64,000 bases of DNA from Neobacillus cucumis (GTDB taxonomy: Bacteria; Bacillota; Bacilli; Bacillales_B; DSM-18226), in assembly GCF_016107705.1 (NCBI RefSeq), contig NZ_JAEHGC010000001.1:248001-312000 (forward strand), read 5' to 3'. The notes beneath the pieces are model-generated. The model saw only the letters and a list, made by a program, of their open reading frames with translations. It was not told the origin of the DNA and did not search any database. Each line of letters starts with the position of its first letter. Within the stretch, counting starts at the first letter, position 1. Shown here in pieces: positions 1 to 64,000 of this stretch. Made by a program: the position numbers and the translations under genes.

Positions 1-404
1 GGAATTCCTTTATTTAGTAATGGTGTTAAATGAGTTAGGCCATTTGTTACGACAACAATGTCAGTGAGATTTAAGAATTCTACCATTTCAAGAACCGTTG
101 ACCCAGCATCAAGATAAATGCAGTCGCCTTTTTCTACCAAACTTGCAGCATATTGGGCGATTCGCCGTTTTTCTTGAAGGTTTTTGGCTGATTTTTCAAT
201 CATGCTCGGTTCTTGCAGCTTCCCTTGCAGTCTTGATGCACCGCCATGAATTCTTTTTAAATGTTTTTCCTTCTCTAATTGTGATAAATCGCGGCGGATT
301 GTTGACTCAGATGTATTGGTGAGATCAACAATTTCCTGGATTTTAACGATATTCTGTTCCTTTAAAAGCTGTAAAATCAGTCGATGACGTTCCGGTGTTA
401 ACAA
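1..404 (-). CDS. DeoR-family transcriptional repressor (partial, N-terminal part)
   Basis: The gene starts at a TTG codon (complement 402-404) preceded by an AGGTGGTGAT ribosome binding site; its 3' end lies beyond the left window edge. The about 134 visible residues begin LLTPERHRLILQLLKEQN, followed by a DeoR winged helix-turn-helix (TSESTIRRDLSQLE, about residues 30-43) and the start of the sugar-phosphate-sensing domain (DAGSTVLEM). DeoR regulators of this type usually repress a sugar-utilisation operon encoded directly downstream, and the N-terminus resembles Bacillus FruR. The downstream operon is outside the window, so the effector cannot be assigned. Direct repeats over its own promoter suggest autoregulation. 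Confidence 0.85.
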   Translation of the reverse strand, partial: MLTPERHRLILQLLKEQNIVKIQEIVDLTNTSESTIRRDLSQLEKEKHLKRIHGGASRLQGKLQEPSMIEKSAKNLQEKRRIAQYAASLVEKGDCIYLDAGSTVLEMVEFLNLTDIVVVTNGLTHLTPLLNKGI

Positions 405-457
405 GTCATCACCACCTATAATTATTGTTCTTGATTCTATATTACTGAAACCGATTG

Positions 458-490
458 CAAAAATCAATCACTTTCTTTCAAAAACAATCA
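458..490 (-). promoter_or_regulatory. Direct-repeat operator candidate overlapping the deoR-type promoter
   Basis: On the minus strand TGATTGTTTTTG and TGATTGATTTTTG occur 20 bp apart. The second copy overlaps a good -35 (TTGATT), followed by a 17-bp spacer and TAATAT, upstream of the DeoR-type gene. Tandem repeats two helical turns apart are typical of DeoR-family operators. Autoregulation is inferred. Confidence 0.45.
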
Positions 491-546
491 TTTATTGAGT
501 GTATTTGAATGGTTTTGAAGGAAATAATAGTTGTTTTGCAAAAAAC

Positions 547-575
547 TAGATGAAAATAAAGTATTGTGGTATAAT
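547..575 (+). promoter_or_regulatory. tRNA promoter, extended -10
   Basis: TGGTATAAT (567-575) is an extended -10 box about 22 bp before tRNA-Gly. The -35 is poor, as is common with extended -10 promoters. Confidence 0.5.
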
Positions 576-596
576 TTTTGATGTTAAAGGGCTAGT

Positions 597-670
597 GCGG
601 GTGTAGTTCAATGGTAGAACTCCAGCTTCCCAAGCTGGTGGTGCGGGTTCGATTCCCGTCACCCGCTCCA
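597..670 (+). tRNA. tRNA-Gly (anticodon CCC)
   Basis: A cloverleaf can be drawn with acceptor GCGGGTG/CACCCGC, anticodon stem CCAGC/GCTGG with loop TTCCCAA (anticodon CCC), and a T arm with loop TTCGATT. The discriminator is U and CCA is encoded. It reads GGG codons. It is probably co-transcribed with the tRNA-Ser four bases downstream. Confidence 0.95.
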
Positions 671-674
671 AAAT

Positions 675-766
675 GGAGAAGTACCCAAGTGGTTATAAGG
701 GGGCGCACTCGAAATGCGCTAGGACGGGCAACCGTTGCGTGAGTTCGAATCTCATCTTCTCCTCCA
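675..766 (+). tRNA. tRNA-Ser (anticodon CGA)
   Basis: This is a class II tRNA: acceptor GGAGAAG/CTTCTCC, anticodon stem GCGCA/TGCGC with loop CTCGAAA (anticodon CGA), a variable-arm stem ACGG/CCGT, T loop TTCGAAT, and encoded CCA. It reads UCG codons. Position 73 is U, whereas serine tRNAs normally carry G73. It pairs with the Gly(CCC) gene as a second tRNA dedicated to G-ending codons. Confidence 0.95.
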
Positions 767-783
767 TACATATTGTTTCAATA

Positions 784-810
784 AACACTTTAAAATAAAG
801 TGTTTTTTTT
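784..810 (+). terminator. Terminator of the tRNA pair
   Basis: Stem AACACTTT/AAAGTGTT followed by a T run. Confidence 0.8.
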
Positions 811-846
811 AATAATCACGGAATCTTAGTTCTATAAAAAATTGTG

Positions 847-852
847 TATAAT
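847..852 (+). promoter_or_regulatory. -10 box for the downstream small gene
   Basis: A consensus TATAAT lies 37 bp before the TTG start at 889; the -35 is weak. It excludes the ATG-like codons further upstream as starts. Confidence 0.4.
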
Positions 853-888
853 AAGAAAGAGTTTATACATAAGCAAAGGATGATAAAT

Positions 889-1173
889 TTGAACATTACT
901 GGTCATACAGTTGAAAAACTTGAAGATCCATTTGGTCTGCTTTCAGGTGATCGCTATGAGTTTTTCCTTGAACTAGAAATTGATGAAGAGGATGAACTTT
1001 ATTCAGAAAAAGGAATTGGCTTAAGGGTAATCTTCGTTATGGATGAAAATGGGGAGAAAATCACGAATTATCATTTTTACGAAAGGGGAACAGAGAAAGT
1101 TCTCGATTTTGCCCTAGAAGAAGACGAAGAAGCTTTAGTTATCTCCTATTGTAAAGAAAATATTGGGGAATAA
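889..1173 (+). CDS. DUF6509-like small acidic protein
   Basis: This 94-residue acidic cytosolic protein starts LNITGHTVEKLEDPFGLLSGD and has the glycine/acid pattern I associate with the Bacillus DUF6509 family; function is unknown. The TTG at 889 is preferred: AAAGGATG lies at proper spacing, whereas the in-frame ATG at 880 abuts the AAAGG and the codon at 844 lies inside a -10 box. The gene is monocistronic and followed at once by a strong hairpin terminator. No catalytic motif, signal peptide or membrane segment is visible. Confidence 0.75.
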   Translation: MNITGHTVEKLEDPFGLLSGDRYEFFLELEIDEEDELYSEKGIGLRVIFVMDENGEKITNYHFYERGTEKVLDFALEEDEEALVISYCKENIGE

Positions 1174-1174
1174 T

Positions 1175-1205
1175 AAAAAGCAGGGGCGAAAACCCCTGCT
1201 TTTTA
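1175..1205. terminator. Bidirectional terminator between convergent genes
   Basis: AAAAAGCAGGGG/CCCCTGCTTTTT stem with A and T tracts on both sides serves the + gene at 889 and the - gene at 1209. Confidence 0.9.
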
Positions 1206-1208
1206 TAT

Positions 1209-1412
1209 TTACATAAAGTTTTTACTATGGTTATGGATAACCTGTAATTCTCTAGTAGCCTGTTTCATTTCACTTTTACAAATTGGGCAGAGTGGTACTT
1301 CACTGCTTTTAAAATTGTCGCGTATCCAGCATTTACAATTTTCTGAAGTACATTCCCAAACCTTTGTTTCTTCTAATTTTACTTCCACATCATTTCTTCT
1401 GCCGAAAGCCAA
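1209..1412 (-). CDS. ydjO: Cold-inducible YdjO-like zinc-ribbon protein
   Basis: This 67-residue protein has two cysteine pairs (CTSENCKC near residue 20 and CPIC near residue 42) arranged like a rubredoxin-type zinc ribbon, and the C-terminal NHSKNFM signature of the YdjO family. YdjO is annotated as cold-inducible in B. subtilis; its molecular role is unknown. It sits beside a cold-shock protein gene on the same strand, which fits. The 128 bp between this gene and the csp terminator contain no other gene. Confidence 0.8.
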   Translation of the reverse strand: MAFGRRNDVEVKLEETKVWECTSENCKCWIRDNFKSSEVPLCPICKSEMKQATRELQVIHNHSKNFM

Positions 1413-1541
1413 AATTCTTCACTCCTTGCGCTTATTATCATCCAAAAAGTTTCCAAATAAAAAAGCCCTAGAGCAAAATCAAAAAACATGCATCCTTGCA
1501 TTCTATTCCTAATCATAAGGATTTAGAATCAAGATATAGAT

Positions 1542-1575
1542 AAAAAGGTGATGCATTTCGCGAGCATCACCTTTT
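1542..1575 (-). terminator. Terminator of the cold-shock gene
   Basis: AAAAGGTGATGC/GCATCACCTTTTT stem-loop just after the csp stop codon. Confidence 0.9.
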
Positions 1576-1585
1576 ATTAAAAAGA

Positions 1586-1786
1586 TTAAACTGTTTTTAC
1601 GTTAGCTGCTTGTGGTCCACGAGCACCTTCAACGATTTCAAAAGAAACCGATTGGCCTTCTTCTAATGTTTTGAAACCTTCAGTTTGAATTGCAGAAAAG
1701 TGAACGAATACGTCTTGACCGCCTTCAGCTTCAATAAATCCAAAACCTTTTTCTGCATTAAACCATTTAACTTTACCGTTATTCAT
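1586..1786 (-). CDS. Cold-shock protein (CspA/CspB family)
   Basis: This 66-residue OB-fold nucleic-acid chaperone starts [19 protein letters not shown] and contains both RNA-binding motifs: RNP1 (KGFGFIE) and RNP2 (VFVHF). It ends [11 protein letters not shown] as in Bacillus Csp proteins. The ATG at 1786 follows GGGGGTAAGATCC, so nine in-frame upstream codons are excluded. It melts mRNA secondary structure during cold shock and in growth. The paralogue (CspB, CspC or CspD) cannot be assigned. A strong promoter lies about 155 nt upstream, leaving a long 5' leader as in cold-regulated csp mRNAs. Confidence 0.95.
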
Positions 1787-1976
1787 GGATCTTACCCCCA
1801 ACATATTGTTCACTTTAAAGTTAATTTTACATTTAAATATAGAAAAGTCATAACCTCACCAATTGGGGCAATAGACATCACCCACAAGTTCGTGTAGTTA
1901 CGACTACTTAATCCAATAAATATTTAACGAACTTAAAGCGTAATTTAATAGTATACTATATTCCTTTAAAAGTCAA
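1787..1976 (-). promoter_or_regulatory. csp promoter and long 5' leader
   Basis: On the minus strand TTGACT (1971-1976) lies 17 bp from TACTAT, or 15 bp from TATACT (1950-1955), predicting a start near 1941 and a leader of about 155 nt. Long structured leaders are characteristic of cold-shock mRNAs and may act as RNA thermosensors. The -35 overlaps the stop codon of the upstream nucleoside hydrolase gene. Confidence 0.6.
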
Positions 1977-2944
1977 ATTTTATAAAGGTACCTGTCATTC
2001 TTTTCCTGAAGAAAAACCTCCATGAACTGAACAACAAACGTTTGAATATCAGCATCTAAGCCGATATGGTCAAGAGATTCAATTGGTTCTGGATCAGGTT
2101 TTGGGCGAAAATCAGCAATACTTTTCCCTTTTGCCGGACCAGTTTCCTCTACCCTTACTCTACGGGGAATGTACTTGACAAAATCAGGATTGACTAAAGC
2201 CATAAGCGGAACAACATCATGAAGTGGCGCCCCCTTAATACCGGGAACATTTTTTTGATAAGCATGATAATAATAATCAAATGCTGGCTTTAATAGCAGC
2301 CGAAATGGTGTTGGGCTATTTTCTGATAGAAAATGAATCACTTCCGGGGTGATAATAGCCCGATTAGTGATATTTAGGGGGAATAAGTAAACATTATGGG
2401 CTTTTTCCATTACGGAATTGGCTGCAATTGGGTCAACATAAAAATTCGCTTCTGCTTCCGCTGTTATGTTACCCGGCACTAAAAAAGCCCCTCCCATAAT
2501 ATAAAAAGCCGTCACGTCTTTTAGCGCATTGTTACCATATATAATAAACATCAACGCCAGATCCGTAAGCCTGCCAACAGAGACAATCACGATATTTCCA
2601 CTATATTGCTTAATAATCTCTAAAATTTCATTAAAATCATATACCTTTATATTTTTTAAATTGTCAGGAGGTTTTATTGGGCCTAAACCTTCCTTCCCAT
2701 GAATCTCAGGGTAATATTGGACTGGTTCTCCTGATAATGGGCCGGCGCTCCCAGCGACTATTGGGATATCCTCTCTTCCTGCTAAATTTAATAAATAAGC
2801 TGTATTCCTAATTGAAATCTCTTTGGGAGTATTTCCATAGCCACTGACAATCCCGACAAGATTAATTTTTGGATTTAGCAGGGCATACATAATCGCAAAG
2901 GAGTCATCGATTCCGGGATCAGTAATCATCAGGACATTTACCAT
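1973..2944 (-). CDS. Nucleoside hydrolase (IunH family)
   Basis: This 323-residue protein begins MVNVLMITDPGIDDSFAIMY, carrying the metal-binding DPGxDD signature of inosine-uridine nucleoside N-ribohydrolases. The family normally has about 310 residues. It would hydrolyse the N-glycosidic bond of a ribonucleoside to base plus ribose in the cytosol for salvage. Other family features include the NANFYVDP-like segment (EANFYVDPIAAN, about residues 164-175) and a C-terminal histidine region. The start follows AAGGGGTGAAATA. No partner gene is adjacent, so substrate preference is open. Confidence 0.85.
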   Translation of the reverse strand: MVNVLMITDPGIDDSFAIMYALLNPKINLVGIVSGYGNTPKEISIRNTAYLLNLAGREDIPIVAGSAGPLSGEPVQYYPEIHGKEGLGPIKPPDNLKNIKVYDFNEILEIIKQYSGNIVIVSVGRLTDLALMFIIYGNNALKDVTAFYIMGGAFLVPGNITAEAEANFYVDPIAANSVMEKAHNVYLFPLNITNRAIITPEVIHFLSENSPTPFRLLLKPAFDYYYHAYQKNVPGIKGAPLHDVVPLMALVNPDFVKYIPRRVRVEETGPAKGKSIADFRPKPDPEPIESLDHIGLDADIQTFVVQFMEVFLQEKNDRYLYKI

Positions 2945-2994
2945 TATTTCACCCCTTTTTTATCTATTGTATTCCCCTATGCCTGTCTTACATG

Positions 2995-3026
2995 AAAAAA
3001 CCGATTTGACCTGCATTCAAATCGGC
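2995..3026 (-). terminator. Terminator of ku
   Basis: CCGATTTGA/TCAAATCGG stem followed on the minus strand by TTTTTT. Confidence 0.85.
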
Positions 3027-3035
3027 AATTACTCC

Positions 3036-3890
3036 TTATGCTTCTTTTTTCACTCTTGAAACGGTCTTTTTCTTTGGGGAGGCAGCTTTTTTCTTTGGGG
3101 CCACGGCTTTTTCCGGTTTAGTACGATCAATCGATGCCTGCAAGGCTGCCATTAAATCGGTAACGTTAGATGGAGCTTCTTTGGCAGCAGGCGTCACCAC
3201 CGTTTCTTTTTCCATTCGTTTGGACTCAATTAATTCTAATAAGGCTGTTCTGTATTCATCCGTATATTTTTCCGGGGTAAAATCGGTTGTTAATTGGTCA
3301 ATGAGCATGATGGCGGTGTCCAGTTCTTTTTTCGTCACTTTATCCTCCGAAGGAACGCTGGGAACATCTCCTGCATTTCGCACCTCATCAGGATAGTGAA
3401 TGGTTTCCATTACCAATGTATTCTCATACACCCTTATCACGGCCATTTGTTCCTTTGAGCGAATCACGATTTTAGCCAGTCCAACCTTTCCGGTTTCTTG
3501 AAGGGCTTTACGTAATAACGAGTAAGCTTTTCCTCCTCCTTCATTTGGTGACATATAATAACTGCGATCAAAATAAATAGGATCAATTTGTTCCATTTTG
3601 ACAAAATCAATAATTTCAACCGCTTTATCTTCGTTTTCTTTTCGTAACTTTTCAAGGTCATCATTGTCCAGGACGACAAATTTTCCCTTTGTGTATTCAT
3701 AAGCTTTGACAATATCCTCAGGTTTGACCTCTTCTTCGCAAACCGAACAGATTTTTTCATACCTGATTGGAGCATGACACTTATTATGAAGGGTCCGAAG
3801 CTTGATATCCTTATCTTCTGTTGCCGTATGAAGCTTGATGGGAATATTCACGAGCCCAAAGCTGATACTTCCCTTCCACATCGTATGCAT
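3036..3890 (-). CDS. ku: DNA end-binding protein Ku (non-homologous end joining)
   Basis: This 284-residue bacterial Ku protein starts MHTMWKGSISFGLVNIPIKL, the Ku core N-terminus seen in B. subtilis YkoV. It would homodimerise around double-strand ends and recruit LigD. It ends in a lysine-rich tail (KKKAASPKKKTVSR), typical of bacterial Ku extensions that contact DNA. The ATG at 3890 is chosen because GGAG lies 7 bp upstream; the ATG five codons earlier has no ribosome binding site and the family alignment starts at MHTMWKG. It is divergent from ligD across a short intergenic gap. A sigma-G-like promoter suggests forespore expression, as known for the B. subtilis pair. Confidence 0.95.
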   Translation of the reverse strand: MHTMWKGSISFGLVNIPIKLHTATEDKDIKLRTLHNKCHAPIRYEKICSVCEEEVKPEDIVKAYEYTKGKFVVLDNDDLEKLRKENEDKAVEIIDFVKMEQIDPIYFDRSYYMSPNEGGGKAYSLLRKALQETGKVGLAKIVIRSKEQMAVIRVYENTLVMETIHYPDEVRNAGDVPSVPSEDKVTKKELDTAIMLIDQLTTDFTPEKYTDEYRTALLELIESKRMEKETVVTPAAKEAPSNVTDLMAALQASIDRTKPEKAVAPKKKAASPKKKTVSRVKKEA

Positions 3891-3917
3891 ATACTGATTC
3901 TCCATTCTTTTTATTTT

Positions 3918-3947
3918 TATTTTGCTAAACGGACAAAGCTGTCATTC
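3918..3947 (-). promoter_or_regulatory. Sigma-G-like promoter for ku
   Basis: On the minus strand GAATG, an 18-bp spacer and CAAAATA match the sigma-G consensus (GHATR N18 CATWHTA) with one mismatch. Forespore expression of ku and ligD is established for B. subtilis; for this site it is inferred. Confidence 0.5.
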
Positions 3948-3967
3948 CTATAAACAACTGGAAAAGG

Positions 3968-5860
3968 ATGAAGAGCGTCTTTTTGAAACAAAATAAGGCT
4001 AAAAAGAAGGGACCATTACAGATGAAACCGATGCTTCCAAGTCTGACTTTTGATCGTCCTGTCCATCCTGATTGGCTGTACGAGGTGAAATATGATGGAT
4101 TCCGTGCACTATTGGAATGGAATACAAAGGGGATTACTCTAACAAGCAGAAATGGCAAGCCCCTCATTCCACAATTCCCGGAAATAGAAGAATTTTTATT
4201 ACAATATCAACGTGAATTTGAGCCTTTTTTACCACTGCAGCTTGATGGCGAGCTTGTATTATTGGAAAATCCGTGCAAAGCTAATTTTTCTGGCATTCAA
4301 GTACGCGGACGGTTAAAGTCAGAAAAGAAAATTAGCGAACAGGCACAAAATGTACCGTGCCAGCTGATGATATTTGATGCACTTCAATTATCAGGGAAGC
4401 CCCTTCATGCGGAGCCATTTACGAAACGAAAAAAAGAACTAATAAAATTGTTTGAGAAGCTCCACTTTAATCAAGAGGCTGATCCTTACTCCAATCAGTT
4501 AGTGCAGTTCGTTAAAGCCTATGATGATTTTGAGATGCTTTGGGAAAAAGTTGTTCTTTTTGATGGCGAAGGAATTGTCGCTAAGCAGCAAAACAGTCTA
4601 TGGGAAGAGGGAAAGCGTTCAACCCAGTGGCTAAAGTATAAAAATTGGAAATATGTGAGCTGTTTTATCACCTCTTTCGAAAAAACAAATGGGTACTTTT
4701 ACGTAGGAGTGTATCAGGACAAAAAGATTCATCCGATTGGTCAGGTCCTTTTTGGGTTTAAACCGGAGGAGAAGCAGGCTCTTCAACAAACAATTAAACA
4801 AAATAAAATAAAGGAAGATGAGCAGTTTATTTATGTAGAACCAGCCATTTGCCTTGAAGTAAAATATTTAGAGTTATATGATGGACAGCTCCGTGAACCG
4901 CATTTTGACCGGTTCCGCTTTGACTTAGAGCCTGCAGATTGTACCAATGATCGGTTTTTATTTCAACAAAAAAATCTTCCGAAGGACTTAGACATTTCAC
5001 ATCCGGATAAACCGCTTTGGGATCAGCTAAATATTCAAAAGGCAGATTTTATTCTTTACTTAAGAGAAATATCCCCCTATATGCTGCCCTTTTTGGAAAA
5101 CCGGCTTTTAACGGTTATTCGCTACCCGCATGGAATGTTTGGGGAACCTTTTTACCAGAAAAATTGCCCTGATTATGCTCCTGAATTTGTGGAAACCTTT
5201 AAACATGAAAATATCGACTATATCCTTTGTAACCATCTTAAAACGCTAATCTGGCTCGGGAATCAATTAGCCATTGAATTTCATATTCCGTTTCAAACCA
5301 TTTACAGCAGAGGGCCAAGTGAAATTGTCTTTGATCTAGATCCACCGTCAAAGGATGATTTTCATTTAGCGGTAAAAGCCGCTTTACTAATCAAGGAAGT
5401 CCTCGATCAATTGAACCTGATTGCCTTTATTAAAACCTCAGGAAATAAAGGATTGCAAATTTACCTTCCTTTACCTGAAAATATGTTTACCTATGATGAT
5501 ACAAGGCTGTTTACGAGCTTTATTGCCGACTACTTAATATCACGTGCCCCTGATTCGTTTACAATCGAGCGAATGAAAAAGAACCGTGGAAATCGCTTAT
5601 ATGTAGACTATATCCAGCATGGTGAAGGGAAAACAATTGTTGCGCCTTATTCGATGAGGGGAAATGAACGTGGCGGTGTAGCCACACCACTTTACTGGGA
5701 TGAAGTAAACGAGAAGCTTGAATCATCGCAATTTACAATGAAAACCGCCTTAACCCGGGTTCGGAAACAAGGGGACCCGTTTCGAACCTATTTTTCTACA
5801 AAATCAGTTCAGCCCTTTGCACCTGTTCTCGATGTTCTAAAGAATAATAAAAAAGGATAA
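3968..5860 (+). CDS. ligD: ATP-dependent DNA ligase/polymerase LigD
   Basis: This protein of up to 630 residues performs end processing and sealing in Ku-dependent repair. The N-terminal ligase domain has the adenylation motif YEVKYDGFRA (nucleophile Lys41 in this numbering) and further ligase motifs DGE and EGIVAK. The C-terminal polymerase (primase-like) domain has the catalytic DLD of IVFDLDPPS and the SGNKGLQIYL motif. The 3'-phosphoesterase domain found in mycobacterial and Pseudomonas LigD is absent, as in B. subtilis YkoU. The first ATG (3968) has GGAAAAGG immediately upstream; the ATG at 4022 (MKPMLPSLTF) matches the family N-terminus better and has AAGAAGGG further away, so the first 18 residues are uncertain. 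Confidence 0.95.
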   Translation: MKSVFLKQNKAKKKGPLQMKPMLPSLTFDRPVHPDWLYEVKYDGFRALLEWNTKGITLTSRNGKPLIPQFPEIEEFLLQYQREFEPFLPLQLDGELVLLENPCKANFSGIQVRGRLKSEKKISEQAQNVPCQLMIFDALQLSGKPLHAEPFTKRKKELIKLFEKLHFNQEADPYSNQLVQFVKAYDDFEMLWEKVVLFDGEGIVAKQQNSLWEEGKRSTQWLKYKNWKYVSCFITSFEKTNGYFYVGVYQDKKIHPIGQVLFGFKPEEKQALQQTIKQNKIKEDEQFIYVEPAICLEVKYLELYDGQLREPHFDRFRFDLEPADCTNDRFLFQQKNLPKDLDISHPDKPLWDQLNIQKADFILYLREISPYMLPFLENRLLTVIRYPHGMFGEPFYQKNCPDYAPEFVETFKHENIDYILCNHLKTLIWLGNQLAIEFHIPFQTIYSRGPSEIVFDLDPPSKDDFHLAVKAALLIKEVLDQLNLIAFIKTSGNKGLQIYLPLPENMFTYDDTRLFTSFIADYLISRAPDSFTIERMKKNRGNRLYVDYIQHGEGKTIVAPYSMRGNERGGVATPLYWDEVNEKLESSQFTMKTALTRVRKQGDPFRTYFSTKSVQPFAPVLDVLKNNKKG

Positions 5861-5876
5861 GGGGGCCCTTATCCTT
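5853..5876. terminator. Palindrome between convergent ligD and dapF
   Basis: AAAGGATAAGGG/CCCTTATCCTTT near-perfect inverted repeat spanning both stop codons; T tracts are short, so termination strength is uncertain. Confidence 0.55.
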
Positions 5877-6852
5877 TCATGATGCCAGTTAAAAACGCCT
5901 GTGCTTCTGACTGGAGTTTCTCATATGCTGCCTGTTCTGCAAGATCTTCTTTAGAGTTTACTGTATATGTTTCCTCAGCAAAATTTACTTCAATAGAAGC
6001 AGTATAAAGATACGTTGCATTACCAATTAAATCAATGTGGTAAGTCCCGTTGTTTTCATGAACCACACATTGAACCTTCCCGCCATTATTATAAACATTT
6101 ACAGCCTTTTCAAAATCATTTAACCCATTTAAGCAGGTAACTAGGCTTGAGGCAGACATTGCCGTTCCGCAGGCATTGGTAAAACCAACTCCCCGCTCGA
6201 ATGTCCTCACATAAATATTTCCTTTGTCTAAGTCTTTTACAAAGCTTACATTGACTCCATCAGGAAATAAAACATTCGGCCCATTTACCTTTTCACTGAG
6301 ATCTTTTTGAAGATCTGATTGAATTTGCTCTGTTTCTACAATGGTAATTAAATGCGGGTTGGGAACCGCTAAGGCAGTAAAGGTTAATTCGTGAGATAAC
6401 TCTGGAATTTTTTCGTTTCTTAAGGCAGGCTGATCTAATTGTAATGGTAAATCCTCCAGTAAAAACGAAACAGGAGAAATCTCTACCTGATACGTTGTTA
6501 CATCCGGGAAAATATCCTTCTTTTTGCTCACCTTTAAGTCGGTCTTCATTGTTTCAATAATCGCTTCTTTCTGATCCCGCATCTCACAAATATAACGGGA
6601 AACAAGACGAAGTCCATTTCCACACATTGAGGCTTCCGAACCATCTGAATTAAAAACTCTCATTCTTCCGTCCGCATGCTCACTTTTCAACATGAACAGA
6701 ATTCCATCTGCCCCGAGCTCAGAGTTTCGGTTACATAAAACCCTTGCCAAATCGGCCCTTTCCTTTTCAGAAAATGTATAGGAATTTGAAATTTCATCGA
6801 TTAAAAGAAAATCATTACCTGAACCATGCCCTTTAATTAAGTTGATTTGCAC
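5869..6852 (-). CDS. dapF: Diaminopimelate epimerase (DapF), extended form
   Basis: This protein converts LL- to meso-diaminopimelate for lysine and peptidoglycan synthesis. It contains both catalytic cysteine motifs: MCGNGLRLVSRYI (first Cys, proton acceptor/donor) and NACGTAMSAS (second Cys), plus the N-terminal GHGSGNDFLLID. At about 327 residues it is longer than usual DapF (about 275-285), with an acidic C-terminal extension. The start is set at the GTG (6852) because GGAGGG lies 7 bp upstream; an upstream in-frame ATG lacks a ribosome binding site. It is monocistronic and not next to other dap genes. Confidence 0.9.
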   Translation of the reverse strand: MQINLIKGHGSGNDFLLIDEISNSYTFSEKERADLARVLCNRNSELGADGILFMLKSEHADGRMRVFNSDGSEASMCGNGLRLVSRYICEMRDQKEAIIETMKTDLKVSKKKDIFPDVTTYQVEISPVSFLLEDLPLQLDQPALRNEKIPELSHELTFTALAVPNPHLITIVETEQIQSDLQKDLSEKVNGPNVLFPDGVNVSFVKDLDKGNIYVRTFERGVGFTNACGTAMSASSLVTCLNGLNDFEKAVNVYNNGGKVQCVVHENNGTYHIDLIGNATYLYTASIEVNFAEETYTVNSKEDLAEQAAYEKLQSEAQAFLTGIMKG

Positions 6853-6935
6853 TTTAAAACCCTCCAGCATCACGTTATTGCATTTATTCATTATAGTATC
6901 AAATTCTGGTAGGGAAAGGAACTTAAACGTGCTAA

Positions 6936-7715
6936 TTATCTTTCTATAAAATATTCGTTTATGAGAAAAGACATTTGTAAAAGCTTGTCACTCTCTGAAA
7001 TGCCTTCCGTAAATGAAAGAACCGGTGTATTTGGCTCCGGAAAAAAATCACTCCATTCCACTGGCATCCAGCCCCTGCGCAAACGTCCCAATTGGTGATT
7101 GGCTGAATTTATTATTTTCTCATCCATAAAAAGGGATGCACCCTCTACTGCTCCAATGAACCTTTCATTTGCGTCAAAAAGTTCCTTCTTATATTTTCGA
7201 GCATTCAATTTCCGGATTTGATAATATCCTTGATAAACTTTGTTTCGGTCAAATACCTCAATTTTTTTGTATTTACCCTTTTTAACCTTATAAATCCCAA
7301 TTAAATGGTGATTAATATCATTAAGGGCATATATTTTTGAAAAGACCGGAAAGCCCAATTTTTTTCCTCGGTATTTTTTGATCTCTCCTGCCAGGTTTCC
7401 ATCGGGAAAATAGAGCTGCAAACGCTTCGGTAAATAAACGGCTAATAAATGTCCCGTTTCAAAAATGGAATGGTAGAAACTGCGGGATTTCAACATATTT
7501 TTCTTTATTAATAGTGCTTGTCTAACCTTGAATAAGTAGATTTGAAAGCTGATGAAGCTGTAAATGAGAAAGGGGATGGTTAACAGCATCATTTTCTTGT
7601 TCTGAAAAAAAGAAAGATCTACTACTATAATTAAAAATGCGGGAACTAGTGCAGCGATGCTGGCATTGAGACTGATGCTAGCAGATTCGCGGTAATATTT
7701 ATCTATTTTCATCAT
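6936..7715 (-). CDS. Membrane-anchored protein, possible tubby-C-like domain
   Basis: This 259-residue protein has two N-terminal hydrophobic segments (about residues 15-35 and 42-62) followed by a soluble, lysine-rich beta-type region with repeated K-K-G-K/aromatic patterns. The soluble part resembles Bacillus proteins annotated with a tubby C-terminal-like (LURP-one-like) fold, but I cannot confirm this without a profile search. The start follows AAGGAG with 5-8 bp spacing. It lies alone between dapF and the patatin gene. Function unknown. Confidence 0.6.
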   Translation of the reverse strand: MMKIDKYYRESASISLNASIAALVPAFLIIVVDLSFFQNKKMMLLTIPFLIYSFISFQIYLFKVRQALLIKKNMLKSRSFYHSIFETGHLLAVYLPKRLQLYFPDGNLAGEIKKYRGKKLGFPVFSKIYALNDINHHLIGIYKVKKGKYKKIEVFDRNKVYQGYYQIRKLNARKYKKELFDANERFIGAVEGASLFMDEKIINSANHQLGRLRRGWMPVEWSDFFPEPNTPVLSFTEGISESDKLLQMSFLINEYFIER

Positions 7716-7794
7716 GAAAACTCCTTATCCATTCCTCTTATATCAGTCTATTAAATAATACTAAGAAAAATGATAGAAGATTTCCCCTTTAAAT

Positions 7795-7821
7795 CAAAAA
7801 AGAGACCTGAAAAAGTCTCTT
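7795..7821 (-). terminator. Terminator of the patatin-like gene
   Basis: AAGAGAC/GTCTCTT stem overlapping the stop codon, followed by TTTTTT on the minus strand. Confidence 0.85.
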
Positions 7822-8680
7822 AATTATTTGATTGCACATATTTTACTATTTTTTCGCTTAATGCTTTGGCATCCTCGTAGCCCTGGTTATATAACTCCTC
7901 TAACCGCACTGGATTCCGTTCCATTCTTCCTACCTGGAGCGGCTTTAATGGCCGGATAATAAAAACATTTCCATTCTTCTCTTCTTTTTCTAAAAAAGCG
8001 AGAGTGTCGTTATACACTTTATACCGATTCCTTAAAGCCTTTTGCAGCCCTTTATAGTCAGGATATTTTCGATTTACAAGGAAATGAAATTTCGAAGGCT
8101 TTTTCCGGTAGTCTATATTTCTTGTAAGAATCACAATATTTTTCTTAAAGCCATCTGTTTGGGCTTTTTTAATTGGAATAGGATCGCTAATTCCACCATC
8201 AAGCAAAGTTTTATTTTGATAGGTTATTTCTGGCGCAATAAATGGAAGCGAACTCGATGCCCGTAAAACAGTCAGCAGTTCTTGGCCATAATCTCTTTTA
8301 TTGAAATAAATCGCTTCCCCTGTTAAGCAATCGGTTGCTCCCACAACAAATTCAGAGGGACTATTATAAAAGACATCATAATGATAGGGAACATGTTGAT
8401 TGGGGATTTCATCGAAGATAAAATCCATTCCAAAAAACTGACGATTTTTAAAATAATTTCTCCAAGATATATATCGCGGATCCGAAGCATACTGAATTGT
8501 TACGGTCTTATTTCTCCCCTTTTGTTTTGACAAATAGGATGCTGCATTACACGCCCCCGCTGACACCCCAATTACATAAGGGAAAAATAATTGATTTTCT
8601 AAAAAGTATTCAAGAACGCCCGCCGTATAAACACCACGCATTCCTCCGCCTTCGAGAACCAAACCGACTCCATTTAACAC
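7820..8680 (-). CDS. Patatin-like phospholipase
   Basis: This 286-residue serine lipase of the patatin/RssA-YjjU group has the oxyanion-hole GGGMRG (residues 11-16), nucleophile elbow GVSAG (Ser40) and catalytic aspartate motif DGGISDPIP that together form the Ser-Asp dyad. It probably hydrolyses acyl ester bonds of phospholipids or related lipids in the cytosol; no signal peptide is present. It starts with GTG behind an AAAGGGA site at rather long spacing. Downstream of the ABC exporter genes but separated by 77 bp, so probably its own unit. Confidence 0.9.
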   Translation of the reverse strand: MLNGVGLVLEGGGMRGVYTAGVLEYFLENQLFFPYVIGVSAGACNAASYLSKQKGRNKTVTIQYASDPRYISWRNYFKNRQFFGMDFIFDEIPNQHVPYHYDVFYNSPSEFVVGATDCLTGEAIYFNKRDYGQELLTVLRASSSLPFIAPEITYQNKTLLDGGISDPIPIKKAQTDGFKKNIVILTRNIDYRKKPSKFHFLVNRKYPDYKGLQKALRNRYKVYNDTLAFLEKEEKNGNVFIIRPLKPLQVGRMERNPVRLEELYNQGYEDAKALSEKIVKYVQSNN

Positions 8681-8757
8681 ATTGCTTCGTCCCTTTCCTC
8701 TATTTTTATCATGTTTATTGTGTCATATAAGGACGGATTTGAAAACTGAAATGCCTT

Positions 8758-9537
8758 TTAGGATGCGAGTTCCTTTTTTCTAAATATAAAAATACTTAGA
8801 GTAAGGAGAATGAGAATGCTGGCAGTCGCAAACATACTTGCCGGGAGAGTGTAATCCGATAATTTACCTGTTAATACAACTTCATTGGCATAGCTTGTTA
8901 GCATCGCCGGGCTCCATTCCAGCCAATTGGATAGAGAGCTTGAAACCAAACTTAAAATAATCACTACTAAAAGTGAGACAAAGCCAGCCACACCAGGAAC
9001 GAGATGGGCCGCACTAAAAAACAAAGCGATGGTTAAAATAACGGTAAACCATAGACCATAAAAAAAGAATGCTTGAAAGGCTTCTCCAGCTGCAACCCAA
9101 TCAAACAATATCCCTGTATAGTACCAAGTTGCTAAGGAACCAATAAAAAAAGATATCCACATTAGCAAAAGCGCGCCCACCCATTTCGCTGTTACAAAAG
9201 AGCGGTAAGAAACTGGCTTAACCAAAATCATGGCAGCTACGCCGCTTTTTCTTTCACCGGCAATTAGCGCCATTGTCGTTAGAACAATAATTAACACACC
9301 TAAGGAGGAATATTCACTTAAACCACTAACAAATACCTCCTGTGCGGAGGGTTTCGGAATTTCAATCTTTGCTCCCTCTGGCAGATTGCCTAATGAGTCA
9401 AGAATCTGCGGCAAATAATAAGAGGATATCGGTTTTTGCACACCTAGTAGAATAAACGTAATTGGCACCCAAATCCATTTGAAATTTCTCCACATTTCTA
9501 ATAGTTCCTTATTAAGGAGAGTAATCCATTGGTTCAT
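8758..9537 (-). CDS. yxlG: ABC-2 type transporter permease (YxlG-like)
   Basis: This 259-residue integral membrane protein has about six hydrophobic segments and the MNQWITLLNKELLEMWRNFKW N-terminus of ABC-2 permeases. It overlaps the upstream ATPase gene by 4 nt (ATGA), showing translational coupling. With the ATPase and the small PLDc_N-type protein it reproduces the yxlE-F-G order of the B. subtilis sigY operon, though no sigY gene is visible. The substrate is unknown; export of a peptide or lipid-like molecule is likely for this class. Confidence 0.8.
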   Translation of the reverse strand: MNQWITLLNKELLEMWRNFKWIWVPITFILLGVQKPISSYYLPQILDSLGNLPEGAKIEIPKPSAQEVFVSGLSEYSSLGVLIIVLTTMALIAGERKSGVAAMILVKPVSYRSFVTAKWVGALLLMWISFFIGSLATWYYTGILFDWVAAGEAFQAFFFYGLWFTVILTIALFFSAAHLVPGVAGFVSLLVVIILSLVSSSLSNWLEWSPAMLTSYANEVVLTGKLSDYTLPASMFATASILILLTLSIFIFRKKELAS

Positions 9538-10442
9538 TTTCCCACCACTTTCATAAATACATCTTCAAGTGTCATGCTGCTGATTTCAAATTTTTCAAGA
9601 GGCCAGTTTTGTTCCGAAATTTCTTTTAAAATCACCGGTCTGGCTTGTTCAATATCGTTCACGGTTACACTTAGCCGATTGCCTTCATACAAGACGGATT
9701 TGGTTAATGGATTTTTTTCAAAAGCATCTGCATATTGCCCGGACTTCTCTTTGAAAAATAAATCGATTCTAGGCTGCTGATGGCGCTCCCTTAATTCCTC
9801 CATTGTTCCGGACTCAACGATTAATCCATTATGTAAAAACAGGATTTCATCACTAACCTCTTCCGCATCATTTAAAATATGGGTGGAAAAAAGGATGGTG
9901 GTTTCTCTTTTCAGCCCCTCCAATAAATCGAGTACCTCTCTTCGCCCAATGGGATCAAGAGCTGATACAGGCTCATCCAGCATGATCATCTGAGGCCGAT
10001 GAATAAGGGCTTGTGCAATACCTAAGCGCTGCTTCATTCCGCCTGAATATTTACCTACCCTTCGATTCTTCGCATCTAATATCCCTACTAGTTCAAGGAG
10101 AGTAAGCGAACGTTCTTTTGCTTCATGATTTGTTAAGCCCCCCAATTTCCCCACATACTGCAGGAATTCAAGACCACTCATCCAGTCATAATAAACTGGA
10201 AACTGAGGAAGATAGCCGATGATATGACGGATATCTCCATCTTTTTTCGCATCAGAAAAGTTTATTGTCCCGGCTGTCGGTTTCATTAGACCAGCTAACA
10301 TCCTAAGTGTCGTGGTTTTCCCTGCGCCGTTTGGTCCTAAAAGGGCAATACATTTTCCTTTATCTAAATGAAAATCAAGACCTTTGATTACGGGATTTCC
10401 TTGGAAACTCTTTTTTAATCCAGAAATTTGAATAAGGGACAT
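9534..10442 (-). CDS. yxlF: ABC transporter ATP-binding protein (YxlF-like)
   Basis: This 302-residue ATPase contains Walker A GPNGAGKTTT, the ABC signature YSGGMKQRL, Walker B MIMLDEP and the switch histidine in FSTHILND. A roughly 90-residue C-terminal extension after the nucleotide-binding domain is typical of ABC-2 exporters. The start ATG overlaps the stop of the upstream small gene (TGATG). It energises the permease encoded downstream. Confidence 0.9.
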   Translation of the reverse strand: MSLIQISGLKKSFQGNPVIKGLDFHLDKGKCIALLGPNGAGKTTTLRMLAGLMKPTAGTINFSDAKKDGDIRHIIGYLPQFPVYYDWMSGLEFLQYVGKLGGLTNHEAKERSLTLLELVGILDAKNRRVGKYSGGMKQRLGIAQALIHRPQMIMLDEPVSALDPIGRREVLDLLEGLKRETTILFSTHILNDAEEVSDEILFLHNGLIVESGTMEELRERHQQPRIDLFFKEKSGQYADAFEKNPLTKSVLYEGNRLSVTVNDIEQARPVILKEISEQNWPLEKFEISSMTLEDVFMKVVGK

Positions 10443-10633
10443 CAGCTTTTACTCCTTCCGATTACAAAATAAAGAATCGGTCCAATTGGATTAAAGAATA
10501 AACTTAGCAGTATCCAAAGCCACTTAGGTCCATTTGTTTTTTCAATACGAATGATATCCGCCAATACAACGATTACTAAAATTAACTCAATCACCAGAAT
10601 GGGCGCAAGGAGTGCCCAGTTTATATCTGCCAT
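10442..10633 (-). CDS. yxlE: PLDc_N-domain small membrane protein (YxlE-like)
   Basis: This 63-residue protein has two transmembrane segments separated by a short IRIEKTNGPKW loop and ends FFNPIGPILYFVIGR, the signature of the phospholipase-D-nuclease N-terminal (PLDc_N) family. In B. subtilis YxlE is encoded in the sigY operon and contributes to restraining SigY. Here it is the first gene of the yxlEFG-like operon, preceded by AAGGGGGAGATAGC. Confidence 0.8.
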   Translation of the reverse strand: MADINWALLAPILVIELILVIVVLADIIRIEKTNGPKWLWILLSLFFNPIGPILYFVIGRSKS

Positions 10634-10690
10634 GCTATCTCCCCCTTGTTTTCTTTTTATAAATATATGACGTTTGACCTAGAAAAACGT

Positions 10691-10726
10691 TTCAGAACCC
10701 GGCAAATTTTTATACCGGGTTCTGAA
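10691..10726 (-). terminator. Terminator of the DUF4870 gene
   Basis: Perfect 12-bp stem TTCAGAACCCGG/CCGGGTTCTGAA followed by CGTTTTTC on the minus strand. Confidence 0.8.
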
Positions 10727-10734
10727 AAATTCTT

Positions 10735-11058
10735 CTATTGAATTAAGCGAAAAATCCATGGAAACCGATATTCTTGGCCTTCGTACGCTTTTATAGCAGC
10801 TATAATGGTAAAGACGACTGCTGCAATCCCTAAAACCCACAAGGCAATAATACCGATAATTATGATCGTTAATATCCCGCCTATTATACAATAAATGGTA
10901 TAGGAAATAAAAAAGTTAAAGTACTCTTTCCCATGATAATCAATGAATGATGATTCGTCTTTTTTGATTAACCAAATGACCAATGGTCCAATAATCGGAA
11001 AAATAAAACTTACTATATAAAGAACAGCTGCCAAGAGCCTTTCTTCACTTTTAACCAC
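10735..11058 (-). CDS. DUF4870 membrane protein
   Basis: This 107-residue protein has three hydrophobic segments (about residues 8-30, 45-65 and 68-90). The FIDYHGKEYFNFFISY segment is the signature of DUF4870/Tic20-like small membrane proteins. It starts with GTG after GGGGGTGCTTAA. Function is unknown. Own terminator downstream; upstream lies an unexplained inverted repeat shared with the divergent amidohydrolase. Confidence 0.85.
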   Translation of the reverse strand: MVKSEERLLAAVLYIVSFIFPIIGPLVIWLIKKDESSFIDYHGKEYFNFFISYTIYCIIGGILTIIIIGIIALWVLGIAAVVFTIIAAIKAYEGQEYRFPWIFRLIQ

Positions 11059-11151
11059 TTAAGCACCCCCTTCTTTATCAAAAAAATCCTTTCTTTTATA
11101 TGTACGCTCTATTCTGGAAAAGATTTCATTATTTCTGGTAAAATCCGCTTA

Positions 11152-11202
11152 TTATTTTTAGGCTTGCTAACAGGGTACACGGGCAAAATAACCTAAAAAT
11201 AA
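11152..11202. repeat. Nested inverted repeat between divergent genes
   Basis: TTATTTTTAGG (11152-11162) and CCTAAAAATAA (11192-11202) form an 11-bp stem enclosing TTGC/GCAA. There is no T tract, so it is not a terminator. It lies between the DUF4870 and amidohydrolase genes. The rest of this 286-bp gap shows only AT-rich promoter-like sequence. Confidence 0.5.
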
Positions 11203-11344
11203 ATTTAATGAACACAAGTTTCAAATTGGGCTATTTTGCATATAAAAGAATAAAAGTTATTGCTCGGAACATTTTTAACTTTTCGGAAAATATACTGCTT
11301 GGTAAAATAGTTAAATACATGAAATATAGGAAGAAAGGTTTAAT

Positions 11345-12481
11345 ATGACGAAAATACTTTTGAAGAATGCAACGGTATATCCGATTACCGCCAACCCTAT
11401 TCATTCGGGGGATGTTTTAATTGAAGATGGAAAAATCGCTAAAGTTGATCAGCATATCATCACCGATTCAGAAGTTAAAATAATTGATTGTGGAAACGCC
11501 TATCTTTTACCAGGTTTTATTGATGTCCATACTCACCTTGGACTTTATGACGAAGGTACGGGCTGGGCGGGAAACGATGCGAATGAAACAGCGGAAGCCC
11601 TAACCCCGCATATACGTGCTTTCGACGGTGCCTACCCGTTAGATGCTGCATTTACGGATGCTGTTCGGAGCGGGATTACAACCGTTCATATTATGCCGGG
11701 AAGCGCAAATATCATCGGAGGGACCACATCGGTGATTAAAACAACCGGTAAAAATATTAAAAAAATGCTTATTCAAGAGATTGCGGGATTAAAAATCGCT
11801 CTAGGTGAAAACCCAAAAAGAATCCACAGCCATGGAAATAGCGACTCCATTACAAGAATGGGAATCATGGGCAAGCTCCGTGAAGCATTTTATCAGGCCA
11901 TTTACGCTGATAACCCAGAAGATCTAAGGATTGCACCCATTGTAATGGCACTGAAAAGGGAGATCCCCGTCCGGATCCATGCCCACCGGGCGGACGATAT
12001 CATTACAGCCACCCGTTTTGCGGAGGAATTTAATCTTGATCTGAGAATCGAACATTGTACAGAGGGGCATTTAATTGCAAATGAATTATCCGGGATGAAC
12101 CTAAAGGTTTCTGTTGGTCCAACCTTAACAAGAAGGTCCAAGGTCGAACTAAAAAATAAAACGTGGAAAACGTATCAGGAACTTACTAATCATGGGGTAG
12201 AAGTTTCTATTACCACAGATCACCCTTATACGCCGATTCAATATTTGAATATTTGTGCAGGAATTGCCGTTAGAGAAGGGCTTGATGAACAAAAAGCATT
12301 AAAAGGGATTACGATTTTTCCTGCAAAAAATTTGAAAATTGATCACCGTCTAGGGAGTATTGAAGAAGGAAAAGATGCTGACCTTGTATTATGGAGCCAC
12401 CATCCTTTCCATTATCTAGCAAAACCAAAATGGACAATGATAGGTGGAGAAATGGTTTTCGAAGAGACAAAAACTTTGTAG
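11345..12481 (+). CDS. Amidohydrolase (imidazolonepropionase-like)
   Basis: This 378-residue metal-dependent hydrolase of the amidohydrolase superfamily has the metal-binding HxH in GFIDVHTHLG (about residue 60), later histidines in RIHAHRADD and RIEHCTEGH, and the catalytic aspartate segment TTDHPYTP. The C-terminus (LGSIEEGKDADLVLWSHHPF) is the composite beta-domain typical of cyclic amide hydrolases. The substrate is not deducible; the family includes imidazolonepropionase and related deacylases. ATG start after AAGAAAGGTTTAAT. No functional neighbour. Confidence 0.85.
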   Translation: MTKILLKNATVYPITANPIHSGDVLIEDGKIAKVDQHIITDSEVKIIDCGNAYLLPGFIDVHTHLGLYDEGTGWAGNDANETAEALTPHIRAFDGAYPLDAAFTDAVRSGITTVHIMPGSANIIGGTTSVIKTTGKNIKKMLIQEIAGLKIALGENPKRIHSHGNSDSITRMGIMGKLREAFYQAIYADNPEDLRIAPIVMALKREIPVRIHAHRADDIITATRFAEEFNLDLRIEHCTEGHLIANELSGMNLKVSVGPTLTRRSKVELKNKTWKTYQELTNHGVEVSITTDHPYTPIQYLNICAGIAVREGLDEQKALKGITIFPAKNLKIDHRLGSIEEGKDADLVLWSHHPFHYLAKPKWTMIGGEMVFEETKTL

Positions 12482-12627
12482 AAAATTGGCAAAAATTTTA
12501 GTAGAAAAACAAACAAAAACCTATTTATTTTTCTCTTTTTTATATGGTATCATAATTTTGAAGAGACTAATGGTAACTTGGATTTGGGGGACTATTTTAA
12601 GCTTTATTTTTCAAAAAAAATGATATA

Positions 12628-12685
12628 GGGAAGGCAAATGGTGCGCCACCAGTTAACTGGTTCTAGTGGGTTCGATTCCCACCCC
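12628..12685 (+). ncRNA. tRNA-elbow-like leader element upstream of the GNAT gene
   Basis: The sequence can be folded as a miniature tRNA: acceptor GGG/CCC (12628-30 with 12683-85), linker AA, D arm GGC/GCC with a TGG-containing loop, hairpin CCAG-TTAA-CTGG in the anticodon-arm position, a 5-nt variable loop, and a perfect T arm GTGGG-TTCGATT-CCCAC. There is no 7-nt anticodon loop and the acceptor is too short, so it is not a working tRNA. The 3' strand of the T arm is also the 5' strand of the following terminator, so the two folds exclude each other. A regulatory role is inferred; a decayed tRNA gene is the alternative. The preceding 146 bp after the amidohydrolase show no gene. Confidence 0.5.
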
Positions 12686-12739
12686 GAAATTTTTTAGCAA
12701 TTCTAATAAAAAATTTCGAGGGTGGGCCGTTTTCTTTTG
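12678..12739 (+). terminator. Intrinsic terminator/attenuator before the GNAT gene
   Basis: CCCACCC plus CGAAATTTTTT pair with AAAAAATTTCG, a bulged A, and GGGTGGG, an 18-bp stem followed by CCGTTTTCTTTT. It ends 36 bp before the GNAT start codon and overlaps the T-arm-like hairpin. Confidence 0.8.
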
Positions 12740-12775
12740 ACATGGGATCGGATTGCCCTAATTGGAGGGATATTC

Positions 12776-13336
12776 ATGCTGAAGAAAAGAGATCTTCACG
12801 ACAGCCACACACTTTATGAACTAATGACGCATCCAGATGTCTTCCCTTTTGTACGTCAAAAAGCAGCATCCTATGACGAATTCCTATTCGTGACAAAGAA
12901 AACCATTGAAGCTGAAGAACGTGGTGAATTAATCTCCCGTACTATTCTTGATGAGTGGGGTTCCCCAATTGGTACAATTAATTTATTTGACATTGAAGAT
13001 AATGCAGGATTTTTGGGAACATGGCTAGGAAAACCGTATCATGGAAAAGGATATAATAATGTTGCGAAAGAAGCTTTTTTCAGTGAGCTTTTCTACGAAA
13101 TGGGAATTGAAACGATTTATATGCGAATCCGTAAGGTAAATATGCGTTCGATTAAAGCAGCGGAAAAACTACCATATGTTATAAAAGCAAATGAAACACG
13201 AAAATCACTGTATGAGCAATTAAACGCCAATGGTGAAGTTTACGATTTATATGAAATTCCAAAAGATCAATATACCTTCTATATAATGAGGAACGACTCT
13301 CTTCAAACAGATTCAACTCATTTATTGGAAGCATAA
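12776..13336 (+). CDS. GNAT-family N-acetyltransferase (YkwB/RimJ-like)
   Basis: This 186-residue GNAT acetyltransferase shows the acetyl-CoA-binding region GTWLGKPYHGKGYNNVAKEA (about residues 82-101) and the RVNMRSIKAAEKL-type motif B seen in RimJ/RimL-like enzymes (here RKVNMRSIKAAEKLPY). The ATG at 12776 follows TTGGAGGGATATTC. The acceptor is unknown: RimJ/L relatives modify protein N-termini or small molecules. Its transcript is controlled by a leader terminator that overlaps a tRNA-like fold, which could mean a link to translation, but that is inference. Confidence 0.85.
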   Translation: MLKKRDLHDSHTLYELMTHPDVFPFVRQKAASYDEFLFVTKKTIEAEERGELISRTILDEWGSPIGTINLFDIEDNAGFLGTWLGKPYHGKGYNNVAKEAFFSELFYEMGIETIYMRIRKVNMRSIKAAEKLPYVIKANETRKSLYEQLNANGEVYDLYEIPKDQYTFYIMRNDSLQTDSTHLLEA

Positions 13337-13366
13337 AAGCAATCGGCTACCGCCGATTGCTTTTTT
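13335..13366 (+). terminator. Terminator of the GNAT gene
   Basis: AAAAGCAATCGGC/GCCGATTGCTTTTTT hairpin. Confidence 0.9.
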
Positions 13367-13369
13367 ACA

Positions 13370-13402
13370 AGAAAAAAGACTAGCGCCCTTGGGTGCATAG
13401 TC
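13370..13402 (-). terminator. Terminator of the small gene at 13418
   Basis: GACTA/TAGTC outer stem with an imperfect GC-rich inner stem, followed by TTTTTTC on the minus strand. Confidence 0.6.
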
Positions 13403-13417
13403 ATCATCCTACTTCCG

Positions 13418-13576
13418 TTAATCTGTTACGCTTTGTTCGGTTGTTTCATCTACTTCACTTATACCCATCTGGAGCAAAAAATCTTCTAATTCCTCATTCG
13501 TTAACGTTTCAAATCGACCATCATGAAAAAATACCTGGGTTTGATTAGGATTAATACGATTAATATTAAAGCTCAT
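13418..13576 (-). CDS. Small hypothetical protein (52 aa)
   Basis: MSFNINRINPNQTQVFFHDG begins a 52-residue soluble, C-terminally acidic protein. The ATG at 13576 has AAAGGAG 7-8 bp upstream, which rules out 15 upstream in-frame codons. A terminator follows. I recognise no family; the coding case rests on the ribosome binding site, terminator and amphipathic composition. Confidence 0.65.
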   Translation of the reverse strand: MSFNINRINPNQTQVFFHDGRFETLTNEELEDFLLQMGISEVDETTEQSVTD

Positions 13577-13809
13577 TTTCTTTGCTCCTTTCCATAGATG
13601 ATACACAACTATTATCCACAAAAAAATCCGTTTTCATTCCCTGTAATCAAATTGTTCAAAAAATTGTAAAAGCAGTTTGTATATGATGTGTAAACTGTAA
13701 ATGTTTTCCATTTTAAAAAAGTACTTGTTAACGATATCTTTGCAAACCACTTAAATAGGTTCCATGATATAATATCTCTCTGTACCCTAAAGAAAATGGA
13801 GAAACAAAA

Positions 13810-15177
13810 TTGAAACAAACAGTTACAAAGAAGCAAAAGTTAAAACAATTGGTTAATATTTTATTCCCGATTCTGATTACCCAGCTTGGGCTTTTTTCGA
13901 TGAACTTTTTTGATGTAACCATGTCCGGGCATTACAGCCCTTCCGATTTGGCAGGTGTTGCAATAGGCTCCTCCCTGTGGGTTCCGGTATTTACTGGACT
14001 TAGTGGAATATTGCTGGCCGTTACGCCGATTGTTGCGCAATTAAATGGGGCGAAACAGTCGGATAAGGTTGCACACTCTGTGTTTCAAGGACTATATTTA
14101 TCAGTAATCATTGCCGTTATCGTTATCGCCATAGGCGCTATAATTCTCGACCCCATTTTAAACGGTATGAGCCTTGAACCACATGTTCGGAAAGTAGCCC
14201 ATGACTATCTTGTTGCCTTAAGCTTTGGAATGATCCCACTTTTCGCTTATAACGTATTAAGGTCATTTATTGATGCGCTTGGGAAAACGCGTGTTACGAT
14301 GGTCATTACCTTAACTTCACTTCCAATTAATGTTGTCTTTAATTATCTCTTGATTTATGGAAAATTTGGTTTCCCTGAACTTGGAGGAATTGGAGCAGGT
14401 GTTGCTACAGCGATTACCTATTGGCTGATTACTGGTATTTCAATTTTCATCATCTGTACCAATCAACCATTTTCAAATTTCGGTATTTTTCGCCATTTTC
14501 ATAAAATCTCCCTTTCAAGATCGAAGGAAATCTTAAAAATTGGCATACCGATTGGTTTTTCGATTTTTTTTGAAACCAGCATTTTTGCTGCTGTTACTTT
14601 GCTGATGAGTACTTTTAATACCAATACAATCGCCAGCCATCAGTCCGCATTAAATTTTGCTTCATTTTTGTATATGCTTCCTCTCAGCATCTCTATGGCA
14701 TTAACCATCTTGGTCGGCTTTGAAATTGGCGCCAAAAGAGATCGGGATGCAAAGGAATACAGCTGGCTTGGAGTCGGAATCGCGATTTTACTGGCAGGGT
14801 TATGCGGGTTAATCTTACTGCTATTCCGCTATGATATTGCGGGAATTTATACGGCAGATCCAGTGGTTTTAAAATTAACGGCGAAATTTTTGCTTTACGC
14901 GTTATTCTTTCAATTATCTGATGCCATCCAGGCACCAATCCAAGGTGCACTACGAGGGTATAAGGATGTTAATATTACCTTCTTAGCCTCTCTTCTATCG
15001 TATTGGGTAATCGGCCTCCCACTTGGCTATGTAATGGCAGTTTATACTGATCTGGGTGCTTTTGGATATTGGATCGGTTTGATTGCGGGTCTCGCAGTCG
15101 GGGCAATTTGTCTTTTATTACGTTTACTTTGGGTTCAAACAACCGCCAATCGAGCAAACATACAAAAAGAGTCCTAA
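13810..15177 (+). CDS. MATE-family multidrug efflux transporter
   Basis: This 455-residue membrane protein has about 12 hydrophobic segments in two homologous halves. The first half contains FPILITQLGLFSMNFFDVTMSG and the family's VAIGSSLW segment, and the second half GIPIGFSIFFETSIFA. MATE pumps (NorM type) export cationic drugs with Na+ or H+ antiport; B. subtilis YojI is similar. It starts with TTG 8 bp after GGAG. It is convergent with the SDR gene, sharing a terminator. Confidence 0.95.
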   Translation: MKQTVTKKQKLKQLVNILFPILITQLGLFSMNFFDVTMSGHYSPSDLAGVAIGSSLWVPVFTGLSGILLAVTPIVAQLNGAKQSDKVAHSVFQGLYLSVIIAVIVIAIGAIILDPILNGMSLEPHVRKVAHDYLVALSFGMIPLFAYNVLRSFIDALGKTRVTMVITLTSLPINVVFNYLLIYGKFGFPELGGIGAGVATAITYWLITGISIFIICTNQPFSNFGIFRHFHKISLSRSKEILKIGIPIGFSIFFETSIFAAVTLLMSTFNTNTIASHQSALNFASFLYMLPLSISMALTILVGFEIGAKRDRDAKEYSWLGVGIAILLAGLCGLILLLFRYDIAGIYTADPVVLKLTAKFLLYALFFQLSDAIQAPIQGALRGYKDVNITFLASLLSYWVIGLPLGYVMAVYTDLGAFGYWIGLIAGLAVGAICLLLRLLWVQTTANRANIQKES

Positions 15178-15204
15178 TGATTTTGGTCAGGACTCTTTTA
15201 TATT
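15163..15204. terminator. Bidirectional terminator between MATE and SDR genes
   Basis: AAAAGAGTCCT/AGGACTCTTTT stem overlapping the end of both reading frames. Confidence 0.9.
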
Positions 15205-15981
15205 ATGTTCATCTTTCAATGCTTTTCCTAATACATCTATCCCCCCAGTCACAGGTATAATACTCCCGGTTATAAAACTTGAATTTTCATCTACAAGGAA
15301 AGAAATCACTCTTGCAATATCTTCACCTGTCCCTGATCTCCCAACAGAAGTAAGACCATTATGAGAAGAAACGGCTTGTTCGATTGTTTTTTCCTTCCAT
15401 TCGGTGCTAATATCCCCTGGGCTTACCATATTGGCCGTAATCCCATTCATCATTTCCTCAATGGCAATCGTTCTTGTCAAGGATGCTAGCCCCGTTTTTG
15501 CTGCAGCAAAAGCAGAACGATAAATCCAACCAGGTGCTGTTTCGACCCTGTCAAACCCCATTGTAATGATTCTTCCCCATTTATTTTTTCTCATAATAGG
15601 AATGGTCAGCTTTGATAAATTAAAAACAGCTGATAAATTTCCATTTAATAAATAATTCCATTCTTCAAATGAATAGTCCGTTATTTTTTTTCTTTCGTGT
15701 ATGTATGGCCCTGCATTATGGATTAAAACATCAATCGAAGGAAATTTAACTAATGCTTGGTGGACCATTCGGATACAATCTTCTTGTTTAGCCACATCCC
15801 CTTGAAGTAACAAGCAATCGGTTCCAAAGCTTTTCTCGAGCTGCTTTGCAAGTCCCTTTGCTTCCATTTCACTGCTTCGATAATTAATGATTAACTGATA
15901 CCCTTTTTCTGCAAGTTGTAAAGCGGTGATTTTACCAATGCCGGTTGCCCCTCCGGTAATCAAAGCAGTTTTTTTCTTCAC
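15187..15981 (-). CDS. SDR-family protein lacking the canonical catalytic Ser/Tyr
   Basis: This 264-residue Rossmann-fold short-chain dehydrogenase/reductase-like protein has the NAD(P)-binding TGGATGIG (residues 9-16), NAG (IHNAGPY) and the Asn of GNLSAV. The usual YxxxK is replaced by FAAAK (in YRSAFAAAKTG), and the usual catalytic serine position reads TMGFD. The Lys is retained. FabG/YmfI-type enzymes normally need Ser-Tyr-Lys, so it may be catalytically altered or a binding protein. No partner gene is adjacent. No clear Shine-Dalgarno was worked out for this start. Confidence 0.85.
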   Translation of the reverse strand: MKKKTALITGGATGIGKITALQLAEKGYQLIINYRSSEMEAKGLAKQLEKSFGTDCLLLQGDVAKQEDCIRMVHQALVKFPSIDVLIHNAGPYIHERKKITDYSFEEWNYLLNGNLSAVFNLSKLTIPIMRKNKWGRIITMGFDRVETAPGWIYRSAFAAAKTGLASLTRTIAIEEMMNGITANMVSPGDISTEWKEKTIEQAVSSHNGLTSVGRSGTGEDIARVISFLVDENSSFITGSIIPVTGGIDVLGKALKDEHNIKES

Positions 15982-16100
15982 ACACCATTACCTCTCTATT
16001 TTGTAATTTATCCTTATACTATATGTTAAAAAGATTTGATTATATATGCAAATATTAAACATTATCCTTTGGGATTCAAATGAGAAGAGCAGGTTTTTAT

Positions 16101-16129
16101 AACGCATAGGCGTTTGCTAGCATAGTATG
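16101..16129 (+). promoter_or_regulatory. Sigma-K-like promoter before the Hsp20 pair
   Basis: AACG, a 16-bp spacer and CATAGTATG resemble the sigma-K consensus (mACm N16 CATANNNTA) with two mismatches. This would fit late mother-cell expression of coat-associated Hsp20-like proteins. Confidence 0.35.
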
Positions 16130-16177
16130 TGGTAGGACGAATAAGGCCCTTTTTAGGCAGTTGAAAGGATGAAAAAA

Positions 16178-16657
16178 ATGTTCCCATGGAATATGTTCCC
16201 TTTTAATAAGGATATGAAGAATAACTTGCAAAACATGAAACCAGAAGAAATCAATAATTATGTCCAGGATCTCATTGGAAAGGTACTCCCCGGCAGCATG
16301 CGCGGAATGATGAATCCAAACGAAATGTTTAATGGATTCGCTTCAGCAGGGTCTACCCAGCAGCAGTCCACCACAGGTGCATTGAATTCCTCGGCATTTG
16401 AAACACATGATTTTGTTTACGTGCGGATTCCGATTAAAAGTGAGGAATGGCTCAAGCAGCTGCGTATTTACCATACCTCCAATCAACTTATTGTCGATCA
16501 TATCCCCCAATATGAAGATAAACATACGATCACCCTTCCGGCGATTGTTAGAAAGAAAGGTGCTTCAGCCAATTATAAGGATGGGACTCTAGAAGTAAGA
16601 ATTCCCAAAAATATTGATATGCAGTTTTCTCAAATTGATGTGACAGAAATAATGTAG
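16178..16657 (+). CDS. Hsp20-like (alpha-crystallin-fold) protein, CotP/CotM type
   Basis: This 159-residue protein has a methionine/asparagine-rich N-terminus (MFPWNMFPFNKDMKNN), a Q/S/T-rich linker and a C-terminal half of about 85 residues with the alternating beta-strand pattern of an alpha-crystallin domain (VYVRIPIKSEEWLKQLRIY; DGTLEVRIPK). The ATG at 16178 is preferred because AAAGG lies 8 bp upstream; the ATG three codons earlier abuts it. Similar proteins occur in Bacillus spore coats. Probably co-transcribed with the Hsp20 gene 64 bp downstream. Confidence 0.7.
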   Translation: MFPWNMFPFNKDMKNNLQNMKPEEINNYVQDLIGKVLPGSMRGMMNPNEMFNGFASAGSTQQQSTTGALNSSAFETHDFVYVRIPIKSEEWLKQLRIYHTSNQLIVDHIPQYEDKHTITLPAIVRKKGASANYKDGTLEVRIPKNIDMQFSQIDVTEIM

Positions 16658-16721
16658 CCATCTACTTTTATGGTATGTTTTTGGTTTAGTAAAATATGAT
16701 GAATTAGAGGTGGTGGTTGGC

Positions 16722-17198
16722 ATGGAAATGGATAAACTTAAAAAATGGCTGGAATTGACCCAAAAATTTCAAGGTGATACTTTTTGGGAGCAAATCTTTG
16801 ATGAAAAAAGTGTTGAAAAGGTCATGAAGAGTCCCTCCATTAGCCCCTTTACAAAAATACAGAGTTCTTTTCCAAAATGCGATTTATATGAGACGGATGA
16901 TATGCTTGTGATTGAAGCCGAAATTCCGGGGATGCGTAAAGAGGATCTTCATATTACTGTCAATCAACAGGTATTGACAATGACAGGTGAATTTAAAACC
17001 TTACAGGAAGGAAGAAAATATTTTATCAAGGAAAGAGCAAATCAGACATTTAAAAAGGAATTTATCCTCCCCTTCCCCATTAAAATAACTCAAATTCGGA
17101 CAGAAATTCGAAATGGATTATTGTTCATTTTCATGGCAATAAATAAAGAGGAAATCGAGACGATTCCCATTACATTTGATCAACTTACTCCTGATTGA
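16722..17198 (+). CDS. Hsp20/alpha-crystallin family protein
   Basis: This 158-residue small heat-shock protein has an alpha-crystallin domain spanning about residues 50-150: KCDLYETDDMLVIEAEIPGM, then DLHITVNQQVLTMTGEF and the conserved beta8-9 segment (RTEIRNGLLFIFM). Such proteins bind unfolding polypeptides or, in spore formers, contribute to the coat. The ATG at 16722 has GAGGTGG about 8 bp upstream; two GTG codons inside that site are rejected. Second gene of a two-gene unit. Confidence 0.85.
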   Translation: MEMDKLKKWLELTQKFQGDTFWEQIFDEKSVEKVMKSPSISPFTKIQSSFPKCDLYETDDMLVIEAEIPGMRKEDLHITVNQQVLTMTGEFKTLQEGRKYFIKERANQTFKKEFILPFPIKITQIRTEIRNGLLFIFMAINKEEIETIPITFDQLTPD

Positions 17199-17205
17199 AG
17201 ATACA

Positions 17206-17234
17206 GACAGCCGCGATGGCTGTCTTTCTATTTT
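17206..17234 (+). terminator. Terminator of the Hsp20 pair
   Basis: AGACAGCC/GGCTGTCT stem followed by TTCTATTTT. Confidence 0.85.
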
Positions 17235-17506
17235 AATTCATCCATCATTTGATTATGAACCTCAATTAACTGAACTTTTGTTTCAGGTGAAATATTTGAA
17301 TCCACTAGTCTTTTGATAGCGGAATAATATTTGTCATATTTGTTTTTCCGAACCCTAGGGTGCGAGTTTTCATCTAATAATTCTCTTTTTATCGCTTCCT
17401 TCAAAATCTCCTCACTGTTTTGATTTTCCACGTTTAATAAACGATTATTCCAAACCTTTCGATATTCATGTAATAACCGATCAAAAATCTCCAACCCAGT
17501 TGGCAT
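17228..17506 (-). CDS. Hypothetical helical protein (92 aa)
   Basis: This charged, largely helical 92-residue protein begins MPTGLEIFDRLLHEYRKVWN. The ATG at 17506 follows GGGGTGATAGAA, which is a good ribosome binding site; six upstream in-frame codons are excluded. I do not recognise a family. No cysteines, signal peptide or membrane segments are present. It is convergent with the Hsp20 pair and divergent from the zinc-ribbon gene. Confidence 0.65.
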   Translation of the reverse strand: MPTGLEIFDRLLHEYRKVWNNRLLNVENQNSEEILKEAIKRELLDENSHPRVRKNKYDKYYSAIKRLVDSNISPETKVQLIEVHNQMMDELK

Positions 17507-17601
17507 TTCTATCACCCCAATCACAACCTTAGGTTCATTGTTACATATTTCCTTGTATTTTGTAAAAAATAAAAAGGACCATTTTTTGAAAGGAGAAATT
17601 T

Positions 17602-17844
17602 ATGTCTACCCCATATAAATGTCCAAATTGTAAAACTAATCGAAGTCGATTTAATATTATTGAACAAGTAGCACACTCGGTCAAGCTTGACCCACAATCC
17701 GGTGTGGTTGTAAGAGAGTATGGTGAAACTGAATTAGAACCTTTTCATATCCCATATCAAGGGCCAGAATTCCGAATTCAATGCGGCGCATGCGGACTAA
17801 TCGAAGATGAGCGCACCTTCATTAAATTTGGACAACAACCTTAA
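17602..17844 (+). CDS. Small zinc-ribbon-like protein (80 aa)
   Basis: The protein has two CxxC knuckles, CPNC (near residue 7) and CGAC (near residue 61), flanking a beta-rich insertion, so it probably binds one zinc ion. ATG start after GAAAGGAGAAATTT. I do not recognise a named family. Zinc ribbons of this size bind nucleic acid or protein, but nothing here fixes the role. Strong terminator follows. Confidence 0.75.
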
Positions 17845-17849
17845 AATAA

Positions 17850-17895
17850 GAACACCTTTATAAATGTCCTTTTCATTTATAAAGGTGTTTTTTAT
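17850..17895. terminator. Bidirectional terminator
   Basis: AACACCTTTATAAATG/CATTTATAAAGGTGTT, a 16-bp stem with A and T tracts on both sides. Confidence 0.95.
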
Positions 17896-18713
17896 TATTG
17901 TAAATAATTATCTTTTAAAAATTGCTTTGAATCAATTTTCCATCCCTCAATAGGTGAAAACCGCACCATATGAATTTGCCCATTAAATCTTTGTCTTCCT
18001 CTATTTTTTATGTACCAATCAATTTCAATGGGAATATCCAAACTAATTTGTTCTGTTAAATCCTCAGGTGGAAGCATAGGTAATCTTGAGATTCTAACTG
18101 CATCAATTTTCGTAAGGACAGGTTTCCACTTAATTTTTTGCAAGGAAGGTGTGGAAATAATTTTCGAATCCTGCTGTATAAATCCTGCAATATAGGCATT
18201 TATGATCTCATATGGATTTGCCTTCTCGAAATAATCATCTAGTTTCCCTGAGGCTTTTAAAATCATTAACATATGAGATAAGTCCATGGAGTTCGTCCGA
18301 TGTGTGGTACTTCCATAAAAATGAATACAGAAATGTCCTGGAAAATTGTTTTTCAAAGCTCCGGCACCATGTGGCATACCATGCATTGAAGCGCCTATCC
18401 ACTGGTCTTTATGAATAACAATAATCGCACGACGTTTCCAGCTCCATTTACCCCCATAGATTTTTTTCATAATCTTGGTATCCCTTGTGGTTAAAGGCTG
18501 CACATCCGCGTGGTGGCTGCCTGCACGTCGTTGAACCTTAAATTTTTTCCCTGTTTCCACATCCAGAACGATAAACTTTGTGTACTTTGGTAATATATGA
18601 TTGACATCTTTCCAAGGGAGCATTTCAATCTTATAACTGATATCCGCTGCACTTACCGCTTGACCATTTAGGAGGATGAGCATAAAAAATATAAACACAG
18701 CTGCCTTCTTCAT
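17895..18713 (-). CDS. Secreted protein with an L,D-transpeptidase-like motif arrangement
   Basis: This 272-residue protein has a clear signal peptide (MKKAAVFIFFMLILLNGQAV, cleavage near SAA-D). The mid-region contains HGMPHGAG followed about 15 residues later by GHFCIHFYGS, which recalls the H...(S/T)HGC arrangement of YkuD-type L,D-transpeptidases but deviates from it (HFC instead of HGC). A cell-wall role is therefore only inferred. The ATG at 18713 has a GGGGGG track 4 bp upstream. No recognised partner genes. Confidence 0.7.
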   Translation of the reverse strand: MKKAAVFIFFMLILLNGQAVSAADISYKIEMLPWKDVNHILPKYTKFIVLDVETGKKFKVQRRAGSHHADVQPLTTRDTKIMKKIYGGKWSWKRRAIIVIHKDQWIGASMHGMPHGAGALKNNFPGHFCIHFYGSTTHRTNSMDLSHMLMILKASGKLDDYFEKANPYEIINAYIAGFIQQDSKIISTPSLQKIKWKPVLTKIDAVRISRLPMLPPEDLTEQISLDIPIEIDWYIKNRGRQRFNGQIHMVRFSPIEGWKIDSKQFLKDNYLQ

Positions 18714-18774
18714 GTAACCCCCCATTTCCATGGAATATAAACTACATTTAAAGAGTTACCTGAAGACCAAAATA

Positions 18775-19716
18775 TCATTCATCCATATGCTGATTTTCAA
18801 ATTCATTTTCAAGCTGCTCGAGTGCCGTATTCATTTGGCCCCAATCGATGTTTTCCCCAATAAAAACAAGGTTTAACGGTAAATTCATTTGCTCCTTCAT
18901 ATATAAGGGCATTCCATAAGAGAATTGAAATAAAAAAGGATAACTATTGGAATCAAATTTTAGATATCCTTTAATTCGGTAGATCGTATCAGGCAAGGAT
19001 TTTAAAAACTCTTCAAACCCGGCATGACTAACGGGACCCTGAAATCGGTATACAAAAGTGGATAAATTTAAATTTTTCTGGCTTAAGTGAGTATTCGTTT
19101 TATCTGGATAAAAAACTGATAACGCTTTAAGCTGATCTAGCGAAACCTGCGAATAGTTCGTAAGCAGGCATCTTGCTTTTGAATTCAATGCTTGAATTTC
19201 GAATGTAATTTTCGCTTGTTCCGACTCTGATAATTCACTCATTTTATTCACGATAATGAAATCAGCATGTCTAATTTGCTCTAGAATTAACTGCTGAAGC
19301 TGAGGACTCATTGATTTTCGATTCAACCATCTTAAGCCATCAACAGTGGTGACAATACCTTTAATATGCAAAGCATCTGCAAATAACGGTGAGAGAATCG
19401 CATCTAATACTTCCACAGGATGTGCTGCCCCCGTTGTTTCGATATAAATCACATCTGGTTTTTCATCGATTAATAATCCTTGTAACTGCGCCTCTAGCTT
19501 GTCCTGAATCGAACAACAAATGCAGCCGCCAAGTAATTCCTTTAACGCAACGTCTTCGTCCACAACATTTGAATCAATGGAGACTTCCCCCAGCTCATTC
19601 ATCATGACAGCTACTTTTCTTCCCAGCTTATGTTCCTCTTCAAGGATTCGTTTTAATAAAGTTGTTTTCCCGCTCCCTAAAAATCCTGATAAAATATAAA
19701 CTTCAGATTTAATCAT
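18775..19716 (-). CDS. COG0523 (CobW-type) metal-trafficking GTPase
   Basis: This 313-residue G3E GTPase has Walker A SGFLGSGKTTLL (residues 8-19), the metal-binding CxCC in GGCICCSI, the ETTGAAHP switch II region and NKMSEL (NKxD-like). The C-terminal CobW_C domain ends acidic. COG0523 proteins load zinc or other metals onto client proteins. The ATG at 19716 follows AGGGCAATAG. I see no convincing Zur box upstream, so the metal is unassigned. Confidence 0.9.
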   Translation of the reverse strand: MIKSEVYILSGFLGSGKTTLLKRILEEEHKLGRKVAVMMNELGEVSIDSNVVDEDVALKELLGGCICCSIQDKLEAQLQGLLIDEKPDVIYIETTGAAHPVEVLDAILSPLFADALHIKGIVTTVDGLRWLNRKSMSPQLQQLILEQIRHADFIIVNKMSELSESEQAKITFEIQALNSKARCLLTNYSQVSLDQLKALSVFYPDKTNTHLSQKNLNLSTFVYRFQGPVSHAGFEEFLKSLPDTIYRIKGYLKFDSNSYPFLFQFSYGMPLYMKEQMNLPLNLVFIGENIDWGQMNTALEQLENEFENQHMDE

Positions 19717-19782
19717 TCTATTGCCCTGCCTTTTTTCGTTTTTGCATCCCTTCATTATAACGGATATGGATTAATGTAAAAA

Positions 19783-19816
19783 GAAAAAAGCAGATGAGCC
19801 TTCATCCGCTTTTTAA
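19783..19816 (-). terminator. Terminator of the LCP-like gene
   Basis: AAAAAGCGGATGA/TCATCTGCTTTTTT imperfect stem on the minus strand. Confidence 0.8.
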
Positions 19817-20577
19817 TTAATGATCGACCTAGACTGGTCTCCCTTTTCTAAAATTGAATTCACAGTAGCTGAATCTTCTTTTCCATTTCCTTTGGCAAAT
19901 TGCAATGGCTCAACTTTGGTAATTGGATTCATAATAGCCGATAATCCCAAGCCCACTAATTGTCCCTTACCTAAATCTGTGTTAATGCTATCAACCATTT
20001 CATTGATAATCGATGGTGCAATCGACAATAACTTATCGGATGATTGATTTTTAATTTCATTTTTCAGTGAGGATATAATCGTTTTTAATTCCTCTGTATT
20101 TTCAGGATCTACTGCAACCTGCTGAATGTATTCAAGCACTTCTTTACCATGTAGTGGTCGTTTTACTTCATTCATTGTTACTCCATCCGGTGCAAGTTGA
20201 TCAATGATTTTACTTATAGATGAGGGGTTTAACATGAAAAAATGATCAATGGAAATTCCATAATTTTTTTGAACCGTTTGTTTTAATTCTTTCAAATTAG
20301 GTTTTTTATCAACCGTTTTTGAAACCGGTAATAAAACAGGAGCCGTCTTTAATTTATGATTCTCTTGATCATAACGAACTATAACTGTAGCACCTGTTTT
20401 CGAAGCTTGAGAGTCTGCATTATTTTCAGTAATTAAAAAATTCACAGCCTTTTTTTGCTCTGAAATTTGCAGCTCATTTGCTGACTCTTTAGCAGAATGG
20501 AACAGTGCTTTTAACGGGCCGTAACCGAAAAAAGAAAGTACAATCACCACAATTACTAGTTTCCTCATTACAAACAC
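19813..20577 (-). CDS. Membrane-anchored LytR-CpsA-Psr-like protein (divergent)
   Basis: The protein of about 254 residues has one N-terminal membrane anchor (MRKLVIVVIVLSFFGYGPL) and an extracellular region. The pattern VKKNYGISIDHFFMLNPSS-type segment (here QKNYGISIDHFFMLN), then IIDQLAPDGVTMN, resembles the LCP fold (vdhyv...vD.lGGV). The conserved arginines that bind polyprenyl-phosphate are not evident, so it may be a degenerate or regulatory LCP relative. Start chosen at GTG 20577 because AGGA lies 8 bp upstream; the ATG at 20568 is the alternative. Downstream of ctpB but separated by a terminator. Confidence 0.6.
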   Translation of the reverse strand: MFVMRKLVIVVIVLSFFGYGPLKALFHSAKESANELQISEQKKAVNFLITENNADSQASKTGATVIVRYDQENHKLKTAPVLLPVSKTVDKKPNLKELKQTVQKNYGISIDHFFMLNPSSISKIIDQLAPDGVTMNEVKRPLHGKEVLEYIQQVAVDPENTEELKTIISSLKNEIKNQSSDKLLSIAPSIINEMVDSINTDLGKGQLVGLGLSAIMNPITKVEPLQFAKGNGKEDSATVNSILEKGDQSRSIIN

Positions 20578-20640
20578 CAACTTTATCCTGATTGTTACTG
20601 TCCATTTTCGGAAAACAGTTGAAGAAATATACATACTTAA

Positions 20641-20682
20641 ATAAAAAATCCGGATTCCTCTACATAGAAAGAATCCGGATTT
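20641..20682 (-). terminator. Terminator of ctpB
   Basis: AATCCGGATTC/GAATCCGGATT 11-bp stem followed by TTTTTATTT on the minus strand. Confidence 0.9.
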
Positions 20683-20689
20683 ATCCATT

Positions 20690-22174
20690 TTATTTCATTC
20701 TTGTTTTTAACACTTCAATCGCTTTCTTCAATTGGGTATCATTCTTTTGAATTTTGTCCCGTAAGAGCTCCATTAACTTCATAGTGGAGTCCCCTTTTAG
20801 ATACCCGTTTACTTTTAATTTATTGGCCTTCTGGAATTTTTCAACCGCCTCTTTTGTCTTCTGGTCAAAGAATCCATCTGTCCTGCCTGGATTATAGCCA
20901 ACCGCTTTTAACATCTTTTGTGCTGTCTTTACATCTTCAGAGGAGCTGGAAAGTGCCAGCTTCTTATCCGGGTTAATAATTGGCAATGATGCATAATCAG
21001 GAAGTTTTACCGGATAATCAGGCATAATCCCCTTCTTATGAATCCAATTCCCATCTGGAGTTAGCCATTTTGCAATCGTGTATTTCAGGTTCGAACCATC
21101 TGAGAAATCCTGTGCAGTTTGGACGGTTCCTTTTCCAAATGATTTTTCACCCACTAATGGAACACCGGCTGATTCTTTTACCGCCGCGGAAAGAATTTCT
21201 GAAGCACTTGCACTGCCTTTATCAATTAAAACGACTAAAGGAAGTGTCGGATTACCTTCATTTTGTGAAGCAAACTCTTTAATCTTACCATTTCGATCCT
21301 GTTCCTTTACAACCACTTTACCTTTAGGAACAAACATGCTGGAAATACTGATGGCTTGGTCTAATAATCCGCCTGGATTTTGACGTAAATCCAACACAAG
21401 GCCTTTCATGCCTTTCTTTTGTAAATCATTTAAGGTCGTAACAAGTTCTTTTGCGGTATTGCTAGAAAAACTGGTAACCTGAACTTTGGCAATACCTTTA
21501 CCAACCATTTCACCATATACAGTTTCTATTGGAATCTCGTCACGAACAATTGGGACTTTTACTGGAGCTTCCGTGCCGGGGCGCTGAATGGTTAATTCAA
21601 CTTTCGTCCCTTTTTTCCCACGAATTAAGGTGACTGCCTGAGTGGAAGTCATTCCTTGCAGGCTTTTTCCATTTACTGCTGTAATCATGTCATTTGGTTT
21701 TAAACCGGCTTTTTCTGCTGGAGATCCTTTAATTGGGGATACAATTAAAATATGCCCATCCTTCTCCTGAATTTCTGCTCCAATTCCTTCAAACGAGGAA
21801 GATATCGTACTGTGGAAGTCTTTAGCTTCTTCATCACTCATATAATCAGAATAAGGATCATCCAAGGATTCAACCATCCCATTAATAGCCCCATTGATTA
21901 GCTTTTGACGATCCACATTTTTGAAATATCCATTGTTCAAAGTATCATAGGCCGTATAGAATTTTTTAAATTCTGCCCTTTCCTTTCCTACTGTTACGAC
22001 TTTCTCTTCACCAAACGCCAGTGCAAAAGCCGTTATTCCTGCAGATAGAAAAATTATGAAAAACAATAGCATGATAAAATGGAATTTTTTGAAGCGAATA
22101 TAGCCTGATTTGTTTTCTGCTGTTGTTTGCTCTTGTCCAATTTTCTCTTCATCCAAAGCCTTCACCACTTTCAT
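20690..22174 (-). CDS. ctpB: C-terminal processing serine protease (S41, CtpB-like)
   Basis: This 494-residue protein has one membrane anchor (about residues 32-53), a PDZ domain (about 125-200), the S41 catalytic core with nucleophile serine in GSASASEILSAA and lysine in GEKSFGKGTVQT, and a C-terminal peptidoglycan-binding repeat (MLKAVGYNPGRTDGFFDQKT). In B. subtilis CtpB cleaves SpoIVFA to trigger sigma-K activation; the architecture and length (480 in B. subtilis) support that assignment, though CtpA is a close paralogue. The ribosome binding site is weak (TTGGTGA). Confidence 0.85.
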   Translation of the reverse strand: MKVVKALDEEKIGQEQTTAENKSGYIRFKKFHFIMLLFFIIFLSAGITAFALAFGEEKVVTVGKERAEFKKFYTAYDTLNNGYFKNVDRQKLINGAINGMVESLDDPYSDYMSDEEAKDFHSTISSSFEGIGAEIQEKDGHILIVSPIKGSPAEKAGLKPNDMITAVNGKSLQGMTSTQAVTLIRGKKGTKVELTIQRPGTEAPVKVPIVRDEIPIETVYGEMVGKGIAKVQVTSFSSNTAKELVTTLNDLQKKGMKGLVLDLRQNPGGLLDQAISISSMFVPKGKVVVKEQDRNGKIKEFASQNEGNPTLPLVVLIDKGSASASEILSAAVKESAGVPLVGEKSFGKGTVQTAQDFSDGSNLKYTIAKWLTPDGNWIHKKGIMPDYPVKLPDYASLPIINPDKKLALSSSSEDVKTAQKMLKAVGYNPGRTDGFFDQKTKEAVEKFQKANKLKVNGYLKGDSTMKLMELLRDKIQKNDTQLKKAIEVLKTRMK

Positions 22175-22321
22175 TCACCAAAAAATTATGTTTCGAGAAC
22201 AATCATCTTCCTTTTTTCTATGTACAGAGCTCCATTTTTAATTTTTCTATGAAAAATGGACCCTTAGTGTTTAGAATAACATCTTTTTATTAAAATTAAC
22301 AAAGAAAAGATAAAGTTGTCT

Positions 22322-22352
22322 AAAAAAATGGCACTCCCCATTAGGCAGCGCC
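22322..22352 (-). terminator. Terminator of copA
   Basis: GGCGCT/AGTGCC stem followed by ATTTTTTT on the minus strand. Confidence 0.7.
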
Positions 22353-22362
22353 AAAAATGAAA

Positions 22363-24555
22363 TTAAATTTTAATCCGTTTTAAACGGAGTGAATTGGTTA
22401 CGACTGATACTGAACTGAATGCCATTGCCGCTCCTGCTACCCATGGTGCGAGGAAGCCTAAGGCAGCAACCGGTATTCCGGCGGAGTTGTATATAAGAGC
22501 CCAGAAAAGGTTTTGGCGAATATTTAACATGGTTTTTTTACTTAAAGCGATTGCTTTTGGAATTAGTGTCAACTCTCCACCCAGAATGGTAATATCGGCT
22601 ACTTCAATGGCTACATCCGTACCCGTTCCTATTGCAATTCCGATATCGGCAAGTGCAAGGGCCGGAGCATCATTGATTCCATCCCCGACCATCGCCACCT
22701 TTTTCCCTTGCAGTTGTAGTTCCTTAATATGATTTGCTTTTTCGTCCGGCAAAACCTCGGCAATTACATTCTGAATTCCTACCTGACCGGCAATCGCCTT
22801 AGCTGTACCCTCATTATCTCCTGTTAACATATATACTTCTATTCCAAGCTGTTTTAATTGATCAACTGCCAGCTTGGCATTTTCTTTTACTGTATCGGCA
22901 ACTGCTATTATCCCCATTATGGTTCCTTGAATTGCAATGAACATCGCCGTTTTCCCTTGTCTTTCAAAGTGGAGAAGGTCATTTTGAACAGTTTGGTAGG
23001 CAATCCCTTTGATCTCCATTAGCTTCTTTGTTCCAATTACGACCACTTCATCACCAATTTTTGCCTCTATTCCGTGACCCGGAACGGCTGTAAATCGTTT
23101 GACAGGTAGTGTACTTGTTCTCTTCGACATCCCGTATTGGGCAATGGCATCTGCCAAAGGGTGTTCTGATGATTTCTCTGCAGAAACAAGATATTGCAGG
23201 ACCTTCTTTTCATCCTGATAAGCAATAAAATCCGTAACGGTTGGCTGCCCCTTTGTTACCGTCCCTGTTTTATCAAGGACAATTACATTGATTTTATGAG
23301 CAGTTTCTAAATGTTCTCCACCTTTAATTAAAATTCCCATTTCCGCCCCTTTACCAGTTCCAACCATAATCGAGGTCGGAGTTGCAAGTCCAAGTGAGCA
23401 TGGACAAGCAATGACAAGAACGGCAATGGCCGTTTCAAATGCAGACGGAAAATGTCCCGGTTCGACGATAATGTACCAGATTAAGAAGGTCAAAATCGAT
23501 AAAGCCACTACTACCGGAACAAAATAACCGGAAATTGTGTCGGCAACCCTTTGAATCGGCGCTTTACTTCCCTGTGCTTCTTCGACTATTTTAATAATAC
23601 CGGCTAATGCCGTATTTTTTCCAACCTTTGTTGCTCTTAGCGTTAACGTACCATTTTTATTGAGGGTTGACCCAATAACAGGATCCCCGATTATTTTTTC
23701 AACCGGAATCGATTCACCTGTAATCATGGATTCATCTACGGAAGATTGTCCAGAAACGACCTCTCCGTCTACCGGAATTTTCTCACCGGGTTTAACGATC
23801 ACCGTGTCCGCAACCAGCACCTCTTCTAGTGGAACCCTGATTTCATTTCCGTTTTTTAAAATGGTTGCTTCTTTTGCCTGTAGTCCTAACAGTTTAGAAA
23901 TTGCCTCCGTCGTCCGTCCTTTTGCAAGAGCTTCAAATAATTTGCCCAAAAGAATTAAGGTAATTAGTACGGCGCTCGTTTCATAATAAAGATGGGGGGC
24001 GTAATAGGGTTGTCCAATTGTTTTAATCCCTTCTGAAAGACTGTAAAAATAGGCGGCAGAAGTACCTAGTGCTACAAGAACATCCATGTTTGCACTTTTA
24101 TTTTTCAAGGCTTTATATGCACTTTTATAGAACGGGCCCCCAATATAAAACTGAATGGGCGTTGCAAACAACAATTGAAACCATGGATTCATTAAAAAAG
24201 AAGGCATCGGCAATCCAATATCCAAAGGCATATGGGCGAGCATGGTGTAAAGTAAGGGAATCGATAAAATAACGGAAAACAAAAGTTTATTTTTTCGTTG
24301 TTGTAACTCTTCTTCCTTATGTTGGGCTTTTACATTTCGATCCTCTGTTTCAGTCGCTCCGTAACCAAGTTTCTCTATCTTTTTGATGATTTCATCACTC
24401 GAAATTTTTTCATTTTCAAAGGATACAGCCGCTGATTCCATTGCTAAATTTACATTGGCCTCGACACCATCCATCTTATTCAGGACTTTTTCGATTCTTG
24501 CTGAACAGGCTGCACAAGTCATCCCTGTAATATCTAACTTTAGTTCTTCTTTCAT
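22363..24555 (-). CDS. copA: Copper-translocating P-type ATPase CopA (single HMA domain)
   Basis: This 730-residue P1B-type ATPase exports Cu(I). In order it has one heavy-metal-associated domain with GMTCAAC (Cys14/Cys17), six to eight membrane segments, the intramembrane CPC in [13 protein letters not shown], phosphorylation site DKTGT and hinge [10 protein letters not shown], with the HP dipeptide (SSEHPLA) in the N-domain. B. subtilis CopA has two HMA domains and sits in a copZA operon; here there is a single HMA and no copZ or csoR beside it. No CsoR-type palindrome could be identified upstream. Confidence 0.95.
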
Positions 24556-24696
24556 AAAAATGATTCACCACACAATCTTTAATAAAACATGACGGTTTAT
24601 ATTCATTCTACATTAATTCGACAATTTTTTGATGATTGTTGTCACACCTAGTCATTATTAAATTCTCCACAGGGGGATATAGTTCCTTTCTTAAAA

Positions 24697-24732
24697 ACAA
24701 AAAACCCCTCTTCAAAGGACGAAGAGGAGTTA
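24697..24732 (-). terminator. Terminator of deoD
   Basis: ACTCCTCTTC/GAAGAGGGGT stem followed by TTTTTG on the minus strand. Confidence 0.9.
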
Positions 24733-24742
24733 TGTTGATATT

Positions 24743-25447
24743 TTATTCTTTTATTGCGGCTTCTAATGCTACTTCAATCATATCATTAAAGGTTAGTTGT
24801 CTTTCTTCTGCAGTCGTTTCTTCACCTGTTAGTAGATGATCACTTACAGTCAGAACAGAAAGCGCTTTGCGGCCAAATTTAGCTGCAAGTGTATAAAGTG
24901 CGGTTGTTTCCATTTCAAGTGCAAGAATTTGATATTGGGCCCATTTTTCATGTTCAGCATTATCATTGTAGAACATATCGGCAGTAAAGACGCTGCCAAC
25001 CTTTAAATTTAACCCTTTTTCAATGCCTGCATCATATGCTTTTTTTAATAAATTGAAGTCGGCTGTTGGGGCATAATCAATTCCGCCAAATGTAAGACGA
25101 TTCATATTGGAATCGGTGGAGCTTGACATCGCCAAAATAACGTCCCGGACCTTTACATCCTTTTGGATGGCACCGCAGGTTCCAACACGGATTAAGTTTT
25201 GAACATTATAGCTTTGGATTAATTCATTTACATAAATCGAAATCGATGGAATCCCCATACCTGTTCCTTGAACAGAAACTTTTTTTCCCTTATAGGTACC
25301 AGTAAAACCAAACATATTGCGGACTTTGTTATAACATACTGCACCCTCTAAAAAGGTTTCTGCAATATATTTTGCCCGAAGCGGGTCTCCTGGAAGCAGG
25401 ACTGTTTCAGCAATATCATTTTCTTTCGCTGCAATATGTACGCTCAT
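24743..25447 (-). CDS. deoD: Purine nucleoside phosphorylase DeoD
   Basis: This 234-residue hexameric PNP starts [30 protein letters not shown] and carries the phosphate-binding [16 protein letters not shown] and catalytic SDH ([12 protein letters not shown]), all standard for DeoD. It reversibly phosphorolyses purine (deoxy)ribonucleosides in salvage. Length equals B. subtilis DeoD (about 233). Start behind GGAGGATTATAA. Monocistronic with its own terminator. Confidence 0.97.
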
Positions 25448-25629
25448 TTATAATCCTCCAATCATATCTTAGGAAAATCAAACTCGATTATTCCTTGGTG
25501 TGGGTATTCTACCCACCATTGACAATATATCACAATCATTTTGTAATGAAAAATCAATCTAGGATCGGACATGAATTTTTATTTTTGTGGGAAACTATTT
25601 TTGAAGAAGAAAAGGAGGAGAATTAACGA

Positions 25630-25761
25630 ATGGGAAAAAAACATCGAAACCGCACAGCTTCGCCAAAGAAAAATAATCATATTCCGCCGGAAGCGATAGT
25701 GGCTGAACATGAAGCACATGCAAAAGAACATCAGGCTACAGGCGGCCGAAAAAGAACCTAA
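25630..25761 (+). CDS. Small basic hydrophilic protein (43 aa)
   Basis: MGKKHRNRTASPKKNNHIPP begins a 43-residue Lys/His/Ala/Glu-rich peptide ending TGGRKRT. It has a textbook ribosome binding site, AAAGGAGGAGAATTAACGA before the ATG, and an intrinsic terminator overlapping the stop codon. The composition resembles minor small acid-soluble spore proteins, but I do not recognise a specific family. Confidence 0.75.
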   Translation: MGKKHRNRTASPKKNNHIPPEAIVAEHEAHAKEHQATGGRKRT

Positions 25762-25779
25762 GGATTTCCTTAGGTTTTT
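25757..25779 (+). terminator. Terminator of the 43-aa gene
   Basis: CCTAAGG/CCTTAGG stem plus TTTTT. Confidence 0.9.
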
Positions 25780-25787
25780 AAACGTTC

Positions 25788-26096
25788 CTAGCGGATGAGA
25801 AGCCGATTTATTGGCTCCCAGCCTCCAGATTTTAATTGGAAGTAATGCTGCCCGCCCCTTCCTTCATCAATCAGAATGATATCCCCTGTCGAAAGGAACC
25901 GCCCTTTATAATTTTCAGGGATTCGGTCAGTCACATTAAAACGGCTAAAGGTTTCCTGAAGGCATTGTTCGCGGTTATTTGCTTTAATGTATGTCCGGTA
26001 CACAGCCTTATACCCTTTACGCTCTCTGTACTTTGGAGTTTGAAAGATCGTCACATCATATTGCATATTTGCTCTTCGGGTTAACATTCTGATCAT
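25788..26096 (-). CDS. yodL: YodL-family protein
   Basis: This 102-residue protein has MQYDVTIFQTPKYRERKGY near the start and the FSRFNV...GRFLSTGDIILIDEG...YFQLKSGGWEPINR pattern of the YodL domain. Role unknown. The second of two tandem ATGs fits GGAGGAAT spacing best. It marks the start of the region colinear with B. subtilis yodL-yodT, here interrupted by spo0M and a kinase gene. Confidence 0.85.
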   Translation of the reverse strand: MIRMLTRRANMQYDVTIFQTPKYRERKGYKAVYRTYIKANNREQCLQETFSRFNVTDRIPENYKGRFLSTGDIILIDEGRGGQHYFQLKSGGWEPINRLLIR

Positions 26097-26223
26097 CATA
26101 TTCCTCCAATCAAAGGTTATTACTATATTAATTATAGAAACTCCCTGTCGATTCCTTCCGAAAAAAACGTCTAATTTTGTCGAATGGCATTTTCTTTAAT
26201 TAAATTGAAAAGAAAATGCTAAA

Positions 26224-26253
26224 AAACGATGAAACCTGTGGCTTCATCGTAAA
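26224..26253 (-). terminator. Terminator of the kinase-spo0M unit
   Basis: ACGATGAA/TTCATCGT stem then TTTTT on the minus strand. Confidence 0.85.
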
Positions 26254-26257
26254 AGGT

Positions 26258-27028
26258 TTAAGCGTATCTATGGATAACACTTTCGATTTTCTGTTGTAAA
26301 GACGGAATGTCCGCATTTGTAACGGTTAATCTTACATTTGTTTCATCCATTTCCAGTGCCTCTGAAAATAGCCCGGCTAATCCCCTGGCACGGCGGTCAA
26401 CCTGTAGCATAATATCCATGGACCCATTGCCTGAGGGAAAGAAAACCACTTCTAATTCATCTAATTTCCCACGGAACGGTCCGGATGCTGGCACAAATTC
26501 AAACTCTTGAAAAAATGGCAATCTCCGCCGCATCCGGTGCGGTGCCTCTTCACAGTCAGCTTCGCGAATCCGGAACCCTAAATTGTCAATTGCATTAAAG
26601 ACTGCTGTCATTAATGGATTCGGCACAACCTTTAAGTAATCCTTATCACTTGGGTCTACCCCGTTTTTAATATCCAAGCCTGTAGAAACCCAAACTTTCG
26701 ATCTGCCAATCGAAACAGGAGTATCCTCTGGAAGCTGGAAAGAAAAAGGAATCTGCTTTCTTTCATTTACTTGAATCGTGAAAGGAGTCGTTAAACGAAA
26801 ACGATCAATACAAGCAGTAACCGAATATTTACGGTCATCGGCTTCCCTTAAGTATGTGGTATTTAATGATAAGTAAATATCGTCAACCTGCTGTTCAACC
26901 TTGCCGCCACATACTTCAACGATTCCCTTTATCATTTCACCAGGCATATACGTATCCTTTTCAAGCTTTGTATCGACGGTTGCCGCTCCTATTCCAACAC
27001 TTGCAAAAACCTTATTAAAAAATGACAT
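26258..27028 (-). CDS. spo0M: Sporulation-control protein Spo0M
   Basis: This 256-residue arrestin-like protein starts MSFFNKVFASVGIGAATVDT and has the family segment LEKDTYMPGEMIKGIVEV and the arrestin-type TPFTIQV..IPFSFQLPEDTPVS. Spo0M affects entry into sporulation and cell-shape/cytoskeleton functions in B. subtilis. Length matches (258). Only 15 bp separate it from the upstream kinase gene, so the two are likely co-transcribed. Confidence 0.93.
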   Translation of the reverse strand: MSFFNKVFASVGIGAATVDTKLEKDTYMPGEMIKGIVEVCGGKVEQQVDDIYLSLNTTYLREADDRKYSVTACIDRFRLTTPFTIQVNERKQIPFSFQLPEDTPVSIGRSKVWVSTGLDIKNGVDPSDKDYLKVVPNPLMTAVFNAIDNLGFRIREADCEEAPHRMRRRLPFFQEFEFVPASGPFRGKLDELEVVFFPSGNGSMDIMLQVDRRARGLAGLFSEALEMDETNVRLTVTNADIPSLQQKIESVIHRYA

Positions 27029-27043
27029 ATGGTTGTTCTCCCC

Positions 27044-27835
27044 CTATATAATCTCTAAAATATCTGCTTCAATTTGTCTGCAATTTTCATACGCTGGTTC
27101 AATTTGCAAAAGCCGTCTAATAATATGCTTTGCCCCGCTTGAAATCGATAGTTCTTCTTCCCAGCTTCTTTCCTTTTTATCATAAGGTAAAGGAAAATCA
27201 GAATAAAGCAAAAATAAAAGAAAATGACCAAGACCGTAAAAATCAGCTTGCGGGTTGATTTCTTTTCGCAAGTCTTTTTTCCATTTTCGCTTCGTTGCAT
27301 CAAGTTGACTTAGTTTCCGGGCCAGCCCAAAATCAATAAGCCGGATTGTAGAATCTACAACAATGACATTTGGAATTCGAATATCCCGATGAATGATTTG
27401 TCTGTCGTGTAAATGTTCTATAAGTTGCAGTAATTGACTGGCGATTAAAAAGACCTCTTTTTCTAAAAAGGTTTTTCCTTCGATAAAGATCAGCTGCTCA
27501 AAATTTTTCCCATTCAGATATTCCATCGTGTAAAAAGGAATACCTGAATGGATTCCCTCTTCAAAATATTGAGGAAATCCTTGATGTTCAATCGATGCCA
27601 AAAGTTTTTTTTCGAACTCGAAGCTGCTTTTTCCGGAATCTGTTATTCTTTTATGAAGCCTTAATGTTTTTAACACCTTTATTTGATGATCCTTTTGATC
27701 AACCACAAGATAACAAAAACCATAGCTGCCCGCACCTATTAGCTCGATTACTTTAAATCGGTTCGCAATTAACGCATCTTTGGGAAACGGTCTTTCGATG
27801 AACCCAGAGACAGTATGAATCATTTTCTTCCACAT
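27044..27835 (-). CDS. Hanks-type Ser/Thr protein kinase (YbdM-like)
   Basis: This 263-residue soluble kinase has the glycine loop GAGSYGFCYLV (about residue 35), Lys in IKVLKTLR, catalytic HRDIRIPNV (Asp-Asn), and the Mg-binding IDFGLAR. No transmembrane segment or PASTA repeats are present, so it is a cytosolic kinase of the B. subtilis YbdM/PrkD type rather than PrkC. It is followed directly by spo0M, suggesting functional coupling. Weak ribosome binding site: GAAGGAATTAAGAT lies upstream. Confidence 0.9.
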   Translation of the reverse strand: MWKKMIHTVSGFIERPFPKDALIANRFKVIELIGAGSYGFCYLVVDQKDHQIKVLKTLRLHKRITDSGKSSFEFEKKLLASIEHQGFPQYFEEGIHSGIPFYTMEYLNGKNFEQLIFIEGKTFLEKEVFLIASQLLQLIEHLHDRQIIHRDIRIPNVIVVDSTIRLIDFGLARKLSQLDATKRKWKKDLRKEINPQADFYGLGHFLLFLLYSDFPLPYDKKERSWEEELSISSGAKHIIRRLLQIEPAYENCRQIEADILEII

Positions 27836-27859
27836 ATCTTAATTCCTTCAATCAATGGC

Positions 27860-28036
27860 TTAGCTACTAAAAAAACTAGACATAAAGCTTCCACTTTTAT
27901 ATTTTTTCTTATAATGATAAGACCCGAGTTGGTTATGTTTATGATGTTTCATTTTTTTCCATGCGTCGCTTGAAGATGAGTATTTATGAGAATTAAGTTT
28001 GCTATTCAAAATCGATTTTAGAATTTTTTTAAACAT
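27860..28036 (-). CDS. Small Ser/Lys/His-rich protein (58 aa)
   Basis: MFKKILKSILNSKLNSHKYS begins a 58-residue basic protein with a His/Lys/Tyr-rich centre (KKMKHHKHN) and a serine-rich tail. The ATG at 28036 has GGAGG with an 8-bp spacer. It precedes the kinase-spo0M genes by 24 bp and could be the first gene of that unit. Family not recognised. Confidence 0.7.
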   Translation of the reverse strand: MFKKILKSILNSKLNSHKYSSSSDAWKKMKHHKHNQLGSYHYKKKYKSGSFMSSFFSS

Positions 28037-28112
28037 CCGCTTTCCCTCCTTCATCTCTGACTACTCATGTATACGAAGGATATATCAAAAGGTTTCGTAA
28101 AATTTTTCTTAA

Positions 28113-28145
28113 AAAAACAAAAAGCGAGCATCCTATGCTCGGCAT
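28113..28145 (-). terminator. Hairpin terminator downstream of yozD/repeat
   Basis: CGAGCAT/ATGCTCG stem then CTTTTTGTTTTTTT on the minus strand. Confidence 0.7.
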
Positions 28146-28198
28146 TTTTTTCTTTGCTAAATTCTAATACCAATTTTTGACAACCTATACAATAGGGC

Positions 28199-28260
28199 CT
28201 GTTGATTTCCGCTCCGGTCACTCGCTTTCCGCGGGGAGGTCCTGGAGCGGAAATCAACAG
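28199..28260. repeat. Intergenic dispersed-type inverted repeat
   Basis: CTGTTGATTTCCGCTCC and its perfect 17-bp reverse complement flank a GC-rich centre containing CTCGCTTTCCGCGGGG. It recalls the short dispersed repeats of Bacillus genomes. No coding capacity. Confidence 0.7.
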
Positions 28261-28403
28261 ACTTATTGCACAGACCATACTCTAATAACATTGAAACAAA
28301 TTAACGCGGTGAATTGTTTTAAAAAAAATAAAAGCTATCGAAAAGAACTCGACAGCCTGAGCGAGCATCTTAGGCTCGCCTTTGTTCGCTTTATTCTAAA
28401 AGA

Positions 28404-28577
28404 TTATTCATCTTGAATTTCTTCATCGATAATACTTTTTTCGATTAAATATTCGAAGGTGATATCTGCGAGTTCTTCCAATTCCTCATCACTAGGAACG
28501 TATCCCCTTTTTACAAGCTCATGAAAGAAAAATTCTGCAATTTCTTCTGTATCAATAAATACTTCAATTTCTCTCAT
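28404..28577 (-). CDS. yozD: YozD-like small protein (57 aa)
   Basis: MREIEVFIDTEEIAEFFFHE followed by VKRGYVPSDEELEELADITF is nearly the YozD sequence of B. subtilis. It is a small acidic helical protein of unknown role. The second in-frame ATG (28577) is preferred because AAGGGGG lies 8 bp upstream. Position matches the yod gene order. Confidence 0.85.
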   Translation of the reverse strand: MREIEVFIDTEEIAEFFFHELVKRGYVPSDEELEELADITFEYLIEKSIIDEEIQDE

Positions 28578-28765
28578 TAGCATCGCCCCCTTTTTAGAAA
28601 ATCTATGATGAAACAGGCTTTTTCATGCTAGTTAGTTCACAAAAATGCAAAGTCAGTTTCAAATTGTAATAGCTTTCATTATTACCGATTTTCCTCTTAA
28701 AAAACATGTCTATTTTGATTTGGACAAGCATAGGATGGTGAAAAGAACAATTCTGAGGTGATATG

Positions 28766-28933
28766 ATGTCAAACTTACAAATGAAATTTGAGGCATTTAT
28801 TGAAGACGTGAATCGGGAGGATGGTTACACCCTCCAATTATTTGAAAAGATTACGAATTTATTATTCTTTTTTATTAAATGGGGTGGAATTCCTCTTGTT
28901 CTGTACCTCTTATTCGAAATTACGAGGTGGTAG
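28766..28933 (+). CDS. Small single-pass membrane protein (55 aa)
   Basis: MSNLQMKFEAFIEDVNREDG begins a 55-residue protein with one hydrophobic segment (LLFFFIKWGGIPLVLYLLF). GAGGTG lies 5 bp before the ATG at 28766. It is convergent with yodN, the two stop codons being 5 bp apart. Family not recognised. Confidence 0.7.
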   Translation: MSNLQMKFEAFIEDVNREDGYTLQLFEKITNLLFFFIKWGGIPLVLYLLFEITRW

Positions 28934-28938
28934 CAAGT

Positions 28939-29634
28939 CTATACATGGCTTTTACCATCGTTATTCACGAGGCTTTCCAATTTTCTAAGGATTACTCTCA
29001 TCACATGGTAGTATTCTTGATCGTGAAATAGTTCATATAAAATTCGATAATCATTGAATATATCCAGTAAATTATCAATTAACTCTTTTTTTTCTTTTTT
29101 TCGTTCGATTTCTTCATACTCTGCTTTTCTGATGGTATTTTGTAGTTTCTGAGTTTTGGCTGGTTTCTGCTGTTTGTTAATTAAGTATAGGAGACCTAGT
29201 TTTTGGATAAACGTATCTGCACTCTCGGCATCTGCAACAAGAGTTAGCTCTTCCTCTCCTGCTTCAAGCCATTCCCCATCACTTACTCTTGAGAGCTCAT
29301 AAATGACATCTTCCCATGCATCCTCTTTGTAGCGCCAGATTTCGGTTCTAAAGCCGACAATTTTAAATAAATCGGCGCCATACCCGCTCACTTGAACCAA
29401 ATCACCGAAAAAAAACTTATACTCAATATCGATTTGCTCCTGCTCCATCACAGTACCTTCATATTCTGAAAGAAGCTGAAGTCCCGATTCAACAAAAAGA
29501 CCATCGCTCTTATTTACCTCGTAGACGTATCGATCATCAAGCCATTTGATATCTGTAACCTTGCCAACTGTACCATACATCGTAATCACGACCGTATCAC
29601 CGATCTTATACTTCGGTTTTTTTCGTTTCTCCAT
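28939..29634 (-). CDS. yodN: YodN-like protein
   Basis: This 231-residue soluble protein has two SH3-like beta modules starting KYKIGDTVVITMYGTVGKVT and FFFGDLVQVSGYGADLFKIV, and a charged helical C-terminus. Assigned to YodN mainly from position between yozD and yozE; function unknown. Start ATG 29634 with GAGAGG about 9 bp upstream. Confidence 0.7.
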   Translation of the reverse strand: MEKRKKPKYKIGDTVVITMYGTVGKVTDIKWLDDRYVYEVNKSDGLFVESGLQLLSEYEGTVMEQEQIDIEYKFFFGDLVQVSGYGADLFKIVGFRTEIWRYKEDAWEDVIYELSRVSDGEWLEAGEEELTLVADAESADTFIQKLGLLYLINKQQKPAKTQKLQNTIRKAEYEEIERKKEKKELIDNLLDIFNDYRILYELFHDQEYYHVMRVILRKLESLVNNDGKSHV

Positions 29635-29742
29635 ATCCTCCATCCTCTCAGGTGTTGAGCCGTGAATTTTGATTACAATAGTATATGCACTAATTTATTT
29701 GCCGGCACATGCAAGTGAAAAATTAAGTAAGTAAAGAAAATA

Positions 29743-29774
29743 AAAAAATCGTCCCCTTTATAAGAGACGATTCA
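29743..29774 (-). terminator. Terminator of yozE
   Basis: AATCGTC/GACGATT stem then TTTTTT on the minus strand. Confidence 0.8.
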
Positions 29775-29778
29775 AACA

Positions 29779-30000
29779 TTATTTTTCCGATAAAAGATAT
29801 TCCAGCCAGGCTTCATCAAATACCGCCATAGATTCTAAATAATGTCCATTTAGTTCAAGGTAGGAGGATAGATCATTGTAATCCTCTGAAGTTTTTGGAA
29901 AGCTGTGATCCTCGAAAGCTTCATTGGCAAATCGGCTAATCGCATCCTTTGGCTCGGGATGTCTGTATTTCATTAAAAAATGATAAAAGGATTTCCTCAT
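29779..30000 (-). CDS. yozE: YozE family (SAM-like domain) protein
   Basis: This 73-residue protein starts MRKSFYHFLMKYRHPEPKDA and has the family's FANEAFEDHSFPKTSEDYND, a DUF1250/YozE sterile-alpha-motif-like fold. Function unknown. The ATG at 30000 has AAAGGTG at 8-bp spacing. Confidence 0.9.
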   Translation of the reverse strand: MRKSFYHFLMKYRHPEPKDAISRFANEAFEDHSFPKTSEDYNDLSSYLELNGHYLESMAVFDEAWLEYLLSEK

Positions 30001-30065
30001 TAAAAAAACACCTTTCATGTTTTTAAAGAAAACTATAACGGAAAGAGGTTCCTGCGTCTATAGAA

Positions 30066-30101
30066 AAGCAAAAAACAGCCGGCAATCCTGCCGACTGTTT
30101 A
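30066..30101 (-). terminator. Terminator of kamA-yokU
   Basis: AAACAGTCGGCA/TGCCGGCTGTTT stem then TTTTGC on the minus strand. Confidence 0.85.
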
Positions 30102-30106
30102 GAATC

Positions 30107-30391
30107 TTATGAAGAAAAATCAAAGTAATTTTTCTTTAATAATCTTGGAATATTCATTAAATCCTGATAGGAAATAGTTTTTCCAATTTGTTTGCAATCA
30201 ATTAAATATAATTGATCTTCAATTCCTTTAATAGTCGTTTCGTTTTGATAGGTCATTGCACACTCACTGCAGGCAACTGCAGGAGTTTCCGTAATTTCAA
30301 TGGCTCTTGTTCCATCCGGCAATTCCCAATAAACGGAATCGGTAATTTCATTAATATTCGTGCTGTCGCACCATTCACAACTATGGCTCAT
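30107..30391 (-). CDS. yokU: YokU-like zinc-finger protein
   Basis: This 94-residue protein has CEWC near residue 5 and CSEC near residue 42, forming a likely zinc ribbon with an antitoxin-MqsA-like layout, followed by a helical region. YokU accompanies kamA in many bacilli. The ATG at 30391 follows AGGAGGGCCGTC. It lies 10 bp downstream of the kamA stop codon, so it should be co-transcribed from the sigma-54 promoter. Confidence 0.85.
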   Translation of the reverse strand: MSHSCEWCDSTNINEITDSVYWELPDGTRAIEITETPAVACSECAMTYQNETTIKGIEDQLYLIDCKQIGKTISYQDLMNIPRLLKKNYFDFSS

Positions 30392-30401
30392 GACGGCCCT
30401 C

Positions 30402-31829
30402 CTATTCTTTTGCTTGCTCATTTGCTGTACCGGTTTTTTTCAATTCTTCTTTCTTTGCAATTGCTTGGAATTTCTTCTCCTTCATCTCATCTCGCTTGCC
30501 ACGGTTATCCTTTAATGAATGATGTTCAGGGTCCTGATTGTAATCATTGCGGCGATCTAAACGTGTCAGACCTTCAGGAATAAGGTTAAAGTGCTGATCA
30601 TTCATGATACCGGCAATTCCCGCCAAGGAGCGTTTTTCTTGATAATCAGGATAGATTCCTTCGAAATAAGCTTCTGCTTTCCCTGGTACATAGTTTTCTG
30701 GTTCTGGATAAGAGGTAATAACACCTTCAAAGTTACGAAGCACAACTTTTTCAGGACTTTGCGAAATAAGATAATTTGGCTGCAAGGAAATTTTTCCGCC
30801 GCCTCCAGGAGCATCAACAACGAATGTAGGTACTGCATAGCCGCTCGTATGTCCACGTAAACCTTCAATGATTTCCAATCCTTTTGATACTGGTGCACGG
30901 AAGTGTCCAATTCCTTCTGATAGGTCACATTGATAAATATAGTAAGGACGAACACGAATTTTGACAAGATCATGCATTAATTTTTTCATGATTGCTACAC
31001 TGTCATTAATTCCGGCCAGGATAACAGATTGGTTCCCAATCGGTACACCTGCATTTGCAAGCATTTCACATGCTTTCTTTGATTCCTCAGTGATTTCAAT
31101 TGATGTATTAAAGTGAGTATTCAGCCAGATTGGATGATACTTTTTCAAAATATTGCAAAGGTTTTCAGTAATACGTTGCGGGAATACAACCGGTGCTCTT
31201 GTTCCGATACGGATAATTTCAACATGGTCAATTTCCCTTAAATTTTTCAAAATGTATTCTAAAATATTGTCGTTAATTAACAGTCCGTCACCGCCGGAAA
31301 TTAACACATCACGAACCTGTGGGGTATTGCGAATATAATTAATCGCTGCGTCTAACTGTTTCTTTGGAACGCCCATACCGACTTGGCCGGAGAAACGTCT
31401 TCTTGTACAGTAACGGCAATACATAGAACACTGATTCGTTACTAGGAAAAGAACACGATCCGGATAACGGTGAGTTAAGCCTGGAACTGGTGAATCCTCA
31501 TCTTCATGTAATGGGTCTTCCAAATCATATTTTGTTTTATGGATTTCCGCTGAAATCGGTACAGATTGCATCCGAATTGGACAGCGAGGATCATCCGGAT
31601 TCATAAGTGAAGCATAATATGGTGTAATATTTAAAGGAATGGTCTTTGTTGAAATTTTTACGCCTTCTTCTTCTTCAGGAGTTAAATTGATAACCTTTTT
31701 TAAATCATCCACTGTACGGATGGTATTTGTTAATTGCCATAGCCAATCGTTCCACTGCTCTTCGGTTACATCCTTCCAAAGTTCGATATCTTTCCAGTGA
31801 CGCTCTGGCTTGTATAATGTTTGTTTCAT
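30402..31829 (-). CDS. kamA: L-lysine 2,3-aminomutase KamA
   Basis: This 475-residue radical-SAM/PLP enzyme converts L-lysine to L-beta-lysine. The [4Fe-4S] cluster motif is CSMYCRYC (Cys134, Cys138, Cys141), the PLP-binding lysine lies in DAPGGGGKISL, and a radical-SAM GGDGLL follows. The C-terminal tail is Lys/Glu-rich. B. subtilis KamA is 471 residues. It is preceded by a consensus sigma-54 promoter (31869-31884) and likely activated by the regulator encoded just upstream. In B. subtilis the gene is instead the last of a sigma-E operon. Confidence 0.97.
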   Translation of the reverse strand: MKQTLYKPERHWKDIELWKDVTEEQWNDWLWQLTNTIRTVDDLKKVINLTPEEEEGVKISTKTIPLNITPYYASLMNPDDPRCPIRMQSVPISAEIHKTKYDLEDPLHEDEDSPVPGLTHRYPDRVLFLVTNQCSMYCRYCTRRRFSGQVGMGVPKKQLDAAINYIRNTPQVRDVLISGGDGLLINDNILEYILKNLREIDHVEIIRIGTRAPVVFPQRITENLCNILKKYHPIWLNTHFNTSIEITEESKKACEMLANAGVPIGNQSVILAGINDSVAIMKKLMHDLVKIRVRPYYIYQCDLSEGIGHFRAPVSKGLEIIEGLRGHTSGYAVPTFVVDAPGGGGKISLQPNYLISQSPEKVVLRNFEGVITSYPEPENYVPGKAEAYFEGIYPDYQEKRSLAGIAGIMNDQHFNLIPEGLTRLDRRNDYNQDPEHHSLKDNRGKRDEMKEKKFQAIAKKEELKKTGTANEQAKE

Positions 31830-31868
31830 AACTACATTCCTCCAATCAATGTTTACACTTTATTAATA

Positions 31869-31884
31869 TGCAAGAAGTGTGCCA
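31869..31884 (-). promoter_or_regulatory. Sigma-54 (-24/-12) promoter of kamA-yokU
   Basis: On the minus strand TGGCACACTTCTTGCA fits the sigma-54 consensus TGGCAC-N5-TTGCA exactly, 40 bp before the kamA start codon. Confidence 0.9.
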
Positions 31885-31939
31885 AAGCGATAAAACCTTG
31901 ATATTATCAGTTTCTTTTTAAAACAGATGAATTTTTAAT

Positions 31940-31984
31940 CGAAAATTCATAATTTTAATAAAAAAAGATGCCGAAAATTCGGCA
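31940..31984 (-). promoter_or_regulatory. Candidate KamR activator sites upstream of kamA
   Basis: The palindrome TGCCGAAAATTCGGCA (31969-31984) and a core copy CGAAAATTC (31940-31948) lie about 118 and 86 bp upstream of the predicted kamA start of transcription, the usual place for enhancer-binding-protein sites. The first doubles as the stem of the kamR terminator. Confidence 0.5.
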
Positions 31985-31988
31985 TCTA
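31961..31988 (-). terminator. Terminator of kamR
   Basis: GATGCCGAA/TTCGGCATC stem then TTTTTTT on the minus strand. Confidence 0.9.
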
Positions 31989-33386
31989 AAAACTTGTTTT
32001 CTTCAGTTTATATTGAAGGGTCTGTCTTGGAATTTCTAATAACTTAGCAGCTTGATTGATATTTCCGCCTGACTCGCTAAGTGCATTTTCAATTAGTTTC
32101 TTCTCAAGCTCCTCCATGTTTTTTCTTAAAGAAAGGGTCTCACTTTCTACTTCAATCCGCTTAGGCTTATGGGTTACAGCCTGCTGTCTCAGCATTATGG
32201 GCAAATCCTCACTCGTAAGATCATTTCCTTCACATACGTTCATCATGTATTCAATTGTATGCTTTAACTCTCTGACATTGCCGGGCCAAGCATAATCTTT
32301 AAAGAAAGTGGTGAGGCGATCCTCTAATCCCTTTACGTTTTTTTGCAATTTTTGATTAAAACTTTTTATAAAATAGTCCGTCAGAAAGAATATATCTTCG
32401 GTCCTGTCCCGGAGCGGCAGAAGCGAAAAGGTAAAGACATTTAATCGATAATACACGTCATAGCGAATCTTTTGCTCCTCTAGGGCCACACTAGGATGAA
32501 CATTCATGGCCGCAATTACCCGAACATCAACGGCAATATTTTGCGCGCTCCCCACTCTTCTAACGATTCCATCCTCTAATACCCGTAAAAGCTTTGCCTG
32601 CAATTCCACTGGCATTGCATGTAACTCGTCCAGGAAAAGCGTTCCTCCATCTGCGAGTTCGAATAAACCTTTACGCTCAACCGCACCGGTGTAGCTTCCT
32701 TTCGCCGTACCAAAAAGAATACTCTCCAGCAGTGATTCCGGGATTGCAGCACAGTTTTGTGCGATAAACGGTCCATCGCTTCTGCGTGATTCATAGTGAA
32801 TTCCTTGGACAAACAACTCTTTCCCTGTTCCGGACTCACCATATACAAGAATAGGAGCATCCGATTTTGCCAGCTTTTTTGCTTCGTTTTTCATATTTTT
32901 AAAGATAGGATTCTCAGTTTTCAAATCATCAAGGGTGTACTTTACCTGATTGACTGTTTTTTTCTTGCTGCCTTTATTTATGCCCTTTTGCAGGTCTAAA
33001 AGCCTCTCTGCAAGCAGCTTCATCCTTGAATAGTCCTTCGCAATTTCAACAGCACCAATGACTTCCTCACCGAGAAAAATCGGCAAGGTCGTATTGATTG
33101 TATCAATTCTTGTCCCATGTAAATTCACATAGACCTGTGTTTGATTATAAATAGGCTTCTTGGTCTTGATTACTTTTAGAAGGGTGCTTGATTCCTCCGT
33201 TAGGGAAGGAAAGGCATCAAATAAATGCTTCCCCTGCACCTCTTTTACGTCCATACCATCATGTTTTGCCGCTACTTCATTGTAGAAAATGGTTTCTCCA
33301 TTGGTATTTACTACATGAATCCCTTCGTCAATGCTTTTTAAAATGGCTGTAAGAACTTCTGATGTTAATGCCGTTAATTGAATCAA
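31986..33386 (-). CDS. kamR: Sigma-54-dependent transcriptional activator (KamR-like)
   Basis: This 466-residue enhancer-binding protein has an N-terminal PAS sensor (about residues 10-120), an AAA+ domain with Walker A GESGTGKE, a GAFTGA-loop variant GSYTGA, Walker B GGTLFLDE, and a C-terminal Fis-type helix-turn-helix (GNINQAAKLLEIPRQTLQYK). Start is TTG at 33386 behind AGGTGAAAAATAG. In the Bacillus cereus group KamR activates the kam lysine-degradation genes with sigma-54; its placement between ablB and kamA supports the same role. The PAS ligand is unknown. Confidence 0.9.
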   Translation of the reverse strand: MIQLTALTSEVLTAILKSIDEGIHVVNTNGETIFYNEVAAKHDGMDVKEVQGKHLFDAFPSLTEESSTLLKVIKTKKPIYNQTQVYVNLHGTRIDTINTTLPIFLGEEVIGAVEIAKDYSRMKLLAERLLDLQKGINKGSKKKTVNQVKYTLDDLKTENPIFKNMKNEAKKLAKSDAPILVYGESGTGKELFVQGIHYESRRSDGPFIAQNCAAIPESLLESILFGTAKGSYTGAVERKGLFELADGGTLFLDELHAMPVELQAKLLRVLEDGIVRRVGSAQNIAVDVRVIAAMNVHPSVALEEQKIRYDVYYRLNVFTFSLLPLRDRTEDIFFLTDYFIKSFNQKLQKNVKGLEDRLTTFFKDYAWPGNVRELKHTIEYMMNVCEGNDLTSEDLPIMLRQQAVTHKPKRIEVESETLSLRKNMEELEKKLIENALSESGGNINQAAKLLEIPRQTLQYKLKKTSF

Positions 33387-33423
33387 CTATTTTTCACCTG
33401 CCAAAAATCATTACAAAACGAGG

Positions 33424-33459
33424 TGCCGAAAATTCGTCACTAGAGCCGAAAATTTAGCA
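33424..33459 (-). promoter_or_regulatory. Tandem candidate KamR sites upstream of kamR
   Basis: TGCCGAAAATTCGTCA (33424-33439) and AGCCGAAAATTTAGCA (33444-33459) are near-copies of the palindrome upstream of kamA, spaced exactly 20 bp apart. The second overlaps the ablB stop codon. Autoregulation is inferred. Confidence 0.45.
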
Positions 33460-34311
33460 GTTTGTCAGATTCTTCACCCACATATTCATATCTTCAAGCT
33501 TGTCGTAAATATAACAATTATTCATAAACCTTCCCCGGTAGCTGTATCCCAGTTGAAACAAAGCAGCATTCATGCCAAATGAAAGCGATCTTGCAATGGA
33601 ATAAGCACAATAAACGCCCTGCCTCTTTAATTCTCCTTCAAGCTCCTTAAGAAGGATTTTCATCAAACCATATTTTCCACGATACACTGGAAGTGTCGCA
33701 CAATCGGTTAACTCAGCATTTTTGTAAAATGAATTAATTTCAGCTGATGCAGCGCTGACGATTTTCCCTTCGTGAAAAAAGACATAATAAACCGTTCCTT
33801 CCTGCATCGTCTTTTTCACATATTCTGGGTCATTCATTGGAGTTGGATAAATTTCAAAAACCTGGCCATAAAGGGCTGCAAGTTGCTCAGCAAAGCTTTC
33901 ATCGGCTTTTTTCAACTCGTACTCCTTTGGCGGATAAGGCTTTTCAACTGAAGTATCCAGTTGATAGATGCTTTGAAGGATTTCATCCTCTTTTAACCAA
34001 TGCTCATTCTTCTTCCGTTCAGCTGTGTAAAATTTCGAAAAGAAATACGCATCTGAGCCGAGAAAATAACGGTCCAGAATGGCCTCAGGCAGAAGGCCCT
34101 TTTCATAAAATAATCGAAGATCCTCCACACGGCCTTTAATGATTAATTTTTCCGCTTTGTGTTGATGAACAAGTTCTTCTGCCTGTTTTACTACTAAACT
34201 AGCATTCCCGCGATAATCATCCACGCGAATTCGTTTGTTAAACGGGTCAACATAAGCATTTAAATAAAAATTATTTTCCTCAATGATAATCGTTGAAGCT
34301 GTTTCAGTCAT
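33454..34311 (-). CDS. ablB: Beta-lysine N6-acetyltransferase (AblB/YodP)
   Basis: This protein of about 286 residues is a GNAT-type enzyme. The C-terminal half carries the acetyl-CoA region (CATLPVYRGKYGLMKILLKE, near residue 223) and the family segment SIARSLSFGMNAALFQLGY. With KamA it forms N6-acetyl-beta-lysine, known as an osmolyte in methanogens and as a catabolic intermediate in bacilli. The ATG at 34311 has GGAGTGATAGAA upstream. It is separated from yodQ by a terminator and from kamA by kamR. Confidence 0.9.
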   Translation of the reverse strand: MTETASTIIIEENNFYLNAYVDPFNKRIRVDDYRGNASLVVKQAEELVHQHKAEKLIIKGRVEDLRLFYEKGLLPEAILDRYFLGSDAYFFSKFYTAERKKNEHWLKEDEILQSIYQLDTSVEKPYPPKEYELKKADESFAEQLAALYGQVFEIYPTPMNDPEYVKKTMQEGTVYYVFFHEGKIVSAASAEINSFYKNAELTDCATLPVYRGKYGLMKILLKELEGELKRQGVYCAYSIARSLSFGMNAALFQLGYSYRGRFMNNCYIYDKLEDMNMWVKNLTNC

Positions 34312-34351
34312 TTCTATCACTCCTATTTTTAATATAACAGATAATTACCAC

Positions 34352-34381
34352 AAAAAAATGCCTGACTGGAAAAAGTCAGGC
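34352..34381 (-). terminator. Terminator of the yodTSRQ operon
   Basis: GCCTGACT/AGTCAGGC stem then ATTTTTTT on the minus strand. Confidence 0.9.
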
Positions 34382-34417
34382 CTTTCCGTAATCTTAAGAT
34401 TTAGGTCTCTTTTCCAA

Positions 34418-35686
34418 TTATTCACTAACGCCGCACCATTTTATTAAGGTTCGTGCGATAATTTCACTTGTTGTATATAGGTCTTCAAGTTCAATATGTT
34501 CATCGGCATCATGTGCGGTTTCGGTAATTCCAGGGCCAAAAACGACTACCGGCGTATTCCCAACAGATGACAGAATTCCACCATCCGTTCCCCATGGGCT
34601 TGCTTCAATTACAGGAGCTTCACCGGTAATTTCATGGAAACTAGCTGATAATTCTTTCATTAATGGATGATCACTTTCAAGGGAGCCAGGAATCCATCGT
34701 CCGCCAAACCATTCTATCTGAAGGGGGTTATCTCGGAACCATTCATCACACTGATTTAATTCCTGTAAACAATTTTCCATTTCCAGCTTAGCTGATGGAA
34801 TGGTTTCATCAGGAGCAACTCCCATTCTACCTTCAATAAAGGCTAAATCCGGAACAGAAGATGGCCACTCCCCACTATTTATTTTTCCAATATTAATTGG
34901 AATTGGGATTGGAATCGAATCAAAAAGGGGATCGGTTATTCTCGCGTTTCGGTCTTTCTCTAATTGCTGCAGGCGCTCAATGACACGAACAGACTTCTCA
35001 ATTGCACTAATTCCCTCGTACCTTGTTCCCCCATGGGCAGCCCGCCCTTTCACCGTTATCCGAAACCACATGGAGCCTTGCTGTTTAGGAAAAATCTTCA
35101 TGTTGGTGGGCTCAGGAATAATTGCTCCATCGGCACGATATCCCCTTAAAACTGCTGCGAGCGTTCCGGCACCGCCGCTCTCTTCTTCAATCACACTCTG
35201 AAAAATAACATCTCCCTTGAGTTTGATTCCTGTTTCAATTAAGGATTCGATTGCAAGAAGAAGGGCTGCTGAACCGCCTTTCATATCTGTCGACCCGCGG
35301 CCAAATAACTTTCCATTTTCAATTTGCCCGCTAAAAGGGTCATGAGACCAGTTTTTTTCATCTCCAACAGGCACTACATCGATATGACCATTAAGGATAA
35401 TTGATTTTCCCCCGCCCGTACCTTTTAATACGGCGACTAAATTGGGATTGCCTTCAAAGCTTTGACGGTCACAGCAAAAGGCTGTATGATTTTTTAATTC
35501 ATCATCGTCAATTTCCCAAATATCCAAATCCAGCCCAAGCTGCCGGCACTTTTCAATCACAATCGCCTGGGCACCGCTTTCATTTCCTCTCGTGCTGTTT
35601 TCCTGAACCATTAATTGTAAAAGCTTTGCTCCCCGGTTCCGGTTATCATTCAGCCAATTTTTCACTCGATCCTCTATCGTTTTCAA
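34418..35686 (-). CDS. yodQ: M20-family deacylase/peptidase YodQ
   Basis: This protein of about 422 residues is an ArgE/DapE-type metallohydrolase. Metal ligands are visible in LNGHIDVVPVG (His-x-Asp), GRGSTDMKGG and the IEEESGG Glu pair, with the late ligand His in AHDADEHI. In the beta-lysine pathway it may remove the acetyl group from an acetamido intermediate (inference). TTG at 35686 is chosen because AAAGGAG lies 8-9 bp upstream; the GTG three codons earlier abuts that site. Last gene of the yodT-S-R-Q operon. Confidence 0.88.
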   Translation of the reverse strand: MKTIEDRVKNWLNDNRNRGAKLLQLMVQENSTRGNESGAQAIVIEKCRQLGLDLDIWEIDDDELKNHTAFCCDRQSFEGNPNLVAVLKGTGGGKSIILNGHIDVVPVGDEKNWSHDPFSGQIENGKLFGRGSTDMKGGSAALLLAIESLIETGIKLKGDVIFQSVIEEESGGAGTLAAVLRGYRADGAIIPEPTNMKIFPKQQGSMWFRITVKGRAAHGGTRYEGISAIEKSVRVIERLQQLEKDRNARITDPLFDSIPIPIPINIGKINSGEWPSSVPDLAFIEGRMGVAPDETIPSAKLEMENCLQELNQCDEWFRDNPLQIEWFGGRWIPGSLESDHPLMKELSASFHEITGEAPVIEASPWGTDGGILSSVGNTPVVVFGPGITETAHDADEHIELEDLYTTSEIIARTLIKWCGVSE

Positions 35687-35718
35687 TCGATTCACTCCTT
35701 TGGTGCCAAATGAAAGAA

Positions 35719-36384
35719 TTAATAAGGAATTTTCCGAATCTGCTCACTAACGGTAAATTCACAGCCCGTTTTTTCTTTAACATTTTCTAAATTAAACGGG
35801 GCAAATAGTTCGCTTAAGATTAGTCCCTTTTCTGTCACTTTAAAAACAGCCATCTCCGTAATAATCAAATCCACACAAGCAGAGGAAGTTAATGGCAATG
35901 TGCACGCTTTTACGATTTTTGGATTGCCAAACTTATCACAATGATTCATTAAGACAATGACCTTTTTCGCCTTTTGAGCGAGTTCCATGGCCCCGCCCAT
36001 TCCAGGAACCTTTTTCCCTGGAACAATCCAGTTTGCAAGATCACCTTTTTGGCTGACCTGGAGGGAACCCAGTACGGTGATATCGACTCTGCCCCTGCGG
36101 ATCATGCCAAAAGCTATCGCACTGTCACAGTACGACCCGCCGCTAATAAGCGTTACCGGAAATCCACCCGCATTACATAAATTTTCATCTTCTGACCCCT
36201 TTTGTGGACTAGGGCCCATTCCAGTGATTCCGTTTTCAGCATGAAACATCACTTTCATATCCCTAGGAAGGTGATTCGGAACGAGCGAAGGGATTCCAAT
36301 CCCGAGGTTGACGACCATCCCATTCTTAATTTCTTCGGAGGCGCGTCTTGCCATTTGATTTCGGATATCTACTCCCATGCCCAT
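35719..36384 (-). CDS. yodR: 3-oxoacid CoA-transferase subunit B-like protein YodR
   Basis: This protein of about 221 residues has the CoA-transferase beta-subunit features NLGIGIPSLVPNHL and a catalytic-glutamate region AENGITGMGPSP. With YodS it would form a heteromeric CoA-transferase; a 3-keto-6-acetamidohexanoate-type acid is the pathway-based guess for the acceptor. It overlaps the yodS 3' end by about 16 nt. The start ATG 36384 follows GGGGGTGAATTGGAA; the TTG two codons earlier is too close to that site. Confidence 0.88.
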   Translation of the reverse strand: MGMGVDIRNQMARRASEEIKNGMVVNLGIGIPSLVPNHLPRDMKVMFHAENGITGMGPSPQKGSEDENLCNAGGFPVTLISGGSYCDSAIAFGMIRRGRVDITVLGSLQVSQKGDLANWIVPGKKVPGMGGAMELAQKAKKVIVLMNHCDKFGNPKIVKACTLPLTSSACVDLIITEMAVFKVTEKGLILSELFAPFNLENVKEKTGCEFTVSEQIRKIPY

Positions 36385-37061
36385 TTCCAATTCACCCCCT
36401 TCGAAGGAATAATATAATCTACGAACACACCTGGAGTAATAATTTCCTCCGGATTCAGACTCCCCATTGGGACAATTTCTTCTACTTCCACAATCGTCAA
36501 ATCACCAGCCATCGCTACGAGTGGATTATTGTTTCTAGCACTCTTGTCATAAATTAAATTACCATATTCATCTGCTTTCTTAGCATAAATGATGGCAACT
36601 TCCGCCTTCAACGGGGTTTCAACGAGATACTCCTTTCCATTTAAGTTCATAACCGGTTTGTTTTTTGCGACCATATCAATGTCCATTCCAATATCGGATA
36701 GAATCCCGGGGAGGCCCACTCCACCTGCGCGGATCCGTTCAGATAAAATTCCCTGCGGTGAAAATTCCACCTCAAGCTTCCCTTCATTCATTAAATTACC
36801 TGCAATAGGATTTGAACCAATATGGGAGGCAATCACTTTCACTGCCCGCTCTTGACTGACAATTTTCCCTATCCCGATTTGAGGAAATCCTGTATCATTC
36901 CCAATTAACGTTAAATCTCGAATTCCCTTTTCTAAGATTCCATCAATAAGAGTCGGGGGAGATCCAACCCCGCCAAAGCCTCCGAACAACAATGACATTC
37001 CGTCATGGAAAAACTCCATTACTTTTTCCAGTGTTGTAATTTTTCCAAATGGATTTTCCAT
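36369..37061 (-). CDS. yodS: 3-oxoacid CoA-transferase subunit A-like protein YodS
   Basis: This 230-residue CoA-transferase alpha subunit has the glycine-rich GMSLLFGGFGGVGSPPTLID segment (about residues 21-40) and IGSNPIAGNLMNEGKLEVEF. Partner of YodR. ATG after GGGCGGTGGTACAAGA; 15 bp separate it from yodT. Confidence 0.9.
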   Translation of the reverse strand: MENPFGKITTLEKVMEFFHDGMSLLFGGFGGVGSPPTLIDGILEKGIRDLTLIGNDTGFPQIGIGKIVSQERAVKVIASHIGSNPIAGNLMNEGKLEVEFSPQGILSERIRAGGVGLPGILSDIGMDIDMVAKNKPVMNLNGKEYLVETPLKAEVAIIYAKKADEYGNLIYDKSARNNNPLVAMAGDLTIVEVEEIVPMGSLNPEEIITPGVFVDYIIPSKGVNWKWAWE

Positions 37062-37076
37062 TCTTGTACCACCGCC

Positions 37077-38423
37077 CTAAACGTGTTCAGTTATGTGCTT
37101 TGAAAATGCTTCACATGTAGCTTTTAATAAACTAAAGAGCTCTTCCATCTCCCTTTTGCTAATGGTTAACGGAGGGGAAATGATAATGGAATCTCCGTTA
37201 ACACCGTCCATTCCTGCTCCTGCCGGATATACAAGAAGGCCGTTTTCCTTTCCAAGTGTGACCATCGTCTGTGTGACCGCTGCTTTTCTCGGAAAAGGTC
37301 GTTTGGTTGTTTTGTCTTCAACAAACTCAATTCCAAGCAACAGTCCTTTACCACGTACTTCCCCAATAAATGAATATTGACTTTTTAATTTTTCCAGTAG
37401 AAATCTTAAGTACACACTCTTCTGTTCTACTTCTTTAACAATCTCATTTTTCTCAAGGTATTCTAGCACGGCCAAGGAAACGGCACAGGATTGTGGATTC
37501 GCGCTTAACGTGTGACCACTCATGACGGATTTGGTGCCAGCAAGTATGGGCTCCATAACTTTTTCGCTTGCAACGGCAGCAGCAATTGGAGTATAACCGG
37601 CCCCCATCCCCTTTCCAAAGGTAACAATATCAGGTATCGTCCCCCATTGTTCTATTGCAAGAATTGTGCCAGTTCGGCCAAAACCAGTCATGACTTCATC
37701 TGCGATAAAAAGAATGTCGTATTGGTCGCAGATTTTTTTAATAACCTTAAAATAATCCTTTGGCGGGGTAATTGCCCCTCCGGATGCCCCAATGACGGGC
37801 TCTGCAATGAACGCCGCAATCTTTTCTGCACCAATCCGATTGATGGCTGTTTCTAATTCATGTGCACATTGGTAAGTGCAGGTTGCCGGTTCAAGGTTAT
37901 AGGGACAGCGGTAACAATATGGAGGGTTAATGACTGGAAAGTCTTCTAATAAGGGAACAAATCTGGCCCTTCTGGCGGCATGCCCTGACATGGAAAGAGC
38001 CCCCATTGTGATGCCATGATAGCTCACCCATCTAGATAAGATTTTGTTTTTCGTGTAAATTCCTTTTTCCTGCCAGTATTGAATAGCCATTTTCATAGCG
38101 GTTTCCGTTGCTTCTGACCCACTGTTAACAAAAAAGCTCCAATTTAGCTCTCCCGGTGTTAGTTCGGCGATTTTTTTAGCCAGCTCTTCTGCGGGATGAC
38201 TTGTAAACTGCGAACGATAAACAAATGAAACTTTATCGGCTTGTTTATTCATTGCTTCAATGATTTCCGGTACTCCGTGCCCAATATTGGCCGTCACGGC
38301 TCCCGAAGCGGCATCAAGATATTTTTTCCCTTCCAAATCATATAAATAGACCCCTTTGCCATAATCAATAACCGGGTATATTTCGTCCATCATTGGTTTG
38401 ATTAGATACGTACGTTCCACCAT
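37077..38423 (-). CDS. yodT: Class III aminotransferase YodT
   Basis: This protein of about 448 residues is a PLP-dependent omega-type aminotransferase: LDAASGAVTANIGHG near the N-terminus, FVNSGSEATETAMK (phosphate-binding region), ADEVMTGFGRTG (PLP ring Asp) and FGKGMGAGYTPIAAA (Schiff-base Lys in GKGMG). It could transaminate the 3-amino group of N6-acetyl-beta-lysine (inference). The ATG at 38423 (MVERTYLIKPM) follows AAGGGAAG at 8-bp spacing and fits the B. subtilis length of about 444; an ATG 21 codons upstream (38486) has no ribosome binding site at useful distance. First gene of yodTSRQ. Confidence 0.9.
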   Translation of the reverse strand: MVERTYLIKPMMDEIYPVIDYGKGVYLYDLEGKKYLDAASGAVTANIGHGVPEIIEAMNKQADKVSFVYRSQFTSHPAEELAKKIAELTPGELNWSFFVNSGSEATETAMKMAIQYWQEKGIYTKNKILSRWVSYHGITMGALSMSGHAARRARFVPLLEDFPVINPPYCYRCPYNLEPATCTYQCAHELETAINRIGAEKIAAFIAEPVIGASGGAITPPKDYFKVIKKICDQYDILFIADEVMTGFGRTGTILAIEQWGTIPDIVTFGKGMGAGYTPIAAAVASEKVMEPILAGTKSVMSGHTLSANPQSCAVSLAVLEYLEKNEIVKEVEQKSVYLRFLLEKLKSQYSFIGEVRGKGLLLGIEFVEDKTTKRPFPRKAAVTQTMVTLGKENGLLVYPAGAGMDGVNGDSIIISPPLTISKREMEELFSLLKATCEAFSKHITEHV

Positions 38424-38589
38424 TGGCACCACTTCCCTTTTTGCTAAGTCTGCTTTACTAAATTGTATGACCTGTTGTTTGTTCATATGTGGTAGGCAGA
38501 TTTTTTCCTAGTACTTATTAGGTGGGATTAAGGTCCATTAAATAATGTTCGCTTAAAATATTTCAAACCCTGCGAGAAATTTTAATTTT

Positions 38590-38603
38590 TTAAAACGCTT
38601 ACA
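38590..38603. promoter_or_regulatory. Candidate cre (CcpA) site upstream of yodT
   Basis: TTAAAACGCTTACA matches the cre consensus TGWAANCGNTNWCA with one mismatch, 167 bp before the yodT start codon. It would give catabolite control of the lysine-degradation operon (inference). Confidence 0.4.
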
Positions 38604-38627
38604 CGAAGGGTGGCGATATATGTAGTT

Positions 38628-38932
38628 ACTTTCCTTTTTTATTGGCCGCTTTAAGTATTAATTTTCCGGTTTTCCAACTTATTTCCCTTTTTCGATATTA
38701 TATTTGCAACTTTATCAGTTTTATTTGCAAAATTACTATTTTTACAGTTAATTAGCCAGGCAAATGCCTGGCTAATTAATTTTTTCTCTATTTTTTAGGA
38801 GTCTTTTCTCTTTAAATTACCTTTTTTATTTTATTGTCCACTTTGAAAGTTTTATCTTCCGAGTTTCAATTTTATTTCTTACTTTTTTAATTTTATTTGC
38901 CATTTTAACTCTTTTATTAGCCACTATCCTAT
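38628..38932. repeat. Degenerate 21-bp tandem repeat array
   Basis: Read on the minus strand, about ten units of 19-22 bp share a GGCAAATAAAAnTnAAAAAGT-like core, in two blocks on either side of a 15-bp palindrome. The clearest run is 38843-38925. It lies in the 524-bp gap between yodT and the YjcZ gene, which holds no convincing gene. Confidence 0.6.
38748..38786 (+). terminator. Orphan + strand terminator inside the repeat array
   Basis: TTAATTAGCCAGGCA/TGCCTGGCTAATTAA 15-bp perfect stem with 2-nt loop, followed on the + strand by TTTTTTCTC. No + strand gene is found within 9 kb upstream, so it may end an unannotated + transcript. Confidence 0.6.
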
Positions 38933-38947
38933 TTACAGTTTTTATTT

Positions 38948-39106
38948 TTAATAAGCCCAGCTTGCTCCGATGATGATGAGCAGGATAAAGAGCACAACGA
39001 TGAGCGCAAATCCGCCAAATCCAAATCCATAGCCTACGCCGCCTACTGGATAACCATATCCTCCATACGGGTACCCACAGCCTCCGTCAAAACCATAACC
39101 ATACAT
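38948..39106 (-). CDS. YjcZ-family sporulation protein
   Basis: This 52-residue protein has a Gly/Tyr-rich N-terminal half ([20 protein letters not shown]) and a C-terminal membrane segment ([20 protein letters not shown]), the hallmark of the YjcZ/SscA group of small spore-assembly proteins. AAGGAGTGAAATTACGA precedes the ATG. A sigma-K-type promoter is visible upstream. Confidence 0.9.
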
Positions 39107-39146
39107 TCGTAATTTCACTCCTTGGAAATTTGTTACTTTCTACAGA

Positions 39147-39175
39147 TACTTTATGAGCTGGGCAGTTGTCCTGTA
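39147..39175 (-). promoter_or_regulatory. Sigma-K promoter of the YjcZ gene
   Basis: On the minus strand TACA, a 16-bp spacer and CATAAAGTA match the sigma-K pattern (mACm N16 CATANNNTA) almost completely, about 40 bp before the start codon. Confidence 0.65.
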
Positions 39176-39229
39176 TGTGCATTCGCCTATTTTTTTAAAA
39201 ATCAATCCGCATATACCCAAAATGTTAAA

Positions 39230-39256
39230 AAGCCGCTCAACTAATGGCGGCTTTTC
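39230..39256 (-). terminator. Terminator of msrAB
   Basis: AAAAGCCGC/GCGGCTTTTT stem on the minus strand. Confidence 0.9.
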
Positions 39257-39257
39257 A

Positions 39258-39689
39258 TCATTTTTCAAATAAACTTGTAAATTCCCCGTACCCTTCCTCT
39301 TCCAGCTGATCCTTCGGAATAAACCGCAACGAGGCGGAGTTAATGCAGTAACGTAAGCCCGATGGTCCCGGGCCGTCATTAAATACATGACCAAGATGAG
39401 AATCCGCCGTTTTACTTCGTACTTCGGTCCGAATCATAAAATGGCTGTAATCTTCTTTTTCGATTACCTCTTCTTCTTCAATCGGTTTCGTAAAGCTTGG
39501 CCAGCCGCAACCGGCATCAAATTTATCCAATGAACTGAACAGTGGTTTTCCTGAAACAAGATCTACATAAATGCCTTCCCGGTTCTCATTCCAATAATCG
39601 TTACGGAACGGGGGCTCCGTTGCACTATTTTGAGTTACCTCATATTGGATTGGTGACAGCCGCTTTTTTAACTCATCCTTATTTACCAT
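39258..39689 (-). CDS. msrB: Peptide methionine-R-sulfoxide reductase MsrB
   Basis: This 143-residue protein reduces methionine-R-sulfoxide in proteins. It has the MsrB signature [20 protein letters not shown] and catalytic Cys in [11 protein letters not shown]. The double CxxC zinc site of some homologues is absent, as in other bacilli. The ATG at 39689 follows GGGGGAATCAAG and overlaps the 3' end of msrA by 11 nt, so the pair is translationally coupled. Confidence 0.95.
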
Positions 39690-40221
39690 CTTGATTCCCC
39701 CAATGTCTTTCAATAAAGCCCGCACGGCCTGAGCCTACATGATAGGACTCATAATGAGCTCGTTTTTTCTTATAATAATGCTGGTGATAGTCCTCTGCAG
39801 GATAAAAGGGCTTCGCTGGTAAGATCGGCGTGACAATTGGCTTCGAAAACCTGCCGCTTTCCTGTAATTTCTGTTTTGACTCTTCAGCAAGTGTCTTTTG
39901 TGTTTCAGTATGATAAAAAATAGCGGTTTGATAGGATTGACCGCGGTCATAAAATTGTCCTCCCGGATCGGTTGGATCAATCTGCTGCCAATATAATTCA
40001 AGCAATTTTTCATATGGAAAAATATTTGGATCAAAGGTAATTTGGACGGCTTCATAATGTCCTGTGGTATCCGAACAAACCTGTTCGTAGGTTGGGTTCT
40101 CCATCGTACCGCCTGTGTATCCGGAAATCACACTTTTAATCCCGGGCTGCTCATCAAATGGCTTCACCATGCACCAAAAACAGCCGCCGGCAAAGGTTGC
40201 TACTTGCACTGTTTCTTCCAA
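39679..40221 (-). CDS. msrA: Peptide methionine-S-sulfoxide reductase MsrA
   Basis: This 180-residue protein reduces methionine-S-sulfoxide. The catalytic motif is [20 protein letters not shown], followed by [12 protein letters not shown] at 40221 with GGGGTGA upstream is preferred; an ATG eight codons earlier (40245) is possible but lacks a clear site. First gene of an msrA-msrB operon. Confidence 0.94.
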
Positions 40222-40373
40222 TCTACTCACCCCACGATTTTTCATCTTGAACCCAAGTATACAGAATGTTGTTGAAAAAATAAAATAACACGATTACGGC
40301 TGAAACGAAATAGACACCTACCTATCCCCAACTGAATAAAGTACTAGTAAATTAGAGAATAGGAGCGAGCAGT

Positions 40374-41126
40374 ATGTCCGAAAATCGAACTCATTCTGAT
40401 TATCTTCAAAGGGCGGCAATGTATGATACACTCTCCCAATTTTATAAATACTCAAACCCAGAACTTCATATGCAGTTCTACTTAAAACACATGAAGTATA
40501 TCAATAAAGCCTTCAATACGATGCGGGTCCACGCACAACAAATGCAGACAGAGTCACATATCCGCATTCTTAACACCTCTCCCGATGCGCCTAATCTAGA
40601 CATCTATATCAACGGAAAGCGGGTAGTAAGAGACCTGCCCTTTAAAGAAGCGAGCCAGGTACTAACCTTAATGCCCGGTAAATATCATGTAGATATCTAT
40701 CAATCAGGCAATATGGTCGACAGTGTCTTAAATAAAAAACTCACGATTGAACCGGGTAAATCATACACATGGGCCATCATTGAATCTGTAAAAAAAATGC
40801 GTCTCCTCGCTTACCTCAACCAACCGGAGGTACCGATGAATGAAGCAAAAGTACGTTTTATTCACCTTTCACCTGATACTCATGCATTAGACATGGCCGT
40901 CAAGGACCGAGATGTTATTTTTCCAAAGGTAGCCTATAAGCAAGCGACAGAATACCTGGCATTATCGCCGATGACAGTGGACCTTGAGGCAAGGGAGGCT
41001 GGTACAAAGAACGTAATCCTTCCAATGCCGAACTCGCAATTTAAGGTAAATGGCGTCTACACGATTGCTTTGGTCGGTTTGTCCAAAGGAAGTCCCGAGC
41101 TGCAAGCGATTGTGATCAAAGAGTAA
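40374..41126 (+). CDS. DUF4397 domain protein
   Basis: This 250-residue protein has two DUF4397 beta-domains: SHIRILNTSPDAPNLDIYIN (about residues 61-80) and KVRFIHLSPDTHALDMAVKD (about residues 160-179). These domains are beta-sandwiches common in exported or surface proteins of bacilli, but no signal peptide is present here, so it is probably cytosolic or a spore protein. Start ATG behind AATAGGAGCGAGCAGT. Function unknown. Confidence 0.85.
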   Translation: MSENRTHSDYLQRAAMYDTLSQFYKYSNPELHMQFYLKHMKYINKAFNTMRVHAQQMQTESHIRILNTSPDAPNLDIYINGKRVVRDLPFKEASQVLTLMPGKYHVDIYQSGNMVDSVLNKKLTIEPGKSYTWAIIESVKKMRLLAYLNQPEVPMNEAKVRFIHLSPDTHALDMAVKDRDVIFPKVAYKQATEYLALSPMTVDLEAREAGTKNVILPMPNSQFKVNGVYTIALVGLSKGSPELQAIVIKE

Positions 41127-41128
41127 CG

Positions 41129-41158
41129 AAGACTGAGTACAAATCTCAGTCTTTTTTG
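41129..41158 (+). terminator. Terminator of the DUF4397 gene
   Basis: AAGACTGAG/CTCAGTCTT stem plus TTTTT. Confidence 0.9.
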
Positions 41159-41226
41159 CCGCTTGACTTCTAGCGGCCAAACCCCAATAATCATGATAGG
41201 ATTTGAAACAAGAGAGGAGCTTTATC

Positions 41227-42591
41227 ATGCAACTTCCCTCCGAATTTATTCGGAAGTTTACCGATTTACTTAAAGAGGAATCCCACGATTTTTTCCATAC
41301 ATATGAAGAAACAAGAATGAGCGGACTTCGGATAAATCCGCTTAAAATAACGGAAGAAAAATGGTCACAACTCTCACCATTCACACTAAATAAAATCCCA
41401 TTTGTCCCAAATGGGTATTATTATGACCCTGAAAAGGACCAGCCGGGAAAACACCCATATCATGCCGCGGGCCTTTATTATATCCAAGAGCCAAGCGCAA
41501 TGTTTGTCGCGGAACAGCTTGCACCAAATCCCGGTGAAAGAGTTCTTGATTTATGCGCCGCGCCAGGAGGAAAAACGACACAGCTCGCAGGGATGATGAA
41601 GCAAAGTGGAATTCTTGTTGCCAATGAAATCAATTCCAAACGGGCAAAGGCGTTGTCAGAAAACATTGAAAGATTGGGAATTTCCAATGCTTTAGTAACC
41701 AATGAAACACCGGACCGGCTTGCTGACAGGTTTCAAGGCTATTTCGATAAAATTCTTGTCGATGCACCATGTTCGGGTGAAGGAATGTTCCGTAAGGATG
41801 AGGAAGCGATTGCCTTTTGGAGTGAGGCCCATGTAGAAGCGTGTGCGAAGCAGCAGAAAAATATTCTTGATGCTGCCTACTCCATGCTGAAGGAAGACGG
41901 TATCCTTGTCTATTCTACCTGTACTTTCTCACCGGAAGAAAATGAACAAACGATTGAATATTTTTTGAAAGAATATCCTGATTTAGAGCTGCAGCCAATT
42001 GAAAAGACAAATGGAATCCAAAATGGCCGGCCGGAATGGTCAACCAGCAAAATGAACGAGCTTGAACAAACAGCCCGCTTGTGGCCGCATCATCTAAAAG
42101 GGGAAGGCCATTTTGTAGCTAAGATTCATAAAACGGCCGTTGAAGAACAAGCAAAAATAAGAGAGATATCCTCGAATGCCAGCAGGGCACAGCTTAAAGA
42201 TTTCTATGAATTTACCAATCAAACCATAAAAGGAAAAACATTCGATCACTTCTATCTCTTTAATCAGCAGCTCTATGCATTACCGGATAATTGCCCTAGT
42301 TTTCAGGGGTTAAAAATCCTGCGGGCAGGGCTTCATCTTGGCGAATTAAAAAAGAATCGTTTTGAACCAAATCATGCGTTGGCGTTAGGGTTAATGGCAA
42401 ATGAGGCAAAGCACTGTTTTCCGTTAAAAGATGACCAGTGGTTTCATTACTTAAAAGGTGAAACGTTGACAACAGGGAACGACCGAGGCTGGATGCTCGT
42501 AACCATCGATGACTATCCACTCGGCTGGGGGAAAGAAGCAAAAGGGGTATTGAAGAATTTTTACCCAAAAGGACTTCGAATCCAAAAATAA
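41227..42591 (+). CDS. rsmF: RsmF-type rRNA (cytosine-C5) methyltransferase
   Basis: This 454-residue SAM-dependent NOL1/NOP2/Sun-family enzyme has SAM motif LDLCAAPGGKTTQLA (about residues 107-121), catalytic cysteines in DAPCSGEGMFRKD and YSTCTFSPEENE, and a C-terminal PUA-like/RsmF_B27-type extension. It methylates cytosine in 16S rRNA. The ATG at 41227 follows GAGAGGAGCTTTATC; an upstream TTG eight codons earlier is rejected. Confidence 0.92.
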   Translation: MQLPSEFIRKFTDLLKEESHDFFHTYEETRMSGLRINPLKITEEKWSQLSPFTLNKIPFVPNGYYYDPEKDQPGKHPYHAAGLYYIQEPSAMFVAEQLAPNPGERVLDLCAAPGGKTTQLAGMMKQSGILVANEINSKRAKALSENIERLGISNALVTNETPDRLADRFQGYFDKILVDAPCSGEGMFRKDEEAIAFWSEAHVEACAKQQKNILDAAYSMLKEDGILVYSTCTFSPEENEQTIEYFLKEYPDLELQPIEKTNGIQNGRPEWSTSKMNELEQTARLWPHHLKGEGHFVAKIHKTAVEEQAKIREISSNASRAQLKDFYEFTNQTIKGKTFDHFYLFNQQLYALPDNCPSFQGLKILRAGLHLGELKKNRFEPNHALALGLMANEAKHCFPLKDDQWFHYLKGETLTTGNDRGWMLVTIDDYPLGWGKEAKGVLKNFYPKGLRIQK

Positions 42592-42636
42592 AAAACAGGG
42601 TGCCTTTACATATCAGAGGAGGCACCCTGTTTTTAT
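42591..42636. terminator. Bidirectional terminator
   Basis: AAAACAGGGTGCC/GGCACCCTGTTTT stem between convergent rsmF and ypmS. Confidence 0.95.
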
Positions 42637-43211
42637 TCGACTGGAACTAAGATGATAAAGGAAATATCATCTTTTTCTAAGTCAAACTTCTCTGCTTTTA
42701 TTTTTAGATCACTTTTAAGTTTTAATTGCTGCATATGGACATAGACGCGTTTGTTGTCCGGCTGAATGTCCACTCCCCTAGGCAGCTTATAGTTTTCTTC
42801 AATGAATTTCAGTACATAGGAAACAGGCAAATTCAGGTTTCCGATTTTAATCGACTTTTGCTTCAGAACTAAATCACCGTTTGACAAAGCTTTCGGCTTA
42901 AAGGTCATTTTTAAATTAAGCTGTTCACTAAAAAACGGGATTGTTCCGTAAAGCTCAACCTCATCTCCTAATATAACACGATAAGCTATTGGGGAATCAG
43001 CCGCTTCTGTTTGTAAATAATGGTTGATAAGCCGATTCAAATCCTGCTTATTGGATCGAATCCGAAATGAAACATAATCCCCGTTTTGCCCTTTAACAAG
43101 GCTTTCCTGCTTCTCCGATGACGGAGATAATAGTTGGCCGCCAATAATCATGACAATTAAAATGTTAATCCCTAATAAGAGCCAGAATCCCCTTTTCCAT
43201 TTATTTTTCAT
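42633..43211 (-). CDS. ypmS: YpmS-like membrane-anchored protein
   Basis: This 192-residue protein has one N-terminal membrane segment (WLLLGINILIVMIIGGQLL) and an extracellular DUF2140 domain with alternating strands. Function unknown. It follows the SGNH lipoprotein gene ypmR after 6 bp, the same order as in B. subtilis. Ribosome binding site GAGGAG at long spacing. Confidence 0.88.
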   Translation of the reverse strand: MKNKWKRGFWLLLGINILIVMIIGGQLLSPSSEKQESLVKGQNGDYVSFRIRSNKQDLNRLINHYLQTEAADSPIAYRVILGDEVELYGTIPFFSEQLNLKMTFKPKALSNGDLVLKQKSIKIGNLNLPVSYVLKFIEENYKLPRGVDIQPDNKRVYVHMQQLKLKSDLKIKAEKFDLEKDDISFIILVPVE

Positions 43212-43217
43212 ACAAAA

Positions 43218-44042
43218 CTAATTCTCCTCTTTACTGACCATCAACGAATTCCTTTCCAGATCAGGTAATGTGCGTTCTCCCAGTGTCTGGTTAAGCCTCC
43301 CAGCAATTAATTTATATCCTTTATCATTTGGATGAAAATTATCCTTATACAAAAGATTTTCCGAGTTCTCATTAAACAAGTCGTCAATATGGACAAAGTA
43401 GGCATTGGGATAATTAGCAATTACAGACTGACCAGCGCTGTTCCAATCCCCGACAATTTGGTCGAGTTCCTTAATATTGCCAAACCATTTAGAAAACGGA
43501 TTGTACAATCCGACCAAAACGATTTTGGCGTTGGGATTTTCCTGTGTAATGGTCTCCATTATTTGCGTCAAATGGACACTATATTCCTCTTTGCCTCTCG
43601 TGAAATCGGAAAATTGCAGATCGGTGATATTATCTCTAAGAACTTTTACAATATCATTGCCGCCAATGGTTAGGATCACTAAATCAGCCTGTGATATGGC
43701 CGATTTCACTTCCGGCGTTTGCAGCCGCTTCATCAATTGTGTTGTCCGGTTTCCCTTTACACCAAAATTATAAAATTCCGCTTCTTTTATGCCCTTTTCC
43801 TTTTCAAGCATTTTTTTAAGATAAGGCAAATATCCGCCTTTATTCGTGCTATCACCGACACCTTGTGTTAAGGAATCACCTGCAGAAACAACGGTTAATT
43901 TTCGTGGAATAAAATCAGCCGGCACTTGCTTATAAACAATCTTTGAAGCTTTTTTATAGGAGTGCGGTGTCCATTGAGTGGACCCGCCACAGGAACAAAG
44001 GAATAATGAGGAGAGAATTAGAAGAGTGAAAAACATTTTCAT
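43218..44042 (-). CDS. ypmR: SGNH/GDSL hydrolase lipoprotein YpmR
   Basis: This 274-residue lipoprotein has lipobox LFLCSCGGS (Cys at about residue 18). The SGNH motifs are SAGDSLTQGVGDS (nucleophile Ser), GGND and the C-terminal DNFHPNDKGY (Asp/His). Likely an extracellular esterase/lipase. First gene of the ypmR-ypmS unit, with an extended -10 promoter and a consensus cre site upstream. Confidence 0.92.
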   Translation of the reverse strand: MKMFFTLLILSSLFLCSCGGSTQWTPHSYKKASKIVYKQVPADFIPRKLTVVSAGDSLTQGVGDSTNKGGYLPYLKKMLEKEKGIKEAEFYNFGVKGNRTTQLMKRLQTPEVKSAISQADLVILTIGGNDIVKVLRDNITDLQFSDFTRGKEEYSVHLTQIMETITQENPNAKIVLVGLYNPFSKWFGNIKELDQIVGDWNSAGQSVIANYPNAYFVHIDDLFNENSENLLYKDNFHPNDKGYKLIAGRLNQTLGERTLPDLERNSLMVSKEEN

Positions 44043-44072
44043 AAGACTTCACCTTCCTCTCAAACTATAAAT

Positions 44073-44144
44073 ATTATAACATGTGAAAAAACATTCAAAC
44101 TGAATTGACAAAAACTAACAACCAAAGGGTTGAAAACGCTTTCA
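44073..44144 (-). promoter_or_regulatory. ypmRS promoter and cre (CcpA) site
   Basis: TGTTATAAT (extended -10, complement 44073-44081) precedes ypmR. A perfect cre match, TGAAAACGCTTTCA (44131-44144), is centred about 71 bp upstream of the predicted start, a position more typical of CcpA activation than repression. Confidence 0.6.
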
Positions 44145-44160
44145 AAATAGGGTTTGGCGG

Positions 44161-44193
44161 TAAAAAAAATAGACCTATTTATTAGGTCTATTT
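44161..44193 (-). terminator. Terminator of the SCO1-like gene
   Basis: AAATAGACCTA/TAGGTCTATTT stem then TTTTT on the minus strand. Confidence 0.95.
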
Positions 44194-44766
44194 CAGTGCT
44201 TTAATATCATTGATAATTTCATCATATGGAACTTCTTTAAAACCGTTATAAGATTTTTTAATATTTCCATCCTGATCAACTAAATAGATGGAGGTACCGT
44301 GAATTACCTGGTTCCCCTCTTCTGGTTTTTTGACAAGGGCCTTGTAATTTTTCAAGGCAAAATTTTCGATAAATGACTGGGAATAGCCGGTTAAGAATGT
44401 CCAATTTTTAAAATCAATTTGATATTGATTGGCAAACTCCGTTAATTTTTGTGGAGTATCTACCTTTGGATCCACACTATAGGAAACAAACTCGACATTT
44501 TTCAAACCTTCATCCTTCACCTTTTTTTGCAGCTTTTGCATATTGGCTGTCATCGGTGGACAAATATCCACACAGCTGGTAAAAATAAAATCAGATATCC
44601 AGACCTTCCCTTTTAAATCCTTTAATCCAAAGGGCTTACCGGCTTGAGTTGTGGCTGTAAAATCCTTTATTGGCCAATTTACTGCATTTTTGATTTCTTT
44701 CTTTCCACAAGCTGACAAAACCAATGTACATAATAACAATAAAGTCAGCCAAATCCGAACTTTCAT
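44188..44766 (-). CDS. ypmQ: SCO1/SenC-family copper chaperone lipoprotein (YpmQ)
   Basis: This 192-residue lipoprotein has lipobox LVLSACGKK and a thioredoxin-like domain with the copper-binding CVDICPP (CxxxC) and a distal HGTSIYLVD histidine. It helps assemble the CuA centre of cytochrome c oxidase outside the membrane. The ATG at 44766 follows GGGTGATATC. Gene order with ypmR and ypmS matches B. subtilis. Confidence 0.93.
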   Translation of the reverse strand: MKVRIWLTLLLLCTLVLSACGKKEIKNAVNWPIKDFTATTQAGKPFGLKDLKGKVWISDFIFTSCVDICPPMTANMQKLQKKVKDEGLKNVEFVSYSVDPKVDTPQKLTEFANQYQIDFKNWTFLTGYSQSFIENFALKNYKALVKKPEEGNQVIHGTSIYLVDQDGNIKKSYNGFKEVPYDEIINDIKALK

Positions 44767-44846
44767 GATATCACCCATTACTTTTCTTTTTCATTCCGTG
44801 TATAGTGTAACAAAGATTTGGATATGAAGAAAGCATTGTGACTGAA

Positions 44847-45998
44847 TTAATCGATTACTCCTGTTTGAACAATCGTGTTTTTTACCTTGACCTCAAATGA
44901 CGCCTGCTTGTATCGTTCTCTCCACTCATCTTTTGATAGTCTTTTTCCTCGTAAATGGGTCATGTATTCATTTCCAAACCCGACAGGATCTGAACTTAAA
45001 GATTGAAAATAATTGAGTAATTTTGTAATATCATGTTCCATCACTTTATTTATTTTCTTTTCTATCAACTTAATTGCCTTTGGATCCCCAACAGTTAACG
45101 GCTCTGTTGTTTCCAATAATCGGGCTTTTATCTTTACAGTTATCCGAAAACGCAGATTTTCTTTATCGATCAATTTGATTTTCGCACTGCTTTGAATATT
45201 ATCTATATTAACAAATAATTTATTATATAAATTACGAATTGCATGCTCACCTGTTTTCATCCGAATTTTTTCAAATTGGGAACGATCAAAACCGAGGTCT
45301 TTTGATCCGGCATTATATTTATCCGATAAGAGTTTTACATAAAACAGCTTGTCAGGCTTTATTTCAGCTACTAATCGGTCATCCTTAAACAAACCCATTC
45401 CTTTTATTTTGATATCATTGTTTTTAAGTTTTAAAATAGGCAGTAAGGGATCCTTGCCAAAATCATAATAGGTATGATTAAATTCCTGAAGTGTAGGAGA
45501 AAGAATTTGTTCACTTTCAACATTTTGTTTTATCAAGTTATACAAGTAGGTTCCCAGATTGACTTTATTATGAGTGACACCTGATTGCATTAAATCCGAC
45601 GTCTTTCCATCTGCAACGGTTAAATAAACCATATTCCCCACGGTAGCATCACGGTTCAATGCATCCACCAACTGGATAATCCCCTTCTCAGCAAGCTCTT
45701 TACTATATATGACACATCTCATTTGGCCAGTAACGAGTCGTTGGTTCGATTGAAGATTCTGCTTTTGTTTTAACCCCTTACTTGTATTGGCATCGACTGT
45801 AATTAATTTTGTCACATTTTGAGCCAGCGGATCGAATCGATGGACGACAACTGTCCCTTTAATTACATTTTCCTTCTCCAAATCATACCCAGCTGCTGTG
45901 ACCAATGCTAATTTTTCTAACTGTCTTGGTTCTACACACCCAGTGTTCATTACTATACAAAGAATCATCATCGGTAATAGTTTCCATTTAGGCCACAT
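44847..45998 (-). CDS. Spore germination lipoprotein, GerAC/GerBC family
   Basis: This 383-residue protein has signal peptide and lipobox VMNTGCVEPRQLEKLALV (Cys about residue 21) and the Ger(x)C N- and C-terminal domains. It is the inner-membrane lipoprotein subunit of a nutrient germinant receptor. AAGGAGGAAGAAAGCC precedes the ATG, which overlaps the end of the gerB-type gene by 11 nt. Third gene of the receptor operon. Nutrient specificity cannot be read. Confidence 0.93.
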   Translation of the reverse strand: MWPKWKLLPMMILCIVMNTGCVEPRQLEKLALVTAAGYDLEKENVIKGTVVVHRFDPLAQNVTKLITVDANTSKGLKQKQNLQSNQRLVTGQMRCVIYSKELAEKGIIQLVDALNRDATVGNMVYLTVADGKTSDLMQSGVTHNKVNLGTYLYNLIKQNVESEQILSPTLQEFNHTYYDFGKDPLLPILKLKNNDIKIKGMGLFKDDRLVAEIKPDKLFYVKLLSDKYNAGSKDLGFDRSQFEKIRMKTGEHAIRNLYNKLFVNIDNIQSSAKIKLIDKENLRFRITVKIKARLLETTEPLTVGDPKAIKLIEKKINKVMEHDITKLLNYFQSLSSDPVGFGNEYMTHLRGKRLSKDEWRERYKQASFEVKVKNTIVQTGVID

Positions 45999-47103
45999 TG
46001 GCTTTCTTCCTCCTTTGAAACCATTTTTTCACGAAGACAATCATTGCAAGCAGAATCGGGTAACAGAAGGCGGCAATAAATCCAGCCTTTGCTACATAAT
46101 CTGTAGCCATATTCATTTGATATCTGGCTTTAAAAAAAAAGGTGGCTCCCCAAGTTAGGATCGCTAAAATCCAGATCCCATGTTTTTGTTTTTTATTAAA
46201 AATCCTCATAAATCCTTTTGACGCTGCCCAGAGATACGCACACATATTGGGCAAAATGATTAACATCCAAAAGGAAACGGCAATAAATTCGAAACGCTCA
46301 AGATTTGGGAGCCGAACAATTTTAAACATTGACAATACTGGCCAGATGGTACGGGCCAGACTATCTTCTGCAAAAAACGTTATAGATACAAGGGTTACGA
46401 TCCCAAATAACAACGTTGTATATAAATTTCCAATTTGAGTAAAAAGAAAGACTTTCTCTTTTTCCTTCACATAGGGATAAACAAATAACAGTAGTTCAAA
46501 TCCCATGATGGATAGGGAGGAGTCATGTATTCCAGTCAATAGCTGCTTCATATCGGCAGACATGATTGGAAACAAATGGGTAAAATCAGAATAATGTATC
46601 GGCACCAGGAGCAGAGCACCCAGCCAGATGGTCCCTACTACCGAAAGAAAGGCAACTCCAATCACAACCCGAATGCCCCCATATACCGAATAAACGGCTA
46701 AGAGAATAAGAACACCAGCTAACTGCCATGTCGGCAAATCTGGAAAAATCCACACTCGAACAATTTCAATATAATTCATAAAAATAACAAAAAAATCAGC
46801 CGTTAAATAAAGCATATAAAGAATATTTAGTCCATTCCCGATCCATTTTCCAAAAACATCGATGTGAATTCCATATAAATCGGCACTATCATATTGCTTT
46901 AGAATCAACACCATCAACCCTAAGACAAGGCCCGCTAGGATTCCCGCCAATAACACAGAAATCCAAGCGTCGTGTTTAGCAGACAGATACACAATCCGCG
47001 GCAGTCCAATTAATCCAACTCCCGTTTGTACGGAATGAATAAAAAACATTAGAAGAAAGGCATTAAATAGTAAACCTTCTCTTGGACGTAAATTTACCTT
47101 CAT
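45988..47103 (-). CDS. Spore germination permease-like protein, GerAB family
   Basis: This protein of about 371 residues has around ten membrane segments of the APC/GerAB type, starting MKVNLRPREGLLFNAFLLMF. GerAB-type subunits bind the nutrient germinant. The ATG at 47103 follows GGGGAGAGATC. Middle gene of the operon. Confidence 0.93.
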   Translation of the reverse strand: MKVNLRPREGLLFNAFLLMFFIHSVQTGVGLIGLPRIVYLSAKHDAWISVLLAGILAGLVLGLMVLILKQYDSADLYGIHIDVFGKWIGNGLNILYMLYLTADFFVIFMNYIEIVRVWIFPDLPTWQLAGVLILLAVYSVYGGIRVVIGVAFLSVVGTIWLGALLLVPIHYSDFTHLFPIMSADMKQLLTGIHDSSLSIMGFELLLFVYPYVKEKEKVFLFTQIGNLYTTLLFGIVTLVSITFFAEDSLARTIWPVLSMFKIVRLPNLERFEFIAVSFWMLIILPNMCAYLWAASKGFMRIFNKKQKHGIWILAILTWGATFFFKARYQMNMATDYVAKAGFIAAFCYPILLAMIVFVKKWFQRRKKANVA

Positions 47104-47113
47104 GATCTCTCCC

Positions 47114-48631
47114 CTATTCATCTACATCCTTTTTACTCTTTGCTTTTTTTGGTGGAAATCGATAAGGATTCTCAGGATGGTTTGTTACGGGCCTGTATGG
47201 AAGATATTTAGGAGGAATTCTGAAGACGCTATATCCTAAATCTCTCCATCTAAAGGGATAAATTGGTGCAAGATAGGGTCTTCCTAACGTATCCAATTTT
47301 ATGAGGTGAATGAGGAAAAAACAAAACGAAACCATTATGCCAATTCCCCCCCATAACCCCGCCATAATGATTATCGGAAAGCGAATGATTCGAATAGCTG
47401 TACCCATTAGGTAACTTGGAGTCGTAAAAGAACCAAGAGCACTTAGGGCAATAATAATAATAAGAATATTACTTGTAAAACCCGCATCAACCGCGGCTTG
47501 TCCAATTACAATACCGCCTACAATACCCATGGTTTGACCGACCTTGGTCGGCAGCCGTGCACCAGCCTCCCTTAATAGTTCAATAATGAACTCAAGAAGA
47601 AGAGCTTCAAAAACAGGCGGAAATGGAACTTGTGAACGTGATTGCCCCAGTGAAACAAGTAGAGGTGACGGAATTACCTCATAATGATAGGTCAAAACCG
47701 AAACATATGCCGGTGTAAGCAAAACGGATAAAAAAGTTGCCAGTAAACGTAGCATACGAAGAAAAAAGCCCATATTCCAACGCATATAAACATCTTCTGT
47801 TGATTCAAAAAACGTAAAGAAGGGTGTAGGACCATAGAGTGCATCCGGACTTCGGTCCATAAGAACCGCTACCTTGCCACTCAGTAAAGCAATCGTAATA
47901 CGGTCCGGCAATTCCGTTGTAATTAACTGCGGAAATACAGTCCAGCTGTTACTTTCTAACAATTGTCCAAGAACAGTGCTATCAGCTACATGATCAATAT
48001 TCAGATCATTGATCCGTTGCCTAAATGTGTTGACATTTTCGTCATCGGCAACACCTTTTATATAAACAAGCTTTGCCTGTTTTTTTGATCTCGTGCCAAT
48101 CGTGAGGTCCTCCATGCACAAATTTGGATCCTTTAGATTATTCCGTAAAATATTGATATTTCCAAGAAGTGATTCTGTAAAAGCAATTTTTGGACCGTAA
48201 ACTAGTGATTCCGTTTCCGCTTTTTCCAGTGATCGTTCAACTGTTTTCGATGCAATTGCTAACAGACCATATGGTTCACCATCGATATAAATATAAATCT
48301 GCCCTTCAATTAATGCCTGAATGACATCTTTCAGTTTATTAGCAGCAGAAAGCTGAGCAATCGGCAAAATTTGTGCCAGAGATTCAGGAGTCCATTTGAA
48401 TTGTGTACTTTTAATAATTGGATCAAGAATATCCTGATCTAATCCATTTTTATCAATTAAGCTGCTTAAGTAGCAAAATAGAATCTTTTTTCCTTCTTTT
48501 GTAAGTGTTCTAAAGGTTAAATCCGAGCAAGCATTTAGCTCCTGCTTTAATTCTTCCTTCAGTTCCTCCACACTTAAGCAATGTGTTTTCGTTTCTTCTG
48601 AAGTTTTTTTCCCCGTCATCCATTTGAACAT
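47114..48631 (-). CDS. Spore germination receptor subunit, GerAA family
   Basis: This protein of about 505 residues has a hydrophilic N-terminal domain (about 1-270), the conserved RSPDALYGPTPFFTFFES and FPPVFEALLLEFIIELLREA segments and several membrane spans, then a basic proline-rich C-terminus. GerAA-type proteins form oligomeric channels for ion release. ATG 48631 has AAAGGTG 6 bp upstream. First gene of the gerA-B-C operon. Confidence 0.93.
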   Translation of the reverse strand: MFKWMTGKKTSEETKTHCLSVEELKEELKQELNACSDLTFRTLTKEGKKILFCYLSSLIDKNGLDQDILDPIIKSTQFKWTPESLAQILPIAQLSAANKLKDVIQALIEGQIYIYIDGEPYGLLAIASKTVERSLEKAETESLVYGPKIAFTESLLGNINILRNNLKDPNLCMEDLTIGTRSKKQAKLVYIKGVADDENVNTFRQRINDLNIDHVADSTVLGQLLESNSWTVFPQLITTELPDRITIALLSGKVAVLMDRSPDALYGPTPFFTFFESTEDVYMRWNMGFFLRMLRLLATFLSVLLTPAYVSVLTYHYEVIPSPLLVSLGQSRSQVPFPPVFEALLLEFIIELLREAGARLPTKVGQTMGIVGGIVIGQAAVDAGFTSNILIIIIALSALGSFTTPSYLMGTAIRIIRFPIIIMAGLWGGIGIMVSFCFFLIHLIKLDTLGRPYLAPIYPFRWRDLGYSVFRIPPKYLPYRPVTNHPENPYRFPPKKAKSKKDVDE

Positions 48632-48689
48632 TGGCAACACCTTTGAACTTCAATTTTTTTTAGCATTACCAAATAAGCTATATTTAACC

Positions 48690-48723
48690 AAAAAGAACAG
48701 GATGGTGACCAGCACCATCCTGT
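48690..48723 (-). terminator. Terminator of the DUF418 gene
   Basis: ACAGGATGGTG/CACCATCCTGT stem then TCTTTTT on the minus strand. Confidence 0.9.
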
Positions 48724-48724
48724 T

Positions 48725-49705
48725 TTATGGTTTTTCTTTGTATATTGCCAACCGCCAAATCCATTCAAGCGGCCCGTATTGATAATAATGCAGCCAAACT
48801 GCGCTAAATAATAACTGTATGGAATAGATAACTAAGCATATATATAAGGTATTCAAATAGGTTATATGCCCGAATAGGTCGAAGGCATTTCCAACGAATA
48901 AAATGAAGACGGTTTGGGAGACATAGTTGGTGAGCGACATCCGTCCATAGCTTTTTAATGGAGATAATATTTTTCGAAACAGTTGAGATTGCAAAAGTAG
49001 AATCAGTATCCCAACATAAAAGGTAGAAACAATGGGACCAATCATAATGCCGATGGTTAAAAACCAATTCGAATGGAACGGATTAAATGGAGCCGAGGGC
49101 ATATGTTGATATTGAAAAAATAGACCAAGAACGGTCACGAGAAACGCTGACACTGTAAGAATAGTAATTTGTTTTTTTTTTTGAGTAATCTCTTCAAACA
49201 CTCGATATTGACCAGCTGCAAGACCTAATAAGATTAGGGGCACTGTCATAAATATTTTCGTAGCCAAGATGGCGAATAGAATGAGCAACAAAATCCCAAT
49301 TGCCAAGTTAATCTCTTTTCTTACTTTATAAAAAGGCAATAGAATCAGACCACAGCTTGCATAAACGGTTAGAGCTTCTCCCGGCTGAAAAATAAAGTGA
49401 ACAAACCCGAAGATAAAAAGAATAATGATTCTACGTAAAAATAAAACCATAGCATTTTTCCCTTTTATCACTGCTCTAGTGAGAAAAATATACATGCCGA
49501 CACCAAACAAAAAGGAAAAAATCGGGTAAAAACGCCCTTCGACAAACAGAAATAAAAACTTTTGATAGGAGTCATCATTGGAGTCTGGGAGCGGCTTTTG
49601 TGCTGATAGTATCGCAAGAATATTAACTAAGATGATTCCTAAAAGCGCAAAACCTCTTAAGTAATCAAGTGTATCTATACGTTCGTTTCGTTCAACTTTG
49701 TTCAT
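48725..49705 (-). CDS. DUF418 membrane protein
   Basis: This 326-residue polytopic protein has about eight hydrophobic segments, starting NERIDTLDYLRGFALLGIIL, an N-terminus shared with acyltransferase-3-type (heparan-alpha-glucosaminide acetyltransferase-like) membrane proteins, and the C-terminal DUF418 region (YGRMSLTNYVSQT, WIWRLAIY). Function unproven. Start behind AGAGGAAGTTAATC. Confidence 0.85.
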   Translation of the reverse strand: MNKVERNERIDTLDYLRGFALLGIILVNILAILSAQKPLPDSNDDSYQKFLFLFVEGRFYPIFSFLFGVGMYIFLTRAVIKGKNAMVLFLRRIIILFIFGFVHFIFQPGEALTVYASCGLILLPFYKVRKEINLAIGILLLILFAILATKIFMTVPLILLGLAAGQYRVFEEITQKKKQITILTVSAFLVTVLGLFFQYQHMPSAPFNPFHSNWFLTIGIMIGPIVSTFYVGILILLLQSQLFRKILSPLKSYGRMSLTNYVSQTVFILFVGNAFDLFGHITYLNTLYICLVIYSIQLLFSAVWLHYYQYGPLEWIWRLAIYKEKP

Positions 49706-49721
49706 GATTAACTTCCTCTAT

Positions 49722-49753
49722 AAAAATTGGATGGTGTTTTGGCACCATCCAAT
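49722..49753 (-). terminator. Terminator of the degV-type gene
   Basis: ATTGGATGGTG/CACCATCCAAT stem then TTTTATAG on the minus strand. Confidence 0.9.
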
Positions 49754-49763
49754 CTTACAATCC

Positions 49764-50606
49764 TTATTCATAGTAATACATTAAGGCAATCGCACCAGGT
49801 CCTGCATGTGTGATTACCGTCGGCCCTGTATAGTCAATTTCCACGTCCTGAACACCAGTTAATTCGAAAATGCTCTCTTTTATTTTTACCGCAAGCTCAT
49901 TGGCCCCTGCATGGGCAATCCCTACGCCTCGAACGGTTTTCCCCTTGATATCCTCAGTAAATTGTTTCGTAAAAAACTTTACCACCTGGGAGTAACTCCT
50001 TGCCTTTGTAACCGGCGTATACTCTGCACCTTCAAGCGAGGCTATTGGTTTAATATTTAACAAAGAACCAATAAATGCTCTGCCTTTGCCAATTCGGCCG
50101 CCTTTTACAAGGTTCTCTAATGTATCCACCATTATATATAATTTAGTATGGTTTCGGACTGTTTCAAGACGTTCAAGGATCTCTTCCATACTTTTTTCCT
50201 GCTTGGCCATTTCAGCCGCTTCCCTTACTTGAAAGGATAAAGCCTTTGAAATAAATTTGGAATCAAAAACGGTCACTTTTGTCTTTGTCATTTGGGCAGC
50301 GCTTTCCGCAGAGCGAACGGTTCCACTCATTTTTCCCGTCATATGGATGGAAAGAACCTCATATCCTTCTTCCCCTAAGCGGTCATATACTTCAAGAAAA
50401 GCGCCCGTGGAGGGCTGTGAGCTTTTCGGCAATTCATCTGTTTGACTCATATTTTTTATAAAATCAACCGGATCCAATTCCACCCGGTCTAGGTAGGTTT
50501 CTCCATTTATGGTAATCGACAAAGGCACAACCTCAACACCAAGTTGATCAATCACATCTTGAGGCATGTCCATTGTTGAATCGGTTACAATTTTAATTTT
50601 ACTCAT
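49764..50606 (-). CDS. DegV-family fatty-acid-binding protein (FakB-like)
   Basis: This 280-residue protein has the DegV signature KIVTDSTMDMPQDVIDQLGV, PLSITINGETYLD, LPKSSQPSTGAF and the ITHAGPGAIALMYY end. FakB-type DegV proteins carry fatty acids to the FakA kinase for phosphorylation. Start behind GGGGAAGTGACTAA. No fakA nearby. Confidence 0.9.
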   Translation of the reverse strand: MSKIKIVTDSTMDMPQDVIDQLGVEVVPLSITINGETYLDRVELDPVDFIKNMSQTDELPKSSQPSTGAFLEVYDRLGEEGYEVLSIHMTGKMSGTVRSAESAAQMTKTKVTVFDSKFISKALSFQVREAAEMAKQEKSMEEILERLETVRNHTKLYIMVDTLENLVKGGRIGKGRAFIGSLLNIKPIASLEGAEYTPVTKARSYSQVVKFFTKQFTEDIKGKTVRGVGIAHAGANELAVKIKESIFELTGVQDVEIDYTGPTVITHAGPGAIALMYYYE

Positions 50607-50702
50607 TTAGTCACTTCCCCACTCTTACTGCTTTGTATTATACAGGTTACACCTTTTGATGGAAACACAATCTCTCATTTTATTTTAATAAAGTAGTTTT
50701 TT

Positions 50703-50735
50703 CAAAAAATAAAGAGCATCGGTCAGCCGATGCTC
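50703..50735 (-). terminator. Terminator of ypmT
   Basis: GAGCATCGG/CCGATGCTC stem then TTTATTTTTTG on the minus strand. Confidence 0.9.
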
Positions 50736-50742
50736 GAAGATA

Positions 50743-50994
50743 TTAAGCGTTGTTTTTTAATTCATCTACTTTAAATAGTTTTTCATAGTCTGGCCATTTC
50801 ATGACCTTTTTCAAATACTCTTTAAAGGAGTAACATCTTTTGGGACTTTGCTCTTTGTAGATGGACGTGATAAACGTCTGTAAACGGACTTGGATCATAA
50901 ATTTAAAAGGGCTATCTTCCTCCAATACAGGAATTTCCATGACTTTAACCTTCTGTCCAACAATCGTTTTGAACTCTAGGCTTTTTAGTAACAA
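50743..50994 (-). CDS. ypmT: DUF2535-family protein (YpmT)
   Basis: This 83-residue protein contains KSLEFKTIVGQKVKVMEIPV, then FKFMIQVRLQTFITSIY and YSFKEYLKKVMKWPDYEKLF, the DUF2535 signature. TTG 50994 has AAAGGA 9 bp upstream. Unknown function; positioned near other ypm genes as in B. subtilis. Confidence 0.8.
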   Translation of the reverse strand: MLLKSLEFKTIVGQKVKVMEIPVLEEDSPFKFMIQVRLQTFITSIYKEQSPKRCYSFKEYLKKVMKWPDYEKLFKVDELKNNA

Positions 50995-51282
50995 AAATAT
51001 CAATCCTTTTTACCCGTTTGATACTATTATACACCTTCCCTAACTCGAAATGTGTCTAATTGTGCTTGTATCGGAAAAATATTTGTGAAGTTTTTTCTTA
51101 AACATTTATTCTTTCCACATGCTTAGTAAGAAGATAGATTACTTACAAATGTGTTCATGTATAATCTTAGTTATTTCCTTTAAATTTCCAATTAATATGT
51201 CAAAAGTAGGGAAATTGTCTTGAAAAATAATTTAATAAAATTTAATATTATTATAATAGTAGATAAATCGAAAGGAACTGGG

Positions 51283-52767
51283 TTGATACAAATGGACAGT
51301 TCTGCAATTTTAATCGAAAAAAGAATTATATTAGAAAAACATTTAAAAGATGGACTAAATAGTTATCAATCTTTATTGGCCTGCAACTCAGATGCCCTTT
51401 TTGCCATTGATTTAGCTGGATATTATGTATTTCTTAATCCAGCCTGTGAGCAAATTACAGGGTATAGCCAGGAAGAAATTTCGAAAAAGAAATTCTTTGA
51501 GGTTCTCGCACTTGAAGATGTGGCAAAGGTTTCGTCTTACTTTTACCAAGCTTTAGAAGGTAGCTTTCAAAATTATGATTGCAAACTGATTCAAAAGAAT
51601 GGTCAGCTTGTGGATTTAAATGTCACTAATTTACCAATTACTGTAAATGACGAAATCATTGGTGTTTATGGTGTGGCTAAGGATATTACGGAAATTAAAC
51701 GAAAGAGACAGCGATTAAAGGACAGTGAGGAGCTTTATCGAATTTTAACGGAAAACTCAATGGATATTATTGTAAAAACAGATATTGCAGGTAATTTCAT
51801 TTATGTATCACCTGTTTGCGAACAAATTCTCGGCTACACACCTGCCGAACTGGTTAGCCAATCAAGTTTAGAATATATCCATAGAGACGATGTTGATCGC
51901 TATCTCCTCAATTATCAGAAAGCCATTCATATTCAGCCTAAATCATTGGATACATACCGGATGCGGAAAAAAGACGGCAGTTTTATTTATATGGAAATTC
52001 TCAGTAACTCCTACCGTAATAGTGATAAAGAAGTGCGAGTGATTTCCGTATTACGAGATATTTCTGAACGAATTAATGCGGATTTAAACAAAAAACGAAC
52101 TGAGGAACTGTTATTAAATTCAGAAAAGCTTTCCGTTGCCGGACAGCTAGCTGCGGGAATTGCTCATGAGGTTCGAAATCCATTAACCGCTATTAAAGGA
52201 TTCCTGCAATTATTGAATATAAATCAAGGCCAGAAGGATTATATAGATATTATTCATTCTGAAATCGATCGAATTGAAATGATTTTAACCGAATTATTGG
52301 TCATTGCAAAACCACAAGCTATGAAAACAGCCAAAACAAATATTCGAGAATTAATCGAAGGTGTGAAAACCCTTATTGACACACAAGCCATTATGACAAA
52401 TGTTCAAATTGATACAGTCTATCCTTCTCCACTTCCGGAGATCAATTGTGATGAGAATCAATTGAAACAGGTGTTTATTAATTTCCTTAAAAATTCGATT
52501 GAAGCAATGCCTGCAGGTGGAAAGGTAACGATTCAAATAGAATGCAAGCATCAAAAGGAGATGATCATCCGCTGCATTGATACGGGTAGTGGAATTCCTT
52601 CTGAACATTTGAAAAGAATTGGCGAGCCTTTTTTTACGACGAAAGAAAAAGGTACGGGTTTGGGACTATTGGTTAGCAAGAAAATAATTGAAAATCACCA
52701 TGGTAGAATTCATATTGATAGTGATAAAAATGGAACGTCTGTCGCAGTAGTCCTTCCAATAACATAA
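51283..52767 (+). CDS. Orphan PAS-PAS sensor histidine kinase (sporulation-kinase type)
   Basis: This protein of about 494 residues has two PAS domains (about residues 30-140 and 150-270), a HisKA H-box GIAHEVRNPLTAIKGFL and HATPase motifs (N box FLKNSIEAM, G1 DTGSGIP, G2 GTGLGLL). The H-box wording is that of KinA-KinE phosphorelay kinases. There is no transmembrane segment and no adjacent response regulator, consistent with feeding Spo0F. TTG 51283 has AAAGGA 6-7 bp upstream; a TATAAT at 51252-51257 argues against earlier starts; ATG 51292 is an alternative. Confidence 0.9.
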   Translation: MIQMDSSAILIEKRIILEKHLKDGLNSYQSLLACNSDALFAIDLAGYYVFLNPACEQITGYSQEEISKKKFFEVLALEDVAKVSSYFYQALEGSFQNYDCKLIQKNGQLVDLNVTNLPITVNDEIIGVYGVAKDITEIKRKRQRLKDSEELYRILTENSMDIIVKTDIAGNFIYVSPVCEQILGYTPAELVSQSSLEYIHRDDVDRYLLNYQKAIHIQPKSLDTYRMRKKDGSFIYMEILSNSYRNSDKEVRVISVLRDISERINADLNKKRTEELLLNSEKLSVAGQLAAGIAHEVRNPLTAIKGFLQLLNINQGQKDYIDIIHSEIDRIEMILTELLVIAKPQAMKTAKTNIRELIEGVKTLIDTQAIMTNVQIDTVYPSPLPEINCDENQLKQVFINFLKNSIEAMPAGGKVTIQIECKHQKEMIIRCIDTGSGIPSEHLKRIGEPFFTTKEKGTGLGLLVSKKIIENHHGRIHIDSDKNGTSVAVVLPIT

Positions 52768-52768
52768 T

Positions 52769-52803
52769 AAACGACCTTAAGTAAGCCTTAAGGTCGTTTT
52801 ATT
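52769..52803. terminator. Bidirectional terminator
   Basis: AAACGACCTTAAG/CTTAAGGTCGTTT stem between the kinase and tatC. Confidence 0.95.
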
Positions 52804-53539
52804 ATACTTCCACTAATTCTTCGTCCTGCTGTTTTTTCAATTTTTTCCGATAAACGAATTTCGATAAATTTATACTGATTTCATATAGGAGCAAGAGTGG
52901 CAGTGTCACTACAAAGTCGGACATAAAATCAGGCGGTGTGATAACTACTGCAATGATGATCAGAATAAAATAGGCATATTTGCGAATTTTTGATAGAACA
53001 AAAGGATTAATAATCCCCAGTGACGTTAAGAACATTACGACAACCGGAAGTTCAAATAATACACCAAACGGTAGGGTCATATTCATGATAAAACTGAAAT
53101 AACGGTCTGCAGTGAAATTGGTGACAAACATGTCTCCTCCAATTCCAATCAAGAATTTAAAGACCATTGGGAAAATAACAAAATAGCCAAAGCAAAGACC
53201 AATAATAAATAAGAAGAACAATGAAGGTACATAGGAAAGGGTTACTCGTCTTTCCAACGGTCTTAATCCTGGTTTGACAAACATCCAAATTTGCAAAGCT
53301 AAAACTGGAATCGTTCCTGCAACGGCTACAACCCCTGCAAGCATAAAATAAATCCTAATAATATCACTTGGACCGAGAACCATCAATTTCATATCAAGAC
53401 CACGGACAAACCATTTATAAATATCATCAACATAAATAAAAGCAGCAACAAATAAAACAAGAAATGCAAGTACGGTTATGATAATCCTTTTGCGTAATTC
53501 CTCTAAATGATCGACTAACTGTAATTCTTTATCATCCAT
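52802..53539 (-). CDS. tatC: Twin-arginine translocase subunit TatC
   Basis: This 245-residue six-span membrane protein has the TatC N-terminal signature LVDHLEELRKRIII and YVPSLFFLFIIGLCFGYFVIFP, with the conserved Glu near residue 14. It recognises twin-arginine signal peptides in the Tat export pathway. It forms an operon with tatA (upstream, 103-bp gap). Ends in a basic/acidic tail. Confidence 0.95.
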   Translation of the reverse strand: MDDKELQLVDHLEELRKRIIITVLAFLVLFVAAFIYVDDIYKWFVRGLDMKLMVLGPSDIIRIYFMLAGVVAVAGTIPVLALQIWMFVKPGLRPLERRVTLSYVPSLFFLFIIGLCFGYFVIFPMVFKFLIGIGGDMFVTNFTADRYFSFIMNMTLPFGVLFELPVVVMFLTSLGIINPFVLSKIRKYAYFILIIIAVVITPPDFMSDFVVTLPLLLLYEISINLSKFVYRKKLKKQQDEELVEV

Positions 53540-53642
53540 TAACTTCCCCTGCCAATTTCAAAGGTTGAAAAATAAATATGTTTTGTCAATTTCCACTAAT
53601 ATACAATAAGTAGAAAAGGTGCAAGACACGGTATCTTACACC

Positions 53643-53837
53643 TTATTTAATCAATTTTTTCTTATCCTCATCGATATCTGGCATGACATCATCGGTAAGC
53701 TCACGTGTTGATTTTTTAAACTCCTTTAACGTCTGACCGAAGGCACGACCGATTTCTGGTAATTTTTTAGGGCCAAAAATAATTAATGCAAGCACTAAAA
53801 TCAAAATTAATCCAGGTACTCCAATATTAGATAACAT
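53643..53837 (-). CDS. tatA: Twin-arginine translocase subunit TatA
   Basis: This 64-residue protein has one N-terminal transmembrane helix ([19 protein letters not shown]), the [11 protein letters not shown] amphipathic hinge and a charged tail. Forms the Tat pore with TatC. Resembles the TatAy/TatCy pair. A TATAAT (complement 53878-53883) lies upstream behind GAGGAGGTTATTCC-type Shine-Dalgarno. The remaining gap up to 54056 is AT-rich without a visible gene. Confidence 0.95.
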
Positions 53838-54056
53838 GGAATAACCTCCTCTTTTTCAGTTGTTCATTACTCCTACAATTATAGTGTTAAAAAATCAATT
53901 TGAAATCAATAATGCTAATAGTTCATAATAAATTCACATTTGCACCTAAAAACCATTCGTCATTACTATATAAATCTAATAATCACTATAGTCAATTTAA
54001 CAATAACCATTCTGTAAGTCAATGTACAATACAACTTATTTAATCTTTAAAATATT

Positions 54057-54086
54057 TTGACAATCATTCATTACCACGATTATAAT
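54057..54086 (+). promoter_or_regulatory. Sigma-A promoter
   Basis: Consensus TTGACA (54057-54062) and TATAAT (54081-54086), 18-bp spacing, upstream of the small gene at 54141. Confidence 0.85.
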
Positions 54087-54140
54087 TGGAGTTAAAGCCA
54101 CATATTGTTTGCAAATTTTAAATGGATTGGATGTGAACCG

Positions 54141-54383
54141 ATGGAATTTTCTCTTTGCAGTTTTGATAGTGCCCTACCGGTTGAGGTAACTATTGATGAT
54201 GACAACGGAAGATATACCATTCGCAAAAGTGACCGGAGCGGAGAATATTTTAATAGCCCAAAAGAGCTAATTCAATGGGTGAAAACGAATTTTCACGAGG
54301 AGGAATTCTGTCACCCACATGAATTCAGAGGCATGCTTGCCAAAATAGCAGAGTATGAGGTAACGGGAACATATACATTATAA
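54141..54383 (+). CDS. Hypothetical protein (80 aa)
   Basis: MEFSLCSFDSALPVEVTIDD begins an 80-residue soluble protein with a beta-rich N-terminus and an acidic His-containing C-terminus (HEEEFCHPHEFRGML). The ATG at 54141 has GGATGTGA upstream and sits 48 nt after the predicted transcription start; an in-frame TTG at 54105 lacks a ribosome binding site. Strong promoter and terminator make it a separate unit. No family recognised. Confidence 0.7.
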   Translation: MEFSLCSFDSALPVEVTIDDDNGRYTIRKSDRSGEYFNSPKELIQWVKTNFHEEEFCHPHEFRGMLAKIAEYEVTGTYTL

Positions 54384-54393
54384 GAGACATTTA

Positions 54394-54426
54394 AAGCACC
54401 AGCATTTTTCAACTGGTGCTTTTTTA
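54394..54426 (+). terminator. Terminator of the 80-aa gene
   Basis: AGCACCAG/CTGGTGCT stem plus TTTTTT. Confidence 0.9.
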
Positions 54427-54430
54427 GTGG

Positions 54431-54919
54431 CTAATTTTTTCGATCATAGACCTTAAATTCATAATCGAATGGATTTTTTTCGTCTTTTATTCCTTTTTCA
54501 GAGGTTAGGAGTTTCCATTCTGAATCATTGAATTCCGGAAAGTATGTATCTCCCTCAAATTCAGAATGTATTTCGGTGATGTACAAACGATCCGCATTTT
54601 GGAATGTCTCTTTAAAAATCTCTGCCCCGCCGATGACGAAAATTTCATCTTCTTGTTTGCGGCAGTAGCCCACAAAATCCTCCACAGAGTAAAACATGGT
54701 GCAGCCCTCAGCCTGGTATTTCTTCTGACGGGTAATCACGATATTTTGTCTTCCTGGAAGGACTCGCCCGATAGATTCATGTGTTTTTCGCCCCATTGCG
54801 ATTGGATGGCCCATCGTCACTTTTTTGAAGTATTTTAAATCCGCCGGTAAATGCCAGGGTAATTGATTGTCCTTGCCGATCACTCTACGATCATCCATCG
54901 CTACAAGAAAAGAAATCAT
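54431..54919 (-). CDS. dfrA: Dihydrofolate reductase
   Basis: This 162-residue enzyme reduces dihydrofolate with [33 protein letters not shown] carries the Trp/Leu active site and the Asp substitute at the PADL segment; GRKTHESIG and IVITRQ bind [14 protein letters not shown] completes the fold. It overlaps the thyA stop by 4 nt (ATGA), the standard thyA-dfrA coupling that regenerates folate after dTMP synthesis. Confidence 0.96.
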
Positions 54920-55710
54920 ACACTTACCACTCCTTTAATGTGTGGATGCGGATCATAGCCTTCTAATGAAAAGTCCTCAAATTCAAACCCGAAGATATCT
55001 TTCACTGCAGGATTCATCTTTAATTGCGGCAGTGGGCGAGGGTCTCTTCCCAGTTGCATCTTCACCTGGTCTAAATGATTTTGGTAAATATGAACGTCAC
55101 CAAAGGTATGGATAAACTCACCCGGTTTTAGATCGCAGACCTGGGCAATCATGTATGTTAAAAGAGCATAGGACGCAATATTAAATGGGACCCCAAGAAA
55201 AACATCGGCTGAACGCTGATAGAGCTGGCAGGATAGTTTCCCGTCGGCAACATAAAACTGAAACATACAGTGGCATGGCGGCAGCGCCATGTTATCGATT
55301 TCAGCTACGTTCCATGCATTAATGAGGAGTCTTCTTGAATTTGGATTGGTTTTGATTTGGTCGATCAACTCGCTGATTTGGTCGACAGTTTTTCCATTTG
55401 CACCAGTCCAGGAACGCCATTGATGTCCGTAAACCGGACCCAATTCCCCGTTTTCATCGGCCCACTCGTTCCAGATACGCACGCCATGGTCCTGAAGATA
55501 CTTTACATTCGTATCCCCTTTTAAAAACCAAAGCAATTCATAGATGATAGATTTTAGATGAAGTTTTTTTGTTGTTAAGAGCGGGAAACCCTCTTCAAGA
55601 TTAAATCTCATTTGGTAGCCAAAGGTACTGATGGTTCCTGTACCTGTGCGGTCTCCTTTAACGGTACCATTATTTAAAACATGCTCACATAGCTGTAAAT
55701 ATTGCTTCAA
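54916..55710 (-). CDS. thyA: Thymidylate synthase (ThyA family)
   Basis: This 264-residue enzyme makes dTMP from dUMP. Contains [18 protein letters not shown] near the N-terminus, catalytic Cys in [22 protein letters not shown] and the [19 protein letters not shown] segment, ending [12 protein letters not shown]. Start TTG 55710 has AGGAGAGTG upstream and gives exactly the 264-residue family length (as B. subtilis ThyB); more upstream codons are excluded. Confidence 0.95.
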
Positions 55711-55804
55711 TTTTTTACACTCTCCTGTCCAAACATCATTATAATATTTTAACAATGACTTGATCATTTTGAAAGGTTTATGCAAAAACGTTTTTTTATT
55801 TTTT

Positions 55805-55834
55805 CAAAAAAAAAAAGCCGTCCAAATGGACGAC
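55805..55834 (-). terminator. Terminator of the terD operon
   Basis: GTCGTCC/GGACGGC stem then a long T run on the minus strand. Confidence 0.9.
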
Positions 55835-55836
55835 TT

Positions 55837-56415
55837 CTATACTTCCAACCCAAAGTTCCGGCAAAGAGAAGCTAAACCGCCGGCAAATCCACTACCAACC
55901 GCGTTAAATTTCCAATCCCCGTTATGGCGATACAATTCACACACAACGATAGCGGTTTCAACGGAAAAATCCTCGCCTAGGTCAAAACGTAAAATTTCAC
56001 GGCCGCTTTCTTCATCGACCACCCGGACAAACGCATTAGAAACCTGACCGAAGTTTTGGTTTCTTGCCTCTGCATCATGGATGGTAACGGTAATCGCAAT
56101 CCGGTGAATACTTGGAGGAACCTTGCTAAAATCAATCTTAATTTGTTCATCATCCCCGTCACCTTCTCCGGTACGGTTATCTCCGGTATGTTCGACACCA
56201 CCTGATGGATGAACTAAATTGTTGTAAAAAATAAAATCGGAATCATTTATAACCCGGCTGTTTGCATCTGTTAAAAATGCACAAGCATCGAGGTCAAAGT
56301 CATTTCCGCCATGATAGCGGTTTGTATCCCAGCCAAGTCCGATAATCGCCTTGGTTAAGCCTGGATTGGTTTTTGTAAGATCAACTCTTTGTCCTTTTGC
56401 TAGATTAATCCCCAT
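55837..56415 (-). CDS. TerD-family stress protein
   Basis: This 192-residue TerD/CABP domain starts [20 protein letters not shown] and shows the calcium-binding acidic loops [17 protein letters not shown] and [14 protein letters not shown]. TerD proteins bind Ca2+ and act in tellurite, phage and oxidative-stress tolerance. ATG 56415 after AGGTGATCAGT. Last gene of the yceG-telA-terD-terD operon. Confidence 0.93.
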
Positions 56416-56449
56416 ACTGATCACCTCATCGCTAACATTTTAATCTTTT

Positions 56450-57061
56450 TTAACTAAAAGAACGAACCACTTCGCCAAGGCTGCCGGCATTTGTCCCGTT
56501 ACCAACCGCAGCGAACTTCCACTCTGTTCCATGGCGATAGATTTCCCCAGTTACGAGGCATGTTTTACCGCTGTAGTTGTCTGTTAAGCTATAGTGCAGC
56601 AATTCTGTATGATTGCTGGAGTTGACAATCCGGATAAACGCATTTTGAATCATTCCGAAATGCTGTTTTCTCTTTACCGCATCATAAATATTAACAACAA
56701 AGACTAATTTATGGATATTCGACGGTACTCTGCTTAAATCAATCATAATTTGCTCGTCGTCGCCATCGCCAGCACCGGTTAAGTTGTCTCCAGAGTGCTG
56801 AACACTGCCGTCTCTACTTTTTAAATTTCCAAAATATACAACATCATTATTGTTTTGCAGCTTATCATTTTCGCCAAGCATGATGACAGATGCATCGCAG
56901 TCAACATTTGCCGAATTGCCTCCGCCTCCGAACAAGGAGCCTAGTATACCGCCTCCGCCCGTTTTAACTGGGTCCCAGCCTAAACCTACCATGATTTTTG
57001 TTAATCCTGGATTTGATTTTGTTAAATCGATTCTTTGACCTTTTTGTAAATTAATCGCCAT
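56450..57061 (-). CDS. TerD-family stress protein (paralogue with Gly-rich insert)
   Basis: This 203-residue TerD-domain protein starts MAINLQKGQRIDLTKSNPGL, shares the GLGWDP and [14 protein letters not shown] metal-binding segments, and carries an extra glycine-rich loop (GGGGILGSLFGGGGN, about residues 37-51) absent from its neighbour. It lies 34 bp upstream of the other terD. B. subtilis has the paired YceD/YceE arrangement. Confidence 0.93.
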   Translation of the reverse strand: MAINLQKGQRIDLTKSNPGLTKIMVGLGWDPVKTGGGGILGSLFGGGGNSANVDCDASVIMLGENDKLQNNNDVVYFGNLKSRDGSVQHSGDNLTGAGDGDDEQIMIDLSRVPSNIHKLVFVVNIYDAVKRKQHFGMIQNAFIRIVNSSNHTELLHYSLTDNYSGKTCLVTGEIYRHGTEWKFAAVGNGTNAGSLGEVVRSFS

Positions 57062-57084
57062 ATTAGATCACCTCATTAAAATAT

Positions 57085-58191
57085 TTAACTTTGTATTTTT
57101 ATCTTTTTAAAATTATCCTGTAATTGTTCTAAGCGTCTGGTTCCTTCTTCACGCAGACGTTTGTTTTCCTCTTCGATCGATTTCGTTTCCTGCATTCCTT
57201 TGATGATAATATTCCAGGACTCTTCGACGGTTTCAATTTTAATGCTCGGTCCGCCGGCAAGTCTTGCAATATCAACACTTTGCTGGGAAATATTCTGGGC
57301 ATTTTTCAAGAGCATTTCATTTGTACGGCGGTCAAGCTCGCTCATTGAGTCCGCCACAAGCTTCTGCCTTTTTGCGGCGACCGCTTGAATTAAACCATTT
57401 TTAAAAATCGGAATCGTAGTCACAAAAGCTGAATTGATTTTTCCAATCAGCTTTGTGTTGCCCCTTTGAAGCAGACGGATTTGTGGTGCTGTCTGTAAGG
57501 AGACCATTTTCGCCATTTCTAAATCATAAATGCGTTGTTCTAATAGCTCGATTGAATTCCGCAATGAATCTAATTGCATCGAGGCCAGTTGGTCACCTGA
57601 TGCTGCACGGGCTTCAAGTTGTGGCAATTGATTATTTTTTAACTCCTCAGCCTTCAGCTCGCCAGCGACAATATATTTTTCAAGCGTTAAATAATATTGA
57701 TAGTTTTGCTCATACATTTGCTCGAGCATGGTTGTTGAATCAACCATCTCTTTTTGATATTTGGAAATTTCAACATATACCTTATCGATTTCCTGCCCCA
57801 TGGTTTGGTATTTTCCAAACAGCTTGTCGACCATTTTTCCACCTTTTTTGAAAAGCTTGCCGAAAAAGCCGTTTGACGTTTTTTGAAAATCCTTAGCATC
57901 AAATTTATCCATGATTCGACCTAGCTGTTTCAGAAGCTCGCCTGAATCTTCCACTTTTGTCGTCCGCATATTGCCTAAAATTTGATCAGAGAAACGGGAA
58001 ATTTGCACTGCCGGCTCTTTTCCAAACTCCAAGATTTGAATCTGGTCGCGTTCGTCAATCGTGCGGGCCAAGTTTTGAATTTCCGGTTCCTTCCGAAGTG
58101 CAAGCTTTATATCGGATACCTTTGTTTCTGATAGTTGATCATCCTTGGCTGTGGTTATTAAGTTTCCAGAAGGATTTAGTGATTGGTCCAC
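57085..58191 (-). CDS. telA: TelA/YceH toxic anion resistance protein
   Basis: This 368-residue protein of the TelA (PF05816) family is largely helical with coiled-coil-forming heptads and the conserved NQLPQLEARAASGDQLASMQ and APQIRLLQRGNTKLIGKINS segments. Associated with tellurite and nisin/envelope stress resistance. Only 3 bp separate it from the yceG-type gene upstream, so they are one operon. Confidence 0.92.
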   Translation of the reverse strand: MDQSLNPSGNLITTAKDDQLSETKVSDIKLALRKEPEIQNLARTIDERDQIQILEFGKEPAVQISRFSDQILGNMRTTKVEDSGELLKQLGRIMDKFDAKDFQKTSNGFFGKLFKKGGKMVDKLFGKYQTMGQEIDKVYVEISKYQKEMVDSTTMLEQMYEQNYQYYLTLEKYIVAGELKAEELKNNQLPQLEARAASGDQLASMQLDSLRNSIELLEQRIYDLEMAKMVSLQTAPQIRLLQRGNTKLIGKINSAFVTTIPIFKNGLIQAVAAKRQKLVADSMSELDRRTNEMLLKNAQNISQQSVDIARLAGGPSIKIETVEESWNIIIKGMQETKSIEEENKRLREEGTRRLEQLQDNFKKIKIQS

Positions 58192-58194
58192 TTT

Positions 58195-59832
58195 CTAATC
58201 TCCCCTTAAATTTTTTAATATCCCTTGAAAAAGAACTCTTTTTAAAATCGACGGTTCTTTATATTCCAGTTCAAAAACAACCTCTTCAAGCCAGTGGGTA
58301 TCATAAAGACTTTCATCGAGAAAATTTTCGATATCGTTATGTCCCGGTGGATTGTAAATTATAATATCAATACCGAAATGGTTAAGAAGCAGTAAGAGGG
58401 CCGCATCTGACCTCGAAAGCATCCCGGTTAATTCATTCATATAAAGAATAATTTTCGGCACATGCTGGGAATAGTCAAATCGTTCCAGCAGCTGTATCAG
58501 GCTTTTCGGCATATGTATCGCCTGGCTGAACAAATAGATTTTTACTTCTTCCTCACTTTCAGAATGCAGCGCCTTTAAATCCGGCTTTTCACAAATTCTT
58601 CTTACGGCATGGGCAATTCCTTTTTGTAAGCCGGAGGCAAGAAATGAATAAGGCCAGTAGTGGGCTTCCATCATTTTTTCGACATTCAATAATCCGTCCT
58701 TATCCAAAGCATTTCGATAATGAAAACGGAAATCACTCGTGCCGGGCATTGTAAATGGGAGCTTTCGGATGAGCAGGCTGTACTCTGATTCTGAAAGCGC
58801 ATGCAGACGTTCCCAGTACTCTTTTTTGTTTTTACTAACACCCTTTATCTTGGCAAAAATCGTCGGAATTTTAACTTGTCCATTTGCTACTTCAAAATCC
58901 GGTCGAATCATCGCAATTTCCTTCCCAATGAGATATAGTTCATCATAGGTTGTTCGAAGTGTCAGCGATGACGGAGTGTAATCCCGTAACTGCCATGGTT
59001 TATAAAGGCCAGATCCCTCTTGGTTGAGAATCGATTCAATTTCCCGTGAAGCCCGGTAGGCCACCGTCGTTTTCCTGCTTCTTTTTTCGGTTGGAAATGG
59101 TTCAGCAGGCCGTTTATTTTGAAAGTTGTGAGTGAATACCTCTTCTTCTATAAGGCCGGATAAAGCATCTTTCCCCTCCGGATGAAAAATGACTAAATCA
59201 CATCCGAGCTTTATCAAATAATATAGGAAATATTGATGGCTTTTTTTGAAATCTCCGTACCATATAAACTTTGGCATTTCCCTTTGAGGATTAGATTTTC
59301 CTAATGGCGGCTGCAGGTGATTGATGGACCATTTTACCACATCGACAAGGACACGCCTTAATTCATGATTTCGTAACCCACCGTCCTCAAGCTGGGAAAA
59401 GAGCTCAAGTGTAGCAATCATCGCTTCTCTAATTTTTCGATGAATCGCTGGAATCGCTGATTTTAATAACAGCTGCTCCCCATCAAGAAAGGCGGTAAAT
59501 CGATTGATGGACAGCTTTTGTTCCTGGTAGAGATTTAATACTTTTTGAATCGATTGAAAATGTGCATTATTGATTGCTTTGTTCAGTGTGTCTTCACTCA
59601 ATAAATGTAATTGCAGTTCTTCGGTATTCACATAGTCAAAAAGCTGATTATAGTATTCATCCGCGTCTAAAGGTATACCAAGAAATGTTCCAAGGACCTG
59701 CCCGATGTTAATAGCTCCATTTTCTAATGAAAATTCAGGGCGCTCATTCACCGGCTTCTTTAAAAGATCAAGCCAATTTTCATATGAAAGGGATACCTGT
59801 TTGACGTTTAGTTGGTTATATGCTGGATTCAT
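58195..59832 (-). CDS. yceG: YceG-type component of the Ter biosynthetic module
   Basis: This 545-residue soluble protein matches the architecture of YceG_bac (described as a putative component of a biosynthetic module in Ter operons): the N-terminal helical QLNVKQVSLSYENWLDLLKK, a central FIWYGDFKKSHQYFLYYLIK and repeated LLRLLNHFGIDIIIYNPPGHND-type Rossmann-like strands (here LLNHFGIDIIIYNPPGHND). Enzyme activity unproven. First gene of the ter operon, preceded by an ECF-type promoter. Confidence 0.85.
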   Translation of the reverse strand: MNPAYNQLNVKQVSLSYENWLDLLKKPVNERPEFSLENGAINIGQVLGTFLGIPLDADEYYNQLFDYVNTEELQLHLLSEDTLNKAINNAHFQSIQKVLNLYQEQKLSINRFTAFLDGEQLLLKSAIPAIHRKIREAMIATLELFSQLEDGGLRNHELRRVLVDVVKWSINHLQPPLGKSNPQREMPKFIWYGDFKKSHQYFLYYLIKLGCDLVIFHPEGKDALSGLIEEEVFTHNFQNKRPAEPFPTEKRSRKTTVAYRASREIESILNQEGSGLYKPWQLRDYTPSSLTLRTTYDELYLIGKEIAMIRPDFEVANGQVKIPTIFAKIKGVSKNKKEYWERLHALSESEYSLLIRKLPFTMPGTSDFRFHYRNALDKDGLLNVEKMMEAHYWPYSFLASGLQKGIAHAVRRICEKPDLKALHSESEEEVKIYLFSQAIHMPKSLIQLLERFDYSQHVPKIILYMNELTGMLSRSDAALLLLLNHFGIDIIIYNPPGHNDIENFLDESLYDTHWLEEVVFELEYKEPSILKRVLFQGILKNLRGD

Positions 59833-59935
59833 TCATAATCCCTTCCCTCTAAAAGCAAAACGCTTCAAATAAGATAGAAAATTATGTAAGGTTTCTCTTC
59901 CATCATAACATAGTTAGGCAATCCATTCATTTCTT

Positions 59936-59963
59936 AATACGAAAGCAGCGTAAAAATGTTTCA
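59936..59963 (-). promoter_or_regulatory. ECF-sigma promoter of the yceG-telA-terD operon
   Basis: On the minus strand TGAAAC, a 16-bp spacer and CGTATT match the sigma-W/sigma-M/sigma-X consensus (TGAAAC N16-17 CGTA), with a predicted 5' leader of about 100 nt before yceG. Confidence 0.75.
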
Positions 59964-60047
59964 GATTTTGCCGCTATTCCTGTTTTTTCACCTTTTTCCT
60001 TGTCCTTACATATCATTGAGTACTGATATATGAAGAAGGTGACTTGA

Positions 60048-60293
60048 ATGAGATTTCTCTATAAGCGACCGAGGATGGAGCAAGTAAACGAGGAACTGGA
60101 TACCCTTATGGATGTCATGAGTTCTGACCTCTTTGTTCTATTAGACTTATTTTGGCTAAGCCTTATCTTTTCTCTGCTGCTAACCCCAGCTCTGCAAACG
60201 GTTACCTATTTTATTCTTTTTTTCGCAAGCAGCTATGTATTATTTACTAGTGTTTACTTCTTTATTTTTAAACGAATATTCAAGAATTGTTAG
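60048..60293 (+). CDS. Small two-span membrane protein (81 aa)
   Basis: MRFLYKRPRMEQVNEELDTL begins an 81-residue protein with two hydrophobic segments (about residues 28-48 and 52-73). AAGGTGACTTGA precedes the ATG. Its last 54 nt overlap the 3' end of the HAD gene on the other strand, so the two transcripts would be antisense. Family unknown; it lies exactly between the two ter modules. Confidence 0.65.
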   Translation: MRFLYKRPRMEQVNEELDTLMDVMSSDLFVLLDLFWLSLIFSLLLTPALQTVTYFILFFASSYVLFTSVYFFIFKRIFKNC

Positions 60294-61067
60294 AAATTGC
60301 TGCATTATTTCTTCCCCAGCAAGGATGCCCGCTCTTTCCGTATAGGTAACTCCCTTTTTTGGGCCGAACTGTGCAAGTTCTCCGTGAGCCGGGACGAACC
60401 TGTTTTGACAATTCATCAGAAAATCCCAGTCAAGTATCGAATCTCCCGCGCCTGCAAGAGCCGGTGAACCTTCGCGACTGCATATATATTCAAGAGCTGC
60501 ACCCTTGTTAATAGCATTGGGGATTAAGTAAAGCTTTCTCCCCTGCAAGGAAACTCTCCAGCCATATTTGGAAACTGTACTACTTAAGCTTTGCACTTCT
60601 GAGAGTGAAGGGGAACTTTCTAATAGATAATAGAAAAATAGATTCTCGGCCGACTTAAGACGTCCGTTAAAATGAAAGCCTCCCCTTTTTAATCCAGCCT
60701 GTAATTCATCCAGCGGAGCCGATTCCCTCCGGATTTGGGACAGAATATGTTCTGACCAATCCATTAGGGGTTCCCCTTTATATAAAATTGTAGCCCCATT
60801 AAACGTAATCGCATAGGGCAGGGAAATTTCTTTTTCAAAAATGGTAAACCGTTTATATTGGGCAGTGGTCCTTGTTGTAACAGGGATAAATAAACAATTG
60901 CGGCAAAGCTCAACTAGGGCATGATAGGCCGTTTCTGACATAAATGCTACATGGTTTCCATCCTTCACTTCCACAGGTCTTAGCAAAGTTTTTTCAGGCA
61001 GTCCAAGTTGTTCTATGGCTCTTTTTGAGTAAACTAACGTACGGTCCATATCAGAGGCGATAATCAT
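60240..61067 (-). CDS. HAD-family phosphatase of the Ter module
   Basis: This 275-residue HAD-like hydrolase has nucleophile motif MIIASDMDRTLVYS (Asp6/Asp8), TTRTT, a lysine-containing segment and GAGDSILDWDFL (acidic motif IV). Likely dephosphorylates a sugar- or nucleotide-like intermediate. It overlaps the stiP stop by 4 nt, marking it as the last gene of that operon. Confidence 0.88.
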   Translation of the reverse strand: MIIASDMDRTLVYSKRAIEQLGLPEKTLLRPVEVKDGNHVAFMSETAYHALVELCRNCLFIPVTTRTTAQYKRFTIFEKEISLPYAITFNGATILYKGEPLMDWSEHILSQIRRESAPLDELQAGLKRGGFHFNGRLKSAENLFFYYLLESSPSLSEVQSLSSTVSKYGWRVSLQGRKLYLIPNAINKGAALEYICSREGSPALAGAGDSILDWDFLMNCQNRFVPAHGELAQFGPKKGVTYTERAGILAGEEIMQQFLTILEYSFKNKEVNTSK

Positions 61068-62185
61068 TTCTTATCCACCTTTACCGTTTTAATTAACCCG
61101 CAGCAGGAATAATTTAAATCAGGGTAAATTACCACTTCCACGCCCTTTTCTTTAGCGAGCATAAGAATATGCTTCACATAAGGGCTCGACGGGTCACGCA
61201 TTAAGATTTTCCACGGAACCCTTCTTAACAACACCCGGGTTGTTTCACCCACCCCCGGCTTAATGTAGTGCATGCTTTCAATAGAAAATTCCACTTGAAT
61301 CTTCTTTACATCCTTCATCCCTAAAAATTCGGCCTTTATGGTTTCTAGGTTTCTTTCAGCTGCCGCTTTTGCCGCCTTAATTGTGATGAATGGATATTCT
61401 GCAGTAATTAGGTTAATATATTCATTTGAAACATCAGAAGAGAGAAGTTCACGGTAAAATTTTGCTCCGTGGAAATCATCCTTTCCGATATATTTTTCAT
61501 TCAAGACGGTCCTGCTTACCAACCCGGAAACGGTTGAATTCAGGCATGCGCTGGGAATTAAAAAATCCTCCCTCGTCCCGAAAAGCGGTGTACAGTAGCC
61601 TGGATCGGCAAGAACAGCAAGCCGGTCATCCAGCGTCACACCATATTTTTTTTCGTATTGCTGACAGGCCTTTTCGAGTTCAAGAGAAATAGCCCCTTTT
61701 CCTGTCCAGCCGTCCACGAATTGAATTTTTCCCTGCGGATGTTTTTCCAGAATATAGTGAAGGGCATTTTCGTCAATTCCCCGGTCACGAATGATCGAAA
61801 TACTGTAATGGGGCAGGGAGACATTATAGCGCTGCAGAAGATAGCGTTTAATTAAAATCCCCACTGGCGTTCCGGCACGGGCAAGCGAGCAGAGAACGGT
61901 GTTTTCCCCTTTTAACTGATAGATTTGCTCCGCCACAATCCCAATACAAAGAGCGACTTTTCGTTTATAATCATGTAATGACTGCCGGAACAAGTTTACA
62001 TAGGCTCTAGGTGGCTGGTACTCGATAGGGAGCGACTCACTATAGTGCTGGCCGGACTGTACCCGCACCTCACGATTGGCAGTCGAATCCTCAAGCTGGT
62101 ATTCACTTAAATCCTTTAGGAGAAAAACAACATCGTCCTCTCGGTAGGATCCGATTTTTGCTGGATTCTGAATGAATTTATTCAT
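61064..62185 (-). CDS. stiP: StiP-type phosphoribosyltransferase with Pelota-like domain
   Basis: This protein of about 373 residues has an N-terminal PRTase-like domain with the PRPP-loop-like VDGWTGKGAISLE and YSISIIRDRGID segments, and a C-terminal PELOTA RNA-binding-like region (VPWKILMRDPSSPYVKHILM ... CCGLIKTVKV). This architecture (annotated as cysteine protease StiP family) is a hallmark of Ter stress operons. ATG 62185 follows GAGGTGAATATA and overlaps the PRTase stop by 8 nt. Confidence 0.9.
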   Translation of the reverse strand: MNKFIQNPAKIGSYREDDVVFLLKDLSEYQLEDSTANREVRVQSGQHYSESLPIEYQPPRAYVNLFRQSLHDYKRKVALCIGIVAEQIYQLKGENTVLCSLARAGTPVGILIKRYLLQRYNVSLPHYSISIIRDRGIDENALHYILEKHPQGKIQFVDGWTGKGAISLELEKACQQYEKKYGVTLDDRLAVLADPGYCTPLFGTREDFLIPSACLNSTVSGLVSRTVLNEKYIGKDDFHGAKFYRELLSSDVSNEYINLITAEYPFITIKAAKAAAERNLETIKAEFLGMKDVKKIQVEFSIESMHYIKPGVGETTRVLLRRVPWKILMRDPSSPYVKHILMLAKEKGVEVVIYPDLNYSCCGLIKTVKVDKK

Positions 62186-63536
62186 TATATTCACCTCTTT
62201 TTGCAGAGAAAAATATAAGCTTGATTGATTTAATCTGTAATTTTTCAAGTTCCGTTATGATTGGCTGAAGATGCTGAGAATCTACTTCTCTTTCAAAAAA
62301 AACAAAAACCTCATCATATTCAAATGGAGGAATATTGTAAACAAAATGCGTGATTTCCGGGTCCTCCGGTGCAGGAAAGGAAACACCGAATCTCGCCCCA
62401 TACCCCTGTTTATTTTCAATATGGATCGGACTTCTCGTCGTAGATTGATAGGAAACATCCTGACCCATTTCTGCTGCAAGCTTCATTGGAATATACATAA
62501 ATTCCCCTGTACCAAGGCATAGTGTTTTTCCCCCTATCCTTTTTAGGCGGAGAAATGCGGCTGCTTTCGATATTTTCAGATGATTGGTCTGATTATCGAT
62601 GCTTGTGATTCCGAAGCGTCCTGTCTCCTGAATAAAACGCTCCAGATTTCTTGACGTCTGATAATCGGAACTTGAAAAAAATGGCCCTAATTGAATGATT
62701 TCTTTTGAGGAAGTGAAATTGTTTTCCCGTTCATTTCCCTTGTTTCTTTTATGAACATCCCTCAGCTGCTTCACTTCAACTTTTCCTGCTATTAAGGATA
62801 CCGTTCGGATTGTAATTCCCAGTTCTTTTTCCAGTTGGGTAAATTTCATCGTATGTTCATCCGATCGCCAATCCAATATCGAAACAACGGTATAAATCGC
62901 CCTTGGAAACTGAGAATGAATAGATTGGATAATATTGAGAGCCGTTTTTCCTGTCGTCATTTCGTCATCAACAAGGATAATCTCCCGCTCATTTTGAATC
63001 ATTGCTTTAGGAATATAACAGCGATGGGAGGTAGCATGGGAATGCTCTTCTTCAAAGGTTATTTCAGGCTCCCGTCCGACGAGGATTTCTCTTGTCGTAT
63101 GAAAAAAATCCGCTGATTTGAAACTGTCAAAAAAAGCATGCCCCAGTGCGGTCGCAGTTTCTGCAAAGCCGATGACGACCGGACGGATTGATGATGGAAT
63201 AAATGCGCTTCCGGACAATGGTTCATTTCGAATAAACTTGTCTAATAAATGAGGAGTGTCAGGACATTTAACTCCTTTTACTGATTCTAAATATCGGGCA
63301 GCAAGTAATGCAGCTGTTATCAGTCCTTTATTCGCATCAATCGGTAAATGCTTCCCGAGTACTTTACTGACGAATAAAAATGATCGTTTTTTATTGATCC
63401 TTGCCGCCATCGTGAAAAGATCCTCAACCGGCAAACTGTAAGGATTTTCGTTCACTTCCACTTCAACTTCAATAGTATCCAAAATATTAAACGTAAACTT
63501 CTTTTTTAATAAGGTCGATGTTTGTAACTTCTGCAT
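62178..63536 (-). CDS. Phosphoribosyltransferase (TRSP-type) of the Ter module
   Basis: This 452-residue protein has a PRTase domain with the PRPP-binding loop EIILVDDEMTTGKTALNII (about residues 187-205) and a C-terminal TRSP-like domain (FLRLKRIGGKTLCLGTGEFM). Such proteins are proposed to attach ribose-5-phosphate to a base or lyase product in Ter biosynthetic clusters. It starts at 63536 behind ACGGGGTGTTAC, within the 3' end of the upstream lyase gene. Confidence 0.88.
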   Translation of the reverse strand: MQKLQTSTLLKKKFTFNILDTIEVEVEVNENPYSLPVEDLFTMAARINKKRSFLFVSKVLGKHLPIDANKGLITAALLAARYLESVKGVKCPDTPHLLDKFIRNEPLSGSAFIPSSIRPVVIGFAETATALGHAFFDSFKSADFFHTTREILVGREPEITFEEEHSHATSHRCYIPKAMIQNEREIILVDDEMTTGKTALNIIQSIHSQFPRAIYTVVSILDWRSDEHTMKFTQLEKELGITIRTVSLIAGKVEVKQLRDVHKRNKGNERENNFTSSKEIIQLGPFFSSSDYQTSRNLERFIQETGRFGITSIDNQTNHLKISKAAAFLRLKRIGGKTLCLGTGEFMYIPMKLAAEMGQDVSYQSTTRSPIHIENKQGYGARFGVSFPAPEDPEITHFVYNIPPFEYDEVFVFFEREVDSQHLQPIITELEKLQIKSIKLIFFSAKRGEYNE

Positions 63537-64000
63537 GTAACACCCCGTAAAGCTGTGATTTTAAAAGAATCTTTTTTGCCCAAACATAATGCGGCTTTAT
63601 TTCATTCATTTTGTTTGCAAAGCCGCTTCTGACTACTCCAAGATGACCTCCGGCCGCTTCTACAATCGTACAGGCATCCACGTATTCCTCAAATGAAATG
63701 ACATTCAGCGCTTGGACGGTTTTAATATGCGAGGGATGAATTACTGTTTTTCCTGTCAATCCGTTTGCAATATCCATAAGAACCTCACGAATTAGCCCAT
63801 CCATATTTTGGTCAATTAATTCAGCACGTAATTTCAACCCTTCGTCCCCATACCTCTCACGGAAGGGGGTCTGCCGAAGCTGCGGCTTTAACATTCTTTC
63901 TTTGGCTGAAAAATACTCCCAAACCGGTCCGGAAACAATATAGGGGTCATCCCCTCGCTGAAAAATATTAATGATATCAGCAATGCAATCTCGTAAAATA
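63487..64000 (-). CDS. HpcH/HpaI aldolase/citrate-lyase-beta-like protein (partial)
   Basis: The reading frame is open to the right edge, so the N-terminus is missing. The visible about 170 residues begin ILRDCIADIINIFQRGDDPY and contain KTVIHPSHIKTVQALNVIS, characteristic of the citrate-lyase-beta/HpcH superfamily lyases found with PRTases in Ter operons. The 3' end overlaps the PRTase start by 50 nt. Confidence 0.8.
   Translation of the reverse strand, partial: ILRDCIADIINIFQRGDDPYIVSGPVWEYFSAKERMLKPQLRQTPFRERYGDEGLKLRAELIDQNMDGLIREVLMDIANGLTGKTVIHPSHIKTVQALNVISFEEYVDACTIVEAAGGHLGVVRSGFANKMNEIKPHYVWAKKILLKSQLYGVLHAEVTNIDLIKKEVYV

Follow-up and report, generated by a model that had tools for sequence, protein, structure and literature searches.

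The analysed window, a 64,000-nucleotide stretch of DNA from Neobacillus cucumis, carries a tRNA-elbow-like leader between an amidohydrolase gene and a GNAT acetyltransferase gene, the latter being the presumed controlled gene (Table 1). An earlier note, made from the sequence alone, had described a D-loop GG, a full T arm, a 3-bp acceptor and a 4-nt loop at the anticodon position, and all of these were found in place. Its observation that the T-arm 3′ strand CCCAC doubles as the 5′ strand of an 18-bp hairpin also held: CCCACCC opens the hairpin, and its partner lies at 12708-12726. The 112-nt region folded better than 200 dinucleotide shuffles (z −4.08). Neither ARAGORN nor Rfam called a tRNA at the leader, and scanning it against Rfam 15 returned no family at its cut-off; the sub-threshold match with the lowest E value was tmRNA at the T arm, with 12.8 bits against a cut-off of 47. 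A promoter scan gave three sites compared to 3.1 expected; therefore, no promoter is named. A small ORF starting at the D-loop ATG (19 codons in the window, by eye) was rejected because the T arm falls in all three frames (57, 37 and 27 leaders relative to ATGGTG, which is absent in 13).

Table 1. Features of the leader and its flanking genes (positions in the window)
Feature	Position	Strand	Remark
Amidohydrolase gene	11345-12481	+	upstream of the leader, same strand
tRNA-elbow-like leader	12628-12769	+	between the two genes
tRNA-like aptamer domain	12628-12685	+	58 nt; acceptor, AA linker, D arm, anticodon-like arm, TCTA variable loop, T arm
Acceptor-like stem	12628-12630/12683-12685	+	3 bp, GGG/CCC
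D-arm-like element, GGC-AAATGGTGC-GCC	12633-12647	+	stem 12633-12635/12645-12647; GG present in loop
Anticodon-like arm, ACCAG-TTAA-CTGGT	12648-12661	+	4-nt loop; length and sequence vary in relatives
T arm, GTGGG-TTCGATT-CCCAC	12666-12682	+	covariation at 2 of 5 pairs
Competing 18-bp hairpin, CCCACCCCGAAATTTTTT with AAAAAATTTCGAGGGTGGG	12678-12726	+	one bulged A
Strand X, AGGGTGGG	12719-12726	+	common partner of the T-arm 3′ strand and strand Y
Strand Y, TTGCCCT	12753-12759	+	pairs X (antisequestrator) or, via CCCT, the Shine-Dalgarno (sequestrator)
Shine-Dalgarno, GGAGGG	12764-12769	+	
GNAT acetyltransferase gene (PF13302)	12776-13336	+	186 aa; presumed controlled gene
Inverted repeat, AGCAATCGGC TACC GCCGATTGCT, then T	13338-13366		right behind the GNAT stop; likely an intrinsic terminator; absent from the pattern-scan listing

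A search for the GNAT in GTDB species genomes left 80 of 97 loci, titled among others Neobacillus, Robertmurraya, Peribacillus, Rossellomorea, Halobacillus, Oceanobacillus and Ornithinibacillus. The leader was present in all 80 of these orthologous loci. Since this sample had been selected via the GNAT, the RNA was also searched for alone. A 28-nt pattern, allowing up to 3 mismatches, was run against 150 genomes chosen by kinship and matched exactly once in 129 of them and twice in none; in the 36 of these 129 genomes that were opened (30/30 and 6/6), the GNAT gene lay directly behind the match. The 21 pattern-negative genomes gave no match at an E value of ≤1e-6 to R1, a covariance model for which 75 distinct aptamers were used. 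The earlier note had proposed such a model for leaders of the same gene in Bacillaceae. Against 398 genomes of the class R1 returned 34 matches of at least 74.5 bits, every one with the GNAT gene directly 3′ of it, while the next best match reached 37.9 bits (stricter filters were used above 40 genomes). Taking all opened copies together (70 pattern matches or model matches of 74 bits or more, with some genomes repeated), the GNAT gene always followed directly. Conversely, the GNAT was absent at an E value of ≤1e-15 in 20 of the 21 genomes without the element. Thus, the RNA and the GNAT gene travel together within this order. Phage carriage of the element was dropped as a possibility, as viral contigs searched with an exact 24-nt core gave no match.

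Outside the order the picture is different for the enzyme. The GNAT was found at an E value of ≤1e-25 in 101 of the 398 genomes of the class, and 67 of these 101 fall outside the 34 element-bearing genomes; therefore, the enzyme family can do without this RNA. The first 18 element-less GNAT loci of the class that were opened have no T arm of this kind within 320 nt upstream. One family, f62, has a different conserved leader within about 110 nt before the start of its element-less orthologous GNAT (24 loci: L158, L159 and L172-L193). It contains the T-loop-like letters GGTTCAAAC or GTTCGAAC (GGTTCGATT in L175) and a common GCTTTCG...TTCT...GCGGTC block ahead of the Shine-Dalgarno, and it may be another regulatory RNA of this gene, distinct from the first. 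Upstream of the GNAT in L156 there is a similar A/T hairpin platform (CCTTACCCGTAAATTTTTTAC ... GTAAAAAATTTATTAAGGTAGG) with a different 5′ domain.

We aligned 95 distinct aptamers (alignment A3) and found 37 invariant positions; the extraction pattern fixed many of these letters, and no locus failed the pattern. GNAT identity to the protein of the window falls to 49%. Changes on both sides of a pair were seen at 6 of the 17 proposed pairs, amounting to 48 cells (11.1 ± 2.6 in shuffles). By these counts, all slid registers scored worse than the proposed pairing. The changes fall into two arms. Four of the 6 pairs of the anticodon-like arm are affected and 2 of the 5 pairs of the T stem, which reads GTAGG/CCTAC in four rows (L147-L150, with three closely related members) and ATGGG/CCCAT in one (L111). 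The anticodon-like arm and the T arm are thus supported by compensatory changes. The D stem is invariant in 95/95 distinct aptamers and the 3-bp acceptor hardly varies, while 99.2% of the cells also allow a competing hairpin, TGGTG/CACCA, which shows no both-side changes. For this reason, the contact between the D loop, whose GG is kept among the relatives, and the T loop is only inferred, by analogy with tRNA. The linker J1/2 is AA in 132 of 134 leaders and AAA in the other two. The aptamer is also kept where the platform behind it has been rewired (L113, L115 and L147-L150). Inserts of about 50 nt were found in the anticodon-like arm of L043 and L047 and in the hairpin loop of L094; the elbow letters are intact in all three.

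A decayed tRNA gene, or a chance resemblance to tRNA, is a rival account of such letters, and the five lower-scoring matches of R1 that were opened, the best outside the element, are indeed tRNA genes (three Gly(UCC), one Gln and one Lys). A lack of covariation of the D and T arms in relatives had been named in the earlier note as the sign of such decay; covariation was seen in the T arm, while the D stem did not vary. The element occurs as one copy per genome before one gene, and its 37 positions stayed invariant across 95 distinct sequences while the protein diverged to 49% identity. This conservation, together with the compensatory changes, practically excludes a decayed tRNA gene. The leader is real and conserved, and it is almost certainly a cis-regulatory RNA.

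The strict linkage to one gene raises the question of whether the GNAT protein, or a complex containing it, controls its own translation, negatively or positively, by binding to the tRNA-like leader. AlphaFold2 with 32 orthologues predicted a GNAT fold with a pLDDT of 89 (34 for the single-sequence prediction). The best PDB profile match was MccE (E value of 8.3e-7), whose entries name the microcin C7 self-immunity acetyltransferase, and the best structural matches by Z were FdhC (17.7), RimL and SpeG; the substrate is not given by the fold alone. A search for defence families with the GNAT gave no match. With respect to the neighborhood, 52 of the 80 loci have an amidohydrolase gene upstream in the same orientation; beyond it, no neighbor cluster occurs in more than 47 of the 80, and conserved neighbors were abandoned as a clue to function. 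Autoregulation would fit both the presence of the GNAT behind all opened copies and the shared loss, with the protein absent from 20 of the 21 pattern-negative genomes. However, the 67 GNAT genomes of the class that lie outside the 34 with the element speak against it, and most of the proteins are acidic (median pI 5.42, range 4.91 to 8.85, median charge −6.6 among 32 orthologues), which is a weak argument against direct RNA binding. We therefore consider autoregulation decidedly unlikely.

Behind the aptamer, most leaders contain four strands: T (the T-arm 3′ strand plus CCC), X, Y and the Shine-Dalgarno GGAGGG. T is complementary to X in the long hairpin, X to Y, and Y to the Shine-Dalgarno, and in most leaders these complementarities are mutually exclusive. 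X is GAGGGUGG in 97 of the 134 leaders, and Y is often CUGCCCUC. Where X has changed, Y has often changed along with it: TGGGGCAG occurs with CTGCCCCG or CTGCCCCA (L065 and L066), AGGGGTGG with CTGCCCCT (L085), GCGGGTGGG with CCCGCCTGC (L124) and GGACAG with CTGTCC (L122). For the 37 leaders whose X has changed, the X-Y helix scored 16.5 with the native Y compared to 13.9 when Y was swapped in from leaders with another X; the native value lay above the swapped median in 22 of the 37 and not in the other 15 (Wilcoxon p of 1.6e-4, phylogeny ignored). Complementarity of single strands exceeded the 95th percentile of shuffles in 46% (X-Y), 10% (Y-SD) and 0% (T-X) of the 134 leaders, which is weak. 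The T-X complementarity is only 2 to 3 bp in L115, L122, L148 and L150; therefore, the relay is not universal. The leaders L147-L150, which belong to another family, have a different platform, and their T-arm 3′ strand may pair with the Shine-Dalgarno directly (UUCCUA/UAGGAG in L148, by eye).

From this arrangement, we propose that the conserved cis-regulatory RNA, an orphan riboswitch candidate, is probably a translational ON switch of the GNAT gene with a tRNA-like aptamer. In the folded state, the elbow and the T arm would form and the short A/T hairpin would stand alone. This would leave X (GAGGGUGG) free to pair with Y (CUGCCCUC), and the Shine-Dalgarno GGAGGG would be exposed because Y is held by X. 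In the unfolded state, the T-arm 3′ strand CCCACCCC would pair with X and extend the hairpin, and the released Y would pair with the Shine-Dalgarno, resulting in low translation. Anything that stabilizes the tRNA-like fold, be it a small molecule or a tRNA-binding factor, would accordingly turn the gene on; the existence of a ligand and its kind are inferred.

Folding models were used to follow the exposure of the Shine-Dalgarno. For 134 leaders, the unpaired probability of the Shine-Dalgarno core was read with the tRNA-like fold forced and with the T-stem 5′ strand and the acceptor blocked. The mean was 0.58 for the forced fold compared to 0.28 for the blocked state. Forcing the fold raised the exposure by more than 0.2 in 81 of the 134 leaders and lowered it in one, whereas 18.9% of shuffled controls (n = 402) went up and 9.2% down. 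L065 changed in the wrong direction, and the leader of the window itself showed no predicted change (0.41 and 0.41). In L147-L150, forcing the T arm also freed the Shine-Dalgarno in the models. Compared to the free ensemble, the forced tRNA-like state was less stable by 8.6 kcal/mol on average (mean of −54.73 for the forced state and −63.29 for the ensemble). An earlier and cruder version used another Shine-Dalgarno window and blocked the T-stem 5′ strand alone; here, 46 of the 134 leaders went up and 21 down (controls, 8.2% up and 3.7% down), and 20 of the 21 falls lay within L001-L036, the group of the window. The models thus favor an ON switch at the level of translation once the tRNA-like form is present. 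Because of the mixed outcome of the cruder test and the unchanged leader of the window, the direction of the switch is to be taken as a model and not as a result.

The earlier note had read the long hairpin as an intrinsic terminator and the leader as an attenuator, in which the tRNA-like fold would act as the antiterminator. In the window, the sequence behind the hairpin is indeed T-rich (GCCGTTTTCTTTTG); a terminator pattern scan did not list the 18-bp hairpin, which says little because the loop limit of the scan was 8 nt. Among the relatives, however, the T-run is not kept: of 134 distinct leaders, only 17 have TTTT within 12 nt behind the hairpin, and only 3 have at least 6 T in 10 nt. The hairpin was therefore dismissed as a conserved terminator. 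At 4 to 15 nt from the start of the Shine-Dalgarno, TTTT was found in 34 of the 134 leaders, so that the sequestrator hairpin could itself terminate; because of this closely placed TTTT, termination at the sequestrator may have been added in some species. Attenuation of transcription would leave the Y-SD complementarity next to the start codon without a role, and we regard it as very unlikely to be the main mechanism. What stands of the attenuator reading is an elbow-like leader that competes with the downstream hairpin and very probably controls the acetyltransferase; instead of termination, the evidence favors masking of the Shine-Dalgarno.

An ON switch of this kind could also be set by a factor that handles tRNA, such as the ribosome, RNase P or Z, or a T-arm modification enzyme, which would read the elbow and set expression with no small molecule involved. 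Leaders containing real tRNAs raised translation 2- to 6.3-fold in vitro, according to excerpts of PMC9142559. The element keeps the exact tRNA T loop TTCGATT and the D-loop GG, and it has TAGTGGGTTCGATTCCCA in common with a tRNA-Gly(UCC) gene. However, the acceptor stem is only 3 bp long and the CCA end is absent, and we consider such a factor unlikely. We most likely deal with a tRNA-like translational riboswitch of a new class.

In a more speculative reading, which we put forward as rather unlikely, the element could represent a second class of natural tRNA mimics that act in cis, with a near-complete tRNA elbow as the sensor itself. The RNA would monitor the tRNA machinery or the ribosome, by way of a T-arm enzyme that is free, the ribosome itself or an antibiotic directed against tRNA, and would switch on an acetyltransferase that answers the state it reads. 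The answer could be, for example, the detoxification of an aminoacyl-nucleotide-like inhibitor, as carried out by MccE, a distant relative of the GNAT. As a strongly conserved, single-copy orphan riboswitch candidate that matches no Rfam 15 family, and that was found in the majority of the sampled genomes of one bacterial order as well as in part of another family of the class, the element would be a clean test case for the question of what recognizes a tRNA elbow within an mRNA, with the linked GNAT as a handle on the signal.

Several known RNAs resemble the element in part. It shares TAGTGGGTTCGATTCCCA and the D-loop GG with tRNA-Gly(UCC) but lacks the 7-bp acceptor, the anticodon loop and the CCA, and it is called as a tRNA by neither ARAGORN nor Rfam. 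In T-boxes, an invariant UGGN bulge pairs with the NCCA of the tRNA. The leader strand GGGUGG, which we take to resemble this motif, also adjoins a switch hairpin. However, there was no Rfam T-box match at the leader, neither a stem I nor a specifier was seen, and X varies with Y (TGGGGCAG or GGACAG in L065, L066 and L122), so that the UGGN bulge is not kept. Membership in the T-box class was rejected. The pseudo-tRNA tRNAOther of Bacillus cereus is likewise a tRNA-like element inside a longer RNA; it differs in having a Trp anticodon and being part of a separate regulatory RNA (PMC3399842, in part), and the word acetyltransferase does not occur in the main text of that article. In the searched main-text passages of openly licensed papers (including PMC4342826, PMC11109978 and PMC2864571), no description of the element was found.

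The closest parallel is the yjdF (azaaromatic) riboswitch, RF01764. The earlier note knew of no riboswitch of this design. Excerpts of PMC9142559 do describe yjdF as a translational switch with a tRNA-like fold, based on small-angle scattering and probing, in which the T-arm equivalent pairs with the ribosome-binding site in the absence of ligand; the claim holds only in part, yjdF being a different RNA. A later crystal structure revealed a T-loop-like core, with a pocket made of loop L2b and the joining regions J1/2a, J3/4 and J4/1 (PMC10987639, in part). Three points bear comparison. First, yjdF is described as a four-way fold resembling tRNA, in which loops like the D and T loops interact (passages of PMC9142559, PMC10987639 and PMC4793209); in our element, only the T and anticodon-like arms have covariation. 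Second, yjdF is described as a translational ON switch and the element would be one, with the OFF pairing made by the T-arm equivalent and the ribosome-binding site in yjdF and, as predicted by the folding models, through X and Y here. Third, the excerpts tie yjdF almost only to one gene of unknown function, and the element occurred only before the GNAT in the opened copies. Acetyltransferases under yjdF control are mentioned in passing in PMC9142559, as excerpted. 

The two RNAs are nevertheless distinct. No RF01764 match was found at the leader at either the gathering score or an E value of ≤10, and R1 found nothing in six yjdF loci. RF01764 matched in 0 of 71 sampled genomes with the element compared to 6 of 30 without it (G034, G040, G044, G106, G150 and G261; L194-L199), with kinship uncorrected and sets that are not random, and this mutual absence could be a kinship effect. 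The J1/2 of yjdF is long, purine-rich and forms the ligand pocket, in contrast to the two or three A of the element, and all opened copies precede PF13302 GNAT orthologues and not yjdF. In most leaders, the element would mask the Shine-Dalgarno through the T-X-Y-SD relay, whereas yjdF pairs its T arm with the ribosome-binding site directly; the possible direct T-arm/SD pairing in L147-L150 is like that reported for yjdF. With a tRNA elbow more literal than that of yjdF, the element would show that tRNA-like regulatory folds have been used more than once.
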